This document shows, one piece after another, positions 1-64,000 of a stretch of 64,000 nt of DNA. The notes beneath the pieces were generated by a model. It had not been told where the DNA came from. It did not search any database and was given only the letters and a program-made list of their open reading frames with translations. The DNA is from Alphaproteobacteria bacterium (GTDB lineage Bacteria > Pseudomonadota > Alphaproteobacteria > JAEULC01): NCBI GenBank assembly GCA_023150455.1, contig JAKLKW010000010.1, positions 1 through 64,000 of the forward strand, given 5' to 3'. The stretch's first letter is position 1, and every line of letters starts with the position of its first letter. A program made the position numbers and the translations under genes.

Positions 1-677
1 GTCGGGCGCGGCTCGAGGATGATCTTGAAGATGTCGGGCGAGCGGAAGCGCGCCTCCATGTTGATCTGGGCGCCGCTCTCGGTCGAGCTGGCGATCGGCC
101 CCTTGTTGTGCGCGAGGATGCCGAAGCGCAGTTCGGACACGCCGTACTTGGAGCCGCGGCCGTAGCGCAGGCCGTCTTCGGCCGGCGCGGCAGCGGCGGC
201 GGCGCTGGTCTGTGCCGCCTGCTGCGCCAGCTGCGGCGGCATCGGCGTGAGCTGCGGGGCGGCGGCCGGCGGCGTCGGCGCGACGCCCACCTGCCGCTCG
301 GCCAAGGGCGGCAGGGCCTGCTGCGCGGGCGGCTGGGCGGTCGCGGGCTGACCTGCAGCCGGCTGACCGGGCGGCGCATAGACCGAGGCGATCTGCGGCG
401 GCGGCTCGCTCCAGCCGCTCGCATACTGGTCATAGGGCCGGCGATAGGCGTCCGGCTCGAGCACGATCTGCGCCGCGCCGCCGACATTCAGCGGCGTTGG
501 ATCGTAGGGATGCGCGACCCGGGGCAGCGGCTGCACGACATGGGTCTGGGAAATGGCCGGGCCGATCGGAAAACCGATCGCCACCGCGCCCAGGGACAAC
601 AACGCCAGGGACCGCCCGGCCCTGCTGTTTGCGGACGGAGCCTTGGGTAGGAAAGCGTATGGGGCGTGGTTCCGCAT
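1..677 (-). CDS. N-terminal part of a PagL-like acyloxyacyl hydrolase (lipid A 3-O-deacylase family), cut by the window edge
   Basis: An open frame runs from an ATG at 677 down the minus strand and leaves the window at position 1 without a stop. The first ~44 residues are basic then hydrophobic and end near AISQ, which suits a signal peptide. Residues ~45-170 are a Pro/Ala/Gln-rich linker. From about residue 175 the text SELRFGILAHNKGPIAS, followed by an ESGAQIN segment, resembles the start of the outer-membrane PagL beta-barrel, which removes an acyl chain from lipid A. The catalytic His/Ser region lies outside the window, so the family call rests on this first strand and is moderate. The long disordered linker is longer than in typical PagL. 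Confidence 0.6.
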   Translation of the reverse strand, partial: MRNHAPYAFLPKAPSANSRAGRSLALLSLGAVAIGFPIGPAISQTHVVQPLPRVAHPYDPTPLNVGGAAQIVLEPDAYRRPYDQYASGWSEPPPQIASVYAPPGQPAAGQPATAQPPAQQALPPLAERQVGVAPTPPAAAPQLTPMPPQLAQQAAQTSAAAAAAPAEDGLRYGRGSKYGVSELRFGILAHNKGPIASSTESGAQINMEARFRSPDIFKIILEPRP

Positions 678-856
678 CCTGCGGTTATAGGCGGTGCGAA
701 TGCTCCGGTCCATACGGCCTGTGACGCAAATCATTCATTGTTGCGTTCGCGCAACAGGTTGAAGGGTCGAGGATTTCCCCTGTGACGGGGCGCGCCTTGA
801 TGCCCGGGGAAGCGGGGGATAGCCTCGCGCCCGGGTTTAGCCCGGAGATGTTAAGG

Positions 857-1600
857 ATGGAGGCGCTGCTCTGGTCGGGGCTGCAGCATTGCGGCGCCGC
901 CCTCGAGGCGGATGGCGGGGTGATCGCCGCGCTGCTGCTGGCGGGACTCATGGGCGGCGTGAGCCATTGCGTCGGCATGTGCGGCCCCTTCGTGCTGGGC
1001 CAGGTCACCGCCCGGCTCGAGGCCGTTCCGGCCGACCGGATGCGGGAATGGCATCGGCTGGTTGGCGCCGCGGCGGTCCCCTATCACCTTGGCCGGGCGA
1101 CGACCTATGCCGGGCTTGGTGCCGTCGCCGCCTCGCTCGCCGGTGGGCTCGCGATGCTCTCCGGCCTGCGGGACATCGCCGCGGCGCTGCTGATCGTGGC
1201 GGCGGTCGTCTTCCTGGCCGGCGCGTTGCGACAGGCGGGCCTGGTGCCGTCCGCGGGCACGAGCGGGACCGGCGTGGCGTGGCCGACCCGGCTGCTGCGA
1301 CCGCTGTTCGCCCGGCCGGTCGGCTGGCGCGGCTACCTGCTGGGAGTCGCGCTCGGCTTTCTGCCCTGCGGCCTTCTGTACGGCGCCATTGCCGCCGCTG
1401 CATCGACCGGCTCCCCGCTTTCGGGCGCGCTGGGCATGGCGGCCTTCGCGGTGGGCACGGCGCCGGCTCTCATCGCGACCGGGCTTGCGGGTCATCTCGC
1501 GGCGCGCCATCTCGGGCCCGTGATGCGCGTCGCGGCGCCGGCGCTGATGATCGTGAACGCGGGCTTCCTGATGTACATGGCCTGGCGCCTGGCCGCATAA
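857..1600 (+). CDS. SafE/TauE-like (UreH_2) multi-span membrane protein
   Basis: About 247 residues, mostly hydrophobic, with roughly six membrane segments. Residues ~33-43 carry the HCVGMCG motif of the UreH_2/SafE branch related to the CcdA (DsbD) transmembrane fold, and FLPCGLLYG lies near residue 170. Members are annotated as sulfite exporters, but those beside cytochrome oxidase genes are thought to move copper or reducing equivalents. The ATG at 857 is preferred because GGAG at 844-847 sits 9 bases before it. A GTG at 782 and an ATG at 848 are in frame but lack good spacing. The next gene, an SCO copper chaperone, begins 20 bases downstream, so a joint role in oxidase copper assembly is inferred. 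Confidence 0.8.
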   Translation: MEALLWSGLQHCGAALEADGGVIAALLLAGLMGGVSHCVGMCGPFVLGQVTARLEAVPADRMREWHRLVGAAAVPYHLGRATTYAGLGAVAASLAGGLAMLSGLRDIAAALLIVAAVVFLAGALRQAGLVPSAGTSGTGVAWPTRLLRPLFARPVGWRGYLLGVALGFLPCGLLYGAIAAAASTGSPLSGALGMAAFAVGTAPALIATGLAGHLAARHLGPVMRVAAPALMIVNAGFLMYMAWRLAA

Positions 1601-1619
1601 GCGAGAGGAAACCGAGCCG

Positions 1620-2237
1620 ATGAACCGTACGGCGTTGATCCGCATGCTGCTGATCGCCACGACCGGCGTGGTGCTGGCGGTGGCCCTGGGACTGGTCGGT
1701 CGCGCCCTTTGGCTGGACCCACGCTCGGGCGGCGGACGCGAGGGCAGCGTCACCGGCACGGCCCTGGTCGGGGGGCCGTTCGAGTTGACCGATCAGAACG
1801 GCCAGCGCGTGAAGGACACCCAGTTCCGCGGCAGGCTGATGCTGGTGTTTTTCGGCTACATCTATTGTCCGGATGTCTGCCCGACCACGCTGCTCGACGT
1901 CAGCCAGGCGCTGGACACGCTGGGCAAGGACGCCGAGCAGGTGCAGCCCATCTTCATCACCGTCGACCCCGAGCGCGACACGCCCGCGGCGATGAAGGAA
2001 TTCCTTTCCAACTTCCATCCGCGCATGCTCGGGCTGACGGGCACGACGGCGGAGATCCAGGCCGCGGCCAAGGCCTACCGCGTCTATTACGCCAAGGCCG
2101 GCGGCGGCGAGCGCGACTACCTGATGGATCACACCGCCCTCATCTACCTGATGGACCGCGAGGGCCGCTACCTGACGCACTTCACCAACAAGACGCGCTC
2201 CGACGAGATGGCGGCGGCGATCCGCAAGTTCCTGTGA
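1620..2237 (+). CDS. SCO1/SenC family copper chaperone / thioredoxin-like protein
   Basis: 205 residues: a short N-terminal membrane anchor (~8-30), then a periplasmic thioredoxin fold. The copper ligands of the family are present: CPDVC (C83, C87) and the distal His in MDHTALIYL (H171). FITVDPERDTP is also typical of SCO. SCO proteins deliver copper to, or reduce, the CuA site of cytochrome c oxidase. GAGAGGAAA precedes the ATG. It follows the SafE-like gene on the same strand and is probably co-transcribed with it. No oxidase subunit gene is present in the window. Confidence 0.93.
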   Translation: MNRTALIRMLLIATTGVVLAVALGLVGRALWLDPRSGGGREGSVTGTALVGGPFELTDQNGQRVKDTQFRGRLMLVFFGYIYCPDVCPTTLLDVSQALDTLGKDAEQVQPIFITVDPERDTPAAMKEFLSNFHPRMLGLTGTTAEIQAAAKAYRVYYAKAGGGERDYLMDHTALIYLMDREGRYLTHFTNKTRSDEMAAAIRKFL

Positions 2238-2250
2238 TGCCGAAAAAGAT

Positions 2251-2348
2251 GAACCGCAGAGACACAAAGCCAGATGCCAGAGGTCGGGGGGCAGATGTCA
2301 GACGCAAATCTGAAATCTGTCCTCTGACCTCTGTCCTCTGACATCTGG
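2251..2348. repeat. CAGAGGACAG-type palindromic intergenic element, copy 1
   Basis: This low-complexity element between the SCO gene and cobB begins with CGCAGAGACACAAAG. It contains nested inverted repeats: CAGATGTCAGA (2292-2302) pairs exactly with TCTGACATCTG (2337-2347), CAGAGGTC (2278-2285) with GACCTCTG (2326-2333), and CCAGATG (2270-2276) with CATCTGG (2342-2348). TCTGTCCTCTGAC occurs twice inside it. The same words recur in the element at 25089-25163. It could fold as RNA hairpins and end transcription before cobB. Its origin is unknown. Confidence 0.7.
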
Positions 2349-2350
2349 CG

Positions 2351-3670
2351 ATGACCGCCGCGGGCCTGGTGATTGCCGCGCCCGCGTCGGGCAGCGGCAA
2401 GACGACGGTCACGCTCGGGCTGCTGCGGCACCTGGCGCGCCGGGGCGTCGCCGTCGCTTCGGCCAAGGCGGGGCCGGACTATATCGATCCCGCGTTCCAC
2501 GCCGAGGCGAGCGGCCGGCCCTGCTTCAACCTCGATCCATGGGCGATGCGCCGCGCTACCCTGGCGACGCTGATCGGCCGGCTGGCCGAGGGCGCGGAGA
2601 TCGTCCTCTGTGAAGGCGTGATGGGCCTGTTCGACGGCGCCGGGCCGGAGGCGGCGGGCTCGACCGCCGACTTGGCGGCGCTTGCCGGCTGGCCGGTCGT
2701 GCTGGTGATCGACATCCAGCGCCAGGGCGCTTCCGCCGCCGCCGTGCTGCGCGGCTTCGCGTCGCATCGGTCCGACATCCGGATTGCCGGCGTGATCTTC
2801 AACCGTGCTTCCGGCGCGGCGCACGCCGCCCTCGCCGCGAACGCGGTCGCTAGCGCAATGCCGGAGATCGCGGTCCTCGGATGGCTCGGCCGCGACGCGC
2901 TTCTGTCGTTGCCCGAGCGTCATCTCGGCCTGGTGCAGGCGGGCGAGCATGCGGCGCTCGGCACGTTCCTCGATGCTGCGGCGGACGCCGTGGCGGCACG
3001 TGTCGACGTCGATGCGCTGCAAAGGCTGGCGCAACCCGCGGCCCTTGCGTCGGTCGCTGCCGGCGATGGACCGATCGCGCCGCTCGGCCAGCACATCGCC
3101 GTGGCGACGGATGCCGCCTACTCCTTCGCCTATCCGGCGGTGATCGAGTGCTGGCGCCGCGCCGGCGCGCGCGTCTCGACCTTCTCGCCGCTCAAGGACG
3201 AGGCGCCGCCGCCGGACTGCGACGCCGTGTATCTGCCCGGCGGCTATCCGGAGCTTCACGGCGCAAGCCTGGCGGCTGCCGCGCGATTCCTGGACGGCCT
3301 CCGCGCGGCCGCGACGCGCGGCGTGGCGATCTATGGCGAGTGCGGCGGCTACATGACGCTCGGCCGCGGCTTCGTCGACGCCGCGGGCGCGCGCCATGCC
3401 ATGGCGGGCCTGCTGCCGCTGGAGTCCTCCTTCGCCGCGCGCAAGCTGCATTTGGGCTATCGCCGCGCGGTGCTGGCGGCCGCCTCTCCGCTTGGGCCCA
3501 AGGGCGCGGCCCTGCGCGGTCACGAGTTCCACTATGCCAGCGTCGTCGACGAGGGCCCGGGCGAGCCGCTGTTCGCGGTAGCCGATGCGGCTGGACGCGC
3601 GCTGGGCGGCATCGGCCGCGCGAACGGCCGCGTCATGGGCTCGTTCCTGCACCTGATCGACCGCGAGTAG
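2351..3670 (+). CDS. cobB: Cobyrinate / hydrogenobyrinate a,c-diamide synthase
   Basis: 439 residues, the usual length for CobB/CbiA. It performs ATP- and glutamine-dependent amidation of the a and c carboxylates of the corrin ring in cobalamin synthesis. An N-terminal dethiobiotin-synthetase-like domain has the P-loop SGSGKTT (13-19) followed by KAGPDYIDPAFH. The C-terminal class I glutamine amidotransferase domain has YGECGGYM with nucleophile C331 and a C-terminal GHEFHYA segment. No other cobalamin gene is nearby, so it is either isolated from the main cob cluster or serves a salvage route. The ATG lies 2 bases after a palindromic repeat element. Confidence 0.94.
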   Translation: MTAAGLVIAAPASGSGKTTVTLGLLRHLARRGVAVASAKAGPDYIDPAFHAEASGRPCFNLDPWAMRRATLATLIGRLAEGAEIVLCEGVMGLFDGAGPEAAGSTADLAALAGWPVVLVIDIQRQGASAAAVLRGFASHRSDIRIAGVIFNRASGAAHAALAANAVASAMPEIAVLGWLGRDALLSLPERHLGLVQAGEHAALGTFLDAAADAVAARVDVDALQRLAQPAALASVAAGDGPIAPLGQHIAVATDAAYSFAYPAVIECWRRAGARVSTFSPLKDEAPPPDCDAVYLPGGYPELHGASLAAAARFLDGLRAAATRGVAIYGECGGYMTLGRGFVDAAGARHAMAGLLPLESSFAARKLHLGYRRAVLAAASPLGPKGAALRGHEFHYASVVDEGPGEPLFAVADAAGRALGGIGRANGRVMGSFLHLIDRE

Positions 3671-3795
3671 CGCCGCGAATCACGCGCCGCCATGGCAGCG
3701 GCACCGGGACCAGCGCCGCCGGGCGGCGCCCCAGCGATGCCGCCGCCCGCCCGGCGCGACTGGACGGGTCGGCGGCAAATGGCTATCAGGACTCC

Positions 3796-4533
3796 ATGGC
3801 CGGAAGCGGGCGACGGTCGCTGAGCCGCGACGGCGGCAAGGTGCTGCACGTGACGCCGCAGCAAGGCGGCGTACCGGTCGCGGTGGCGTTGCGGCGCAAC
3901 CCGCGTGCGCGGCGGCTGATCCTTTCGGTCGATCCCGGCGATGCGCGACCGGCGCTCGTCATCCCCGCTTTCGTGTCGGTCGGCGAGGCGCAGGAATTCC
4001 TGGAGCAGCGCCGCGACTGGCTGTTCCGCCGCCTGGCCGCGCTGCCGGCGCGCGCACCCTTCGCCGCGGGCACGACGGTGCCGTTCAAGGGAGAGAGCCT
4101 GAGGCTGCGCCACCGGCCAGACGCGCGCGGCGTCGCCTGGCGCGACGGCGCGCACCTCGATGTCGCCGGCGACCCGCGTCACCTGGCGCGGCGTGCCACC
4201 GACTGGCTCAAGGCCGAGGCGCGGCGCGATTTCGCCCTGCGGGCGGCGCGCATGGCGCGCGAGCTCGGCCGGCCGGCGCCCAGGGTCGCGATCCGCGACC
4301 CGAAGCGGCAATGGGGCAGCTGCTCGTCCGACGGCACGCTCAGGTTGTCGTGGCGGCTGGTGATGGCGCCCGAGCCGGTGATCGACTACGTTGTCGCGCA
4401 CGAAGTGGCACATCTGGTGGAGATGAACCACGCGGCCGGCTTCTGGACGATCGTGGCCCGGCTGACCCCGCACATGGCGACGGCGCGCATCTGGCTGCGC
4501 CGGAACGGACATTCCCTCTTGCGTTACGGATAA
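3796..4533 (+). CDS. YgjP-like (DUF45) zinc metallopeptidase
   Basis: 245 residues. The C-terminal half has the gluzincin signature HEVAH (202-206) with MNH six residues further on (H212), preceded by DPKRQWGSCSSDGTL, a hallmark of the YgjP/DUF45 (COG1451) family. These proteins resemble SprT and WSS1 proteases; their substrates are mostly unknown. There is no signal peptide, so a cytoplasmic location is expected. The ATG at 3796 is the first in-frame start that keeps the beta-rich N-terminal domain and avoids overlap with cobB. The 125-base gap to cobB has no clear promoter. Confidence 0.88.
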   Translation: MAGSGRRSLSRDGGKVLHVTPQQGGVPVAVALRRNPRARRLILSVDPGDARPALVIPAFVSVGEAQEFLEQRRDWLFRRLAALPARAPFAAGTTVPFKGESLRLRHRPDARGVAWRDGAHLDVAGDPRHLARRATDWLKAEARRDFALRAARMARELGRPAPRVAIRDPKRQWGSCSSDGTLRLSWRLVMAPEPVIDYVVAHEVAHLVEMNHAAGFWTIVARLTPHMATARIWLRRNGHSLLRYG

Positions 4534-4575
4534 CATACAGGCATTCTGCAATCAATCGTTGCTCTCCGGGACTGC

Positions 4576-5778
4576 ATGCCGCCTCGCGAATCCTTTTCGA
4601 CCGCCGTGCTGCTGACGGCGCTGGTGGCGTTTGGTCCCATCTCGACCGATCTCTACCTGCCGTCGCTGCCCGGCATCGCGCGCGACCTGATGACCGATGC
4701 GTCCGCGGTGCAATTGACGCTCAGCGTGTTCCTGCTCGGCTTTGCCGGCGGGCAGATCGTCTATGGCCCATTGAGCGATCGCTACGGCCGGCGGCCCGTC
4801 CTCCTCGGTGGCGTGACGCTCTATTTCGTCGGCAGCCTCGCCTGCGCGCTGGCGGCGACGATCGAATGGCTGATCGCCGCGCGCTTCCTGCAGGCGATCG
4901 GCGCCTGCTCGGGGGTCGTGCTGGCGCGGGCCGTGGTGCGCGACATCTATGCGCCGGAGCGCGCCGCCTCGGTGCTCGCCTACATCGGCTCGGCCATGGC
5001 GATCGCGCCGCTGATCGGGCCGATCCTGGGCGGGCAATTGGAGGTGCAGCTGGGCTGGCGCGCGAATTTCGGCCTGCTGACCCTCTACGCCGTCGCGATC
5101 TCGCTCGGCGTGCTGCTCAGGCTCGAGGAAACCAACCACCGGCGCGACCCGTCCGCCCTGTCGCCGCGGCGGATCATCGCCAATTTCCGCCAGATGCTGT
5201 CGAGCCGGCGCTACGTCGCCTGCGTCTCCGCCGCCACCTTCTGCTATTGCGGCATGTTCTCCTTCATCTCCGCCTCGTCTTTCGTGCTGATCGACGTGGT
5301 GGGCCTCGCGCCCGACGCCTATGGCTTCGCCTTCGCCGCCGTGGTGATCGGCTACATGATCGGCGCCTTGAGCGCCGGGCGGCTGGTGCAGCGTCTGGGC
5401 ATGGAGCGCGTGATGTCCGCGGGCGGACTCTTGACCGCCTTGTCCGGGCCTGCGATGGCGGCGTTCGCGTTCGCGACCGGCGCCGCGGTGCACTGGGCCA
5501 TGATCGTGCTGCCGATGGCGGTCTACTGCGCCGGCATGGGCTGGGTAATCCCGGCCTCGAACGCCGCCGCGGTCGGTCCCTATCCGGACAAGGCCGGCGC
5601 GGCGTCGTCGCTGCTCGGATTCGTCCAGATGACGATCGCCGCCTCGGTCGGCGTGGCCGTGGCGCACCTGCTCGACGGCACGGCGCGGCCGATGGCCCTG
5701 TCGCTGGGCTTGAGCGGCCTCTTGACGCTGGCGGCCGCCCTGACGGTGCGACGGACCGGAACCGTGACCGCGACTTAA
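4576..5778 (+). CDS. Bcr/CflA family drug-resistance MFS transporter
   Basis: 400 residues with 12 predicted membrane helices. The first helix text FGPISTDLYLPSLPGIARDL is typical of the Bcr/CflA (DHA1) branch, and loop 2-3 carries motif A, GPLSDRYGRRPVLLGG. This group exports bicyclomycin, sulfonamides, chloramphenicol or cysteine; the substrate here cannot be read from sequence. It lies 42 bases after the metallopeptidase gene and may share its transcript. Confidence 0.9.
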   Translation: MPPRESFSTAVLLTALVAFGPISTDLYLPSLPGIARDLMTDASAVQLTLSVFLLGFAGGQIVYGPLSDRYGRRPVLLGGVTLYFVGSLACALAATIEWLIAARFLQAIGACSGVVLARAVVRDIYAPERAASVLAYIGSAMAIAPLIGPILGGQLEVQLGWRANFGLLTLYAVAISLGVLLRLEETNHRRDPSALSPRRIIANFRQMLSSRRYVACVSAATFCYCGMFSFISASSFVLIDVVGLAPDAYGFAFAAVVIGYMIGALSAGRLVQRLGMERVMSAGGLLTALSGPAMAAFAFATGAAVHWAMIVLPMAVYCAGMGWVIPASNAAAVGPYPDKAGAASSLLGFVQMTIAASVGVAVAHLLDGTARPMALSLGLSGLLTLAAALTVRRTGTVTAT

Positions 5779-5849
5779 GGCGGCTGTAGCGGTGCGTCCC
5801 GATCGGTGGCAGCCTCCGCGGCGCGGTCTGAACTTTCCGGGAGACGCCG

Positions 5850-6146
5850 ATGCCATTCGCGATCAGGACCGCCGACAAGCCGGGCTTGCAGGAGCTGCGC
5901 AACAAGCTGCAGCAGGCGCATCTCGACTATCTCGACAGCCAGCTCGGCATCCTGCTCGCCGCCGGGTCGCTGCGCAGCGACGACAACACGCAGGCGACCG
6001 GCGGCATCCCGATCGTCGACGTCGAGGACCGCGCCGCGGCCGAGCGCTTCATCGACAACGACCCGTTCGCCAAGGGCGGACTGTTCGCCGAGATCAAGGT
6101 CGACCGCTGGCGCAAGGCCTATTTCGACAAGAAGCGTTTCATCTGA
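5850..6146 (+). CDS. YciI family protein
   Basis: 98 residues, a single YCII domain (ferredoxin-like alpha/beta fold). His in QAHLDYL and the NDPFAKGGL segment with its Asp-Pro-Phe match the conserved putative active-site residues of the family. The biochemical role is undefined; related domains act as dehalogenase-like or muconolactone-isomerase-like folds. GGGAG sits about 7 bases upstream of the ATG. The gene converges on the PBP1A gene with only 3 bases between the stops. Confidence 0.88.
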   Translation: MPFAIRTADKPGLQELRNKLQQAHLDYLDSQLGILLAAGSLRSDDNTQATGGIPIVDVEDRAAAERFIDNDPFAKGGLFAEIKVDRWRKAYFDKKRFI

Positions 6147-6149
6147 GGA

Positions 6150-8171
6150 TCAATTGCTGTCGCGGCCGAAGCCGGCCGGGCGGCTCTCGGGGTTGCTCAC
6201 GGTGGCGCGGCCGGTGGTCGGCACGCCGGGCTGCGTGCCGGGAATCGGCGCCGTCCGGTAGGCCTGCGCCGGATCGACGGCCGCGATCGCGGCGGTCGGC
6301 AGCGGCAGCGGGCGCGGCGGCAGGCCGGCATGGGCCGCCAGCATGAAGTCGCGCCACATGCGCGCGGGCAGGCCGCCGCCGGTGACGTGCTTCATCGGCT
6401 TGTTGTCGTCGTTGCCGACCCACACGCCCGCCACCAGGTCGGCGGTGTAGCCGAGGAACCAGGCGTCGCGGAAATCCTGCGTCGTGCCGGTCTTGCCGGC
6501 GGCGGGGCGGTCGAGCTTGGCCGCCTTGGCCGTGCCGCCCGCGATCGCCGCGCCCATCATGTCGTTCATCGCCGCGACCTCGGCGCGCCCGGCGACGGTG
6601 CCGAGGCCCGAGCCCTTGCGCGTGTAGAGGACGTTGCCCGCCGTGTCGCGGATCTCGCGGATGCCGTAGGCGAGCGCGATTTCGCCGGCATTCGCGAGCG
6701 ACGCATAGGCGGCGGTCAGCTCGAGCGGCGTCACCTCGTAGGTGCCGAGCGCGATGCTGGCGTCGGGCCTGAGCGTGCTGGTGATGCCCATGCGCTCGGC
6801 CACCGCCACGACCTTGCGCGGTCCGACGCGCTCGGCGAGCTGTGCCGCCACGGTATTGATCGAGTAGGCCAGCGCCTCGCGCAGCGAGACCATGCCGCGA
6901 TAGGTGCCTTCGTAGTTCCTGGGGCTCCAGTTGCCGATCGTGATCGGCCCGTCCATGAAGCGGTCTTCGGGTTTGTATCCGGCCTGCAGCGCGGCGAGAT
7001 AGACCATCGGCTTGAAGGCGGAGCCGGGCTGGCGCAACGCCTGGGTCGCGCGGTTGAACTGGCTCTGCGCGTATTCGACGCCGCCGACCAGCGCGCGCAC
7101 CGCGCCGTCCGGCGCCATCGCGACCAGCGCCGCCTGGCGCGCGTTCAGCGCACCACCCTCCATGTCGAGCGCCAGCGCCACCTTGTCCTCGGCCAGGCGC
7201 TGCAGGCGCGGGTCGAGGGTGGTCACCACCACGAGGTCGCGGTCGGTGAAGCCGACGAAGCCCTGCACCTGGTCCATCACCCAGTCGGCGAAGTAGCGGC
7301 CGATCGGGCCGGTGTTGGCGATCGAGGTCGGCCGCTTCGCACTCGGCCGCGCCTGATCCGCCTGGCTCGCCTCGAGGAAGCCGGCGTCGACCATGTTGGC
7401 GAGGACCTGGCGCGTGCGCCGCTCGGCCGTGTCGGGATCGGCGATCGGGTTGAAGCGCGACGGCGCCTTGAGGATCCCGGCCAGCATGGCCGATTCCCAC
7501 AGATCGAGCTGGCGCGCCGAGACGCCGAAATACTTGCGCGCCGCTGCATCGACGCCGTAGGTGCCGGCGCCGAGATAGACGCGGTTCAAATAGAGCGTGA
7601 GGATCTGCGCCTTGGTGAACTTGCGCTCGAGCCACAGCGCCAGGATCGTTTCCTGCACCTTGCGCTTGAGCGTGCGCTCGGAGGTGAGGAACAGGTTCTT
7701 GGCGAGTTGCTGCGTGATGGTCGAGCCGCCCTGGCGCACCGAACCGGCGCGCAGATTGGCGATCGCGGCGCGGGCGAGGCCGATCGGGTCGATGCCGGGA
7801 TGCGACTGGAAGCGGCGGTCCTCGGTCGCCATCACCGCGAGCGGCAGGGTCGTCGGCAGCTCGTCGAGCCGCAGGGTCTCGCCGACCAGGTCGCCATACG
7901 TGGCGAAGACGGTGCCGTCGGCAGCCGCCAGCGTGATCGCCGGCCGGCGCGTGGGCGCTTCGAGCGAGCGGATGTCGGGCAGGTCGTAGGCGTAGTAGGC
8001 GGTGACGCTGGCGCCGGCGATCGCGACCCAGACCAGCAGCACGGCCGACCAGTAGACCAGGCGCCGGAGCCAGCGCCGGCGCGGCCGCTTCGCCCGGCCC
8101 GGACCGTTGCCGCCGCGGTCTTCGCGCACGATGTCGATGTCCCTGGAGTCGCGCCGGGGCCTGCCTGCCAT
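6150..8171 (-). CDS. Penicillin-binding protein 1A family, bifunctional peptidoglycan synthase
   Basis: 673 residues. A basic cytoplasmic tail (1-32) is followed by one membrane helix (~33-56), then a GT51 transglycosylase domain (~75-250) with ATEDRRF and GGSTITQQLAKN. The transpeptidase domain has the serine nucleophile in S384-A-F-K387 and the KTGT box at 560-563. It polymerises lipid II and cross-links stem peptides in the periplasm. The C-terminus is a Pro/Thr/Gly-rich tail. It matches the Mrc/PBP1A family but is shorter than E. coli PBP1a and lacks the large OB insert. It is transcribed divergently from the cinA-like gene. Confidence 0.94.
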   Translation of the reverse strand: MAGRPRRDSRDIDIVREDRGGNGPGRAKRPRRRWLRRLVYWSAVLLVWVAIAGASVTAYYAYDLPDIRSLEAPTRRPAITLAAADGTVFATYGDLVGETLRLDELPTTLPLAVMATEDRRFQSHPGIDPIGLARAAIANLRAGSVRQGGSTITQQLAKNLFLTSERTLKRKVQETILALWLERKFTKAQILTLYLNRVYLGAGTYGVDAAARKYFGVSARQLDLWESAMLAGILKAPSRFNPIADPDTAERRTRQVLANMVDAGFLEASQADQARPSAKRPTSIANTGPIGRYFADWVMDQVQGFVGFTDRDLVVVTTLDPRLQRLAEDKVALALDMEGGALNARQAALVAMAPDGAVRALVGGVEYAQSQFNRATQALRQPGSAFKPMVYLAALQAGYKPEDRFMDGPITIGNWSPRNYEGTYRGMVSLREALAYSINTVAAQLAERVGPRKVVAVAERMGITSTLRPDASIALGTYEVTPLELTAAYASLANAGEIALAYGIREIRDTAGNVLYTRKGSGLGTVAGRAEVAAMNDMMGAAIAGGTAKAAKLDRPAAGKTGTTQDFRDAWFLGYTADLVAGVWVGNDDNKPMKHVTGGGLPARMWRDFMLAAHAGLPPRPLPLPTAAIAAVDPAQAYRTAPIPGTQPGVPTTGRATVSNPESRPAGFGRDSN

Positions 8172-8248
8172 GAAGCGCTTTCTTACGGGCTAATTGTGGC
8201 GAAATCTATGCGATTGTAACGGCCTGCCGTCAAAACATGAGGTTGCCC

Positions 8249-8734
8249 ATGCAGACCCTGATGCCGTTGGCCGAGCGGATCGCCCGCCGCCTGACCGAGC
8301 GGCGGGAGACCGTCGCGATCGCCGAATCCTCGACCGGCGGGCTGGTCGCGGCCGCCCTGGTCGCCATCCCCGGCGCCTCGGCCTATTTCCTGGGCGGGGC
8401 CGTCATCTATACGGGGGCAAGCCGCGCCGGGCTGCTTGGCATCCAGCCGTCCGACCTCGAGGGCATGCGACCCTCGACCGAGCCCTATGCCGCGCTGATG
8501 GCCGAGCGCATGCGCGCCCGGCACGGCGCGGTCTGGGCCCTGGGCGAGACAGGCGCCACCGGCCCGACCGGGAACCGCTACGGCGACGCCGCCGGACATT
8601 GCTGCATCGCCCTCGCCGGCCCGGCCACGCGGGTCGCGACGATCGAGACCGCGAGCGCCGACCGCCAGGCCAACATGCGCCGCTTCGCGCTGCGCGCGCT
8701 GGAGCTGCTGGACAAGGCGATCGCCGCGGCCTGA
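8249..8734 (+). CDS. CinA C-terminal domain protein (nicotinamide-nucleotide amidohydrolase, PncC-type)
   Basis: 161 residues, the length of stand-alone PncC/YgaD proteins without the N-terminal CinA domain. AESSTGGLVAAAL carries the catalytic-serine region and GETGATGPTGNRYG is the second conserved loop. The family deamidates nicotinamide mononucleotide to nicotinate mononucleotide in NAD recycling. ATG 8249 is chosen because GAGG (8239-8242) precedes it by 6 bases; an in-frame ATG at 8237 would add four residues. Confidence 0.9.
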   Translation: MQTLMPLAERIARRLTERRETVAIAESSTGGLVAAALVAIPGASAYFLGGAVIYTGASRAGLLGIQPSDLEGMRPSTEPYAALMAERMRARHGAVWALGETGATGPTGNRYGDAAGHCCIALAGPATRVATIETASADRQANMRRFALRALELLDKAIAAA

Positions 8735-8746
8735 TCGCCGCCACGG

Positions 8747-9148
8747 CTACTTGTCGAAGCTCGTCAGCGTGTCGCCCGGGTCGGCGACGATCACCGCCAA
8801 GAGGCGCGCAGGCTCGGTCGTGCTGGCATCGGCGCTGACGACGTGGTGCGCGCCGGGACCTTCGGTCCAGAACTCGCCGGCCTTGTAGACCTTTTCCGGC
8901 CCGCCTTCGACCTGGGAGCGGATCGCGCCCTGGAGCACATAGGCGAAGATGAAGCCGGACTTGGCATGGCGGTGCGACTTGGACGCGCCGCCCGGCGCGT
9001 AGTCGACAACCACGGCAGTCATGGTCTTGCCCGGAACATTCGGCAGGTCTTGCGCGAACGCGCGAGTGACGTGATCGCCCTCGGCCAGCGCCACTGCTGG
9101 CAGCATGGCGAGCGCGGCCGCCGTCACGGCCGTTGCGATCCGCCGCAT
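8747..9148 (-). CDS. Secreted cupin-domain protein
   Basis: 133 residues with an N-terminal signal peptide (cleavage likely after AVALA). The single cupin_2 barrel has metal-binding motif 1 around SHRHAKSGFIFAYVLQG (H, H and a third ligand) and motif 2 around GPGAHHVVSA. The function is not predictable; secreted small cupins often sit beside AhpD-like or oxidoreductase genes, as here. It starts 1 base after the AhpD-like stop and is almost certainly co-transcribed with it. Confidence 0.87.
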   Translation of the reverse strand: MRRIATAVTAAALAMLPAVALAEGDHVTRAFAQDLPNVPGKTMTAVVVDYAPGGASKSHRHAKSGFIFAYVLQGAIRSQVEGGPEKVYKAGEFWTEGPGAHHVVSADASTTEPARLLAVIVADPGDTLTSFDK

Positions 9149-9149
9149 G

Positions 9150-9623
9150 TCACGCGCTCTTCTTCAGCGCCGGCGCCTCGGCGCCGACCGGATGCTGGCT
9201 GCGCAGGCCGATGGCGAGCCGGTTCCACAGGTTGATGAGGCCGATCAGCACGGTCAGGTTGGTCAGCTCGTCGTCCTTGAAGTGCTGGCGCACCTCGGCG
9301 AACACGTCGTCGGGCGCGTGCGTCTCGGCGATCAGGGTCAGCGCCTCGGCCCAGGCGAGCGCCGCGCGCTCGCGCGGGCTGTAGACCGGCGGCTCGCGCC
9401 AGGCGTTCAGCAGGTAGATGCGCTGCTCGGTCTCGCCGTCCTTGCGCATGTCCTTGCTGTGCATGTCCAGGCAATAGGCGCAGCCGTTGATCTGCGAGGC
9501 CCGCATCTTCACCAGCTCGATCAGGCTCATCTCCAGGCCGCAGCCGCGGATGTAGGTCTCGACGCCGACCACGGCCTGGTAGGCGCCGGGAGCGGCTTTG
9601 GGGGCATTGATGCGTGCCTGCAT
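9150..9623 (-). CDS. Carboxymuconolactone decarboxylase / AhpD-like family protein
   Basis: 157 residues. The AhpD core motif is intact: C48-A-Y-C51 followed by H55 (CAYCLDMH), which supports a peroxidase-type thiol function rather than lactone decarboxylation. AAGGAGAGA lies just upstream of the ATG at 9623 and fixes that start; a longer in-frame reading would run into the regulator promoter. The cupin gene follows directly. The divergent MocR-type gene 103 bases away is the likely regulator, a common genomic pairing. Confidence 0.92.
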   Translation of the reverse strand: MQARINAPKAAPGAYQAVVGVETYIRGCGLEMSLIELVKMRASQINGCAYCLDMHSKDMRKDGETEQRIYLLNAWREPPVYSPRERAALAWAEALTLIAETHAPDDVFAEVRQHFKDDELTNLTVLIGLINLWNRLAIGLRSQHPVGAEAPALKKSA

Positions 9624-9676
9624 GGCCGTCTCTCCTTCGGGTTCCTGTCTTGCGATGGGCAGGAGCTTGGCCGCAT

Positions 9677-9722
9677 CTTGGCCTAGAATATAGGGCCAAG
9701 ACTTGCTCAAACGACTAGGCCA
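9677..9722. promoter_or_regulatory. Probable MocR operator between the AhpD-like and MocR genes
   Basis: The divergent intergenic region holds CTTGGCC (9677-9683) and its exact inverse GGCCAAG (9694-9700), separated by 10 AT-rich bases. A third related half-site, TAGGCCA, follows at 9716-9722, just before the MocR ATG. MocR regulators typically bind a pair of repeats plus a third box next to their own promoter. The assignment is inferred from position and symmetry. Confidence 0.55.
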
Positions 9723-9726
9723 TATC

Positions 9727-11142
9727 ATGTCCAAGGCCGACCTCGTCCTGGACCGGCGCAGCGACGTGCCGTTCCACCGCCAGATCTACGAGCGCGTGCG
9801 CGACGCGATCGCGCGCGGCACGCTCAACCCGGGCGACCGGCTGCCGTCGGCGCGCAGCCTGGCCAACCAGCTCGGCACGGCGCGCGGCACGGTCGATACC
9901 GCCTATGCCGTGCTGGCCGGCGAGGGGTACATCGTCGCCCGCGGCGCCGCCGGCACGATCGTGGCGCCGGCGCTCAAGTCGCCGGCGATCGCGGCGCTGC
10001 AGGCGAAGCCGACTGCCGTGCCGCGCCTGCTGGACTCGCCGGTCGACATCGCGCCGGGCACGGTGATGCCGTTCCAGATGGGCCTGCCGGCGCTCGACGC
10101 CTTCCCGCGCAAGCTATGGACGCGGCTGGCGGCGCGCCACGCGCGCCACCTGTCGCCGGCGACGATGGCCTACACGGATGGCGCGGGACACGCGCCATTG
10201 CGCGCGGCGGTCATGCGCTACCTGGCGGTGGCGCGCGGCATCGTCTGCACGCCGAACCAGGTCCTGTTGACGGCGGGCTATCACGGCGCGGTCGGCCTGA
10301 TCAGCCGCAGCCTGCTCGATCCCGGCGACCGGGTCTGGTTCGAGGATCCCGGATTCCACCTGGCGCGGCGGTCGCTCGAGATGGCCGGCGCGCGCATCGT
10401 GCCGGTGCCGGTCGACGGCGACGGCATCGACGTCGGCGCCGGCATCGAGCGCGCGCGGCGGGCGCGCTTCGCCGTGGTCACGCCGTCGCACCAGATGCCG
10501 CTCGGCGTGGCGCTCAGCCTGTCGCGGCGGCTGGCGCTGCTGGCCTGGGCACGCGACGCCGGCGCCTGGATCATCGAGGACGATTACGACAGCGAGTACC
10601 GCTACACCGGCCGGCCGCTGCCGGCGCTCAAGAGCCTGGATCGCGACGGGCGCGTGCTCTATGTCGGCACGTTCAGCAAGGTGCTGTTCCCCGGCCTCAG
10701 GCTCGGCTACCTGGTCGTGCCGGAAGACCAGGCGCGCCGCTTCGCCGCCGTCGCGGGCGCGCTGCAGCCCGACCGTGCGGCGCTGGTCGAGGCCACCGTC
10801 GCCGACTTCATGCGCGAAGGGCATTTCGCGCGCCACATCAGGCGGATGCGCGCGCTCTATGCCGAGCGCCGGCTGGCGCTGGCCCGTGCGCTCGACGCGG
10901 TCTTCGCCGGGCGGCTGAAGATCGGACTCGGCGCCGGTGGCATGCATCTCATGGCCCGCCTCGACGGCGACGACGACGTCACGGCGGTGGGCAAGGCCTT
11001 GTCCTACGTGCTCGCGCCCGAGGCGCTGTCGCGCATGGCGATCGAGGCCGATTGCGGCCGGGCGCTGCTGCTGAGCTTCACGAACATTCCCGCGCAGCAG
11101 GCGCAGGCGCAGGCACGGCGGCTCAAGGAGGCGATCGGTTAG
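9727..11142 (+). CDS. MocR-type transcriptional regulator (GntR wHTH fused to aminotransferase domain)
   Basis: 471 residues. The N-terminal GntR winged helix (~1-75) includes [20 protein letters not shown] fold-type I aminotransferase-like domain follows (~110-470), with the PLP-binding lysine in [15 protein letters not shown] (K318) and [10 protein letters not shown] upstream. MocR proteins sense PLP or its adducts and control a neighbouring gene, here most likely the divergent AhpD-like/cupin pair. ATG 9727 is preferred over a TTG at 9703, which would overlap the operator. Confidence 0.93.
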
Positions 11143-11147
11143 GGCTG

Positions 11148-13232
<2,085 letters not shown>

Positions 13233-13396
13233 GACTTTTCTCCCCTGTCGGCGGCGCGCGACGCCGTCCCTGGAATTCATGAATAAGCCCTAAACCCGCC
13301 CGCTCGCAACCGCGCCTCCGCCATCCCGCGCCAAGCAACCCTGCCCTGCGCTAAGCGAAGTAGGCCCGCGGCCATGGCACCGCTATCTTTTGCATC

Positions 13397-14332
13397 ATGC
13401 CAGCATCGGACGAGGTTGCGCCGCCGGCGCGCCGGGCCATCCTGCGCGACCTGTCGCCGGCGACGCGGGGTGCGCTGCTGATGATTTGCGCCGCCGTCGT
13501 GTTCTCGGCCATGAACACGATCATCCGCGTGCTCGCGGCCGAGCTGCCGGCCTTCGAGATCGCCTTCTTCCGCAATTTCTGCGCGCTGATCTTCATGCTG
13601 CCCTGGGTCGCGCGCTATGGCATGTCGAGCCTCCGGACCGAGCGGATCAAGCTATACTCGATGCGGGCGCTCGCCGGCCTCGCGTCGATGCTCTGCTGGT
13701 TCACGGCGGTGACCCTGATCCCGCTGGCCGAGGCGACGGCGCTGAGCTTCACCGGCCCGATGTTCGCGACCGCCGGCGCGGCGCTGCTGCTGCGCGAGAC
13801 GGTCGGCTGGCGGCGCTGGGGCGCCGTGGTGATGGGATTCGTGGGCGTGCTGATCATCGTGCGGCCGGGCGCGGTCGACCTCTCCTTCGGGGCCAGCCTG
13901 GCGCTCGCCTCGGCCGTGTTCATGGCGGCCGGCTCGCTGCTGGTGAAAACGCTTTCGCGCACCGAGCCGACCGGCGCGATCGTGTCCTACATGGTGATCT
14001 ACCTGGCGCCGCTGTCGCTGATCCCGGCGCTGTTCGTCTGGGTGTGGCCGCCGATGAGCACCTGGCCCTATCTTGCCGCGCTGGGGCTGCTCGGCGCGAT
14101 CGCGCATCTCTGCTACACCGGCGCACTCGCCGCGGCCGATGCCTCGGCGGTTATGCCGCTCGACTACATGCGCCTGCCGGCCGTGGCGTTGTTCGCCTAT
14201 GCGATGTTCGCGGAGGTGCCGACCGTGTGGACCTGGGCCGGGGCCGGCGTGATCATCCTGGCCAGCACCTACATCGCCCAGCGCGAGATGCGCCTGCGAC
14301 GCCAGCGCGCGCCGGCCGTGGCGGCACCCTGA
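13397..14332 (+). CDS. DMT superfamily (EamA) transporter, first of a tandem pair
   Basis: 311 residues with ten predicted helices in two EamA repeats (about 25-155 and 165-295). RNFCALIFMLPW and ALSFTGPMFATAGAALLLRE are typical of the RhaT/YdcZ-like EamA exporters. The substrate is unknown. It has an Arg-rich C-terminus after the last helix (AQREMRLRRQR). The second EamA gene starts 5 bases after its stop, so the two are co-transcribed and may act as paralogous or paired transporters. Confidence 0.9.
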   Translation: MPASDEVAPPARRAILRDLSPATRGALLMICAAVVFSAMNTIIRVLAAELPAFEIAFFRNFCALIFMLPWVARYGMSSLRTERIKLYSMRALAGLASMLCWFTAVTLIPLAEATALSFTGPMFATAGAALLLRETVGWRRWGAVVMGFVGVLIIVRPGAVDLSFGASLALASAVFMAAGSLLVKTLSRTEPTGAIVSYMVIYLAPLSLIPALFVWVWPPMSTWPYLAALGLLGAIAHLCYTGALAAADASAVMPLDYMRLPAVALFAYAMFAEVPTVWTWAGAGVIILASTYIAQREMRLRRQRAPAVAAP

Positions 14333-14337
14333 CCCGG

Positions 14338-15273
14338 ATGACCGTGCGCGAGCTCGGCACCGGGTTGTCGACGGCGGGCCGTCGCTGGCGCGGGCTTTCG
14401 GCCAACACGCGGGCGATCCTGTGGATGCTGCTCGGCACGGCGATGTTCGCGACCATGACCGCGCTGATCAAGGCGCTGGCGGCGCATTACGACAGTTTCC
14501 AGATCTCGTTCTTCCGCTCGTTCTTCGCCTTCCTGGTGTTCCTGCCGGTCGGCTTGATCCAGGGCCTGCCGGCGCTGCGCACGTCCTGCCCGATGCTGCA
14601 CATCCGCCGCGGCCTGGTCGGCACCAGCTCGATGCTGACGGGCTACTATTCGGTCGCGCACCTGCCGCTGGCGCTGTCGACCTCGATCAGCTTCGCCGCG
14701 CCCCTGTTCCTGGTGGTGCTCGCGGTGCTGGCGCTGGGCGAGATCGTCGGCTGGCGGCGCTGGCTCGCGACCGCGATCGGCTTCCTCGGCGTGGTGGTCA
14801 TGATGCGGCCGGGCCAGGGCATCGACCCGGCGGCGCTGGTGGGGCTGGCGGCGGCCGCGCTGTCGGCGACCTCGGTGGTGCTGACGAAGAAGATGCCGGT
14901 CAGCGAGCGGCAGATCACGATCCTGATCTGGGCAACGCTGGTGAGCTCGGTCGCCTGCCTGCCCTTCGCGCTGTGGCGCTGGTCGACGCCCGACCTGGCC
15001 GATTTCTGGCTGCTCGCCTCTGTCGGGCTGGTCGGCGCGGCGGGCCAGGCGATCTGGCTGCATTCCTACCGCCTGGGCGAGGTTTCCGTCGTCGGCCCCA
15101 TCGACTATACGCGGCTGATCTTCGCCACCATCATCGGCTTCCTGTGGTTCGGCGAGTGGCCGGACACCTGGACCATGCTGGGCGCGGCCATCATCGTCGC
15201 CAGCACCGCCTATATCGCCCATCGCGAGGCGCGCCTGCGGCGAAACATCCCACGCGGCCCCGGCGTCGCTTAG
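14338..15273 (+). CDS. DMT superfamily (EamA) transporter, second of a tandem pair
   Basis: 311 residues, the same length as the preceding gene and clearly paralogous: FFRSFFAFLVFLPVG, SFAAPLFLVVLAVLALGE and AHREARLRR match the equivalent segments. Ten helices are predicted in two EamA units after a ~25-residue basic lead. The start ATG is 5 bases downstream of the previous stop. A local duplication is the simplest origin. The substrate is unknown. Confidence 0.9.
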   Translation: MTVRELGTGLSTAGRRWRGLSANTRAILWMLLGTAMFATMTALIKALAAHYDSFQISFFRSFFAFLVFLPVGLIQGLPALRTSCPMLHIRRGLVGTSSMLTGYYSVAHLPLALSTSISFAAPLFLVVLAVLALGEIVGWRRWLATAIGFLGVVVMMRPGQGIDPAALVGLAAAALSATSVVLTKKMPVSERQITILIWATLVSSVACLPFALWRWSTPDLADFWLLASVGLVGAAGQAIWLHSYRLGEVSVVGPIDYTRLIFATIIGFLWFGEWPDTWTMLGAAIIVASTAYIAHREARLRRNIPRGPGVA

Positions 15274-15313
15274 GTCTCTTGCGCCGCCGGCCGCGGCGTT
15301 GCACCAATAGGCC

Positions 15314-16363
15314 ATGGCCGTTGACCCGCCCAGCCTCCTGAACGACCTGTGGTACTTCGCGCTCTCCGGCGCCGGCCTCAAGCGCGGCAAGTTCGTGCCG
15401 CGCATGATCATGGACGAGCCGATGCTGATCGGGCGCGATGCGGACGGCCAGGTCTTCGCGCTCAGCGACGTGTGCCCGCATCGCGGCATGCCGCTGAGCG
15501 AGGGCCGCTTCGACGGGCGCGAGGTCGAGTGCTGCTACCACGGCTGGCGCTTCGACCGCGGCGGTCGCTGCACCGCGATCCCCTGGCTGGTCGACGGCAG
15601 CGAGATCGAAGTCTCCCGCATCAAGGTGCGGCGCTTCCCCGCGCGCGAGCATCTCGGCAATGTCTGGGTCTATGTCGGCGATCCGGACAAGGCGGAGGAT
15701 TCCCTGCCGGAGCTGCCGCCGCTGCCCGCGATCGGCGTCGCGGCGCCGAACCTGTCGGTCGAGATGAACTTCGACTGCCACGTCGACCAGGCGGTGATCG
15801 GCCTCATGGACCCGGCGCACGGTCCGTTCGTGCACAGCGCCTGGTGGTGGCGGCCGAACCGCGAGATGCAGGTGAAGGAGAAGGAATTCGAGCCCGCGCC
15901 CTTCGGCTTCCGCATGAAGCGGCACAAGCCGGCCAGCAACTCGCGTGCCTACTACCTGTTCCTCGGCGGCCAGCCGGAGACCGAGATCACCTTCCGCCTG
16001 CCGGGCGTGCGCGTCGAGCACGTGCACGCCGGGCGCTACGACGTGGTGCAGATGACGGCGGTGACGCCGATCGACGAGAAGACCACGCGCATCAACCACC
16101 AGATCTACTGGACCGTGCCGTGGCTGAACGCGCTGAAGCCCTTCCTGCTGCACATCGCCTACCGCTTCATCGACCAGGACCGCGTGATCGTCGCCAAGCA
16201 GCAGCGCGGCCTCAAGCACCAGCAGCCCATGCTGCTGGTGCGCGACGCCGACACGCTGGCGCGCTGGTACTTCCGCCTGAAGAAGGAGTTCGCCGCCGCC
16301 GCGGCGGAGGGCCGCGCGTTCGTCAACCCGGTCGAGGCGACGGTGCTGCGCTGGCGGAGCTGA
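15314..16363 (+). CDS. Rieske non-haem iron oxygenase, alpha subunit
   Basis: 349 residues. The N-terminal Rieske [2Fe-2S] ligands are C54-P-H56 (CPHRGM) and C73-x-x-H76 (CCYHGW). The C-terminal catalytic domain includes NFDCHVDQAVIGLMD and DPAHGPFVHS, which should supply the Fe(II) 2-His-1-carboxylate site. It resembles the vanillate demethylase / pheophorbide-oxygenase-like group of single-component-type subunits. No reductase or ferredoxin gene is adjacent, so the redox partner must be elsewhere. The substrate is unknown, though aromatic or macrocyclic compounds are usual. Confidence 0.9.
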   Translation: MAVDPPSLLNDLWYFALSGAGLKRGKFVPRMIMDEPMLIGRDADGQVFALSDVCPHRGMPLSEGRFDGREVECCYHGWRFDRGGRCTAIPWLVDGSEIEVSRIKVRRFPAREHLGNVWVYVGDPDKAEDSLPELPPLPAIGVAAPNLSVEMNFDCHVDQAVIGLMDPAHGPFVHSAWWWRPNREMQVKEKEFEPAPFGFRMKRHKPASNSRAYYLFLGGQPETEITFRLPGVRVEHVHAGRYDVVQMTAVTPIDEKTTRINHQIYWTVPWLNALKPFLLHIAYRFIDQDRVIVAKQQRGLKHQQPMLLVRDADTLARWYFRLKKEFAAAAAEGRAFVNPVEATVLRWRS

Positions 16364-16385
16364 GCGGTCGGTGGCGCCGGTATTC

Positions 16386-16514
16386 TTCATCCTTCGAGAC
16401 GCTCTCCTGAGCTTGGCGAAGGGGCGCTCGCTCGTCGGGATGACGCGTTAAATCCGGGCTCAAGAAGATCGCGTGAACCTGAGGTGCCCGCGTCAGCGTG
16501 CCTCGAAGGATGAG
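16386..16514. repeat. Palindromic intergenic repeat, TCCTTCGAG type
   Basis: The element lies between the convergent Rieske and SDR genes. CATCCTTCGAG (16388-16398) pairs exactly with CTCGAAGGATG (16502-16512), and inside it are CTGAGCTTGGCGAAGG and CCTGAGGTGC. These words belong to a palindromic repeat family common in intergenic regions of alphaproteobacteria. Related copies occur at 57414-57473 and 63943-63998. It may act as a bidirectional transcription end. Confidence 0.65.
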
Positions 16515-16546
16515 AAATGCGGTGTCGCAGGCGACGCCTTTTCGGC

Positions 16547-17314
16547 CTACCCCTGCACCGAATACCCGCCGTCGACCGGGATCGCCGTGCCGGTGACGAA
16601 ATCCGATGCGCGGCTGGCGAGGAACACGGCGACGCCCGACAAATCGTTGGGCTCGCCCCAGCGCCCGGCCGGCGTGCGCGCCAGCACACGCTCGTGCAGG
16701 CCCTGCACCTGCTGGCGGCCGCGCCGCGTCAGCTCGGTGTCGATCCAGCCGGGCAGCACGGCATTGACCTGGATGTTGTCCTTGGCCCAGGCAGTCGCCA
16801 GCGCCCTGGACATCTGCACGATGCCGCCCTTGCTGGCGGCATAGGCGGCGGTGAAGGACGCGCCAAAGATCGACATCATCGAGCCGATGTTGATGATCTT
16901 GCCGCCGCCTGCCTTTTTCATCGCCGGATAGGCCGCCTGGCTGCAGGCGAAGGCGCCGGTCAGGTTGACCTCGATGACCTGGCGCCATTCCGCGATGTCG
17001 TATTCCTCGGGCTGCTTGCGGATGTTCATGCCGGCATTGTTGACGAGGATGTCGAGCCGACCGAAGCGCTCGATCGTCGCGTCGATCATCGCCTTGCAGC
17101 TCGCCGTGTCGGCCATGTCGACGGGAACGAAGGCGCTGTCGACGCCCATTCCCTTGAGCTCGGCGACCGCCGCGTCCGCTTTCTTCTTGTCGCGCGCAGC
17201 GACGGCGATGACGGCGCCGGCGCCGGCGAGGCCGCGCGCCATGCCGAGACCGATCCCGCCGTTGCCGCCGGTGACGATCGCCACGCGGCCCTTCAGATCG
17301 AACAGAGCAGACAC
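16547..17314 (-). CDS. SDR family NAD(P)-dependent oxidoreductase
   Basis: 255 residues, a classical short-chain dehydrogenase. The cofactor motif TGGNGGIGLGMA lies near residue 15, NNAGMN near 90, and the catalytic Ser then Y-A-A-S-K in IGSMMSIFGASFTAAYAASK. The GTG at 17314 is taken as the start because AGGAGG lies 6 bases before it. The substrate is unknown; it is gluconate-5-dehydrogenase/3-oxoacyl-reductase-like. The gene lies just downstream of gntK and gnd on the same strand, so a sugar-acid role is possible, but a strong hairpin separates them. Confidence 0.9.
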   Translation of the reverse strand: MSALFDLKGRVAIVTGGNGGIGLGMARGLAGAGAVIAVAARDKKKADAAVAELKGMGVDSAFVPVDMADTASCKAMIDATIERFGRLDILVNNAGMNIRKQPEEYDIAEWRQVIEVNLTGAFACSQAAYPAMKKAGGGKIINIGSMMSIFGASFTAAYAASKGGIVQMSRALATAWAKDNIQVNAVLPGWIDTELTRRGRQQVQGLHERVLARTPAGRWGEPNDLSGVAVFLASRASDFVTGTAIPVDGGYSVQG

Positions 17315-17351
17315 GTTCTTCCTCCTGCTTGGTCCAACGGGTTCAATGGTT

Positions 17352-17432
17352 CCTAGTACCAACTTTCAGAAATGGCTGATACGAAAATGCTAGGGAAATT
17401 CGAATCAGCCATTTCTGAAAGTTGGTACTAGG
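17352..17432. repeat. Perfect 29-bp inverted repeat with AT-rich 23-base loop
   Basis: Bases 17352-17380 are exactly inverted at 17404-17432 (arms begin CCTAGTACCAACTTTC), with loop 17381-17403. The module is much richer in A+T than its neighbours. The right arm includes the stop codon and last codon of gntK, and the left arm lies 38 bases before the SDR GTG. It can form a very stable hairpin in mRNA. It may end gntK transcription, or be a small MITE-like insertion. No target-site duplication is visible. Confidence 0.9.
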
Positions 17433-17937
17433 CTCGGACGATCGCTTCCGCCAGCTCGCCGGCGATCGCATCCGGCGGCTTCGTCACGTCCGCGACGATC
17501 GGCCGCTCGTCCGCAGCGGGCTCCTCGAGCGCGGCGAACTGGCTCGGCAGCAGGCTGGCGGGCATGTAATGCCCGGAGCGCTTGCCGATGCGCGCGCCGA
17601 TTACCGCCCGCGAGCCCTTGAGATAGGCGCGCCGCACGTCGGGGCGGCCGCCGATCAGGACGTCCCGATAGGCGCGCTTGAGGGCCGAGCAGGCGATCAC
17701 GAGCCCGCGCCGGTCGCGGCGCGCCGCGTCGATTCGGCGCGCGATGGAAGCGAGCCAAGGCCAACGGTCCGCGTCCGTCAGCGGCGCGCCGCGCGACATC
17801 TTCTCGATGTTGGCCCTGGGATGGAACTCGTCGCCCTCGGCGAAGGGAACCCGCAGGCGCTCGGCCAGGCGCTTGCCCACGGTGGTCTTGCCCGAGCCGC
17901 TGACGCCCATGACCACCACCACCGGCGGTGCGGTCAT
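17428..17937 (-). CDS. gntK: Gluconokinase
   Basis: 169 residues, standard for the GntK family. The P-loop is GVSGSGKTT (11-19), with GDEFHPRANIEKMSRG (gluconate-binding region) and the CSALKRAYRDVLIGG segment. It phosphorylates D-gluconate to 6-phosphogluconate in the cytoplasm. Its ATG overlaps the gnd stop by 4 bases (ATGA), so product and next enzyme are translationally coupled. The stop codon lies inside the inverted repeat at 17352-17432. Confidence 0.95.
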   Translation of the reverse strand: MTAPPVVVVMGVSGSGKTTVGKRLAERLRVPFAEGDEFHPRANIEKMSRGAPLTDADRWPWLASIARRIDAARRDRRGLVIACSALKRAYRDVLIGGRPDVRRAYLKGSRAVIGARIGKRSGHYMPASLLPSQFAALEEPAADERPIVADVTKPPDAIAGELAEAIVRA

Positions 17938-19355
17938 GCTTCGCTGCCGTCGAGGTGGAAGCGGCCGGGCCGGTCGGTGCGCTCGAAGCCATGCGCGCCG
18001 AAGCGGTCGCGCTGCACCTGGATCAGCGCGGTCCACAGGCGGGTGTCGCCATAGGCGTCGTAGTAGGCCAGCGCCGAGGACAAGCACGGCATGGCGACGC
18101 CGTGCAGCGCGCCGATCGACACGACGCTGCGCAGCTCGAGCGCGCCGCGGGCGATCCGCTGGGCGATGGCGGCATCGAGCAGCAGCGTCGGCAGCCCCGG
18201 AGCGTTACGGAAAGCAAGCCCGACCTCGACCAGCGCCTTGGAGCGAACGATGCACCCGGCGCGCCAGACGCGCGCGACCTCCGCCAGGTCGGTGCCCCAG
18301 CCCTCGGCCGCGGCGGCGGCCGCGATCAGCGAGAAGCCCTGCGCGTAGGCGCACAGCGTGGCGGCGTCGAGCGCAGGCGCCAGCGCGGAGCCGAGCTCGG
18401 TGTCCATGTCGAGGATGGTCGGCGGCGGCCGCGTCGCGGCGATGGCGCGGCGATGCCCCTCGAGGCCGCTCAGGTGGCGCGCGAAGACCGCCTCGGCCAG
18501 GGTCGGCGCCGCGACGCCGAGCTCGAGCGCGGCGGCGGCGGCCCACTGGCCGGTGCCCTTCTGCCCGGCGCGGTCGCTGACCACGGCGATCATCGGCTCG
18601 CCGGTCAGCCGATCGCGCGCGCCCAGGAGCTCGGCGGTGATCTCGAGCAGGTACGAGCCCGTCGCGGCCTCGGCCCATTGCGCGACGCGCTCGGCGCATT
18701 CGGACGGGCCGAGGTCCAGCAGGCGCTCCATGGTAGTCCAGGTCTCGGCGATCAGCTGCATGACGGCGTATTCGATGCCGTTGTGGACCATCTTGACGAA
18801 ATGCCCGGCGCCGTCGCCGCCCATCCAGCCGAGGCAGGGCCGGTTGTCGGCGCGCGCGGCGAGGCCCGAGAGCAGCGGCGCCGCCCGCTCGAAGGCGTCG
18901 CGCGGCCCACCGACCATGATCGAGGCGCCGTTGCGCGCGCCGTCCTCCCCGCCGGAGATGCCGACGCCGAGATACTCGACCCCGCGCGCCCGTGCGTCGG
19001 CGGCGCGGCGCTTGGTGTCGCGATAGTGCGAATTGCCGCCGTCGAGCACGAGATCGCCCGGCGCGAGCAAGGGCAGCAGCGGGTCCAGCACGGAGTCGAC
19101 CGGCCGGCCCGCGTTGACCATCAGCAGCAGCACGCGCGGCGGCGCGAGCGCCCGCACCAGCGCCGCGAGGTCGTCGCAGGCGACGGTCGCGGGCACGTCG
19201 CCGCACAGGCGCTGCGCACGCTGGGCGTCCACGTCGTGGCAGGCGACCGCTCGCCCCTGGGTCGCGAGGTTGCGCGCCAGCGCGGCGCCCATGATGCCGA
19301 CTCCCACCAGGCCGAGCGCGGGACCAGCCCCGCGGCCGAGCGGGGCCGCGCTCAT
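17934..19355 (-). CDS. gnd: 6-phosphogluconate dehydrogenase, decarboxylating
   Basis: 473 residues, the usual length of the homodimeric enzyme. The N-terminal Rossmann motif is GLVGVGIMGAALARNLA, followed by DGGNSHYRDT, GISGGEDGARNG and the active-site helix GDGAGHFVKMVHNGIEY (Lys and His). The C-terminal IQVQRDRFGAHGFER tail is conserved. It converts 6-phosphogluconate to ribulose 5-phosphate, CO2 and NADPH. Its start overlaps the DUF2817 stop and its stop overlaps the gntK start (both ATGA), giving a tightly coupled three-gene operon. Confidence 0.95.
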   Translation of the reverse strand: MSAAPLGRGAGPALGLVGVGIMGAALARNLATQGRAVACHDVDAQRAQRLCGDVPATVACDDLAALVRALAPPRVLLLMVNAGRPVDSVLDPLLPLLAPGDLVLDGGNSHYRDTKRRAADARARGVEYLGVGISGGEDGARNGASIMVGGPRDAFERAAPLLSGLAARADNRPCLGWMGGDGAGHFVKMVHNGIEYAVMQLIAETWTTMERLLDLGPSECAERVAQWAEAATGSYLLEITAELLGARDRLTGEPMIAVVSDRAGQKGTGQWAAAAALELGVAAPTLAEAVFARHLSGLEGHRRAIAATRPPPTILDMDTELGSALAPALDAATLCAYAQGFSLIAAAAAAEGWGTDLAEVARVWRAGCIVRSKALVEVGLAFRNAPGLPTLLLDAAIAQRIARGALELRSVVSIGALHGVAMPCLSSALAYYDAYGDTRLWTALIQVQRDRFGAHGFERTDRPGRFHLDGSEA

Positions 19356-20437
19356 GCGCGCGCCAACCCGGCCACGGCGCGATCGAACATCTCGAGCGCG
19401 CGCTTCAGCACCATCTCCTTCCAGTCGTCCTTGTCCTGGTAGAAGGCATCGCGGATCTGCCGCTTGATCTTCCTGCCCAGCGGCGAGGCCGGGTCGCCGT
19501 GCCGGTGGAGCCAGTTGTCGGCGCGCAGCGCCAGCAGCACGTCGGGCACCGGCTGGGTGCCGTACTCGAGCGCCATGCCGGTGACGGCGACCTGGGGCAG
19601 CTCGCGCTCCAGCCCCTCGCCCAGCGTGCCTACGACCACCGCCGAGGTCGAGTTGCCCTGCTCGGGGCTGGTGACCTGGTCGCCGTACCAGGCGCTGACG
19701 CGCGAGAAACCGGACGTGCCCGGCGCATGCATGCAGATCGGCTCGCCGTAGCCATAGGGCCCGAGCCCGGTGTGCAGATCGATGAAACCGACGTGCCTGC
19801 AGCGCGCGAGATGGCGGCGGCACAGCGCGAGGAAGGTGCGGCGCGACCAGGTGGGTACGGTGCCGCCGAAGAACAGACCGCCCTTGTGCTTGTGCTGGCC
19901 GCGGCTGATCGCCGACTGCAAGGCGAAGTCGCCATGCTTGTCGGCATAGGTCTGCAGACGCCGCGCGCAATCGGCCCGGGCCGCGTCGTCCCAGCGTTCG
20001 GGATCGAGCGCGGCGGCGATCTCGTCATAGGCGGGGTTTTCCGGCAATGGCCTGGTGAAATCGACGAAATTGCGGTTGAGGTCGACATTGTCGTCGGTCA
20101 CGCGGCGGAGCCAAGCGAAACCGTGCGGGTTGATCGCGTGGATCACCAATGCGCCGATCCCCGGCGGCAGGCGCCCGGGCCCGCCCGTCTCGATCCAGCC
20201 GACCTCCGCGCCCGAGCCGCAGAAGCCCTCGACCCCGTGCGTGCCCGACACCAGCAGCAGGGCGCGCGAAGGGTCCTTCGGCCCGAACCAAGCCGCGTCG
20301 GTCGCAAGCGACCCGCCGTCGGGCCCCTTTCCGGGGTTGGCCTCGGTGCTGGGAATACCGCCGGCCTTCGCAACTGCAGCACGGAATTTCTCGCGCGCCG
20401 CCTGGTACGTGTCGGAAAAATAGCGGCTGGCGCTCAT
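19352..20437 (-). CDS. DUF2817 / M14-like zinc carboxypeptidase family protein
   Basis: 361 residues. The zinc-site pattern of the M14/succinylglutamate-desuccinylase-like fold is visible: H-G-V-E in GTHGVEGFCGSG, DDNVDLNRNF, and a later His in FIDLHTGLGPYG. DUF2817 members are uncharacterised metal-dependent hydrolases, probably amidases or peptidases. There is no signal peptide, so it is likely cytoplasmic. It is the first gene of the operon with gnd and gntK; the link to the pentose phosphate pathway is positional only. Confidence 0.88.
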   Translation of the reverse strand: MSASRYFSDTYQAAREKFRAAVAKAGGIPSTEANPGKGPDGGSLATDAAWFGPKDPSRALLLVSGTHGVEGFCGSGAEVGWIETGGPGRLPPGIGALVIHAINPHGFAWLRRVTDDNVDLNRNFVDFTRPLPENPAYDEIAAALDPERWDDAARADCARRLQTYADKHGDFALQSAISRGQHKHKGGLFFGGTVPTWSRRTFLALCRRHLARCRHVGFIDLHTGLGPYGYGEPICMHAPGTSGFSRVSAWYGDQVTSPEQGNSTSAVVVGTLGEGLERELPQVAVTGMALEYGTQPVPDVLLALRADNWLHRHGDPASPLGRKIKRQIRDAFYQDKDDWKEMVLKRALEMFDRAVAGLARA

Positions 20438-20509
20438 GGCCGGAACGTGACCTCGTGAGGCGTGCGCGCCGCTTGGCAAGCGGCTCTGCAACCTATCATA
20501 CTCGATTCG

Positions 20510-21079
20510 ATGATGCGCAAGCCGGTTGTGACGGCGTTCCTGGTCGCGCTGGCGGTCGCCATCCTGGCCGCGACCGGCGGGGTGCGGGCCGATCAGATGG
20601 ATTCGCGCCTGCCGGAGCTGTTCGACCGCCTCAAGTCCGCGGACTCGCTGCGCGAGGCCCGCGTGCTGGAAGCCGCGATCTGGACCATCTGGACCGAGAC
20701 CGACGACGACGACGTCGGGCTGCTGTTCCGGCGCGGCATGGAGGCCATGGCCAACGACACGCCGGACGACGCGCTCAAGTACTTCACCGAGGTCACGCGC
20801 CGCGCGCCCGACTTCGCCGAAGGCTGGAACAAGCGCGCCACGATCCGCTTCGTCATGGGCGACTTCCCAGGCTCGGTCGAGGACGTCGAGCGCACGCTCG
20901 CGCTCGAACCGCGCCATTTCGGCGCGCTGTCGGGCCTCGGCCTCATCAACCTCGCGCTCGGCCGGGAGACCGCCGCGCTCAAGGCATTCGAAGCGGCCAT
21001 GGCGGTTAACCCGTTCTTCCCCGGCGTGCGCGAGCGGGTGAAGGAACTGCGCGAGAAGCTCGGCGGCAAGCCGACCTGA
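20510..21079 (+). CDS. Secreted tetratricopeptide-repeat protein
   Basis: 189 residues. The first ~26 are a signal peptide ending near GGVRA. Residues ~70-180 form about three TPR units, such as DALKYFTEVTRRAPDFAEGWNKRA and FPGSVEDVERTLALEPRHF. Such proteins serve as periplasmic scaffolds, and no partner is evident. Two adjacent ATGs (20510, 20513) are possible. It is divergent from the DUF2817 gene. Confidence 0.85.
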   Translation: MMRKPVVTAFLVALAVAILAATGGVRADQMDSRLPELFDRLKSADSLREARVLEAAIWTIWTETDDDDVGLLFRRGMEAMANDTPDDALKYFTEVTRRAPDFAEGWNKRATIRFVMGDFPGSVEDVERTLALEPRHFGALSGLGLINLALGRETAALKAFEAAMAVNPFFPGVRERVKELREKLGGKPT

Positions 21080-21116
21080 GCCTGCCGATCGGTCCCCCGA
21101 CATTCCGGAGAAGAGC

Positions 21117-21512
21117 ATGCCGTCACGCGTTGAAACGTCCACGCCGGCGAACACGCCGACGCCGATCGGTCCCTACAATCACGTCGCCAAGGTCGGCCAG
21201 TTCATCACGATCGGTGGCACCGCCGGAGTCGATCCGGCGACCGGCCGGCTGGCCGGGCCCGACGTGAAGGCACAGACCCGGCAGATCCTGAAGTCGTTCC
21301 GGGTGATGCTCGAGTCGGTCAATTCCGACCTGGAGCATGTCGTCCACGTCAATATCTTCCTCAAGGAGATGCGGGACTTCGAGGCGATGAACGAGGCCTA
21401 CGTGGAAGCCATGGGCGCGCATCGGCCGGCGCGCACGGTGATCGGCGTCAGCGAGCTGCCCAAGCCCGGCGTGCTGCTGACCATGAACCTCACCGCCGTG
21501 ACACGGAGCTAG
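21117..21512 (+). CDS. RidA family protein (YjgF/Rid)
   Basis: 131 residues. The chorismate-mutase-like trimeric fold of RidA is indicated by TPIGPYNHVAKVGQFITIGG, GPDVKAQTRQIL, the arginine in HRPARTVIGVSELPKPG, and the C-terminal beta strand. RidA proteins hydrolyse reactive enamine/imine intermediates from PLP enzymes. GGAG lies 6 bases before the ATG. Some subfamilies lack deaminase activity; the retained Arg favours activity. Confidence 0.91.
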   Translation: MPSRVETSTPANTPTPIGPYNHVAKVGQFITIGGTAGVDPATGRLAGPDVKAQTRQILKSFRVMLESVNSDLEHVVHVNIFLKEMRDFEAMNEAYVEAMGAHRPARTVIGVSELPKPGVLLTMNLTAVTRS

Positions 21513-21655
21513 CCGATGGGCAACCTGCCGGACCATGTGCCGCCGCGCCGGGCACGGCGTTCGCGCCGTAGCGTCGAGGCGGATGGCGCGCTCGGCAGGC
21601 TTGCTGCGGGCGGACAGCGACGGGCCCGGCGACGAGCCCGGCCGCAAAGCTGCCG

Positions 21656-22366
21656 CTACTTCATCGCCGTGCGGACGACGGGCAGCGCCGTCGAGTTGCT
21701 GGTCAGGCTTTTCAGCTTGCCGATCAGGCCCGGCACGTTGCTGACGCCGGCGCGCTCGAACTCGCCGCGGTAGTGGATCACCAGGCTGTAGCCGTCGACC
21801 TCGACGTCGTTGATGCTCGGCTTCCCGGCCTTGTTGTGCAGGCGCCAGTCGACGTTGAGCGGCTTGTCGGCCGTCACGGCGGTGTTGACCTTGATGTCGC
21901 CGTTCGGCTGCGGCTTCAGCTGGCCGATGGCGAAGCTGTTGACCTTGGTGCTGCCGAACCGCTCGATCGCGACATCGATGACATAGGCGGCGAAGAGCTG
22001 CGTGAACTCTTTCTTGTCGTTCTGGCTCACCGTGCGCGCCATCTTGCCGAGGGTCTGCAGCGCCATAGCCTCGAAGTCCATGGCCTCGAGCATGATGGCG
22101 GTGAAGGCGGCGTTGCGCGCCTTGGCGTCGCCCTGCTGCGACAGGACCGACACGGTGCGGTTGCCCATCTCGCGGATGAAGTTGGTTGCCTCGTCGGGCG
22201 TGATCGTGGGGCCTTTCGGCGCCGAGCGCTTGATCTTGTCCTGGGCGTAGGCCCGGCCGATCAGGGCGCCGCTCTCCCCGACCGGCCCGGGAACGGCGGC
22301 GAGAACGGCAATCGCGGCAACGGCGGGCAAGACCGCGCGGCGAAGCGACGAAACGATGCGATGCAC
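21656..22366 (-). CDS. MlaC/Ttg2D-like phospholipid-binding periplasmic protein
   Basis: 236 residues. A signal peptide (1-~37, ending AYAQ) precedes an MlaC domain with FIREMGNRTVSVLS, FTQLFAAYVIDVAIERF and the C-terminal Ig-like strands DVEVDGYSLVIHYRGEF. MlaC carries phospholipids between the outer-membrane MlaA complex and the inner-membrane MlaFEDB transporter. The GTG start at 22366 has GGGGAG 6 bases upstream. No mlaA or mlaFEDB gene is adjacent, so it is an orphan copy. Confidence 0.87.
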   Translation of the reverse strand: MHRIVSSLRRAVLPAVAAIAVLAAVPGPVGESGALIGRAYAQDKIKRSAPKGPTITPDEATNFIREMGNRTVSVLSQQGDAKARNAAFTAIMLEAMDFEAMALQTLGKMARTVSQNDKKEFTQLFAAYVIDVAIERFGSTKVNSFAIGQLKPQPNGDIKVNTAVTADKPLNVDWRLHNKAGKPSINDVEVDGYSLVIHYRGEFERAGVSNVPGLIGKLKSLTSNSTALPVVRTAMK

Positions 22367-22582
22367 GGGCAACTCCCCATAATGTGCACGAACGGGCGGC
22401 CGGCACGCGCGCAAGTATAGCGAAAACCGAAGCCGGCTCCAGTGTCGGCGGCGGCCGAGCTTGTCCGCCGCCCGTGACAACTTGCCCGGCCGGGCACCCG
22501 AGCGGCCCATGCCGGCGGCAGGGATCGGACGGTGGCAAGCAGGGTCGTCCACGGGCCCCCCTTCGGGGTCCCCGGCCAAGCC

Positions 22583-22617
22583 GGCCTGTCCGACCGGCGT
22601 GGCCCGCCGGACAGGCC
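22583..22617. terminator. GC-rich hairpin downstream of the marR-type gene
   Basis: GGCCTGTCCG (22583-22592) pairs perfectly with CGGACAGGCC (22608-22617) around a 15-base loop that can itself pair. It lies in the ~285-base gap between the mlaC-like start and the MarR stop, so it is 35 bases past the MarR stop in that gene's direction. There is no U-run, so a Rho-assisted or pausing role is more likely than a classic intrinsic terminator. Nothing else recognisable is in this gap. Confidence 0.5.
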
Positions 22618-22651
22618 TACATGTCGGAGCGGCCGGCGAGAACCGGTCGGG

Positions 22652-23161
22652 CTATGCGTCCGTTCCCGCGCGCGCAGGGCCTACCGCCTCGAGCACGGCG
22701 CCGAGCCGCGCGCGCGCCTCGCGCCACTCCCGGCGTCCGATCAGGCCGACCATGCGATCTTGCGCTTCCGACCACATCCGACGCGCCTGCGCAAGGCGCT
22801 CCCGGCCCACGGGCGTGAGCTCGATCAGCTTCACGCGCTGATCCGCCTGCGGCAGCCGGCGGATCAGGCCGTCGTTCTCGAGCACCTTGAGCGCGCGCGC
22901 AAGCGTGGTCTGATCGGCATGCAGCGATTCGACCAGCGCGGCGGCGCTGACCGGGCCAAGACGGTTGAGGCGGCTGAGCAGGCTGTATTGTGTGACCCGC
23001 AGGCCCGACGACCGCATCGCGTCGTCGTAGATCTGCGTCACCGCGCGCGTCACCATGCGCAACGCGCCGCACACGCATTCGGGCAGATCGCAGGGATCCG
23101 GCGCCTCCGCCGGTTTGCGTCCTTCCCGCTCATGCGTCCGTGAATGTGTCGGTCGCGCCAT
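22652..23161 (-). CDS. MarR family transcriptional regulator
   Basis: 169 residues. A ~25-residue polar lead with a CxxPxCxC-like segment (DPCDLPECVCGA) precedes the MarR winged helix: GLRVTQYSLLSRLNR, SLHADQTTLARALKVLEND and LIRRLPQADQRVKLIELT (recognition helix and wing). Helical dimerisation ends flank it. It is divergent from an MFS exporter-like gene, which is its probable target. The N-terminal cysteines are unusual and might sense redox state, which is inferred. Confidence 0.92.
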   Translation of the reverse strand: MARPTHSRTHEREGRKPAEAPDPCDLPECVCGALRMVTRAVTQIYDDAMRSSGLRVTQYSLLSRLNRLGPVSAAALVESLHADQTTLARALKVLENDGLIRRLPQADQRVKLIELTPVGRERLAQARRMWSEAQDRMVGLIGRREWREARARLGAVLEAVGPARAGTDA

Positions 23162-23197
23162 GGTGACAATCCGGCGATTGACCGCGCCAGCCTATTC

Positions 23198-23211
23198 CAT
23201 GTATACGCATG
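23198..23211. promoter_or_regulatory. Candidate MarR operator
   Basis: CATGTATACGCATG is a near-perfect palindrome (12 of 14 positions symmetrical) in the 80-base divergent region between the MarR and MFS genes. It overlaps an ATG at 23209 that could be read as an upstream MFS start. MarR dimers usually bind such 14-20 bp palindromes. The assignment is inferred. Confidence 0.5.
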
Positions 23212-23241
23212 TTTCTTCCGTCGATCAAGGGTCATCGTGTG

Positions 23242-24450
23242 ATGTGGCGTGCTCCCGCCTTCGTACTTTCCGTCGCTTGCGTGATGCTGGCGCTCAACAT
23301 GGGCGTGCGCGGCGGGTTCGGCCTGTTCCTCCGGCCGATCAGCCACGAATACGGCTGGCCGCTCGAGGTGTTCTCGCTGGCGATGGCGATCCAGGCGCTG
23401 GTCTGGGGCCTGAGCCAGCCGGTCGCGGGCGCGCTGGCGGACCGCTTCGGCACGCTGCGCGTGGTCGTGCTGAGCGGCCTCGCCTATGCCGGCGGCGTGG
23501 TGATGATGGCCGTGGCGACGACGCCGGTCCTGATGTATCTCGCGAGCTTCGTCGTCGGCGTGGCGATCAGCGGCACGTCCTTCGGTGTCGTGTTCGGCCC
23601 CGTCGCGCGCGCGACGCCGGTCGACAAGCGCTCGACGGCGCTGGGCATCGCCACCGCCGGCGCGTCGTTCGGCATGTTCGTGGGACCGATCCTGACCGAG
23701 CGCTTCATCGCGTATTTCGGCTGGATCGGCGCGCTTTACGCACTCGCCATCCTCGTCGCGCTGACCGTGCCGCTGGCGCCGGTGCTGGCGGGCGGGCGGG
23801 CGGCACCCGCCGCGGGCGGCCCCGCGCCCGCGCCGCAGACCTTGCGCGCGGCGCTGGCCGAGGCAAGCGCGCATTCCGGCTTCTGGTACCTGACGGCGGG
23901 CTTCTTCGTGTGCGGCTTCCACGTGACGTTCATCGCCACGCATCTACCCGCCTTCATCGCCACCTGTGGCCTGCCGGCCGCGGTCGGCGGCTGGTCGCTG
24001 GCGCTGGTGGGGCTGTTCAACATCGTCGGCAGCTACGGCGCCGGCGTCATGGGCGGCCTGTGGCGCAAGAAGTACCTGCTCTCCTGGATCTACGCCGGCC
24101 GTGCCGCCGTGATCGCGCTGTTCATGGTCCTGCCCAAGACCGAGCTGGTCGTGCTGGCCTTCGCCGGCGCCATGGGTCTTTTGTGGCTGTCGACCGTGCC
24201 GCTGACCTCGGGCCTCGTGGCGCAGATCTTCGGGCCGCAGCACATGGCGACCTTGTTCGGCATCGTGTTCGTCAGCCACCAGGTCGGCTCGTTCCTCGGC
24301 GGCTGGCTGGGCGGCGTCGCGTTCGACAAGACCGGCAGCTACGACCTGATGTGGATCATCTCGATCCTCTTGGGCCTGGGCGCCGCGGTCCTGCACATGC
24401 CGATCGGCGACCGCCCGGTGGCGCGGCTGGCCACTGCAAAGGCGGCATAG
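23242..24450 (+). CDS. MFS transporter (MCT/OFA-like)
   Basis: 402 residues with 12 predicted helices. GGFGLFLRPISHEYGWPLEVFS and PVAGALADRFGTLRVV resemble the monocarboxylate/oxalate-formate antiporter branch. The substrate is unknown. ATG 23242 follows AAGGG by 10 bases; an in-frame ATG at 23209 lies inside the candidate MarR operator and is less likely. Divergent placement from the MarR gene suggests regulation by it. Confidence 0.88.
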   Translation: MWRAPAFVLSVACVMLALNMGVRGGFGLFLRPISHEYGWPLEVFSLAMAIQALVWGLSQPVAGALADRFGTLRVVVLSGLAYAGGVVMMAVATTPVLMYLASFVVGVAISGTSFGVVFGPVARATPVDKRSTALGIATAGASFGMFVGPILTERFIAYFGWIGALYALAILVALTVPLAPVLAGGRAAPAAGGPAPAPQTLRAALAEASAHSGFWYLTAGFFVCGFHVTFIATHLPAFIATCGLPAAVGGWSLALVGLFNIVGSYGAGVMGGLWRKKYLLSWIYAGRAAVIALFMVLPKTELVVLAFAGAMGLLWLSTVPLTSGLVAQIFGPQHMATLFGIVFVSHQVGSFLGGWLGGVAFDKTGSYDLMWIISILLGLGAAVLHMPIGDRPVARLATAKAA

Positions 24451-24461
24451 GAATACGACGA

Positions 24462-24575
24462 GCCACAGGGACGCAGAGACGGAGATAGAGAGGATTCCTG
24501 CTGCGCGATCTTCGGTCGCGCCCGAAGAATCCCCTTCTTCTTTCCTCGCCTCTGTGTCTCTGTGTCTCAGTGGTG
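24462..24575. repeat. CAGAGACACAGAG-type palindromic intergenic element
   Basis: The left part has CCACAGGGACGCAGAGAC (from 24463) and the right part CTCTGTGTCTCTGTGTCTC (24550-24568), an imperfect long inverted repeat. Nested inside are GGATTC/GAATCC (24492-24497 and 24527-24532) and a GCGCGA/TCGCGC hairpin (24503-24508 and 24516-24521). The right end contains the GTG used as start by the next gene. A shorter related word, CGCAGAGACACAAAG, occurs at 2255-2269. Confidence 0.65.
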
Positions 24576-25088
24576 AAGTCGCTTCTTTCCGCGTTCGTGC
24601 TGTTGTCGCTCGCGTCGCCCGCCGCGGCGCAACTGACCCTGCAGATCAACAACCACACCTGCGGCGTGCTGGACGTGCTGCTGGCCGACGCGCCGGGCTG
24701 CGCGCCGCACGTCCCCGGCTGCACGGTTCAGGCGCGCAACGGGTACTCGACCAAGTTCGTGGTCCGCCATCCCTATCGCACCGGATATTTCCGTCTCGCC
24801 ATGCAGGGCCAATGCAGGGGCGGGCATGCCGCGATCGTCGCCGGCTGGTGCGACATCGAGATCAAGACGGTCTGGCCGCCCTTGCCCGGCGAGCCCTACG
24901 ACTGGCGCGAGCGCGCCGGGACGCAATCGCTGGGCCCGCCCTATACCGAGCCCTATCCCGGCGACTTCAATTTCGCGATCCCCGGCCCCGCCTCGCTCCT
25001 GACCATCCACATCTACCAAGGCATCTGCGACGAGCAGGCCGGCGAGCGGCGCTGCGAGGTGTTCTGCCGCGTCGAGCAGCAGCAGTAA
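24570..25088 (+). CDS. Cysteine-rich secreted protein of unknown function
   Basis: 172 residues, not recognised. A signal peptide is clear (MVKSLLSAFVLLSLASPAAAQ). The mature part has about eight cysteines (for example NHTCGVL, APGCAP, GWCDIE, GICDEQ, EVFCRVE), which suggests disulfide bonding in the periplasm, and aromatic/proline-rich text. The start is one of two adjacent GTGs (24570, 24573); neither has a ribosome-binding site, and both lie in the palindromic repeat that ends here. It converges on the pyruvate kinase gene. Confidence 0.72.
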   Translation: MVKSLLSAFVLLSLASPAAAQLTLQINNHTCGVLDVLLADAPGCAPHVPGCTVQARNGYSTKFVVRHPYRTGYFRLAMQGQCRGGHAAIVAGWCDIEIKTVWPPLPGEPYDWRERAGTQSLGPPYTEPYPGDFNFAIPGPASLLTIHIYQGICDEQAGERRCEVFCRVEQQQ

Positions 25089-25163
25089 CCAGAGGACAGG
25101 GATCAGAAATCGGGGATCAGACGAAAAACGATCTGATCCCTGATCCCTGTCATCTGTCCTCTG
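25089..25163. repeat. CAGAGGACAG-type palindromic intergenic element, copy 2
   Basis: CAGAGGACAG (25090-25099) pairs exactly with CTGTCCTCTG (25154-25163). ACAGGGATCA (25096-25105) pairs with TGATCCCTGT (25141-25150), and AGGGATCAGA (25098-25107) with TCTGATCCCT (25132-25141). It fills the space between the secreted-protein gene and pyk, and it supplies the last four codons and the stop of pyk. It probably acts as a bidirectional end of transcription. It is related to the element at 2251-2348. Confidence 0.75.
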
Positions 25164-26574
25164 ATACCCAGGCGATGCGGATCAGGTTGGTGGCGCCGGG
25201 CGTGCCGAAGGGGACGCCGGCGGTGACGACGATGCGGCTGCCGGGCTTGGCGAAGTCGTCCTGGCGGGCGATCGTGCAGGCCTTCTCGACCATCTCGGCC
25301 AGGTTGTCGATGTCCGGCGTCTCGACCGCGTGCATGCCCCAGACCACGGCCATGCGCCGCGCCGTGTCGAGCTTCGAGGTGAGGCACAGGATCGGCACCT
25401 CCGGGCGCTCGCGCGCGGCGCGCAGCGCGGTCGATCCCGAGGTCGTGTAGGTGACGATGGCGGCGGCACGGATCGTGTGCGCGACCTGGGCCGCCGCCTT
25501 GGTGATGGCGTCGGCCGCGGTCTCCTCGGGCTCGGGATGCTGCGCGTCCATGATGCGGCGATAGGAGGGCTCCTGCTCGGTGCGCGCGACGATGCGGTCC
25601 ATCATCCTGACCGCCTCCACCGGGTAGGCGCCCGAGGCCGATTCGGCCGAGAGCATCACCGCATCGGCGCCGTCGAACACGGCGGTCGCGACGTCCGACG
25701 CCTCGGCCCGCGTCGGCTGCGGCGACACGATCATCGATTCCAGCATCTGCGTCGCGACGACGACCGGTTTGCCCTTCTGCCGGCACATGGCGATGATGCG
25801 CTTCTGCAGGCTCGGCACGTCCTCGGGCGGCGACTCCACGCCCAGGTCGCCGCGCGCCACCATGATCGCGTCGGACTGCTCGACGATCTCCTCGAGCTTC
25901 TCGATTGCGGCGGGCTTCTCCAGCTTCACCATGATGGCGGCGCGCCCGGCGACAAGCCGGCGCAGCTCCGCGATGTCCTCGGGCCGTTGCACGAAGGACT
26001 GCGCCACCCAGTCGACGCCGAGGTCGAGGCCGAAGCGCAGGTCGCCCCGGTCCTTCTCGGTCAGGGGCTCGACCGGCAGGATGACGCCGGGGACGTTGAC
26101 GCCCTTGCGGTCCGACAGCGTGCCGCCAACGGTGACGGTGCTCTCGGCGAAGCCCTCGCCGCTCGCCTCGACGCGCAGGCGCAGCTTGCCGTCGTCGAGC
26201 AGCAGCTCCGTGCCGGGCGTGAGCACGCTCAACACCTCCGGATGCGGCAGGGTCACCCGCGTGACGTCGCCGCGGCGGTCCTCGAGGTCGAAGCGGAAAC
26301 GCTGCCCTTGGGTCAGCGTCACCTTGCCGTCCGCGAAGCGGCCGACGCGCAGCTTCGGCCCCTGCAGGTCCATCAGGATGCCGATCGGCCTGGACGTATC
26401 GCGCTCGAGCTGGCGGATCGCCTCGTAGCGCTGGCGATGGTCGGCATGCTCGCCGTGGCTGAAATTCAGGCGGAACACGTCGGCGCCGGCGCGGAAAAGC
26501 TCGGCAATGCGCTCCGGCGTCGAGCTGGCCGGGCCCAGGGTCGCGAGGATCTTGGTGTTTCTCTGCCGACGCAT
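25150..26574 (-). CDS. pyk: Pyruvate kinase
   Basis: 474 residues, normal for bacterial Pyk. Barrel motifs are ATLGPASSTPERI, LNFSHGEHADH, MDLQGPKLRVG and the active-site signature IMVARGDLGVE with the preceding VKLEKPAAIEKL; KPVVVATQMLESM follows. The C-terminal allosteric domain is present. It transfers phosphate from PEP to ADP in glycolysis. The last residues (SEDR) and the stop are encoded by a palindromic repeat, which suggests the original C-terminus was replaced when the element inserted. Confidence 0.97.
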   Translation of the reverse strand: MRRQRNTKILATLGPASSTPERIAELFRAGADVFRLNFSHGEHADHRQRYEAIRQLERDTSRPIGILMDLQGPKLRVGRFADGKVTLTQGQRFRFDLEDRRGDVTRVTLPHPEVLSVLTPGTELLLDDGKLRLRVEASGEGFAESTVTVGGTLSDRKGVNVPGVILPVEPLTEKDRGDLRFGLDLGVDWVAQSFVQRPEDIAELRRLVAGRAAIMVKLEKPAAIEKLEEIVEQSDAIMVARGDLGVESPPEDVPSLQKRIIAMCRQKGKPVVVATQMLESMIVSPQPTRAEASDVATAVFDGADAVMLSAESASGAYPVEAVRMMDRIVARTEQEPSYRRIMDAQHPEPEETAADAITKAAAQVAHTIRAAAIVTYTTSGSTALRAARERPEVPILCLTSKLDTARRMAVVWGMHAVETPDIDNLAEMVEKACTIARQDDFAKPGSRIVVTAGVPFGTPGATNLIRIAWVSEDR

Positions 26575-26592
26575 GCGCGGGCCAGACTACCC

Positions 26593-26610
26593 GCATGGCG
26601 CACGCCATGC
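26593..26610. promoter_or_regulatory. 18-bp palindrome upstream of pyk and the MFS gene
   Basis: GCATGGCGCACGCCATGC has perfect 8-base arms and lies 19 bases before the pyk ATG in the divergent region. It may be an operator for an unidentified regulator. There is no direct evidence beyond symmetry and position. Confidence 0.35.
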
Positions 26611-26699
26611 CAATCGCGGGTTCAGGCCCGCCGTCCCGCGCATGAGGGGACTGCCGAGAAGCCGCGACGAACGGCGCGGCCAAATGGTCTAATCGCACC

Positions 26700-27926
26700 A
26701 TGACCGACGCGGGCACGAAGCCGGCTGCGCGCTACGGCACGGCCATCACGGCCCTGGCGGCCACGACCTGGATCCAGGCGGTCGTGTCCTGGGCCATGTT
26801 GACCGTGCCCGTGTTCGCGCCCAGCGCCGCGGCCGAGCTCGATCTCTCGCCCAGCAAGGTCGGCTACTTCGCCGGCATCGCCTATGTCGGGGCGATGACC
26901 GGCGCCCTGCTGGGCGGCGGGCTCGTGCCGCGCTACGGCGCGATCTGGCTGAGCCAGGTCGGCCTCGTGATCTGCGCGCTGGCGCTGGCGCTGGCGACCA
27001 GCGGGATGCTGGCCCTGTTCGCGCTGGCCGGGCTGCTGTTGGGCATCGGTTACGGGCCGACCACGCCGGCAAGCTCGCATGTCTTGAGCCGCCACACGCC
27101 GCAGCGGCTCATGTCGCTGGTGTTCTCGATCAAGCAGACCGGCGTGCCGCTGGGCGGCGCGCTGGCAGGCGCGACCGTGCCGCCGCTGACGCTCGCATGG
27201 GGCTGGCGGGGTGCCGCGATCGGCGTGGGGCTGGCGTGCCTGGCGACCGTCCTGCTGGTGCATCCGACGCGCCGGCGGCTGGACGCCGACCGCAACCCCG
27301 ACGAGCCGCTCCTGCGCGGCAGCCCGCTGGCACCTGTCCGGTTCGTGCTCGGACGCTCCGATCTGCGCGTGCTGGCGCTGACCTCGGTGGTCTTCGCGGC
27401 CATGCAGCAATGCCTGGGCGTATTCCTGGTCGTCTACCTCACGGGCGAGATCGGGCTCGGGCTGGTCACGGCCGGCCTGGTGCTGTCCTTCTCGCAGGGC
27501 GCCGGCATCGCCGGGCGCATCTTCTGGGGCTGGCTCGCCGACCGCCTGAAGCTCAGCCGGCCCATCCTCGGCGGCCTCGCCGTCGGCATGGCCGGCGCGA
27601 GCGCGGCCATGGCCCTGTGCGCGGCCGACTGGCCCATCGCGCTGATCGTCCTGGTTTCCTGCCTCTACGGCGTGACGGCGGTCGGGTGGAACGGCGTGCT
27701 GCTGGCCGAGGTGGCGCGCCTGGCGACCCCCCGCGAGGCCAGCCGCGCCACCGGCGGCACGCTGTTCATCACCTTCTTCGGCGTTGCCGTCGGACCGGCG
27801 CTGTTCGGCGAGATCGCCCGCCAGAGCGGCAGCTTCGTCCCCATGTTCCTGATTCTGGCCGCGCTGGCGGTGCCCTGCGCCATCAGCCTCCTATGGAACC
27901 GCGGGACCGTCTCGCGCGTTGCTTGA
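26700..27926 (+). CDS. MFS transporter
   Basis: 408 residues with 12 predicted helices (CynX/NimT-like or general MFS_1). AAELDLSPSKVGYFAGIAYVG and PTTPASSHVLSRHTPQRLMSLVFSIKQTGVPLG are typical of the cyanate/nitroimidazole-type permeases. The substrate is unknown. No clear Shine-Dalgarno precedes the ATG. The GST-like gene follows 21 bases after the stop and may be co-transcribed, suggesting a detoxification or xenobiotic context. Confidence 0.87.
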   Translation: MTDAGTKPAARYGTAITALAATTWIQAVVSWAMLTVPVFAPSAAAELDLSPSKVGYFAGIAYVGAMTGALLGGGLVPRYGAIWLSQVGLVICALALALATSGMLALFALAGLLLGIGYGPTTPASSHVLSRHTPQRLMSLVFSIKQTGVPLGGALAGATVPPLTLAWGWRGAAIGVGLACLATVLLVHPTRRRLDADRNPDEPLLRGSPLAPVRFVLGRSDLRVLALTSVVFAAMQQCLGVFLVVYLTGEIGLGLVTAGLVLSFSQGAGIAGRIFWGWLADRLKLSRPILGGLAVGMAGASAAMALCAADWPIALIVLVSCLYGVTAVGWNGVLLAEVARLATPREASRATGGTLFITFFGVAVGPALFGEIARQSGSFVPMFLILAALAVPCAISLLWNRGTVSRVA

Positions 27927-27947
27927 GCTTGAGCGGGGGGCGGGGAC

Positions 27948-28586
27948 ATGGCCGAGTACCGACCGATCACCTTCTATCACGCGCCGCAATCGCGCGCGAT
28001 CATCGTGCATTGGATGCTGGAGGAGCTGGAGATTCCCTATCAGCTCCGCGTCTTGAACCTGCGGAAGGGCGAGAACAAGCGCGCCAGCTTCCTGGCCATC
28101 AACCCGATGGGCAAAGTGCCGGCGATCACGCACGGCGACGTCGCCGTCACCGAGACGGCGGCGATCTGCTGCTACCTGGCCGACGCCTTTCCCCAGGCCG
28201 GCCTCGCGATCGCGGTCGGCGATCCGCGCCGCGGCCCTTATCTCAAATGGCTGTTCTTCGCCGTCTCCACGTTGGAGCCGGCACTGACGGACCGCATGTA
28301 CAAGCGCGAGCCGATCGCGCCCGTGGCGGCCTCGTACGGCGATTTCGACCACCTGCTGGGGGTCGTCGCCAACGCGGTCACGGTAGGGCCGTACCTGTTC
28401 GGGCAGACCTTCACCGCTGCCGACGTGATGCTGGGGGCGGAGCTGCAATGGGGCATGATGACCGGCGCCCTGCCCGCGCGCCCCGAGATCACCGCCTATG
28501 TCGACCGGCTGAAGCAGCGCCCCGCGCTGGCGCGAGTCTACGCCAAGGATGCCGAGCTGGTCGCCGCCGGCTACGCTTCGGCTTGA
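27948..28586 (+). CDS. Glutathione S-transferase family protein
   Basis: 212 residues. The N-terminal thioredoxin-like domain begins ITFYHAPQSRAIIVHWMLEEL, where Ser in the PQS segment is the probable glutathione-activating residue. NPMGKVPAITHGD (cis-Pro) and ETAAICCYLAD are the glutathione-binding loops. The C-terminal helical domain has FTAADVMLG. GGGGGCGGGG precedes the ATG. The substrate is unknown. Confidence 0.92.
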   Translation: MAEYRPITFYHAPQSRAIIVHWMLEELEIPYQLRVLNLRKGENKRASFLAINPMGKVPAITHGDVAVTETAAICCYLADAFPQAGLAIAVGDPRRGPYLKWLFFAVSTLEPALTDRMYKREPIAPVAASYGDFDHLLGVVANAVTVGPYLFGQTFTAADVMLGAELQWGMMTGALPARPEITAYVDRLKQRPALARVYAKDAELVAAGYASA

Positions 28587-28629
28587 TCCCCCGTCGGCAT
28601 GAACCGCGCCCGCCCGGCGCCGCGCGGGC

Positions 28630-30309
28630 CTAGCGGACGAGGGCGACGTCGCGGCCGACGAGCCACCGGAGGGCGAAGTGGAACGCCAGCAGCGCAGCGC
28701 CGACCACCGCCATGATGCAGACGGAGAAGGCCGCGGCCTGGTTCTGGTTGCCGGAATCGTCGAGCAGCAGCACCGAGACGGCCGCAAGCTGGGTCTCGGG
28801 CGTGATCAGGAAGATCACGGCGGACAGCGTCACCATGCTGCGCACGAAGAAGAACACGACGACGCTGGCGACGGTCGGCCAGATGATCGGCAAGGTGACC
28901 CGCGCGAGCGTCCGCAGCAGCCCGCCGCCCAGCACCGCCGACGCTTCGTCGAAGACGCGGCTGATCTGGTTGACGCTCGTCGTGGCGACCAGGAAACCCT
29001 GGGCGTGATAGTGGTAGACGTTGCAGATCGCCAGGATCAGCAGGGTGCCGTAGAGGAAATGCAGCGGGTGCGCCGGGTCGTTGAAGGCCAGGATGTAGCC
29101 GAGCCCCAGCACCATTCCCGGCACCGCCGCGGGCAGGATCGACAGGAAGTAGAGCGCCTGCGCCGCCCATGGGCCGAGACGGCGCAGGACGCAGGCGGCG
29201 GCCACCGTGACCGCCATGCCGATGCCGGCCGCCATGAGCGAGACATGGATGCTGGTCCACAGCGGCTCGATGCCGTTCTGCACCTCGAACCGATAATGGC
29301 GCAGGCTGAGATGCAGGTTGTAGGGCCATAGCGTCACGAAGCTGGCGAGGAACACGATGCCGATGATCGACAGGATCGCGCCGCACACGACGAGCGAATA
29401 GGCGAAGGCCACGCGGTCGGCGACGCGGTGCGGGCGCACCGTCAGCGGCTGCGACCTGTCGCCGATCACGGCGAAGCTCCGCCGGGACACGAGCTTCTCG
29501 ACGACCACCGCGAGCGCCGCCGGAATCAGCAGAACGACGCCGATCACCGCGCCCATCTCGAAGTTCGCCTGGCCGGAAACCTGGTTGTAGATCTCGGTCG
29601 CGAGCACGTTGTAGTCGGCGCCGATCACCATCGGATTGCCGAAATCGGTGATGACGATCGTGAACACGACGAAGCATGCCGACATGAGGCCGTACTTGGT
29701 GGCCGGCAGCGTGACCGTGCGGAACACGCGCAAAGGGCCGGCGCCGAGCATCTGCGCCGATTCGTAGATGCGTGCGTCGGCTACCGCCAGCGCCGCCGAG
29801 AGGATCAGATAGGCGTGCGGGAAGCTGTAGAGCACATCGGCGATGACGATGCCCCAGAACCCGTAGACGTCGATGCCGAGGTCGAAAGCCCGGTTGATCA
29901 AGCCGTTGCGCCCGAGCAGGAACAGGATGCCGAGCGCCTGCACCAGCGAGGGTGCGAACAGCGGCAGCAGCGCGATCAGCCCGAAGACCGTCTTCCAGCG
30001 CATGGCGGTGCGATGCATCGCATAGGCGAAGCCGTAGGCCAGCACGACGGTGATGACCGTCGCGCAGGCCGAAACGACCAGGCTGTTCGCGATCACGCGC
30101 GAGAATTTCGGCGTCTGGAAGTAGCGCACGTAGTTGCCCAGGCCGAACCCGTCGGGGGTGGCGAAGCTGAGCATCAGGATGTCGGCCAGCGGCACCAGGA
30201 CGAACAGGAAGAGGGGGACGGCGACGGCGGCCGCCAGTGCAAAGGTGACGAGGCGGTCGCTGTCGAGCCGCCAGGCGGACGCGGACGCGCCGGCGGACGG
30301 CGTGATCAC
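28630..30309 (-). CDS. ABC transporter permease, two fused permease units (Fe3+/2-aminoethylphosphonate class)
   Basis: 559 residues with about twelve membrane helices in two homologous halves. Each half has an EAA loop for the ATPase: QMLGAGPLRVFRTVTLP in the first and ASAVLGGGLLRTLARVTLP in the second. This double-length form is known from iron(III) (FbpB) and putative 2-aminoethylphosphonate transporters. The GTG start overlaps the ATPase stop by 4 bases (GTGA). It is the last gene of the six-gene locus beginning at 35413. The substrate is inferred to be a phosphorylated small molecule. Confidence 0.88.
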   Translation of the reverse strand: MITPSAGASASAWRLDSDRLVTFALAAAVAVPLFLFVLVPLADILMLSFATPDGFGLGNYVRYFQTPKFSRVIANSLVVSACATVITVVLAYGFAYAMHRTAMRWKTVFGLIALLPLFAPSLVQALGILFLLGRNGLINRAFDLGIDVYGFWGIVIADVLYSFPHAYLILSAALAVADARIYESAQMLGAGPLRVFRTVTLPATKYGLMSACFVVFTIVITDFGNPMVIGADYNVLATEIYNQVSGQANFEMGAVIGVVLLIPAALAVVVEKLVSRRSFAVIGDRSQPLTVRPHRVADRVAFAYSLVVCGAILSIIGIVFLASFVTLWPYNLHLSLRHYRFEVQNGIEPLWTSIHVSLMAAGIGMAVTVAAACVLRRLGPWAAQALYFLSILPAAVPGMVLGLGYILAFNDPAHPLHFLYGTLLILAICNVYHYHAQGFLVATTSVNQISRVFDEASAVLGGGLLRTLARVTLPIIWPTVASVVVFFFVRSMVTLSAVIFLITPETQLAAVSVLLLDDSGNQNQAAAFSVCIMAVVGAALLAFHFALRWLVGRDVALVR

Positions 30310-31352
30310 GGCGGGGCGCCCCGGATCCGGTGCACGCTCTGCGGCGGGATGCGCACGGCCAGCGTCGCGCCAGGCACGGCGTTCGCGGGCTTGCCGCGCA
30401 GCTCGACCACCAGGCGCTGGTCGCCCGCGCGCAGCGTCAGCCGGGTGACGCTGCCGAGGAACACCGATTTCTCGATGCGGCCGACGATCGCGTCGGCACC
30501 GGCAGCGGCGCCGTCGATCAGCTCGAGATGCTCCGGCCGCACGCCGATCAGGCCGGCTTCGCCGGCGGAACCGAAGCCGCTCAGCACATTCATCCGGCCG
30601 ATGAACTCGGCCACGAAGCGGTTGGCCGGCTGCTCGTACAGCTCCTCCGCGCGGCCGATCTGCTCGATCACGCCTTGGTTCATCAGGACGATGCGGTCGG
30701 CCAGCTCCATCGCCTCGTCCTGGTCGTGCGTGACCATGACGGTGGTGATGCGGAGCGCGCGCTGCAGGTCGCGGATCTCGCCGCGCAGCTCCTCGCGCAC
30801 CTTGGCGTCGAGGGCCGAGAGCGGCTCGTCCAGCAGCAGCACCTTCGGTTCGGGCGCCAGCGCGCGCGCCAGCGCGACGCGTTGCTGCTGGCCGCCCGAG
30901 AGCTGGTGCGGCAGCTTGTCGCTCTGGTCGGCGAGGTGGACCAGCTCGAGCATGGCGCGCACGCGCTCGTCCTTGCGCGTGCCGCGCCAGCCCCGGCACT
31001 CGAGCCCGTAGGCCACGTTGCGCGCCACGGTCATGTTGGGAAACAGCGAGTAGGACTGGAAGACGACGCCGAAGTTCCGCTGCCGCGCCGGCACGGCGTC
31101 GAGACGCCCTTCCTGGAGGCGGATCTCGCCTTCGTCGGGCGTCTCCAGCCCGGCAATCACGCGCAGGAGCGTGGTCTTGCCGCAGCCCGACGGCCCGAGG
31201 AAGCAGAGGAACTCGCCTTCGGCGATGTCGAGGCTGATGTGGTCGAGCGCGGTGACGTGGCCGAAGCGCTTGGTGATCTGCCTGAGCGAAAGGAACACGT
31301 GCGGGTCCCCGCGACCCGGCTCCGGCGAAGCCGGCGGATGACGCCCCGTCAT
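30306..31352 (-). CDS. ABC transporter ATP-binding protein (Fe3+/2-aminoethylphosphonate/spermidine-type)
   Basis: 348 residues. Walker A is GPSGCGKTT (53-61), the Q-loop is in VVFQSYSLFPNMTV, the ABC signature is LSGGQQQR, Walker B is VLLLDEPLSALD and the switch His is in VTHDQDEA. A C-terminal TOBE-like domain follows (IGVRPEHLELI). The start may be the ATG at 31352 or a GTG at 31298 that would trim an 18-residue Pro-rich lead. It energises the fused permease next to it. Confidence 0.92.
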   Translation of the reverse strand: MTGRHPPASPEPGRGDPHVFLSLRQITKRFGHVTALDHISLDIAEGEFLCFLGPSGCGKTTLLRVIAGLETPDEGEIRLQEGRLDAVPARQRNFGVVFQSYSLFPNMTVARNVAYGLECRGWRGTRKDERVRAMLELVHLADQSDKLPHQLSGGQQQRVALARALAPEPKVLLLDEPLSALDAKVREELRGEIRDLQRALRITTVMVTHDQDEAMELADRIVLMNQGVIEQIGRAEELYEQPANRFVAEFIGRMNVLSGFGSAGEAGLIGVRPEHLELIDGAAAGADAIVGRIEKSVFLGSVTRLTLRAGDQRLVVELRGKPANAVPGATLAVRIPPQSVHRIRGAPP

Positions 31353-31377
31353 CCGCCGAGCTCGCCTGGGCGGAACG

Positions 31378-32391
31378 TCAGCGTTCGATCGACTTCTTCC
31401 ATTCCGCCAGGATACGGTCCTTGTTCTTGGCCGACCAATCGAAATCCATCTTGTAGAGCACGGTCGACACGTCGGCCGGAAGGCCGGCCTTCAAGACCGC
31501 CTCCGTCGGCTTGGCGCCCGGCACAGACGACATCTCGGCGCGCTCGCCGTAGAGCTTGGCGGCGTCCAGCGTCAGCAGCCAGTCGAGGAACTGCTTCGCG
31601 TCGGCCTTGTTCTTCGAGGTCTTCATGAGCGCGCTGACCTCGGTCTCGTAGCCGGCGCCCTCCTTCGGGATCACGAGCTTGACCGGATATCCTTCCATGA
31701 TCTGCTTCACGCCGCTGAAGGCGAAGGACAGCCCGATCGCGAACTCGCCGCTGCTCGCGGCCTTGCAGGGACGCGAGCCGGACTTGATGTACTGGGCGAT
31801 GTTCTTGTCCAGCGCCTTGAGGAACTGCCAGCCCTTCTCCTCGCCCTTCATCTGCAGGATGCTCGAGACCTGCAGGTAGCCGGTGCCCGAGCTCGCCGCG
31901 TTGGGCATGACGATCTGGCCCTTGTACGCCGGATTCAGCAGGTCCTCCCACGAGGCCGGCATCGGCAGGTTGTTCTTCTTCAGGATTTCGGTGTTGACGC
32001 AGAAGCCGGCGAAGTAGCCGGTCGTCGCGAACCAGCGGCCCTGCGGATCCTTGAAGGCGGGATTGACCTTCTCGATGCCTGCCGGCTTGTACGGCTCGGT
32101 CATCTCGAGGATGCGCGGATCGACCATGTTGGTGACCGCCCAGCCCCAGATCACGTCGTGCCGCGGATTGGCCTTCTCCGCCAGCATACGCGCGCCCAGG
32201 TCGCCGGTGGAAAGCCGCAGGATGTTGACCTTGATTCCCGGCTTGGCCTTGTTGAAGGCCGCCAGGTAGACGCGGACGTCGTCTTCCTCGAGCGAGGTGT
32301 AGGCGGTGATGTCGCCTGCCCGCGCCGGGCCGCCCAAGCAGACGATCGCGGCCAGCGCCACGCCGACCAAGAGCTTCAACCGTGCTGACAT
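31378..32391 (-). CDS. Periplasmic binding protein of the Fe3+/2-aminoethylphosphonate ABC transporter class
   Basis: 337 residues. A signal peptide ends near GGPARA, then mature text begins DITAYTSLEEDD, as in AfuA/PhnS-like type 2 binding proteins. VIWGWAVTNMVDP, WFATTGYFAGFCVNTEILKK and NPAYKGQIVMPNAASSGTGY line the expected ligand cleft. The Tyr pair typical of iron binding is not evident, which favours an organophosphate/phosphonate ligand over Fe3+ (inference). GGGGGAG supports the ATG at 32391. A TGTTGT/ACAACA palindrome lies 118 bases upstream. Confidence 0.88.
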   Translation of the reverse strand: MSARLKLLVGVALAAIVCLGGPARAGDITAYTSLEEDDVRVYLAAFNKAKPGIKVNILRLSTGDLGARMLAEKANPRHDVIWGWAVTNMVDPRILEMTEPYKPAGIEKVNPAFKDPQGRWFATTGYFAGFCVNTEILKKNNLPMPASWEDLLNPAYKGQIVMPNAASSGTGYLQVSSILQMKGEEKGWQFLKALDKNIAQYIKSGSRPCKAASSGEFAIGLSFAFSGVKQIMEGYPVKLVIPKEGAGYETEVSALMKTSKNKADAKQFLDWLLTLDAAKLYGERAEMSSVPGAKPTEAVLKAGLPADVSTVLYKMDFDWSAKNKDRILAEWKKSIER

Positions 32392-32508
32392 CGTGATGCT
32401 CCCCCTGTTGTCGGCAGCGCGGCGCGCCGCCGGTGGCCTGCCCATCGCGGCAGGCCGGCGGAACGGCCGCCGTCCCTGGGGTCACGCTAACACGGCTTAC
32501 CTTTCATT

Positions 32509-32527
32509 CACAACAATCAATGTTGTG
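32509..32527. promoter_or_regulatory. Candidate DeoR operator upstream of the transporter genes
   Basis: CACAACA (32509-32515) and its inverse TGTTGTG (32521-32527) flank a 5-base spacer. The site lies between the deoR-type gene and the binding-protein gene. The same TGTTGT/ACAACA core occurs upstream of the enzyme half of the locus at 35441-35476. Shared motif and position suggest binding by the DeoR protein encoded between the two sites. Confidence 0.6.
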
Positions 32528-32564
32528 GTTCCAACCTTTGGCCGGGGTCGCGGTGGTGGTGGTG

Positions 32565-33359
32565 TCAGCGCCGCGCCAGGGTGACCCGTACCTCGGCCGC
32601 GCGCAGCGCGGCGGCGAGCGTGCGCGGCGGCGGCGCATCGCATACCAGTTCGTCGATCCGGTCGAGGGGGCAGACCAGCTCGAACTGCGCCGCGTCGAAC
32701 TTGGAGCTGTCGACCAGCAGCACGGCGCGGTCGGCGCGGTCGAGCATGGCGCGCTTGACCGAACAGGCGAGCGAATCGGCGTCGGTCACGCCGTCGGCCG
32801 CCACGCTGCCGGCGCCGATGAACGCCTTGTTGGCCTTGAAGCGGCGCACGAACTCGACCGCGTCGGTGCCGAAGACCCCGTTCTCGCGCGCCACGAAGTC
32901 GCCCGGGCACATCACGACGCGGCAGCGCGCGCCGGCGCCGACCGCCGTCGCAACCGCCAGGCAGTTGGTGACCACGGTCAGGTGCAGGTTCCGGACGGCA
33001 AGCGCCTGGGCGAAGAAGGTCGTGGTCGAGCCGCAATCGATCATGACCACGTCGCCCGGCTCGACCATCTGCACGGCCGCTTCGGCGATGCGCTCGCGCT
33101 CGGCCTTGCGCGCGCGCCCGCGCGCGCCGATGCCGGGCTCGTCGATCAGCGAGCGCGCCGCGGCGCCGCCATAGGTGCGCTTCAGCGTGCCCTTGCGCGC
33201 CAGCTCGTCGAGGTCGCGGCGCGCGGTCTCGGTGGTGACGCCGAAGGTCCGCGCCATGGTGGCGATGCGCAGGGTGCCGTCGCGCCTGAGCAGCGCCAGG
33301 ATCTGCGCGTGGCGGTCCTCCTGCGAAAGCCGGGACGGTGCCTTGACCTTGCGCGCCAT
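32565..33359 (-). CDS. DeoR/GlpR family transcriptional regulator
   Basis: 264 residues. The N-terminal DeoR helix-turn-helix includes DRHAQILALLRRDGTLRIATMARTF and the recognition segment VTTETARRDLDELARKG (~15-65). The C-terminal sugar-phosphate-sensing domain has GDVVMIDCGSTTTFFAQAL and FIGAGSVAADGV. DeoR proteins respond to phosphorylated sugars or polyols and usually repress neighbouring catabolic genes. It sits in the middle of the six-gene locus between enzymes and transporter, flanked by matching palindromes. Confidence 0.93.
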   Translation of the reverse strand: MARKVKAPSRLSQEDRHAQILALLRRDGTLRIATMARTFGVTTETARRDLDELARKGTLKRTYGGAAARSLIDEPGIGARGRARKAERERIAEAAVQMVEPGDVVMIDCGSTTTFFAQALAVRNLHLTVVTNCLAVATAVGAGARCRVVMCPGDFVARENGVFGTDAVEFVRRFKANKAFIGAGSVAADGVTDADSLACSVKRAMLDRADRAVLLVDSSKFDAAQFELVCPLDRIDELVCDAPPPRTLAAALRAAEVRVTLARR

Positions 33360-33425
33360 GCGGCCTGCTCCGTTGCGATGCGGGCGGCAAGCTAGCCGAT
33401 GCCGCGTGTTTTCTCCACAACGCGC

Positions 33426-34721
33426 TCAGGCCGCCGCCAGCGCGGCCAGGCCGGCGCTGTCGTCGGCCAGATCGAGGAACGTGTAGCGGTCGCGCAGATA
33501 GCGCGCGTGCGCGACGGCATGCGCGTAGAACGCCGGATCGAGGCCGATCTCCGCGGGTGAGCGCGGCGCGCCGGCGCGCGCCAGGGCCCGGTCCAGCCGT
33601 TCCGCCGGCACGCTGACGCGGGTAATCTCGGCACCCGTCTCCGGCCACGATTCCGCCAGGAGACGGCCGAGACCGGCCGCACGCGCGCCGTCGAGACGCT
33701 TGGGCGCGAATTCGCGCCAGCAGGATTCCCCGATGACGGCCCCCAACGCGGCGCACAGGGCTTTCCGGTCCATGCCCGTCGGCACGGGCGCGGGCGCGGG
33801 ACCGGACAGCATTCGTTCCTGGATGCGCGCCATGGTGAGCGTGGCGACGCCGACCTGTTCGCCGTGGAAGCAGGGCGCGCGGCCGGCCGGGGCGAACATG
33901 TCGATGAAATGGCTGATCAGGTGCTCGCCCTGGCTCGCGGGATAGCTGCCGTGGCAGATCGTCATGCCGATCCCCGACAGCAGCAGGGCGCGCGCGAGGT
34001 GGCGCATCGCCTCGACATTGCCCGCGACCAGCGCGTCCGCGTGGTCCAGGAGCACGGGCTCGTCCTCGGCCAGGAGGGCGAAGGGCGACGTGCGGTAGTA
34101 CGTGCCGCGCAGGCGGTGCGACAACAGCCAGTCAGCCTGCGCGGTCGGCCGGCAGAGCGAGTCGCCGAGCCCGGCGCGGATCATGCGCGCCGGGGCGGCG
34201 GCCAGCACTTCCAGGTCCATGAACACGCCGAGCGGCGCGGCGGCGGCGAGCGACTTCTTGTGACCGTCCACCGTGATGGCGGCGTTCATCGAGGCGTAGC
34301 CGTTCATCGACGGCGCGGTCGCGAACACCACATAGGGCTTGCCTGCCTTGGCCGCGGCGTACTTGCACAGGTCGTTGATCGTGCCGGAGCCGACCGCCAC
34401 CAGCGCGTCGTCGGTCGCGGTGTCGCGGCACAGCGCCGTCACGGTTCCCATGTCGGCATGCGGCCGGTCCGGCAGGACGATCGGGCGGACGTCGCCGAGA
34501 CCGCCGAGCGCGCGCTCGACGCGCCCTCCGAGCACGGCCCGCGTCGCCGGATCGGAAACCACCGCGATCCGCCGGCCGAAGCCGAACGGCCGCACCAGCT
34601 CGGCCTCGAGGCCGCGCAGGCTGCGCTCGATCACCAGCGCGGGTAGCGCGACGTCGGGCGGGCGGCCCGTATCCGGGTCCGCCCATCGGCCATGGCTCAG
34701 CCGGTCGAGCAGAAGGTCCAT
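33426..34721 (-). CDS. sn-Glycerol-1-phosphate dehydrogenase-like (AraM/EgsA) iron-containing alcohol dehydrogenase family
   Basis: 431 residues. The dehydroquinate-synthase-like fold is shown by VGSGTINDLCKYAAAKAGKPYVVFATAPSMNGYAS (NAD-binding and active-site loop). Metal ligands are likely the Asp in GLGDSLCR and His residues in EHLISHFIDM and CFHGEQVGV. AraM enzymes interconvert sn-glycerol-1-phosphate and dihydroxyacetone phosphate. The substrate could also be a related polyol phosphate. The ATG at 34721 is 5 bases after the TIM-barrel stop, so the two enzymes are co-translated. Confidence 0.85.
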   Translation of the reverse strand: MDLLLDRLSHGRWADPDTGRPPDVALPALVIERSLRGLEAELVRPFGFGRRIAVVSDPATRAVLGGRVERALGGLGDVRPIVLPDRPHADMGTVTALCRDTATDDALVAVGSGTINDLCKYAAAKAGKPYVVFATAPSMNGYASMNAAITVDGHKKSLAAAAPLGVFMDLEVLAAAPARMIRAGLGDSLCRPTAQADWLLSHRLRGTYYRTSPFALLAEDEPVLLDHADALVAGNVEAMRHLARALLLSGIGMTICHGSYPASQGEHLISHFIDMFAPAGRAPCFHGEQVGVATLTMARIQERMLSGPAPAPVPTGMDRKALCAALGAVIGESCWREFAPKRLDGARAAGLGRLLAESWPETGAEITRVSVPAERLDRALARAGAPRSPAEIGLDPAFYAHAVAHARYLRDRYTFLDLADDSAGLAALAAA

Positions 34722-34726
34722 GCGCC

Positions 34727-35413
34727 TCAGGCCGCGAGCGGCGGCGCGCTGCGGCAGGCGCCGAGGATGTCGGCGATCTGCGCCCTCAGCGATCCCTTGC
34801 GCGGCGAGAACGAGCCGTCGAACGCGGCGGAGCCGATGGTGAACGCGTCGGCGCCGGCGGCGGCGAGCGCGTGGATGCGCGCGGCGGAGTTGACGCTGCC
34901 GGCGACGATCAGCCGGCCGCCGCCCAGGCCGCTCCGGGCCGCGCGCACCAGATCGATCGGGTCGGCGTCGACCGCGCGATAGGCCAGCAGGTCGACCCCG
35001 CCGCAACCCGCTTCCATCCAGGCCCGGCATTGGTCGCTCACCAGCTCAGCCGCGCCCTCGAGCCGGGTCGGATGGCCGACCGGGCGCCCTGGAAACGGAA
35101 AGTAGCGCGAGAGATCTCCGAAGATCCGGCGCGCGGCCGCGCCGTCGGTGCCGCCGAGAACGCGGTCGACGCCGAGCACCTTCGCCGTCGCTAGCGAGCG
35201 CACAACGGCGTCGGGTGTCGTGCTGACGACCTCGAGATAGGAGACGGCGCCGCTGGCGGCAATCCGCCGCGTCAGCGTCTCCATCGTCTCCACCGTCACG
35301 CCCACGTCCTTGAAGCCGACATGGCGCACGCCCGCGTCCAGCACAGTGTCGACCACGTCGAGCGCGTCCTCGACCGTCCGGTCGTCGCGCGTCAGCATGA
35401 AGATGAAGTCCAT
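34727..35413 (-). CDS. TIM-barrel protein with C-terminal phosphate-binding motif, function unknown
   Basis: 228 residues, not assigned to a named family. Alternating strand/helix text such as HVGFKDVGV, YLEVVSTT, VDRVLGGTD, GVDLLAYR and RLIVAGSVN suggests a (beta/alpha)8 barrel. LIVAGSVNSAARIHALAAAGADAFTIGSAAF near the C-terminus looks like the paired phosphate-binding loops of HisA/HisF, TrpF or GGGP-synthase-like enzymes. It could be an aldolase or isomerase acting on a phosphorylated substrate before or after the AraM-like dehydrogenase. It is the first gene of the locus, with operator-like palindromes upstream. Confidence 0.75.
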   Translation of the reverse strand: MDFIFMLTRDDRTVEDALDVVDTVLDAGVRHVGFKDVGVTVETMETLTRRIAASGAVSYLEVVSTTPDAVVRSLATAKVLGVDRVLGGTDGAAARRIFGDLSRYFPFPGRPVGHPTRLEGAAELVSDQCRAWMEAGCGGVDLLAYRAVDADPIDLVRAARSGLGGGRLIVAGSVNSAARIHALAAAGADAFTIGSAAFDGSFSPRKGSLRAQIADILGACRSAPPLAA

Positions 35414-35440
35414 CTCGACCGTCCCCGCGGTGCGCGATGA

Positions 35441-35476
35441 TGTTGTAGTGGCAAACTGAAAAGTTGTAATTACAAC
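35441..35476. promoter_or_regulatory. Candidate DeoR operator(s) upstream of the TIM-barrel/AraM genes
   Basis: GTTGTAATTACAAC (35463-35476) is a perfect 14-base palindrome, and a second half-site TGTTGTAG lies at 35441-35448. They sit about 30-60 bases before the TIM-barrel ATG, where a promoter is expected. The TTGT/ACAA core matches the site at 32509-32527 near the transporter genes. Binding by the local DeoR regulator is inferred. Confidence 0.65.
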
Positions 35477-35574
35477 ATTAACGGACGTCGCGCAAGAATG
35501 CCACCCGCCATTGCGCCCGGTGGTCGATCAGCGCTGTCCGCGGGGAAGACCCGGACAGGGCAGCACCGCAAGCC

Positions 35575-38547
35575 TCAGGGCAGCTTCACCGGTCCCGTCG
35601 TGACGACCTTGAGCTTCCAGTCCTCGGCCGGCGTGCCGTTCAGGTTGAGGTGACCGGCGAGGTAGTAGAGCCGGTCCGTGTCGGCGCCCTTTGCGGTGCA
35701 GAAGCGATCCTGCAGGAAGAAGGGCGGGATCGCCTGGTAGTAGAGCGAGGCCTGCACGGCGGCGGGCTTGCCGCCAAGGCCGGCGAGATCGACGCGGTAG
35801 ACGAGCGCGTCACGCCCGCCGTCGCGGTAATCGGGGTCGTCGCCGACCGCGTAGGGACCCGTCTCCGCCGCCAGGTCGTCGCGCGCGCCGAGCACGCGGG
35901 CGATCGCGGCGCGGTCCTCGAGCTTGAGGAAGCCGCTCGGCAGCAGGCGGTTGTCCTTCACGTCGGTGCAGATCGACAGGAAGCTGGTGGTGAGATCGCC
36001 GGCCGGCTGGACGCCGCGCCCGCACTGCGCCGGACCGGTGGCGGGCGGCGCCGCGACCAGCTCCTGGTAGATCTGCGCCTGGTCCTGGCGCGTGATGAGC
36101 TGATAGTGCGGCTGGTGCGGCCGCCGGCCGGGCTGGCGCAGGCCCGAGCAGTCGTCCTTCCACCACAGCTCGCCCGTGACCGGCGCGCCCTTGTCGTCGA
36201 CGATGACGCCGGCGCCGTCGGTGCGGCCCGACGACCACAGCACCTTGCCGCGCTCGTCGAGCACGCTGAACTGCACGAAGGCGCGGCGGAAGCCGACGCC
36301 GGAGGGAAGCTTGTGTCCCGCCTTGTTGGTGACGGTGACGATGGCCTCGAGCGTGCGACCGTCGCTCTTGACGCCGCCGAGCGCGATCGCGGCGGTGGCG
36401 TTCAGCGCCTGGTCGAGCATCGCCTGCTCGGTGTAGAGCAGCGGATCGAGCCCCAGGCTCGCGAGCATCGGATCCTGCGTGCGGATGCCGAGCACGTCGG
36501 GGAACTGCTGCGCCATCTTGATGAAGAACAGGTTCAGGCCGACCAGCGTGTGCTTGGCGAAGCCCTCGCGCACGGGCAGGTCGATGTCGCCGGGCCCGAG
36601 GTTGTTCTCGGCCTGGGGGAAGGTGCTGTACTCCTGGATGCCGGCGATCTTGCTGCGGAAGGGCTTGCCGGACGCGTCGCGGCTGGGCATGTGGCAGTCC
36701 TGGCAGGACTGCGCGAGCGCGCCGGGACCGAACGGCAGCGGACCGTCGGGCGAGGTGCCGGTACGGTAGGCGCTGAACGCCCATTCCGGATAGGTCGTCT
36801 GCTCGTAGACATGGCCGATCACCTGGCCCTCCCGCAAGATCGGCAGGTGCACGGTGTGGCAGGTGCCGCACAGCTCGGACTGCTTCACGTTGGCATAGTG
36901 CTGCGGCGTGATGCCGAGCGCGTTCTGCATCGGCTTCGGCTTCGGCTTCTCGAACGGGCCGTTGAGCCGCTCGGGCTCGCCGACCAGGAAGCTGCCGGTG
37001 AAGGTGCGCGCGAAGCCTGTCTCGCCCGGATTGAGGAACTGCTGGCGCTCCGCGACGCAGCGGTTCTGCGGCTCGTCCTTGAACTTCTCGGTGTCGGCCT
37101 TGCCCAGCACCATGTGGTGGCACGCGGCGCAGGAGATGCCGTCGCGCGCCAGCGCGCCGTACTTGGCCAGCGCCGCCGTCGGGTTGCCGTCCGGCCAGGG
37201 CACGGCGTTCGCGGTCTCGCGCAGGAACGGCGTGCAGGCGTTCGACGGGCCGACGCGGTCGATGTGGAACTGCCGCTGTCCCAGCACGCCGTGACAGCCG
37301 AGGCAGACGTCCTGCACCACGGCGGAGAACTCGGGATGGAAGCGCTGCGTCTCGCTGGCGAGCTGCGCGTAGAAGATCGGATCGCGCCCGCCGAGGCCCA
37401 TCGGCGAGGTGCGCCACGAGCTGTAGGGCGAGTGGTTGAGGAGCTTGCCGCCGGTCGTGGGCTCCGTCATGTCGAATTGCAGGCCCGTGCCGCCGGCGTC
37501 GTGGCAGCCGAGGCACTGGTCCGAGGTCACGAACTGGCTTGCCGGCTTCGGTCCGTGCGCCGCGACCCAGACGTTGTCGTAGGTCTGCGATGGCAGATTG
37601 ACGACGCTTCCCGTCGTCGGAGCGATCGGGCTGCCTGGCTTGCGCGAAGCGGTGAAGCCCGGATTGTAGGCGGAAAGCGGCCGTTGCCCCTGGTAGGTGG
37701 GGTCGTCCGAGGTGTCGCCGACCTTCTCGTGGTGGCTCTTTCCTGGCGCGTTCTGGAACGACGTGTCCTGCGGGAAATTCTGGATCAGGAAGACCAGCGG
37801 CTGGCCCGGCTCGCCTTTGATGTTGCTGAGGCTGGCGAAGGTCTGGTTGTTCGCGGCCGATGCGTGGCAGTTGGTGCAGTACTGGCCGAAGCCCATGTTG
37901 GGGTAGGGATTGCCCTTCGCCGCCGGCCAGTCCGGCGCCCAGCCGCTCCAGCCGAACCAGCCCCAGAACCAGCCATCCTGCGACGCCCCGCGATCGCGCA
38001 CCATGACCGCGGCGCCGCTGCTCGGCTGCAGGTACGCGGGATCGACGCTGGCGCAGGCTGCGGCGGGGTACGAGTACATCTCTTTGATGATGATGCTGCC
38101 GTCCGGGACGGGCCGGGGCTCAGCCGGCGCCGCGCCGCCGGCCGGGCGGTTCGCCTTGAGCCAGGCGTACATCTCCTTCGAGTACCAGACGATCACCGGC
38201 GCATGCGTGCCGTAGCCGATGCCCGACCACGCGCCACCGGCGAGCGTGGCGATGAATGGTCCGGTGTCGCGGATGCGCTTGTCGGTTTTCCAGCCCGCGT
38301 CCGGATCACGGTGGCAGTAGTTGCGCAGATAGCGCCCGAGCTGCGCCTCGTACTGGTCGAGCGGCAGGGCCGACGGCTTGCGCACGATCGGGTCGAGCGC
38401 GGCGCAAAGCGCGGGATTGGTGGGAAGCTGCGGCGTGTCCTGCTGTGCCGGACACAGCGCCGACGCCAGCGCGGCCGGCACCATGCCGGGCAGGGCGAGC
38501 GCGACGATCAGGGCGCGCAAGGTGGCCGGCCGAAGGACATCCATCAT
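35575..38547 (-). CDS. Secreted multihaem cytochrome with N-terminal cytochrome P460-like domain
   Basis: 990 residues with a signal peptide (1-~31, ALASA). Six CXXCH motifs start at C224, C345, C415, C473, C560 and C615. The first closes a P460-like domain (~80-235): PDGSIIIKEMY, MVRDRGASQDGWFWGWFGW and QYCTNCHASAANNQTF align by eye with cytochrome P460, and K155 falls where the haem-cross-linking lysine sits in that family. P460 enzymes oxidise hydroxylamine. Residues ~340-620 form a c554-like haem chain. The rest contains the KHTLVGLNLFF and NKAGHKLPSGVGFRRAF segments seen in other multihaem cytochromes. GGGGGGAA precedes the ATG. The assembly as a hydroxylamine- or NO-linked oxidoreductase is inferred; no partner gene is adjacent. 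Confidence 0.82.
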   Translation of the reverse strand: MMDVLRPATLRALIVALALPGMVPAALASALCPAQQDTPQLPTNPALCAALDPIVRKPSALPLDQYEAQLGRYLRNYCHRDPDAGWKTDKRIRDTGPFIATLAGGAWSGIGYGTHAPVIVWYSKEMYAWLKANRPAGGAAPAEPRPVPDGSIIIKEMYSYPAAACASVDPAYLQPSSGAAVMVRDRGASQDGWFWGWFGWSGWAPDWPAAKGNPYPNMGFGQYCTNCHASAANNQTFASLSNIKGEPGQPLVFLIQNFPQDTSFQNAPGKSHHEKVGDTSDDPTYQGQRPLSAYNPGFTASRKPGSPIAPTTGSVVNLPSQTYDNVWVAAHGPKPASQFVTSDQCLGCHDAGGTGLQFDMTEPTTGGKLLNHSPYSSWRTSPMGLGGRDPIFYAQLASETQRFHPEFSAVVQDVCLGCHGVLGQRQFHIDRVGPSNACTPFLRETANAVPWPDGNPTAALAKYGALARDGISCAACHHMVLGKADTEKFKDEPQNRCVAERQQFLNPGETGFARTFTGSFLVGEPERLNGPFEKPKPKPMQNALGITPQHYANVKQSELCGTCHTVHLPILREGQVIGHVYEQTTYPEWAFSAYRTGTSPDGPLPFGPGALAQSCQDCHMPSRDASGKPFRSKIAGIQEYSTFPQAENNLGPGDIDLPVREGFAKHTLVGLNLFFIKMAQQFPDVLGIRTQDPMLASLGLDPLLYTEQAMLDQALNATAAIALGGVKSDGRTLEAIVTVTNKAGHKLPSGVGFRRAFVQFSVLDERGKVLWSSGRTDGAGVIVDDKGAPVTGELWWKDDCSGLRQPGRRPHQPHYQLITRQDQAQIYQELVAAPPATGPAQCGRGVQPAGDLTTSFLSICTDVKDNRLLPSGFLKLEDRAAIARVLGARDDLAAETGPYAVGDDPDYRDGGRDALVYRVDLAGLGGKPAAVQASLYYQAIPPFFLQDRFCTAKGADTDRLYYLAGHLNLNGTPAEDWKLKVVTTGPVKLP

Positions 38548-38684
38548 GGCTTGTTCCCCCCCACCCTGCTGGCACTGGCGGCCGTACGCCCCGGGCGCCG
38601 CCCACGTGTACAACCGCTGAGCTGCAGACCTGCAGGTAGCTCAATGCCAGATTGCGGCCACGTTAGGCCGCGCCGATGGGCCTG

Positions 38685-40658
38685 TCAATTCGCGGCGGCC
38701 ACGCGGGCGAGGAAACGCTCGACGTCCGTCAGGTAGTCGCGATCGTCGTAGATCACGCTCGCGGCCGCTTCGATGCGCGCCATGACGTCGTCGCGCCAGG
38801 CGCGGTCGGTCGCCGCGTGCAGGGCGAGGCGCACATAGTCGTCCTCGTCCTTCGCGACGAGGTCCATGACGCCGGCCTTGGCATAGATCGCCAGCGACAG
38901 TCGTCCGCGCAGGAATTTCCCGGGCAGTGTCACGACCGGCGTGCCCATGGCGAGCGCCTGATAGGTCGTGTTGCCGCCGGAAAAAGGCAGGCTGTCGAGG
39001 CTGACATCGGCGAGCGCGAGCAGGCTCATGTAGCCGTCGTGGCTCTGGCGCGGCAACACGATCACGCGCTCCGTCTGCGCGGGCATGACCCTGCGGTAGC
39101 GTTCGAGCAGGAGCTCGGCCCAATGCGGGTCGTTGCCGTGGAGCAGCAGAAGGCGCCCCTCGGGATCGGATTCAAGGATGCGCGCGAAGACGTGGTCGAG
39201 CAGCGGGTGGATCTTGAACAGGTTCTGGGCGCAGAAATAGAGATGCGCGCCCGCGGGCAGGCCGAAATCGGCGCGCGTCTTCGCCGGCTCGGGCCGCTTC
39301 GGCCGGCGATAGGACATCGGCAGGCCGCCGAGGCGCGCCAGCTTCTCGCTGTAGTGCCGCTCGCCGTCCGGCGGCTCGGCGGCGTCGCAGCTGAGGAAAT
39401 AGTCCATGTTGGGGATGCCGGTCGTCACGGGGTGGCCCCAGGTGACGCACTGCACCGGCGCCAGCCGCGCGAAGGCGAGGAAATAGGTCATCGGCTCCAT
39501 GCCGATATCGGGATAGAGCAGCACGTCGAGCCGGCGCTGGGCGATCTCGCGGCGCGCGACGCCGAGATCGAGCGGCAGCGTGACGGCCTCCGCGGCGTGC
39601 CCGGCGATCTCGTTCCACACCGCGTCGGGCTGCTGCGGGAAGGCGAAGACATAGAGCGCGTAGCGGCCGGTCGTCGCCATGTGCTGGATCAGGTTCAGCA
39701 TCAGCCGCCCGATCGAATGCTCGCGCAGGAAGCGCGAGCAGATGCCGACGCGCAGTTTCCTGTCGCTGCGCGATGCCGGCGCGCGGCAGTGCTCGGCGAC
39801 GGTGGCGAGGTCGGGTGAAGCGGCGAGGAACAGCCGCGCCATCGTCTCGGCCAGCTCCCTGTCGTCGCCGCCCTGGTAGGCAAGCGCAAAATGTGTCGAG
39901 CCGACTTCGCGCGAGGGATCGGCGATGCGAAGCCCCGATCGCGCCAGCGCGACGAGACGCTCGGCGAAGGCGGCGCGCGCGTCGGCGATCTCGGCCTCGG
40001 ATTCGGGCACCAGCGGCAGCAGGGTCGCGGCCTTGAGCCTGACGCCGTCACCGGCGCCGAGCTTCAGCGCCTGCTCGTAGGCCTCGCCGGCCTCGCGCCA
40101 GTAGCCTTGCTCCTTGAGCGTGTTGCCGAGATTGACCCAGGCGACCGCCTGGGGCCGCGCCGCGAGCGACAGCCGGTAGTGCCTGACGGCATCGGCGTAG
40201 TGCTTGGCCTCGCCCAGCAGGTTGGCGAGGTTCAGATGCGCGCCGGCATGGCGCGGATCGATCGCGATGGCGCGCAGGTAGCACGCGGCAGCGCCGTTCG
40301 GATCGCCCTGTCCGGCGCGCACGATGCCGAGATTGTAGTGCGCGGAAGCGAAGTCGGGCTTGAGCTGGATGGCGCGCTCGAGGTGGCGGCTTGCTTCCTC
40401 GAGACGCCCGGCCGCCTGCAGCAGGGCGCCGAGATTGCCCTGGAGCGCCGCGTCGCCCGGGCGCGCGGAGGCGGCGCGCTGCATGTGCCGGACAGCATCT
40501 TGGGCGAGGCCGAGCGCATGGGCGACGCCGGCAAGCCGCGCCGCGTCGTCGGGCGGCACCTTGCCCTTGGCGAGCTTGTCGTATTGGCGGCGGGCCTCGT
40601 CGCGGTTGCCGGACTTGAGCGCCGCCTCGCAGGCGGAGAGCGCGCGCCGGTCGATCAA
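38685..40658 (-). CDS. TPR protein with GT41 (SPINDLY/O-GlcNAc transferase-like) glycosyltransferase domain
   Basis: 657 residues. TPR units span ~45-240 (for example HLERAIQLKPDFASAHYNLG and YEQALKLGAGD). The GT41 domain follows (~300-640): LRVGICSRFLREHSIGRL, DVLLYPDIGMEP, CVTWGHPVTTGIPNMDYFLS and SLDSLPFSGGNTTYQAL are signatures of SPY-type O-glycosyltransferases. It probably glycosylates proteins with a nucleotide-sugar donor. The start is a TTG at 40658 that overlaps the nfeD stop (TTGA); no ATG is available before the TPRs. Confidence 0.88.
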   Translation of the reverse strand: MIDRRALSACEAALKSGNRDEARRQYDKLAKGKVPPDDAARLAGVAHALGLAQDAVRHMQRAASARPGDAALQGNLGALLQAAGRLEEASRHLERAIQLKPDFASAHYNLGIVRAGQGDPNGAAACYLRAIAIDPRHAGAHLNLANLLGEAKHYADAVRHYRLSLAARPQAVAWVNLGNTLKEQGYWREAGEAYEQALKLGAGDGVRLKAATLLPLVPESEAEIADARAAFAERLVALARSGLRIADPSREVGSTHFALAYQGGDDRELAETMARLFLAASPDLATVAEHCRAPASRSDRKLRVGICSRFLREHSIGRLMLNLIQHMATTGRYALYVFAFPQQPDAVWNEIAGHAAEAVTLPLDLGVARREIAQRRLDVLLYPDIGMEPMTYFLAFARLAPVQCVTWGHPVTTGIPNMDYFLSCDAAEPPDGERHYSEKLARLGGLPMSYRRPKRPEPAKTRADFGLPAGAHLYFCAQNLFKIHPLLDHVFARILESDPEGRLLLLHGNDPHWAELLLERYRRVMPAQTERVIVLPRQSHDGYMSLLALADVSLDSLPFSGGNTTYQALAMGTPVVTLPGKFLRGRLSLAIYAKAGVMDLVAKDEDDYVRLALHAATDRAWRDDVMARIEAAASVIYDDRDYLTDVERFLARVAAAN

Positions 40659-41092
40659 GCGGCCCGTTCGACCTTGAGCAGCGTGCCGTCGACGCCGGTG
40701 ACGACGACCGGGGTGCCGGCCGGCAGGTCCGGCCCTTCCACGCGCCAGCTGGAATCGCCGACCCGCGCGTTGCCGCGGCCGTTGACGATCGGCTGATCGA
40801 GGACGAGGCGCCGGCCGATATACTGCTGGGCGCGCAGGTTCAGCATCGGCCGGTCGCTCTCCGTCGGATGCCGGCGCTGATAGCTGCGCCAAGCCCAGAC
40901 GCTGGCCACCGACAGCACGGCGAAGATCAGCCCCTGCACCTGCCAGATGATGCCGGGCGCGACGAACGCGGCGAGCCCCGTCACGCCCGCAGCGATGCCC
41001 AGCCACAGCATGAACACGCCGGGCACGATCATCTCGAGCACGATCAACGCCGCCGCCAGTATCCACCAGTGCCAGAACAGCAGCGCGTTCAT
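40655..41092 (-). CDS. NfeD family membrane protein (short form)
   Basis: 145 residues. Two to three N-terminal membrane segments (HWWILAAALIVLEMIVPGVFMLWLGI and the next) are followed by a C-terminal OB-fold: GRRLVLDQPIVNGRGNARVGDSSWRVEG. Short NfeD proteins partner with stomatin-like SPFH proteins in membrane microdomains. The stomatin gene ends 13 bases upstream, the classic pairing, and the glycosyltransferase start overlaps its stop. Confidence 0.93.
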   Translation of the reverse strand: MNALLFWHWWILAAALIVLEMIVPGVFMLWLGIAAGVTGLAAFVAPGIIWQVQGLIFAVLSVASVWAWRSYQRRHPTESDRPMLNLRAQQYIGRRLVLDQPIVNGRGNARVGDSSWRVEGPDLPAGTPVVVTGVDGTLLKVERAA

Positions 41093-41105
41093 GGCCGCGA
41101 CCCCG

Positions 41106-42074
41106 TCATGATTGCTGCCACGGCCCCTTGGCCGGCGCCGCCGCGGGCGTGCCGCCGCCGCCGGCCGCCTGTTTCGCCAGCTCGGCGATGCCGCCGATCG
41201 CGCCGATCACGCCGGTCGCCTCGAGCGGCATGAACACGACCTTGTTGTTGCTGGCGGAGCCGATCTTGGCCAGCGCCTCGACGTATTTCTGCGCGACGAA
41301 GTAGTTGACCGCCTGCACGTTACCCTTGGCGATCGCCTCGGACACCATCGACGTGGCCTTGGCTTCCGCCTCGGCCGCGCGCTCGCGCCCCTCGGCGTCG
41401 CGGAAGGCGGACTCGCGCCTGCCCTCGGCCGCCAGGATCGCCGCCTGCTTCTCGCCCTCGGCTTTCAGGATCTCCGCCTGGCGATAACCCTCGGCATCCA
41501 GGATGTTGGCGCGCTTCTCGCGCTCCGCCTTCATCTGCCGTGACATCGCCTCGACGATCGCGGCCGGCGGCGTGATGTCCTTGATCTCGATGCGCGTGAT
41601 CTTGATGCCCCAGGGCTCGGTCGCCTCGTCGACGACCGACAGCAGCTTGGCGTTGATCTTGTCGCGCTGCGACAGGAGCTCGTCCAGATCCATCGAGCCC
41701 ATGACCGTACGGATGTTGGTCATGGTGAGCTGCATGATGGCGTTCTCGAGGAAGTTGACCTCGTAAGTCGCCTTGGCCGCGTCGAGCACCTGGAAGAAGA
41801 CCACGCCGTCGACGCTGACCATCGCGTTGTCGCGCGTGATGACCTCCTGCGTCGGCACGTCGAGCACGCGCTCCATCATGTTGACCTTGTTGCCCACGCG
41901 GTCGACGAACGGAATGATCAGGTTCAGGCCCGGCCGGAGCGTCCTGGTGTAGCGCCCGAAGCGCTCGACCGTCCATTCGGTCCCCTGGCCGACCGACTTG
42001 ACCCCCATGAAGATGACGACGATCGCCAGAACGATGACGACGAGAACGAAGACCGAGAATCCGCCGACGTCCAC
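41106..42074 (-). CDS. Stomatin/QmcA-like SPFH (band 7) domain protein
   Basis: 322 residues. One N-terminal membrane helix (~6-24) precedes the SPFH domain ([47 protein letters not shown]). A coiled-coil of Glu/Ala repeats follows ([28 protein letters not shown]), and the tail is Ala/Gly/Pro-rich. These proteins oligomerise at the inner membrane and organise proteases or lipids. It is the first gene of the stomatin-nfeD-GT41 set. Confidence 0.95.
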
Positions 42075-42153
42075 CGGAGCATCCCCTCTTATTCTTGTGC
42101 CGGCGCCATCATAAGGCTGCCCGGCGCGGTTGTTCCAGCGCCGGCCGGGCGCT

Positions 42154-43260
42154 CTAGCCCGGCGGCGGCCCCGCCAGCGTGCCGAGCTCGGACTGATCGC
42201 CCAGCTCGACCTCCTTGATGCGTTCCGCGCGGCCGATCACCTTGTCGGCGGAGGTGCGGATGTCGCGCACGTCCTTCTCCGCCTGGCCGAAATGGGTCTG
42301 CAGCTTCTCGACGCGGTCGTCCAGCCGGCGCACGTCCTCGAGCAGCCTGCCGACCTCGACCTGGATCACGCCGGCCTGCTCGCGCATCTGCACGTCCTTG
42401 AGCACGGCGCGGATGGTATTGAGCATGGCCCACAGCGTCGTGGGCGAGACGATGAACACGCGCTCCTGGAACGACTTCGCCACCAGCTCGCCGAAATTCG
42501 CGTGCAGCTCGGCGTAGATCGCCTCGGACGGCAGGAACATCAGCGCCGCCTCGGCGGTGGTGCCGGGCACGATGTAGCGCTCGCGGATGTCGCTGATGTG
42601 CTTGGTGATGGCGACCGTGAAGGCGCGCTGCGCCAGCTTGCGCTGCTGCTCGTCGGCCGCCTCGCCCATCTGGCGCCACGCCTCGAGCGGGAACTTGGCG
42701 TCGACCGCGATGGGTCCCGGCGGGTTGGGCAGGATCAACAGGCAGTCGCAGCGCCGCCCCTCGCCGATCGCGTACTGGAACTCGTATGCCTGGGGCGGCA
42801 GCACCTGGCGCACCAGGTCCTCCAGCATCACCTCGCCGAAGGCGCCGCGCGCCTGCTTGTTGCTGAGGATGTCGCGCAGGCTGACGACCTGGGTCGAGAG
42901 CTCCGCGATCGTCTTCTGCGCCTCGTCGATGCGCGCCAGGCGCACGCGCAGGTCGGTGACGGTGGTCGAGGTTTCCTTGGCTGATTTCTCGAGCGATTCG
43001 CCGACCTTGCCGGCCAATTGCTGCAGCCGCTTGTCGACCGCCTCGGCCAGTGCGCGCTCCTGCGCCTGCAGCCGCTCGGCGAGCTGCGCCTGGGCGGCGG
43101 CCTGGCCCTCGGCCATCTGCTTCAGGCGGCCGGAGAGCTCGGCCAGGCCCGCGTCCGCCGCCGCAGTCCCGCCGCGCCGGCGCAGCAATGCGGCGCCGGC
43201 GATGCCGATGGCGGCCAGCAGCAGGACGAGCAGGACCGGGTCGAGTGCGCCAAGCGTCAT
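42154..43260 (-). CDS. rmuC: RmuC family DNA recombination protein
   Basis: 368 residues. One N-terminal membrane helix ([16 protein letters not shown]), a long coiled coil (~45-150), then the RmuC nuclease-like domain with [43 protein letters not shown] (the PD-(D/E)XK-like core) and [13 protein letters not shown]. RmuC restricts inverted-repeat recombination in E. coli. AGAAGGGG supports the ATG at 43260. It is divergent from def. Confidence 0.93.
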
Positions 43261-43370
43261 GTCGGCGCCCCTTCTAGCATGCGTCCGGCGCCGCCGGGCC
43301 ATGCCTTGACCCCTCGGCCCCGAAGCCCTATCTCCAGGCCAGATTTCCTTGGGTTTCCGAGCAAAGGTCC

Positions 43371-43895
43371 ATGGCCGTCCTGCCCATCATCGTGGCACCC
43401 GATTCGCGCCTGAAGGTGAAATGCGCTTCGGTCGGCCGCGTCGACGATGCGGCGCGCCGGCTGATGGACGACATGCTGGAGACCATGTACGCGGCCCCGG
43501 GCATCGGCCTGGCCGCGCCGCAGGTGGGCGTGCGGACGCGCGTCATCGTCCTGGACGTGGCGCGCGAGGGCGAGGAGCGCCGGCCGCTGCGCCTGGCCGA
43601 CCCCGAGATCGTCTGGGCGTCCGACGATGACATGTCCTACGAGGAAGGCTGCCTGTCGCTGCCGCAGCACTACGCCGAGGTGATCCGCCCCCGCTCGGTG
43701 ACCGTGCGCTTTCGCGACTACGACAACACGGTGCGCGAGCTCACGGCCGACGGCCTGTTGTCGACCTGCCTGCAGCACGAGATCGACCATCTCGACGGCA
43801 TCCTGTTCGTCGACCGCATCTCGGCGCTGAAGCGCAACATGATCCTGCGCAAGCTGCTCAAGTCGAAAAAGGCGAAGACGCTCGAGACGGCGTGA
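43371..43895 (+). CDS. def: Peptide deformylase
   Basis: 174 residues. All three motifs are intact: GIGLAAPQVG (44-53), EEGCLSLP with metal ligand C94, and HEIDH (136-140). It removes the formyl group from nascent proteins and is functionally paired with fmt, which is 717 bases downstream. The usual direct def-fmt linkage is broken by a PAS-type gene on the opposite strand. Confidence 0.97.
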   Translation: MAVLPIIVAPDSRLKVKCASVGRVDDAARRLMDDMLETMYAAPGIGLAAPQVGVRTRVIVLDVAREGEERRPLRLADPEIVWASDDDMSYEEGCLSLPQHYAEVIRPRSVTVRFRDYDNTVRELTADGLLSTCLQHEIDHLDGILFVDRISALKRNMILRKLLKSKKAKTLETA

Positions 43896-43907
43896 GCCGC
43901 CGGGCCG

Positions 43908-44414
43908 TCACCTGTCCGGTCCCCGCTTCGGCCAGAACAGGAACAGCTCGGCCAGGATCATGTTCACGGTCCGGCCGTCCTCCGAGAGCGGGAAATAGCC
44001 GCATTCGAACCGGCGGAACTCGCCCTCGCCCAGCCAGTACACCTGGCCGCGGGTGAAGACCGGCGCGCGTGTCGCGATGACCTGGTCGAAGCGCGACTTC
44101 AGCCGGCACATGATGTCGGGATTGGCGCCGTGCAGCTCCGACAGCAGGCGCCCGGTGATGTCGCGGCCGGTGTCCTCGACCAGGGCCGTGCCCATCAGCC
44201 GATAGCGGAATTGATCGCCCGGCAGCACGTCGACCAGGAAGAGGAAGGGCATGTGCGCGCGGATGTCCGCCGGGTCGATGTCGGACCGGCGCGGCGCGAC
44301 TCGGCCGGCGCATCTCGAGCGCCAATAGTCCATGAGCGCGCGCAGCCGCGCGCTTTCCGGCGCGGCAACGGTTTCGGCATCGCGGATCGAGAATCGATCG
44401 GGCATATCGCCCAT
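43908..44414 (-). CDS. PAS_5-type PAS domain protein
   Basis: 168 residues, a single PAS-like domain of the alphaproteobacterial PAS_5 family (DYWRSRCAGRVAPRRSDIDPADIRAHMPFLFLVDVLPGDQFRYRLMGT). No output domain is present, so the role is unknown; it may be a small-ligand or cell-surface sensor. GGAGG lies 5 bases before the ATG at 44414. It stands alone on the minus strand between def and fmt. Confidence 0.85.
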   Translation of the reverse strand: MGDMPDRFSIRDAETVAAPESARLRALMDYWRSRCAGRVAPRRSDIDPADIRAHMPFLFLVDVLPGDQFRYRLMGTALVEDTGRDITGRLLSELHGANPDIMCRLKSRFDQVIATRAPVFTRGQVYWLGEGEFRRFECGYFPLSEDGRTVNMILAELFLFWPKRGPDR

Positions 44415-44612
44415 CAAGGCCTCCGGGGACCGGCCTGCCTCGGGCAACAGCCGACCAGCGCCACCACACCGGCCGCACCTGACGGATTGGTCGTTCGATG
44501 GCCTCGGTAGAATTGAAGAAAAGGAAGGCGCTTCTAGCAACCAACGGTTTCGCCCGGCATGCGGCAAAACCGCGCATCGCGAAGCCCGCCGGCATGCTAA
44601 GGTCTATCGGCT

Positions 44613-45554
44613 ATGACCTTCTTGAAACTGGCCTTTTTCGGTACGCCGGCCTTCGCCGTGCCGGCCCTGCACAACCTCGTTGGGGCCGGGCACCGGGTGG
44701 TGCGCGTCTATACCCAGCCGCCGCGACCGGCCGGGCGTGGCCATGACGAGCAGGCTTCGCCCGTGCATCGCGCCGCCGCCACCAAGCACATCGAGGTATC
44801 CCATCCCGCGACGTTGAAGGACGCCGACGTGCAGCGCGACTTCGCCGCCTTGGGCGTCGACGCCGGCGTGGTCGTCGCCTATGGCCTGATGCTGCCGCGC
44901 GCCATGCTCGACGCGCCGCGTTTCGGCTGTCTCAACATCCACGCCTCGCTGCTGCCGCGCTGGCGCGGCGCGGCGCCGATCCAGCGCGCCATCCTGGCGG
45001 GCGACAGGGAGACCGGCGTGACGATCATGCGCATGGACGCCGGGCTCGATACCGGGCCGACGCTGCTGCACGAGCGCGTGCCGATCCGGCGCGCCGAGAC
45101 CGGCAGCACGCTGCACGACGTGCTGGCCGCGCATGGCGCCCATCTGATCGTGCGGGCCCTCGCCGGCCTCGTCGACGGCACCGTCACGCCGACGCCGCAA
45201 CCCGAGGAAGGGGTCACCTACGCAGCCAAGATCGACAAGGCGGAGACGCGGCTGGATTGGCGCCTTCCCGCCGACCGGCTGGAGCGCGCCGTGCGCGCTT
45301 TCGCGCCCGCGCCCGGCGCCTGGTTCGAGCTGCCGCAGGCGGGGCACGCCGCAGCCGAACGCGTGCGCGTGCTGCAGGCGGCGATCGTCGAGGCGGCCGG
45401 CGCGCCGGGCACGGCGCTGGACGACCACCTGACGATCGCCTGCGGCAATCACGCGCTGCGCCTGGTGGTCCTGCAACGCGCCGGCAAGACGGCCATGCCC
45501 GCCGACGCGTTCCTGCGCGGCCGTTCCGTGCCGAAAGGCACCCTGCTGACGTGA
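44613..45554 (+). CDS. fmt: Methionyl-tRNA formyltransferase
   Basis: 313 residues. [12 protein letters not shown] starts the Rossmann-like formyltransferase domain. [21 protein letters not shown] contains the active-site Asn-His and the SLLP signature, and [11 protein letters not shown] follows. A C-terminal OB-fold binds initiator tRNA. It formylates Met-tRNAfMet. Its stop overlaps the truA start (GTGA), so the two are translationally coupled. Confidence 0.97.
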
Positions 45555-46288
45555 CCCGCTGGAAGCTGGTGATCGAGTACGACGGCACCGGGTTCGTCGG
45601 TTGGCAGCGTCAGGACAACGGGCCGTCGGTGCAGGCAGCGGTCGAGCGCGCGGTCAAGGCCTTCTGCGGCGAGGACGTGACGGTCTGGTGCGCCGGGCGC
45701 ACCGACGCCGGCGTGCACGCCCTGGGCCAGGTGGCGCATCTCGACATCGAGAAAGCGACGACGGCTCGCACGGTGCGCGACGCGATCAACCAGCACCTCA
45801 AGCCGCTGCCGGTCGCGATCCTGTCGGCCGAGCCGGTCGATGCGCATTTCCACGCGCGCCTGTCGGCGAGGCGGCGGCTCTATCGCTACCGTATCGTCAA
45901 CCGCCGCGCGCCGCTGGCGCTCGGGCTGAACCGCGCCTGGCACGTGCCCTACGCGCTCGACGCTGCGGCGATGCACGACGCGGCGCAGGCGCTGGTCGGA
46001 AAGCACGACTTCTCGACCTTCCGCGCGAGCCTCTGCCAGGCCAAATCGCCGGTTAAGACGCTGGACGAGCTGTCGGTCGCCCGCCAGGGCGATGTCATCG
46101 AGGTGACCGCGCGCGCGCGCTCGTTCCTGCATCACCAGGTCCGCAACATGGTCGGCACGCTGAGCCTGGTCGGGCGCGGCAAGTGGAGCCGCGACGACGT
46201 CGGCGAGGCGCTCGCGGCCCGGGATCGCCGCAAGGGCGGCCCCACGGCGCCGCCGGAGGGGCTATATCTCGTCGAGGTGGGGTACTAG
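45551..46288 (+). CDS. truA: tRNA pseudouridine synthase A
   Basis: 245 residues. The catalytic aspartate is D52 in [25 protein letters not shown] and [13 protein letters not shown] are further TruA motifs. It isomerises uridines 38-40 in the anticodon arm. The GTG start overlaps the fmt stop. The gene converges on and overlaps the next minus-strand stop by 3 bases. Confidence 0.96.
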
Positions 46289-46863
46289 ACCGTCCGCAGC
46301 ATCGACTGCGCGATCACCGCGACCAGCAGGCTGACCAGGAGATCGATCACGACCACCAGCGCGGCGGTGCCGCGGGTGATCGCCAGCGCGCTGTGGGCCA
46401 CGAACCACAGGACCGCCCAGCCGTAGAACGTCGCGCCGAGCTGCAGCCCGGTCTGGAACGGGTCGGGGAAGAGCTGCAGCTCGCGCACGATGGCGACCAG
46501 CAGCATCAGGAGAACCTGGGGCGCCGCGCACCAGTTGTAGGCGACGATGTAGCCGACATAGTGATGCGCCCGGTCCAGCCATTGGCTCAGGTAGAACATC
46601 GCGAGCGGGAACGCGACCCAGGCGATGACGTAGGCGATGGCCTCGACCAGCACGACGCGCGGCAGCGGGTTGGCGAGCTCGGCCGGTTCCATGCGCAGCC
46701 CGACCAGCACGGCGTAGAACGGTGCGACCAGCACGGCGCAGAAGAACGAGCGCCAGAAGCCGTCGATGCTGCGGTCGAGCACGGCGTGTCCGCGCCCGTC
46801 GAATCGGAACAGCCGCCAGGCGCCGATCAGCGCCGCGATCACCTGCTCGGAGGTGGGGATCAC
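46285..46863 (-). CDS. Small integral membrane protein, Yip1-like, function unknown
   Basis: 192 residues with about five hydrophobic segments ([82 protein letters not shown], and a C-terminal one). No catalytic motif is recognised; the layout resembles Yip1-domain proteins. It follows dapE closely on the minus strand (4-base gap), so it is probably transcribed with dapD-dapE. Confidence 0.75.
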
Positions 46864-46867
46864 GAGC

Positions 46868-48044
46868 CTAGTTGAAGTATCGGTCGAGCATGGCCCGGTA
46901 GATCCGCGCGAGCCGCGCCATGTCGGCGAGCGAGCAGCGCTCGTCGAACTTGTGCGCCGTTGCGTTGGTCATGCCGAATTCGCAGACAGGGCAATGATGC
47001 TTGATGAAGCGCGCGTCCGAAGTGCCCCCGGTCGTGCTGAGCTGCGGCTCGCCGCCGGTCACGTTGCGCACGGACTCGCACACGAGATTGCTCAACGGCC
47101 CGGGCGGGGTCAGGAAGCTCTCGCCCGACACCTGCAGGCTCAGATCGTACCTGCCTTTCGGGCCGATTGCGCGGTCCAGCCGCTCGCGCAACCACGCCTC
47201 GACCGACTTCGAGCTGTGCTCGCTGGAGAAGCGCACGTTGATGGTCGCGCGCGCGGAACCCGGGATCACGTTGCTGACCGGGTTGCCGACGTCGACCGTG
47301 GCGACCTGCAGCGTCGAGGGTTCGAAATGCGCGTTGCCGCGGTCGAGCGGATCGTCGATCAGGGCGGCCAACATGCGCACGAGGCGATGCACGGGGTTGT
47401 CGGCCAGCTGCGGGTAGGCGGTGTGGCCCTGGACACCGTGCACCGTCAGATAAAAGGTCATGCTGCCGCGCCGGCCGATCTTGGCCATCTCGCCGACGTG
47501 ATCGGGATTGGTCGGCTCGCCGACGATGCAGACGTCGAGGCTCTCGCCACGACCCTTGAGCCAGTCCAGCACCTTGACCGTCCCGTTGACCGCCGGGCCT
47601 TCCTCGTCGCCGGTGATGAGGAGGCTGATCGAGCCGTTGAACTGGCCCTTGCGGTCGGCGAGGAAGCCGCGGAGCGCCGAGACGAAGCAGGCGATCGCCG
47701 CCTTCATGTCCGACGCGCCCCGGCCGTAGAGATGGCCGTCCTTCACCACGGCGGCGAAGGGATCGACGCTCCAGCGCTTGAGATCGCCCGGCGGCACCAC
47801 GTCGGTATGGCCGGCGTAGCAGAAATTGCGCCCGTCCGCGCCGAGCCTGGCATAGAGGTTCTCGACGCGCGCGGTGCCCGGCGACTCGAAAGCGAGGCGA
47901 TGGCATTGGAAGCCGAGCGGCTTCAGCGCGTCCTCGAGCACGCCGAGCGCGCCGGCGTCGACCGGCGTGACGCTGGGACAGCGGATCAGCGCCTGGGCCA
48001 GCGCGAGCGCGTCGGCCAATTGGCCATCTGGCGGCGGAGCGGTA

Positions 48045-48052
<8 letters not shown>
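46868..48052 (-). CDS. dapE: Succinyl-diaminopimelate desuccinylase
   Basis: 394 residues of the M20 family. Zinc ligands and catalytic residues are visible: H82-x-D84 in [13 protein letters not shown]115 in [12 protein letters not shown], the Glu pair E150-E151 in [10 protein letters not shown], and a C-terminal His in [12 protein letters not shown]. It releases LL-diaminopimelate for lysine and peptidoglycan synthesis. The GTG start lies inside the 3' end of dapD (8-base overlap). Confidence 0.96.
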
Positions 48053-48920
<868 letters not shown>

Positions 48921-48982
48921 GGTCGATGTCCGGAGTGTCTTGGATGGAAGGGCCGCGAAGATGGGACAGGCGGCCGGGGCTG

Positions 48983-49702
48983 TCAATCGGCCGCCGGACT
49001 CGGCTGCGGCAGGGCGTCGGCCGCCCGGTGCAGCCACGGTGTCAGCTCCTCGATCACGTGATGCACGTGCGCCATGTCGTCGCCGGGCTGCGCCCACGCC
49101 CAGTCGACGCGCACCCAGGCCGTCGTCATGCCGAGGTCGTGCGCCGGCTTGAGGTTGCGGGCGATGTCTTCGAACAGCATGGCGCGGCGCGGCTGGATCG
49201 CATGCCGGCGCAGCAGCCAGTCGTACACCACCGGCTCGGGCTTCGGCACGTAGTCGGCCGCATGGATGTCGAACACCGCCTCGAAATGCCGGGCGACACC
49301 GAGGCGGCCGAGCACCCGCTCGGCATGCATGACGGTTCCGTTGGTGAAGACCAGCTTGCGGCCGGGCAAGCGGTCCAGCGCCCGGTCGAGCAGCGGGTCG
49401 GGCGGGATCGCCATCACGTCGATGTCGTGCACGAAGTCGAGATATTCGGACGGCTCGAGCCCGTGTTCGACCATCAGGCCGCGCAGCGTCGTGCCGTACT
49501 TGGCGAGATAGCCCTTCTGCACCACCCGCGCCTGGTCGGGCGGAAGCCCGAGCAGCCGCGACACGAAGGCGCCGATGCGCTGATCGACCTGCGCGAACAG
49601 GTTGCAATTGGCCGGATACAGCGTGTTGTCGAGATCGAACACCCAGGTCTCGATCCCGTCCAGGCGGGGCCCGGCCGGACGTGAAACAGCCTTGTCCTGC
49701 AT
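48983..49702 (-). CDS. HAD-family pyrimidine 5'-nucleotidase-like phosphatase
   Basis: 239 residues. HAD motif I is FDLDNTLYP (nucleophile D23, D25), motif [15 protein letters not shown], the motif III Lys is in [11 protein letters not shown] and motif IV is [10 protein letters not shown]. This layout matches the yeast SDT1/PHM8-like pyrimidine nucleotidase group, which commonly lies next to dapD in alphaproteobacteria. It hydrolyses small phosphomonoesters. It is divergent from the GGDEF gene. Confidence 0.9.
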
Positions 49703-49829
49703 AGGCCTAGAACTGGCATGCCGCTTCGCCCGGGACAAGAGGTTAAGCCGCATGCCCGGGTTTTTACCGGTAATTAATGCGCCGCTCCCTAGGATGCCCG
49801 GTGGCAGAAAGCCAAAGGGTTTGAGCGCG

Positions 49830-51473
49830 ATGGATTCCATGTCTTCCGCGCCGCACAGGGCAACCACCGAGCGGCATGCCGCGACCGCGACCGCGGCTGC
49901 GCCGATGAACGCGGCCCTGGCGCTGCTGCAAGGCCTCGCGGACCCCGCCTTCATGCTGGCGCGCGACGGCTGCGTGTTCGAGCGCAACCGCGCCGCCGAG
50001 GCGCTGGCGGAAAGCCTGGCCGGCGAGGTGACCGAAGCCGAAGTGAATGCGGCCGTGAGCAACGGCGCGAAGATCACCGTCTCGCTGGCCGACGGCACGG
50101 CGCCGCGCTGGTTCGAGCTGAGCATGGCCGCGATCGGAGGGGCCGAGGGAGCCGTGCTGGTGCTGGCGCGCGAAATCACGCTGGAGCGCAATCTGCGCGA
50201 CGCTCTGATGGACTCCCGCCGGCGCTACAAGGACCTCGTCGAGATCGCGAGCGACTTCGCCTGGGAAACAGACATCGCGGGCGCCTTCACCTTCGTGAGC
50301 CCGGCCAAGGTGCTGGGCCGCGCCGCCGCGTCGATGATCGGGCGACGTCCGGCGCACTTCCTGGTCGATCCCGAGCACGAGCAGGCGACATTGCCGTTCG
50401 AAGCCACCGAACCGGTGACGGACAGCGAGTTCTGGGCGATCGACGCCGACGGCAAGCCGCACTGCCTGGCGACTTCGGCGCGGCCGGCCTTCGACCTCGA
50501 GGGTAGACGCGTCGGCACGCGCGGCGTCTGCCGCGACGTGACGGCGCAGCGCCTGCGCGAGGCCGAGCTTGCCGAGGCCAGCGCGGGCGACAGCACGTTG
50601 GCGCATGTGCTGGCCACCATGGGCGAGGCGATCGAGCCCAACGCCGTCCTCGAAACGGCGTGCGCGACGCTGATGCCGGCCCTGTCGGCCTCGGGCTGCC
50701 GCCTGTATCGCGCGCGCGATGACGGTGCGCTGCGTCCGATCATCACGCTCGGCGCGCCGCCCGCGGGCACCTCCGCCGCGACAGGCATGATCGTGGCGGA
50801 CGCGTGCTATCGCGAGCGCCTGACCGGACGCATCGAACTGTGGCGCGATCCGGCGGCGGGCGGATGGAACGCCGCAGAGCACGCGATGCTCGACAAAGTG
50901 GCCGACCAGCTTGGCGCCGCGCTCGCCGAGCTCGAGGAGCGCGAGACGCTGGAGCGGCTGTCGGCGACCGATCCGCTGACCGATCTCCTGAACCGCCGCG
51001 CCTTCGCCGAAAAGCTGGAGAAGCGCGTGGCGCTGGCGGCGGCGCAGGAGCGCGGCGGCGCGCTGCTCTATATCGACCTCGATCATTTCAAGCAGATCAA
51101 CGACCGGGGCGGACACGCGGCGGGCGACAGCGCGCTTCGCGCCGTCGCGACGCTGCTCCGGCGCAGCGGGCGCGCGGCCGACCTGGTGGCGCGCATCGGC
51201 GGCGACGAGTTCGCGCTGTGGATGGACGATGTCGATGGGGTCGCCGCGCGCAAGCGCGCCGAGCGCATCATGGCCGCGGTCGGCGGACTGACCCCGGCGT
51301 CGCCCGAAGGCCTGCCGCGGCTGGGCATGTCGATCGGCCTCGCGCTGTTCGATCCGCGGCGAGGCGAGGCGGCGGACGCGCTGGTGCGCCGCGCCGATGC
51401 GGCAATGTACACCAGCAAGCGCGCGGGCCGGTCCTGCATCACCGAGGCCGAGCCCGCCGGGGCCGTCGCATGA
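49830..51473 (+). CDS. Diguanylate cyclase with PAS and GAF sensor domains
   Basis: 547 residues. N-terminal PAS-like regions (~30-110 and ~125-240, the second with YKDLVEIASDFAWETDI) are followed by a GAF-like domain (~245-375) and a GGDEF domain (~385-540). The active site GGDEF is intact (457-461) and the inhibitory I-site RxxD (RAAD, 448-451) lies exactly five residues before it, so product-inhibited cyclic-di-GMP synthesis is expected. No membrane helix is seen. Its stop overlaps the DUF2336 start (ATGA). Confidence 0.92.
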   Translation: MDSMSSAPHRATTERHAATATAAAPMNAALALLQGLADPAFMLARDGCVFERNRAAEALAESLAGEVTEAEVNAAVSNGAKITVSLADGTAPRWFELSMAAIGGAEGAVLVLAREITLERNLRDALMDSRRRYKDLVEIASDFAWETDIAGAFTFVSPAKVLGRAAASMIGRRPAHFLVDPEHEQATLPFEATEPVTDSEFWAIDADGKPHCLATSARPAFDLEGRRVGTRGVCRDVTAQRLREAELAEASAGDSTLAHVLATMGEAIEPNAVLETACATLMPALSASGCRLYRARDDGALRPIITLGAPPAGTSAATGMIVADACYRERLTGRIELWRDPAAGGWNAAEHAMLDKVADQLGAALAELEERETLERLSATDPLTDLLNRRAFAEKLEKRVALAAAQERGGALLYIDLDHFKQINDRGGHAAGDSALRAVATLLRRSGRAADLVARIGGDEFALWMDDVDGVAARKRAERIMAAVGGLTPASPEGLPRLGMSIGLALFDPRRGEAADALVRRADAAMYTSKRAGRSCITEAEPAGAVA

Positions 51474-52672
51474 CCGCCGCGATGAGCCATCGCCCGCGGC
51501 AAGGCGCCGGCGGGTTCGACTACGACGAGGCCAAGCGCCTGGCGCGCAGCGACAACGAGGCCGAGCGGCGACGGCTGGCGGAAACGCGCAGCATGCCGCC
51601 GGAGATCCTGTTCTACCTGGCCGGCGACGCCGCGGCCGAGGTGCGGCGCGCCATCGCCGCCAACCCCGGGACGCCGCGCCAGGCGGATCTGCTCCTGGCC
51701 ACGGACCACGATCAGCAGGTACGCGAATGCCTGGCGGCCAAGATCGCCCGCGTGTTGCCGGACCTGAGCCCGCGCGAGCACGATTCGATCTACCGCATGA
51801 CCGTGCAGGTGCTGGAAACCCTGGCGCGCGACCAGGCAACGCGCGTGCGCGCCGTGCTGGCCGAGGCGCTGAAGGATATGCCCGAGGCGCCGCCCGAGGT
51901 GATCGGCCGCCTTGCGCGCGACATCGAGCTGGACGTCGCGGCACCGGTGCTGGAGTTCTCGCCGCTGTTGAGCGAGGCGGACCTGATGGAGATCATCGCC
52001 GCGGCGCCGGCGGTGGGCGCGATCGGCGCGATCGCGCGCCGCCGGCGCGTGAGCGGCGACGTCGCCGACGCCATCGTCGCGGCGGGCGACGCGGAGGCGG
52101 TCGCGGCGCTGCTCGGCAACGTCAGCGCGCAGATCCGCGAAGAGACGCTGGACCGCATCGTCGACCAGGCGCCGCGGCAGGAGTCCTGGCACGAGCCGCT
52201 GGTGCGCCGCCCGGTCCTGCCGGGCTCGATGATCCGGCGCATCGCGGGGTTCGTCGCCGAATCGCTGCTGGGCGTGCTGCGCAGCCGCAACGACCTGGAT
52301 GATCGGACGATCAAGGCGCTGGCGAAGGAAGTGGATCGCCGGCTCTGGAGCCAAGTCGCGGCCGCGGAGGAGGACGCGCCCGCGAAGGACGCCACGACGG
52401 CGGCGGAGAAGACCACCAAGGCGCGCGCGCAGGCCGCGGCGATGCACGACAAGGGCAAGCTCGACGAGGATGCGGTGCTGCGCGCCGTCAACTCGGGCGA
52501 TCGCGCCTTCGCGATCGCCGCCTTCTCGGTGTGCTCCGGCATTCCCGAGGCGCGGATCGAGCGGCTGATGGCGCTGCGCAGCGCCAAGGGCATCGTGTCG
52601 CTGGTCTGGAAGTGCGGCTTCACCATGCGGCTGGCCGGCCAGGTGCAGATCGAGGGCCTGGGCAAGGGATGA
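51470..52672 (+). CDS. DUF2336 domain protein
   Basis: 400 residues, largely helical, HEAT-like: AKRLARSDNEAERRRLAETRSMPPEILFYLAGDAAAEVRRAIAANP opens the DUF2336 region. A Lys/Ala/Asp-rich linker lies near residues 300-325. The family is confined mainly to alphaproteobacteria and has no settled function. The start ATG overlaps the diguanylate cyclase stop, and its stop overlaps the next start, which suggests it may act in the same signalling route. Confidence 0.88.
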   Translation: MTAAMSHRPRQGAGGFDYDEAKRLARSDNEAERRRLAETRSMPPEILFYLAGDAAAEVRRAIAANPGTPRQADLLLATDHDQQVRECLAAKIARVLPDLSPREHDSIYRMTVQVLETLARDQATRVRAVLAEALKDMPEAPPEVIGRLARDIELDVAAPVLEFSPLLSEADLMEIIAAAPAVGAIGAIARRRRVSGDVADAIVAAGDAEAVAALLGNVSAQIREETLDRIVDQAPRQESWHEPLVRRPVLPGSMIRRIAGFVAESLLGVLRSRNDLDDRTIKALAKEVDRRLWSQVAAAEEDAPAKDATTAAEKTTKARAQAAAMHDKGKLDEDAVLRAVNSGDRAFAIAAFSVCSGIPEARIERLMALRSAKGIVSLVWKCGFTMRLAGQVQIEGLGKG

Positions 52673-53454
52673 CCTCCGCTTCGGCCGGCAAGCTTCCGGC
52701 CGTGTTCGTTTCTCATGGTGCGCCGACGCTGCTGCTGGAGGGCGGACCGACCGTCGACTTCCTTCAGCGCCTCGGCGACGATCTCGGTCGGCCGAAAGCC
52801 GTCGTTTGCGTCTCGGCGCATTGGGAAAGCGACGCCGCGATCGTCTCGGCCGCCGAGCGACCCGAGACGGTCCACGATTTCTACGGCTTCCCGCCGGCAC
52901 TGTACGAGATGCGCTACCCCGCGCCCGGCGCGCCCGACTTGGCCGAGCGCGTGCGCGCGCTGCTGGTCGATGCCGGCATCAGTTGCGCCGTCGATCCGGC
53001 ACGCGGGCTCGATCACGGCGCCTGGGTGCCGATGAAGCTGATGTATCCCGCCGCCGACGTGCCGGTGCTGCAGCTTTCGCTGCAGTCGCACCGGGGTCCG
53101 GCGCACCAGCGGGCGGTCGGGCGCGCTCTGGCGCCGCTCAGCCGCGAGGGCGTGCTGGTGCTGGGCAGCGGCAGCGCGATCCACAATCTGCGCGAGCTCG
53201 CTTGGGGCAGGAGCGAGCCCGCGTCCTGGGCGCGCGGCTTCGCCGACTGGCTCGACCGCGCGGTCGAGGCCGGCGCCGAGGACGACCTGTTGCACTACCG
53301 CGAACGTGCCCCGTCGGGCGTCCGCGCGCATCCGACGGACGAGCATTTCCTGCCGTTGTTCGCCGCGCTGGGCGCCGGTGGCGGCAAGGGCCGTCGCCTG
53401 CACGGCGCGTTCAGCCACGGCAACCTGGGCATGCACGCCTACGCCTGGGCCTGA
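52669..53454 (+). CDS. LigB-type extradiol dioxygenase (DODA/YgiD-like)
   Basis: 261 residues. Metal-ligand and active-site histidines of the class III family are present: H16 in FVSHGAP, H51 in SAHWES, H115 in LDHGAW and a later His in HPTDEHFLPL. Family members cleave catechols such as DOPA, but many bacterial ones are uncharacterised. It is coupled by ATGA overlap to the DUF2336 gene. The soxA gene follows after 90 bases. Confidence 0.9.
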   Translation: MTSASAGKLPAVFVSHGAPTLLLEGGPTVDFLQRLGDDLGRPKAVVCVSAHWESDAAIVSAAERPETVHDFYGFPPALYEMRYPAPGAPDLAERVRALLVDAGISCAVDPARGLDHGAWVPMKLMYPAADVPVLQLSLQSHRGPAHQRAVGRALAPLSREGVLVLGSGSAIHNLRELAWGRSEPASWARGFADWLDRAVEAGAEDDLLHYRERAPSGVRAHPTDEHFLPLFAALGAGGGKGRRLHGAFSHGNLGMHAYAWA

Positions 53455-53544
53455 ACCCGCGGACTCTTCGCATCGCCGCTTGCAGCGCGGCGAAAAGCAC
53501 GGCAAGAATACCGGCCTTGAAGTGTGCTCCGGGAGTGATTTTAC

Positions 53545-54366
53545 GTGACGCGTTCGGTATTTCTGCTGGCGGTGCTGGTCGCCGCCGCCGGGCTGCCATC
53601 GATCGCCCCGGCCCAGGACGCGACCGAGAAAGCGCTCGAGGTCTATCGCCAGATGCTGCGCGACGATCCCTGGAGCAATCCCGGGAATCTGGATGTCGAT
53701 CGCGGCGAGCAGCTGTGGAAGACGCCGCGCGGGCCCAAGAACGTCTCCCTGGAACGATGCGACCTGGGCAAGGGCCCGGGCAAGGTCGAGGGCGCGTTTG
53801 CCGAGCTGCCGCGCTACTTCGCCGACGCCGACCGGGTCATGGACGTCGAGACCCGGATCCTCTGGTGCATGGTTTCGCTGCAGGGCTTTTCGCATGCCGA
53901 GCTCGTCGCCAAGCCGCATCCCGGCGGCGGCCAGCCGGTCAAGGAGCTGGGCGCGATCGCCACCTATGTCGCGCACCAGTCGAGCGGCATGAAATTCGCG
54001 GCACCGCTCGCGCATCCCAAGGAAAAGGAGGCGGCGGCGCTCGGCGAGGCGCTGTTCGTGCGCCGCTCGGGCCCGTTCGACTTCGCCTGCGCCACGTGCC
54101 ACGCCGACCAGGGCAGGCGCATCCGCCTGCAGCCCCTGCCCTTCCTGTCGCAGCCGGCGGAGGCGCGCAAGGTGGTGGGCGAGTGGCCGGGCTATCGCGT
54201 GTCGACCAGCCACGTCATGACGCTGCAGCACCGTCTCTACGACTGCTTCTGGCAGATGCGCATGCCGCAGCTCGAGCTCGGCTCCGAGGCGAGCGTTGCG
54301 CTCGTCTCCTATCTGGTCAGGCAGGCCGCCGGCGGCGACGTCGCCGCGCCGGGTCTGAAGCGCTGA
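53545..54366 (+). CDS. soxA: SoxA, thiosulfate-oxidising c-type cytochrome subunit (monohaem type)
   Basis: 273 residues. A signal peptide (ending IAPAQ) leads to a mature protein with one haem motif C182-A-T-C185-H186 and the distal active-site Cys C234 in RLYDCFWQMRMP. The N-terminal haem of dihaem SoxA is absent; C72 and C108 are placed to form the disulfide seen in monohaem forms. SoxAX attaches thiosulfate to the SoxY carrier in the periplasm. The GTG start has GGGAG 9 bases upstream. soxX follows after 14 bases. No soxYZ, soxB or soxCD is present in the window. Confidence 0.93.
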   Translation: MTRSVFLLAVLVAAAGLPSIAPAQDATEKALEVYRQMLRDDPWSNPGNLDVDRGEQLWKTPRGPKNVSLERCDLGKGPGKVEGAFAELPRYFADADRVMDVETRILWCMVSLQGFSHAELVAKPHPGGGQPVKELGAIATYVAHQSSGMKFAAPLAHPKEKEAAALGEALFVRRSGPFDFACATCHADQGRRIRLQPLPFLSQPAEARKVVGEWPGYRVSTSHVMTLQHRLYDCFWQMRMPQLELGSEASVALVSYLVRQAAGGDVAAPGLKR

Positions 54367-54380
54367 GAAAGGGCTGGATC

Positions 54381-55007
54381 ATGCGCGCGCTCACGTTCGC
54401 CCTCGCGCTTGCCGCCCTGGCCGCCGCGGCGGCCCCGGCGGGGGCGCAGCAGGCCCCGGCGGCCGACCCCGCCAAGGTACAGGCCGTCGTGAAGGCCGCG
54501 TTCCCTAAGGCGCCGGCCGACTGGCAGGCGCGGCTCGAGCAAGACGCGACGATGAGAGAGTGCACGGCGCACGGCAACAACCCGCCGAAGGCCGCGAGCG
54601 AGGCGATCCGAAAGCGCGAGGCGGCCGCCATCGAGTACCCGCCGGACGGAAAATTCCTCGGCGACTGGCAGAAGGGCGAGGCGCTGGCGCAATCGGGCTA
54701 CGGCCTGCGCTTCACCGACACGTCGACGTCCCGGCCGAACGGCGGCAACTGCTATGCCTGCCACAAGTTGACCAGGACCGAGCTGAGCTACGGCACGATC
54801 GGCCCCAGCCTCGGCAACTACGGCAAGATCCGCGACTTCGGCGCGGAGGATGCGAAAGCCGTGTACGAGAAGATCTACAACTCGCACGCCGCCTTCCCGT
54901 GCTCGCTGATGCCGCGCTTCGGCGCCAACAAGATCCTGACGATCGAGCAGATCAAGGACCTCGTCGCGCTGCTGATGAGCCCGGAGAGCCCGGTCAACAA
55001 GGAATAG
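54381..55007 (+). CDS. soxX: SoxX, thiosulfate-oxidising c-type cytochrome subunit
   Basis: 208 residues. A signal peptide (ending APAGAQ) precedes a monohaem c domain with C124-Y-A-C127-H128 and axial Met M177 in SLMPRFG. C61 and C174 may form a disulfide. An extended N-terminal region (~30-115) is typical of alphaproteobacterial SoxX. It forms the SoxAX heterodimer with the preceding gene. The ATG at 54381 starts just after a GGGCTGG stretch. Confidence 0.93.
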   Translation: MRALTFALALAALAAAAAPAGAQQAPAADPAKVQAVVKAAFPKAPADWQARLEQDATMRECTAHGNNPPKAASEAIRKREAAAIEYPPDGKFLGDWQKGEALAQSGYGLRFTDTSTSRPNGGNCYACHKLTRTELSYGTIGPSLGNYGKIRDFGAEDAKAVYEKIYNSHAAFPCSLMPRFGANKILTIEQIKDLVALLMSPESPVNKE

Positions 55008-55046
55008 CGCTTGTCGCCCGCGGCAGGGCGGGCAAGGGCAAGGCCC

Positions 55047-55799
55047 CTAGTACGTCGCGCGTCCGCCGGAGATGTCGAACACGCCGCCGGTGGTGAAGGA
55101 GCAGTCCTCGGACGCGAGCCAGGTGACCAGGGCGGCGATCTCGCCCACCTCGACGAAGCGACCCATCGGGATCTTCGACTTCATGTACTCGATGAACTCG
55201 GGTGTCATCTGCTTGAAGATGTCGGTCTTGGCGGCGGCGGGGGTCACGCAGTTGACGATCACGCCCTTGCCCGCCAGCTCCTTGCCGAGCGACTTGGTGA
55301 GGCCGATCACGCCGGCCTTGGCGGCGCTGTATGCCGGCGCATTGGGATTGCCTTCCTTGCCCGCGACCGAGGCGACGTTGACGACACGGCCGTAGCCGCG
55401 CTTGAGCATGCCCGGGACCACCGCGCGGCAGCACAGGAACACGCCCGTCAGGTCGACCTCGATCACCCGGCGCCAGTCCGCGACGGGATACTCCCACGTC
55501 GCCTTGTTCGGCCCGGTGATGCCGGCGTTGTTGACGAGGATGTCGATCCTGCCGAGCGCCTTCTCGGTCGCCGCGGTCGCGGCGGCGACCGCCTCGTCGC
55601 TGGCGATGTCGACGACCTGGCCGTGGATCGTGCTCTTGCCGGCATGCGCCTTCTTGGCTTGGTCGATGGCCGCGGCATCGACGTCCCACAGGCTGACGGA
55701 TGCGCCGGACAGCAGCATGCGCTCGGCAATGGCGAGCCCGATGCCGCGGGCGCCGCCGGTGATGACCGCGGCGCGGTCCTTCAGGTGATACTGGTTCAT
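55047..55799 (-). CDS. SDR family oxidoreductase
   Basis: 250 residues. TGGARGIG (15-22), NNAG, and the catalytic Ser with Y-SAA-K in [20 protein letters not shown] define a classical SDR. It resembles the 3-oxoacyl-reductase / sugar-acid dehydrogenase group; the substrate is unknown. Its ATG overlaps the argB stop (ATGA), so it is the last gene of the rpmH-to-argB run. Confidence 0.9.
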
Positions 55800-56728
55800 T
55801 GCGCGCCGCTCATGCTGATGCGGGTGCCGAAGCCGGGCGGGGTGAACAGCTCGAGCAGCACGGCGTTTGGCACGCGGCCGTCCATGATGACCGCGCCGTC
55901 GACGCCCTGCTCGACCGCGGCGATGCAGGTCTCGACCTTCGGGATCATGCCGCCCGAGATCGTGCCGTCGGCGATCAGCTCGCGCGTGCGCTTGACCGAC
56001 AGCTCGGGGATGAAGGCCCTGGACTTGTCGAGCACGCCCATCACGTCGGTGAGCAGCAGCAGCCGCTTGGCCTTGAGCGCGCCGGCAACCGCGCCCGCCA
56101 CGGTGTCGGCGTTGATGTTGTAGGTCTCGCCGCGCTCGCCCACGCCGATCGGGGCGATCACCGGGATGATGTCGCTGCGCACGAGGTCGTTGATCACCTG
56201 TGCCTCGACGCGCTCGGGCTCGCCGACGAAGCCGAGGTCGAGCACCTTCTCGATGTTGGAATCCGGGTCGCGCTTGGTGCGGCGCAGCCGGCGCGCGCGC
56301 ACCAGGTTTGCGTCCTTGCCCGACAGACCGATCGCCTTGCCGCCGGCGCCGTTGATCGCCGACACGATCTGCTTGTTGATCGAGCCCGACAGCACCATCT
56401 CGACGATCTCGACCGTGGCCTGGTCGGTCACGCGCAGGCCGTCGACGAACTCGCTCTTGATCTTCAGGCGCTCGAGCATCTTGCCGATCTGCGGGCCGCC
56501 GCCGTGCACGACGACCGGGTTCATGCCGACCTGGCGCAGCAGCACGATGTCGCGCGCGAAGCTGTGCGCCAAGTGCTCTTCGCCCATGGCGTGGCCGCCG
56601 TACTTGACCACGAAGGTCTGGCCGGCATGCATGCGCATATAGGGCAGCGCCTCGGCCAGCGTCGCGGTTTTCGCGCGCAGCTCGTCGCTGACCCGGGTCT
56701 GGATCGCGGAGGTATCGCTCTTGTTCAT
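55796..56728 (-). CDS. argB: Acetylglutamate kinase
   Basis: 310 residues, an amino-acid kinase fold. VKYGGHAMG (K42), [25 protein letters not shown] and TDVMGVLD are the family motifs. It phosphorylates N-acetylglutamate in arginine synthesis. The N-terminal helix before residue ~25 is the type that permits arginine feedback in hexameric enzymes. It follows engB after 13 bases. Confidence 0.96.
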
Positions 56729-56741
56729 GGCGCGCGCGAGG

Positions 56742-57404
56742 TTAGCCGAAAGGAGAATCGACCGCCAGCGCCGCAAGCTCGGCGCGCAGCTCGGCAACGC
56801 CCGTGCCGGCATGCGCGCTGGTGGGCATGATCACCGGATGCGCGGCGGTGTGCTTTGCCAGCTCGCGCGCCAGCGCCGCCCGCTCGCGCTCGAGCGCTTC
56901 CGGCTTCACCTTGTCGACCTTCGTGAGCACCGCCTGGTAGTTCACCGCGGCCTCGTCGAGCGCTTCCATCGTGTCGCGGTCGTGCGCGTTGGGGCCGTGG
57001 CGCGCGTCGATCAACAGGCAGACGCGCCTGAGCGTCGGGCGCCCCTTCAGGAACAGGCGCACGGTCTGGCTCCACAGCGCCGCCTTGGCCTTGCCGGCCT
57101 GGGAATAGCCGTAGCCGGGCAGGTCGACCAGCACCAGCCGCCCACCGAGCTCGAAGAAGTTGATCTGCTGCGTGCGGCCCGGCGTGTGCGACACGCGCGC
57201 CAGCGTCCGGCGCCCGGTCAGCGCGTTCACCAGGCTCGACTTGCCGACATTGGAGCGCCCGGCGAACGCGACCTCGGGCAGATCGGGCGGCGGCAGCGCG
57301 TCGAGCGTCATCGCCCCGGCGACGAAGCGGCACTCCTGCGCGAACAGGCGCCGGCCGAATTCGAGGCGCGCCGCCTGGTCGTCGGGTTGCGGGTCCGTGT
57401 CCAC
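56742..57404 (-). CDS. engB: Ribosome biogenesis GTPase EngB/YsxC
   Basis: 220 residues. The GTPase motifs are G1 GRSNVGKSS (49-57), G3 DLPGYGYS, G4 TKVDK and a G5-like TSAHAGTG. It helps assemble the 50S subunit. It lies downstream of yidC in the rpmH operon, separated by an 86-base gap that carries a palindromic repeat. Confidence 0.95.
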
Positions 57405-57413
57405 GGGTCCTCC

Positions 57414-57473
57414 CCTTTCGACCGGCTCGAGCGTGAGGACCCTTGAGCAGCCTCACCCGGAGCTTGTCGAAGG
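57414..57473. repeat. Palindromic intergenic repeat, CTTCGAC..GTGAGG type
   Basis: Bases 57414-57438 (ending GCTCGAGCGTGAGG) form an imperfect inverted repeat with 57451-57473 (CCTCACCCGGAGCTTGTCGA then AGG). The element sits between the yidC stop and engB start inside the operon. It matches the CCTTCGACAAGCTC-type repeats common in proteobacterial intergenic DNA and the element at 63943-63998. Confidence 0.7.
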
Positions 57474-57490
57474 ATGCACGCGCAGAAGGC

Positions 57491-59215
57491 TCAGGCCTTC
57501 ACGCCGGCCTGGCGCATGATGACCCATTGCTGCGCGATCGACAGCAGGTTGTTCCAGGCCCAGTAGATCACGAGCCCGGCCGGGAACGCCGACAGCATGT
57601 AGGTGAACACGATCGGCAGCATCATGAACATCTTGGCCTGGATCGGGTCGGGCGGCTGCGGGTTCAGCTTCTGCTGCAGGAACATCGTCACGCCCATGAT
57701 CAGCGGCCAGGCGCCAATCATCAGCAGCGCCGGCGGGTGCCAGGGGATCAGGCCGAACAGATTGAAGATGGTTGTCGGATCCTGCGCCGACAGGTCCTTG
57801 ATCCAGCCGTAGAACGGTGCGTGGCGCATCTCGATCGTGACGAACAGCACCTTGTACAAGGCGAAGAACACCGGGATCTGGATGACGATCGGCAGGCAGC
57901 CGGAGACGGGGTTGACCTTCTCGCGCTTGTAGAGGTCCATCATCTCCTGGTTCAGGCGCTGGCGGTCCTCGCCGTAGAGCTCGCGCAGCCGCATCATCTC
58001 GGGCTGCAGCTTCTTCATCGCCGTCATGGACTTGTAGGACTTGTTGGCGAGCGGGAAGAAGATGAGCTTGACGATCACGGTCAGGAGCAGGATGGCGAGG
58101 CCGAAATTGCCGAGGATGCCGTAGAAGAAGTCGAGCACGAAGAAGATCGGCTTGGTCAGCCAGTAGAACCACCCGAAATCGACCGCGCGGTCGAACAGCT
58201 TGATGCCCAGCTGCTGCTCGTAGACGTCGAGCAGCTTCACTTCCTTGGCGCCGGCGAACAGATGGCCGGTCGCCTCGGCCGAGGCGCCGGGCGCCACCTG
58301 GCGCGCCGAGCCAAGGTAGTCGACCTGGTACTTGTCGGCCTTGTCGCGCACGACGTGGCGAAAATAAGCCTCCGCCCTGTCGGCCTGGTCGGGCACGAGC
58401 GCCGCCAGCCAGTACTTGTCGGTGATGCCGAGCCAGCCGCCGGTCGTGGGGAACTTCACCGCGCCGTTCTTCTCGTCCTGCATGTTGCTGTAGGTGTATT
58501 CCTGCAGCTTCCCGTCCAGCACGCCGATCAGCCCCTCGTGCAGGATGTAGAAACCGAGAACACGCGGCGTGCCCGTCCGGCTGATCAGCGCATAGGGATA
58601 GAGCGTGACCGCGGCGGAGCTCGAATTGTCCACGCGTTGCGTCACGGTCAGCATGTAGTTGGCGTCGATCGCGTAGCGGCGGGTGAACTTGAGGCCGGCG
58701 CCGTTGTCCCAGGTCAGGGTCACGGGCTGACCCGGCGTCAGCACCTCGCGGTCGGCGGTCCATGTCGTGCCCGAGTCCGGCAGCTTGGGCGCGCCGTTGC
58801 CGGGCGCCGCGGTCCAGCCGTACTCGGCGTAATAGGGTTGGCTCGTGCCCGGCGGCGACAGCAAGCGGATGCGCGGGCTGCCCGGCTCGACCGTCTCGCG
58901 GTAGTCCTTGAGCACCACGTCGTCGACCGCGCCGCCGGTGAGCGAGATCGATCCCGCCAACCGCGGCGATTCGATGCGCACGCGCTTGCTTTCGGCGATC
59001 ACCGCGGCGACATCGCGCGCCGTCGGCTGCGCCGGCGGAGCGACGCCGGGGACGGTCGGCGCGCCGGGCGCCGCCGGCGACGGCGCCTGCACCGGCTGCT
59101 CCTGCTGCTGCTGCTGTTGTTGCTGCTGGATGCGCGGCCGGTCGTAGAAATAGTGGAAGCCCAGCACGATCGCGATCGACAGCGCGATCGCCAGGAACAG
59201 GTTCTTTTGGTCCAT
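57491..59215 (-). CDS. yidC: Membrane protein insertase YidC
   Basis: 574 residues. The N-terminal signal-anchor helix (5-24) is followed by a run of nine glutamines (30-38) and a Pro/Ala linker. A periplasmic beta-supersandwich domain (~60-340) precedes the conserved five-helix insertase core (~355-570: GLAILLLTVIVKLIFFPLANKSYKSM, CLPIVIQIPVFFALYKVL). It inserts inner-membrane proteins with or without SecYEG. The upstream yidD stop and this ATG share one base. Confidence 0.97.
   Translation of the reverse strand: MDQKNLFLAIALSIAIVLGFHYFYDRPRIQQQQQQQQQEQPVQAPSPAAPGAPTVPGVAPPAQPTARDVAAVIAESKRVRIESPRLAGSISLTGGAVDDVVLKDYRETVEPGSPRIRLLSPPGTSQPYYAEYGWTAAPGNGAPKLPDSGTTWTADREVLTPGQPVTLTWDNGAGLKFTRRYAIDANYMLTVTQRVDNSSSAAVTLYPYALISRTGTPRVLGFYILHEGLIGVLDGKLQEYTYSNMQDEKNGAVKFPTTGGWLGITDKYWLAALVPDQADRAEAYFRHVVRDKADKYQVDYLGSARQVAPGASAEATGHLFAGAKEVKLLDVYEQQLGIKLFDRAVDFGWFYWLTKPIFFVLDFFYGILGNFGLAILLLTVIVKLIFFPLANKSYKSMTAMKKLQPEMMRLRELYGEDRQRLNQEMMDLYKREKVNPVSGCLPIVIQIPVFFALYKVLFVTIEMRHAPFYGWIKDLSAQDPTTIFNLFGLIPWHPPALLMIGAWPLIMGVTMFLQQKLNPQPPDPIQAKMFMMLPIVFTYMLSAFPAGLVIYWAWNNLLSIAQQWVIMRQAGVKA
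59102..59128 (-). repeat. CAG/CAA trinucleotide tract inside yidC
   Basis: Nine consecutive glutamine codons (mostly CAG, some CAA) encode Q30-Q38 of YidC, just after the signal anchor. The tract could vary in length by slippage; the mixture of CAG and CAA codons would dampen that. Confidence 0.85.
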
Positions 59216-59508
59216 CAGCGGACGTGCTCCACCTTGCTGGTCTCGCTGCAACGGCAGCCGCGATGCACGCCGAAACGGAAGGGCGGGCGCTCGGGCACGG
59301 GGTCGTAGCCCCACCCGCCCCAGGGATGGCAGCGCATCAGCCGCGCCGCGGCGAGCCATCCGCCGGCGAGCGCGCCGTGACGCCCGATCGCCTCGCAGGC
59401 GTATTCCGAGCAGCTCGGCGCATAGCGGCAATTGACGCCGAGAACGGGCGCCACCGTCCATTGATAGGCGCGGATCAGCCCGCGCAGCACCAGGACAACT
59501 GGGTTCAT
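59215..59508 (-). CDS. yidD: Membrane protein insertion efficiency factor YidD
   Basis: 97 residues. [18 protein letters not shown] and [17 protein letters not shown] are the strongly conserved YidD (DUF37) motifs with three cysteines. It is a small peripheral protein assisting YidC. Its start overlaps the rnpA stop (ATGA) and its stop shares one base with the yidC ATG. Confidence 0.96.
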
Positions 59509-59885
59509 CGCGTCGAAGCTTCCTCGCCGCGCCAATGGCCAAGCCGGCGCAGCGCCATCTCGAGATCCTCGACCAGCTGCGGCCATGGCCGCGTCGCCGT
59601 CTCGCGTCGCGCCACCAGGACATAGTCGTGCCCCGCGGCGCCGTGCCGGGCCAGGACCTGGCGCGCCAGGGCCCTCAAGCGCCGGCGCGCGCGATTGCGT
59701 TCCACCGCACCCCCGACCTTGCGGCTGGCCGTGAGGCCCAGGCGGATGGCGGCGTGGGCACCATCGGCTTCGTCGACGCGGCGCCAAGCCTGCACGACCA
59801 TGCCGGGCGATGCCGCGCGCCGGCCGCGCTCGGCCACGCGCAGGAACTCCGGCCGGCGCGTCAATCGCCCGACCGGCGCGGTCAT
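59505..59885 (-). CDS. rnpA: Ribonuclease P protein component
   Basis: 126 residues, basic. [16 protein letters not shown] at the start and the RNR box [18 protein letters not shown] are the RnpA signatures. It binds the RNase P RNA to process pre-tRNA 5' ends. It lies between rpmH and yidD as in most bacteria. Confidence 0.96.
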
Positions 59886-59914
59886 CGTCGGCGCTTACGT
59901 CGGCTAAAGGGAGG

Positions 59915-60049
59915 TCAGGCCGACAGGCGCTTGCGGCCCCTGGACCGCCGCGCGGCCAGTACCTTGCGCCCGCCCTTGGTCGCCAGACGCGCCCGGAATC
60001 CGTGGCGGCGCTTGCGGACGAGTTTGCTGGGCTGGTAGGTGCGCTTCAC
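59915..60049 (-). CDS. rpmH: Ribosomal protein L34
   Basis: 44 residues ([18 protein letters not shown] opening), typical length and highly basic. The start is a GTG at 60049, unusual for L34; GGAG lies about 10 bases upstream. It is the first gene of the rpmH-rnpA-yidD-yidC-engB-argB-SDR run. A strong promoter lies 40-70 bases upstream. Confidence 0.97.
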
Positions 60050-60089
60050 GACCAGGCACTCCGATCGGGGACTACTGGAAAACCGGGCG

Positions 60090-60118
60090 CTTATACGGGC
60101 TGGTGCGGGCGAAGTCAA
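60090..60118 (-). promoter_or_regulatory. Sigma-70-type promoter of the rpmH operon
   Basis: Read on the minus strand, the -35 box is TTGACT (60118-60113) and the -10 box TATAAG (60095-60090), with a 17-base spacer. The expected transcript start near 60083 gives a leader of about 34 bases before the rpmH GTG. This is the best match to a housekeeping promoter that I found in the window. Confidence 0.75.
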
Positions 60119-60283
60119 TGAAAAGGCCTGCCGGCAAAAGCCTTTATCTTGAAACGGGATAAGGCGGCACGCGCGGCCCTGGCGGCGGCCCCGGCGCCCG
60201 GCTAGTGTCGCAGGAGCGTGATTGGCCGGCCCGGCGTTCAAAAGGTTAGATCGACGGGCGAAAAACAGCGGAGCTTCGAAGCC

Positions 60284-61024
60284 ATGGGCCGCGCGGTCCG
60301 CAACCTTGCCGACGGCCGGTCCAAGACGGCGATGGCGTGGCTCAAGCGCCTGTGGCCGCTGCTGCTGCTGGCGGCCGGTTTCGCGCTGTTCGTGGGGCTC
60401 AGGCTCGACCGCTACGTCAGCTTCGCCGCGCTGAAGGAGCATCGCGACCTGCTCTTGGACCTGGTGGCGCGGCACCGCACCGCGATGGCCGTCGGGTTCG
60501 TCGCCGTCTACACGCTGTGCGTGACGTTCTCGCTGCCCGTGTCGCTGGTCATGACGATCACGGCGGGGTTCCTGTTCGGCCAGTTGCTGGGCTCGGTCCT
60601 CGTGATCATCGGCGCGACGGCCGGGGCGACCGGGGTCTTCCTGGCCGCGCGCACCGCGTTCGGCGACAGCCTGTGCCGGCGTGCCGGCCCGTGGCTGAAG
60701 AAGATGGAATCCGGCTTCAAGGAGAATGCGATCTCCTACCTGATGGTGCTGCGCCTGATCCCCATCTTCCCCTTCTTTGCCGTCAACCTGGTCCCGGCGA
60801 TGCTCGGCATGTCGCTGCGCGACTTCGTGCTGGCTACCTTCATCGGCATCATCCCGGGATCGTTCGTCTTCACCTCGGTGGGCGTGGGCCTGGGCAGCGT
60901 GTTCGACGCCGGCGAGGAGTTCACCGCCTCCAGCGTGCTGACCCCCAGGGTGATGCTGGCGCTGGCCGGACTGGCCTGCTTGGCGCTGCTGCCGGTGGTG
61001 TATAAGAAGCTCAAGCGACGCTGA
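60284..61024 (+). CDS. TVP38/TMEM64 family (DedA/SNARE-associated-like) membrane protein
   Basis: 246 residues with five to six hydrophobic segments. The conserved core [21 protein letters not shown] and [24 protein letters not shown] carries the family's re-entrant motif with Arg and Pro. Related DedA proteins are thought to move lipids or protons. GGAG lies 10 bases before ATG 60284; 60332 is an alternative. It precedes the flavin disulfide reductase gene by 43 bases, a recurring pair. Confidence 0.92.
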
Positions 61025-61067
61025 GTCCCGCCCGCCGTTCCCGTCCTGGCCTTCTTGGGAGTCCTCG

Positions 61068-62483
61068 ATGCTGTCCGTCGACCTGTGCGTGATCGGCGCC
61101 GGTTCCGGCGGCTTGACCGTTGCCGCCGGCGCCTCGCAGATGGGGGCGAGCGTCGTGCTGATCGAGCGCGCGCGGATGGGCGGCGACTGCCTGAACTACG
61201 GCTGCGTGCCGTCGAAGGCGCTGCTGGCCGCGGCCAAGGCGGCGGAGGCGATGCGACGCGCCGACCGCCTGGGCGTCGAACGGCACGAGCCGCGCATCGA
61301 CTTCGCCGGCGTCATGGCGCATGTGCAGGACGTGATCGATGCCATCGCGCCGCACGACAGCCAGGAACGCTTCGAAGGCCTGGGCGTGCGCGTGATCCGC
61401 GCCCAGGCGCGCTTCGTCGGTTCGGACCGCGTCGAGGCCGGCGGCGAGACGATCCGCGCCAAACGCTTCGTCATCGCGACGGGATCCTCGCCTGCCGTGC
61501 CGCCGATCCCCGGCCTCGACACGGTGCCGTACCTGACCAACGAGACGCTGTTCGAGAACATGGTGAAGCCGGCGCACCTGCTGGTGGTCGGCGGCGGGCC
61601 GATCGGGCTGGAGATGGCGCAGGCCCATCGCCGGTTGGGCGCCGCGGTCACGGTGATCGAGAAGGACGCGCTGCTGCCGAAGGACGACCCCGAGCTGGTC
61701 GACGTGCTGCGGGCGCGCCTGCTCGCCGAAGGCGTGAGCCTGCTGGAGGGGGCCGAGCTCGCGCGGGTCGAGCCGACGCCGAGCGGCCTGGCCGCGATCG
61801 TGCGGCGGCAGGGTGGTGAGATCAGGCTCGCAGGCTCGCACCTGCTGGTCGCCGTCGGCCGGCAGCCCAACACGCAGGGCCTCGATCTGAACGCCGCGGG
61901 CGTGACCGCCGGGCCGAGGGGCATCGAGACCGATGCGCGGCTGCGCACGCGCAACCGGCGGATCTACGCCGTCGGCGACGTCAACGGGCGCTTTCCCTTC
62001 ACCCACATGGCGTCCTATCATGCGGGGATCGTGCTGCAAAACGCGCTGTTCCGGCTGCCGGCAAGGGTGGATGATCGCGCCGTGCCGTGGGTAACGTACA
62101 CCGATCCCGAGCTCGCGCAGGTCGGGCTCGCCGAGCCGGCCGCGCGCCAGCGCCATGGCCGGATCGAGGTGCTGCGCTGGTCGTTCCACGAGGTCGACCG
62201 CGCGCAGGCCGAGCGCGAGACGGACGGCTTCGCCAAGGCGATCCTCGACCGGCGCGGCCGCATCCTGGGCGCCTCGATCGTCGGCGCGCATGCCGGCGAG
62301 GCGCTGCAGCCCTGGTGCCTGGCGATCGCCAACGGCCTCGACATCAAGGCGATGGCAGGGGTGATCGCGCCCTATCCGACCTTCAGCGAGATCAACAAGC
62401 GCGTGGCCGCGAGCCACTTCACGCCGAAGCTGTTCAATGACCGCGTGCGCAGGATCGTGCGGCTGCTGATGAGGTTCGCTTGA
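61068..62483 (+). CDS. FAD-dependent pyridine nucleotide-disulfide oxidoreductase (mercuric reductase/dihydrolipoyl dehydrogenase-like)
   Basis: 471 residues. The FAD motif [12 protein letters not shown] (11-22), redox disulfide [13 protein letters not shown] (C42 and C47), NAD motif [10 protein letters not shown] and second FAD motif YAVGDVNG are intact. The C-terminal dimerisation domain has [10 protein letters not shown]. The catalytic His-Glu of lipoamide dehydrogenase (HAHPT-E) is replaced by APYPTFSE, so a different acceptor is expected. It lacks the MerA N-terminal domain. Its stop overlaps the TTG start of the kinase gene. Confidence 0.92.
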
Positions 62484-63937
62484 AGCGCCCGTATCTCCAT
62501 CTTCCGCATCTGGCGCTGCCGCCCTGGACCAGGGGCCTGTCGGCGCGGCTGCTCTTGCTGACCATTGCCTTCGTGATGCTGGCCGAGGTGCTGATCTACC
62601 TGCCGTCGATCGCGCGGTTCCGCCGCGACTACCTCGAGGTACGGCTTTCCAACGCGCACCTGGCGATCCTGGCCCTGGAAGCGACCAACGCCGCGACGGT
62701 CGGGCCGCTGCTGACGCAGCGCCTGCTCGACCACGCCGAGGCGAGCGCCATCGCCATCCGCGCGCCGGGGCAGGGCACGGTGATGCTGATGCAGGACCGC
62801 GTGCCGAACCCCGATGCCATCGTCGATCTACGGGACGAACCCTGGTACGGGCAGATCGGCGACTCGCTGCGCACGCTGGCGAACGACGAGCCGCGCACGC
62901 TGCGCGTGATCGGCGAGTCCTCCAAGGCGCCGGGCGTCGTGGTGGAAGTGCTGATGCGCGAGGCGCCGCTCCGGCGGCAGATGATCGGCTACTCGCAGCG
63001 CATCCTGGCACTGTCGATCGCCATCTCGCTGATCACGGCCGGGCTGGTGTTCGCGGCCCTGCAGATGATGATGGTGCGCCCGATGCGCCGGCTGACCGAC
63101 AGCATGGTCGCCTTCCGCGCCGACCCCGAGAACCCGGCAACCGCGGTCGCGCCGAGCCGTCGCACCGACGAGATCGGCGTGGCCACGCGCAACCTGGCCG
63201 AGATGCAGTCCGGCCTCCTGGGCGCGCTGCGACAGAAGGCGCACCTGGCGGCGCTGGGCGAGGCCGTGGGGAAGATCAACCACGACCTGCGCAACATCCT
63301 GTCGACGGCGCGGCTGGTCTCGGACCGGCTGACCGCGAGCGCCGACCCCTATGTGCGCAAGACCGCGCCGGTCCTGCTCGACGCGATCGACAAGGCGGTC
63401 GAACTCTGCTCGCGCACGCTCGAGTTCACGCGCGAGGAGCAGCCGGCGCCGCGCCGCGCGCGCTTCGGCCTGCGCGACCTGGTCGAGGAGGTCGTCGCCG
63501 GCCTGGCGCCCGCCGCGGTGGGAACGCGCTGGGTCAACGACATCGACCCGGCGCTGCAGGTCGTGGCCGACCGCGACCAGCTCTATCGCGTGATCTCGAA
63601 CCTCGCGCGCAACGCCATGGAAGCGGGCGCCGGGCGCATCGCGATCGGCGGGGCGCGCGGCGAGGGCCGCATCGCCATCGTCGTCTCCGACGACGGGCCC
63701 GGCATCGCGCCGGCGGCGCGCGAGCGGCTGTTCAAGGCCTTCGCCGCCTCGACCCGGCGCGGCGGATCGGGGCTCGGCCTCGCCATCGCGCGCGAGATCG
63801 CCCGCGCGCATGGCGGCGACGTCGTGCTGCAGGATACCGGCCCGGGCGGCACGCGCTTCCGCATCGAGCTGCCGGAAACCGAGGCCGACGCCGCCGCGTC
63901 CTCGGCGCAGCCCTTGTCGCAACGCGCGGTTTCCTGA
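62480..63937 (+). CDS. Membrane sensor histidine kinase
   Basis: 485 residues. The first helix is at ~20-42, a periplasmic sensor domain at ~45-170, the second helix at ~173-195 and HAMP at ~197-255. The H-box GKINHDLRNIL has phospho-acceptor H268. The HATPase domain (~365-480) has NLARNAMEAG (N-box), DDGPGIA (G1) and GGSGLGLAIA (G2). The start is a TTG overlapping the upstream stop (TTGA) with GAGG before it. No response regulator follows in the window. The signal is unknown; a link to the reductase and TVP38 protein is positional. Confidence 0.9.
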   Translation: MKRPYLHLPHLALPPWTRGLSARLLLLTIAFVMLAEVLIYLPSIARFRRDYLEVRLSNAHLAILALEATNAATVGPLLTQRLLDHAEASAIAIRAPGQGTVMLMQDRVPNPDAIVDLRDEPWYGQIGDSLRTLANDEPRTLRVIGESSKAPGVVVEVLMREAPLRRQMIGYSQRILALSIAISLITAGLVFAALQMMMVRPMRRLTDSMVAFRADPENPATAVAPSRRTDEIGVATRNLAEMQSGLLGALRQKAHLAALGEAVGKINHDLRNILSTARLVSDRLTASADPYVRKTAPVLLDAIDKAVELCSRTLEFTREEQPAPRRARFGLRDLVEEVVAGLAPAAVGTRWVNDIDPALQVVADRDQLYRVISNLARNAMEAGAGRIAIGGARGEGRIAIVVSDDGPGIAPAARERLFKAFAASTRRGGSGLGLAIAREIARAHGGDVVLQDTGPGGTRFRIELPETEADAAASSAQPLSQRAVS

Positions 63938-63942
63938 TAGTC

Positions 63943-63998
63943 CTTCGACAGGCTCGGGATGAGGAGAAACGACAAGCCTCGTGCTGCGCCTGTCGAAG
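63943..63998. repeat. Palindromic intergenic repeat, CTTCGACAGGC type
   Basis: CTTCGACAGGC (63943-63953) pairs exactly with GCCTGTCGAAG (63988-63998). Its interior includes GGGATGAGG and GACAAGCCTC. It follows the histidine kinase stop and reaches the window end, so a downstream partner half may continue. It is related to the elements at 16386-16514 and 57414-57473. Confidence 0.7.
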
Positions 63999-64000
63999 CA

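Follow-up and report, generated by a model that had tools for sequence, protein, structure and literature searches.

A cytochrome P460-fold domain joined to a pentahaem module in a secreted six-haem protein family found in several bacterial phyla

The known cytochromes P460 carry one haem and depend on a separate electron acceptor. The enzymes in which a P460 cofactor is joined to a relay of their own are, to our knowledge, the octahaem enzymes of the hydroxylamine oxidoreductase (HAO) type. Two residues are required in the P460s that oxidise hydroxylamine: a Lys and a distal carboxylate (Glu96 or Asp102), the latter being the proton acceptor of the active enzymes (PMC11928373, Table 2). The NsP460 protein of Nitrosomonas AL212, which has Ala at the carboxylate slot, is inactive and acquires activity when this Ala is replaced by Glu (PMC11928373); it is still called a P460, and the carboxylate marks the active subset of P460s only. 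In NeP460, the cross-link to the haem is lost in the R44A variant (PMC11928373). A study of cable bacteria has related the pentahaem cytochrome c552 to the pentahaem PHC family, in which some proteins carry a fused truncated haemoglobin and are proposed to be oxygen reductases (PMC11976967).

The gene described here lies in a 64,000-nucleotide stretch of an alphaproteobacterial genome (contig JAKLKW010000010.1, positions 1 to 64,000; hereafter the window), where it occupies the minus strand, with its ATG at 38547 and its stop at 35575, and encodes 990 residues (Table 1). Its product is best explained as a redox enzyme of the P460 type that has its own wiring and acts on a small N or O species, a reading to which we give a probability of about one half. 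The six CXXCH motifs that a preliminary description of the sequence had placed behind a signal peptide are all present, the leader being of the Sec type, and the lysine that it had picked out in the segment PDGSIIIKE is indeed residue 155 of the translation.

Table 1. Positions in the window of the gene and of the features of its product
Feature	Position	Strand	Basis
Whole gene, encoding a secreted c-type cytochrome of 990 aa with six haems (P460 domain, pentahaem module and C-terminal beta domain)	35575..38547	-	ORF, full-length relatives
N-terminal leader, aa 1-30 (hydrophobic, Sec-type signal peptide by eye)	38458..38547	-	Sequence; model confidence low here
Cytochrome P460-fold domain, ~aa 86-245	37813..38292	-	PF16694 aa 145-235, McP460 profile matches, hhalign, Foldseek (weak)
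K155, on McP460 haem-cross-linking Lys78	38083..38085	-	Alignment; Lys in 77/77
H115, invariant (77/77); at most one residue from McP460 Gln46/Asn47	38203..38205	-	Alignment
A180, catalytic carboxylate position (McP460 Asp102, NeP460 Glu96, NsP460 Ala131)	38008..38010	-	Alignment, PMC11928373 Table 2
Haem 1 motif CTNCH, aa 224-228 (P460 haem)	37864..37878	-	Sequence
Haem 2 motif CLGCH, aa 345-349	37501..37515	-	Sequence
Haem 3 motif CLGCH, aa 415-419	37291..37305	-	Sequence
Haem 4 motif CAACH, aa 473-477	37117..37131	-	Sequence
Haem 5 motif CGTCH, aa 560-564	36856..36870	-	Sequence
Haem 6 motif CQDCH, aa 615-619	36691..36705	-	Sequence
Pentahaem module, ~aa 321-718, T. tepidum c552 / PHC fold	36394..37587	-	Foldseek and PDB profile matches to 5ze8
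C-terminal domain rich in beta structure, aa 719-990; its GHxxPSGVGFRR motif is similar to one in 5ze8	35578..36393	-	Profile, model, conservation

The N-terminal part of the protein is a true cytochrome P460-fold domain. The Pfam model PF16694 (Cytochrome_P460) matches residues 145-235 with 30.1 bits (E = 7e-7), above its curated cut-off of 27, and also matches 33 of 35 N-terminal domains of the fused family. When the PDB is searched with a profile of the domain, the McP460 chains solved there are recovered (E = 4e-6 to 6e-6) and K155 is placed on Lys78; comparison of the profile by hhalign with eight Lys-bearing P460s gives an E-value of 2.4e-11. The match is not an artefact of the CXXCH motif, since it survives removal of that motif (24.8 bits, E = 3e-5, slightly below the cut-off). 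The model of the isolated domain (pLDDT 89.8) has the NsP460 chains of Nitrosomonas AL212 as its best Foldseek matches, and these are weak (E = 0.17, TM-score about 0.44 on the target). Of the stretch that had been read by eye as P460, residues ~80-235, the part from 145 to 235 is thus confirmed by Pfam, whereas residues 80-145 lie outside the Pfam match and are placed in the domain by the structure model and by the profile alignment of the strand at ~112-122. Like NeP460, McP460 and NsP460, the domain has the P460 fold, a single CXXCH near its end and a Lys at the cross-link position; unlike these small monohaem proteins, it sits in a six-haem chain.

The remainder of the protein resembles a pentahaem cytochrome. 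An AlphaFold2 model built from 59 sequences has a mean pLDDT of 90.4 and a pTM of 0.91, values that support a single docked unit in which the relative placement of the predicted domains is confident. A Foldseek comparison of the whole model with the PDB gives one significant match (E = 3e-9, with a TM-score of 0.64 by target length), namely 5ze8, the pentahaem cytochrome c552 of Thermochromatium tepidum; the PDB profile search also recovers this structure (E = 1e-6). The likeness extends to the five haem motifs, to the c552 fold and to a beta-rich C-terminal part that carries a motif of the H..P.G..FR type and gives a profile match to residues 291-337 of 5ze8, although the protein is larger than c552 and, unlike it, has an N-terminal P460 haem domain. 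Kinship with the PHC family (ExtKL, Gsu2801 and the sPHC and lPHC of cable bacteria) follows by way of 5ze8 and the published relationship (PMC11976967), not by direct comparison. The cable-bacteria fusions of lPHC with truncated haemoglobin (lPHCtX) likewise join a pentahaem module to a ligand-binding haem domain, but the partner domain is a b-type globin in those proteins and a c-type P460 fold in this one. The general idea of a special haem served by a multihaem relay in a single chain is shared with HAO, which differs in being octahaem, in its Tyr link and in its unrelated fold; the present protein has six CXXCH motifs, and neither Pfam nor NCBIfam gives it a match to the HAO family. A relationship of its pentahaem part to HAO or NrfA was rejected, as no family match above cut-off was obtained in Pfam or NCBIfam and the fold search led to c552 only. 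The combination of a P460 domain and a five-haem module in one secreted protein, which was the central claim of the preliminary description, is therefore upheld by PF16694, the McP460 profile, the fold match to 5ze8 and the AlphaFold model.

A scan of GTDB genomes yielded 188 relatives, of which the best 80 were kept, most of them full length; the alignment of 76 relatives with the query retains the six haem motifs bar rare cases. The family spans at least six phyla in a scattered manner, with members in Pseudomonadota, Acidobacteriota, Planctomycetota, Myxococcota, Bacteroidota and Vulcanimicrobiota and a patchy tree. In a set of 386 alphaproteobacterial genomes, about 12 contain strong matches to the pentahaem part, nearly all of these lying in frames of ~900-1100 codons, and all eight strong matches to the P460 subfamily among 398 Pseudomonadota genomes sit in frames of ~1000-1080 codons, so that the two parts travel together whichever of them is used for the search. 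This near-universal coupling is established, as are the domains and the six haem motifs. Distant pentahaem relatives that lack the P460 domain do exist, for instance in Sulfurovum. One full-length member is borne on a plasmid and is annotated as a 'hypothetical protein'. A broken-looking copy, in pieces and with internal stops, is found in another genome of the same class (G037, contig C14, 97537-98801), which suggests that the gene can be lost. The copy in a record titled Mycobacterium sp. KBS0706 (L014, NZ_VCCH02000089) nests with Inquilinus limosus, which is likely explained by wrong naming or mixing of the record or by recent transfer of the gene. A search of the open-licence literature returned no paper on a P460-multihaem fusion, and a literature search returned neither a characterised homologue with another function nor biochemical data on a family member; to judge from the literature covered, the protein is apparently an undescribed combination of two known families.

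The haem pocket of the P460 domain combines residues in an unusual way. K155 aligns exactly with the cross-linking Lys78 of McP460, as had been proposed, and the position is Lys in 77 of 77 aligned sequences (the query and 76 relatives). Other P460-fold proteins from related genomes keep this Lys in just 7 of 17 cases, one of the exceptions (L139) having Met instead; relatedness inflates this contrast, which nevertheless makes the Lys look actively retained in the fused proteins. H115, K155, W193 and the CXXCH motif are invariant within an otherwise variable P460 domain. The carboxylate slot is occupied by A180, an assignment that places McP460 Asp102 on A180 and is anchored by McP460 Met104 on M182, the conserved Met two residues past the slot being a feature shared with McP460. 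Ala (41) or Thr (33) fills this slot in 74 of 77 sequences, with Asp in two and Val in one; loss of the canonical carboxylate is established, as is the invariance of the Lys. The slot of the distal Arg (Arg50 in McP460, Arg44 in NeP460) falls on V118 or I119 and is hydrophobic here, and H115 (77/77) probably lies on the strand that corresponds to the one lining the distal pocket of McP460 (PMC6427953); for both H115 and 118/119 the equivalence with McP460 is uncertain by one residue, depending on whether spacing or hhalign is followed. With Ala in the carboxylate slot, a hydrophobic Arg slot and an invariant His on the pocket strand, the pocket, as judged from sequence, matches neither the active P460s nor the cytochromes c'-beta. 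The latter (McCP-beta and NeCP-beta) belong to the same fold superfamily and likewise have no distal carboxylate, but they are without the Lys that is found throughout the present family.

These residues bear directly on whether the protein is a true hydroxylamine oxidase, in which the P460 haem would oxidise hydroxylamine to NO or N2O, the fused wire taking up the electrons. An invariant Lys where the cross-link would form and the ready electron exit would suit such an enzyme, and two planctomycete members (L052, 8118-10934; L056, 4230-7016) have Asp at the position of McP460 Asp102, the first of them with Arg at 119 as well, which makes them the strongest candidates in the family for genuine oxidation of hydroxylamine. 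We regard this explanation as quite unlikely: the carboxylate slot holds Ala or Thr in 74 of the 77 sequences, and the Ala-bearing NsP460 works only with Glu in its place (PMC11928373). Searches of the bacterium's own genome for ammonia monooxygenase (AMO) and multihaem HAO also gave no match, a weak point given that the controls gave no match either. Hydroxylamine oxidation by the known P460 route, which the preliminary description had envisaged, is hence not expected of this copy, because Ala180 replaces the carboxylate as in inactive NsP460; the distal Arg slot is hydrophobic in addition.

The pocket could instead serve a reductive or gas-binding protein, with a P460 domain resembling c'-beta or a peroxidase and with the pentahaem part supplying electrons that reduce bound NO, peroxide or O2. 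His115 together with an Arg at 119 would recall the His/Arg pair of peroxidases, and Arg 119 is present in 34 of 77 sequences, being the most frequent residue at this site in the distant clade; NeCP-beta, which has a distal Arg, shows peroxidase-like activity (PMC11928373), and the truncated-haemoglobin fusions offer a further parallel as proposed oxygen reductases (PMC11976967). Yet the Lys that c'-beta proteins have lost is invariant here, and the present copy has Ile119 and no Arg 119, at a site whose placement is uncertain by one position, so that we consider this explanation unlikely.

Conservation is distributed unevenly along the chain. Positions conserved at 99% or more number 42 of 330 in residues 321-650 and 30 of 270 in residues 721-990, as compared with 8 of 160 in the P460 domain (residues 86-245), and altogether 76 (42 + 4 + 30) of the 84 such positions fall in residues 321-990, among them H666, H745, R388, D389 and K864. 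The pentahaem part, being more densely conserved than the P460 domain, may be more than a passive wire, a term that would then undersell it, and by analogy with lPHC and sPHC, both suspected of having five-coordinate haems (PMC11976967), it may contain a second open haem. Taken further, these observations could mean that the catalytic site lies in the pentahaem or C-terminal part and that haem 1 acts only in electron entry or exit, perhaps with His115 as a ligand. This appears improbable to us, as haem packing alone predicts a conserved pentahaem core and a plain electron-transfer haem gives no clear reason for an invariant Lys at the cross-link position.

The genomic context names no pathway. 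Upstream in the window is a gene resembling TPR/glycosyltransferase 41 proteins, and the genes downstream, on the same strand, encode a 228-aa protein of no recognised class, a protein resembling glycerol-1-phosphate dehydrogenase, a DeoR regulator and an ABC transporter of the aminoethylphosphonate type. Across about 77 loci the only recurrent neighbours were shared within a single genus or were transporters and dehydrogenases of generic kinds. A link to the downstream genes resembling aminoethylphosphonate transport was considered and rejected, since the association is not conserved. The downstream set (28571-35413, minus strand) is in itself an odd combination for a bacterium, and the 228-aa protein (34727-35413, minus strand) has no match in Pfam or NCBIfam.

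Other P460-fold proteins were also encountered in these genomes. The same genome encodes a second one on contig C69 (L003, ~9400-10250, minus strand), which is of the cytochrome c'-beta type with Met in place of the Lys, has NeCP-beta (7s5o) as its best PDB match (E = 3e-18) and carries a fused cytochrome c domain with one haem. Fusions of this c'-beta/cytochrome c type occur also in two genomes of the same genus (L136, L138) and in one other genome (L137). A further P460 subgroup (L140, L141, L142 and L144) has the motif HGxRYVxNYxN and keeps the Lys, and in L140, L142 and L144 the P460 part is preceded by N-terminal Cys-rich repeats of the NPCAAK or ACGACGAKK type.

On the reading that we prefer, a self-wired redox enzyme, the protein would be a periplasmic six-haem enzyme in which a P460-fold domain, packed against a c552/PHC-type pentahaem module, uses its one c haem to bind a small N- or O-containing ligand such as NO, hydroxylamine or peroxide. 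Haem 1 would have an open distal site, would probably be modified by a covalent bond to K155 and would be the place of catalysis, with the invariant His115 as the best candidate for a replacement acid-base, and electrons would pass between this haem and an external partner within one polypeptide. The cable-bacteria fusions provide a precedent for a PHC-type module joined to a ligand-binding haem domain (PMC11976967). Counting against this self-wired enzyme are the weak Foldseek result for the isolated domain, the hydrophobic residues V118 and I119 and the want of a neighbour that names a pathway.

A more far-reaching version, which we regard as possible but doubtful, is that the family constitutes a widespread new class of self-wired P460 oxidoreductases, in which an invariant distal His would replace the carboxylate and which would act on small N/O species in many bacteria not known as nitrifiers, the planctomycete members retaining both of the residues, Lys and carboxylate, that the hydroxylamine oxidases have. 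The natural variation between Ala, Thr and Asp at the carboxylate slot, occurring within one conserved architecture, makes the role of this residue directly testable. A multi-phylum family that combines P460 with a pentahaem relay would be a second self-relayed P460 design, present in organisms not thought to be nitrifiers, and could matter for the turnover of NO, N2O or hydroxylamine.
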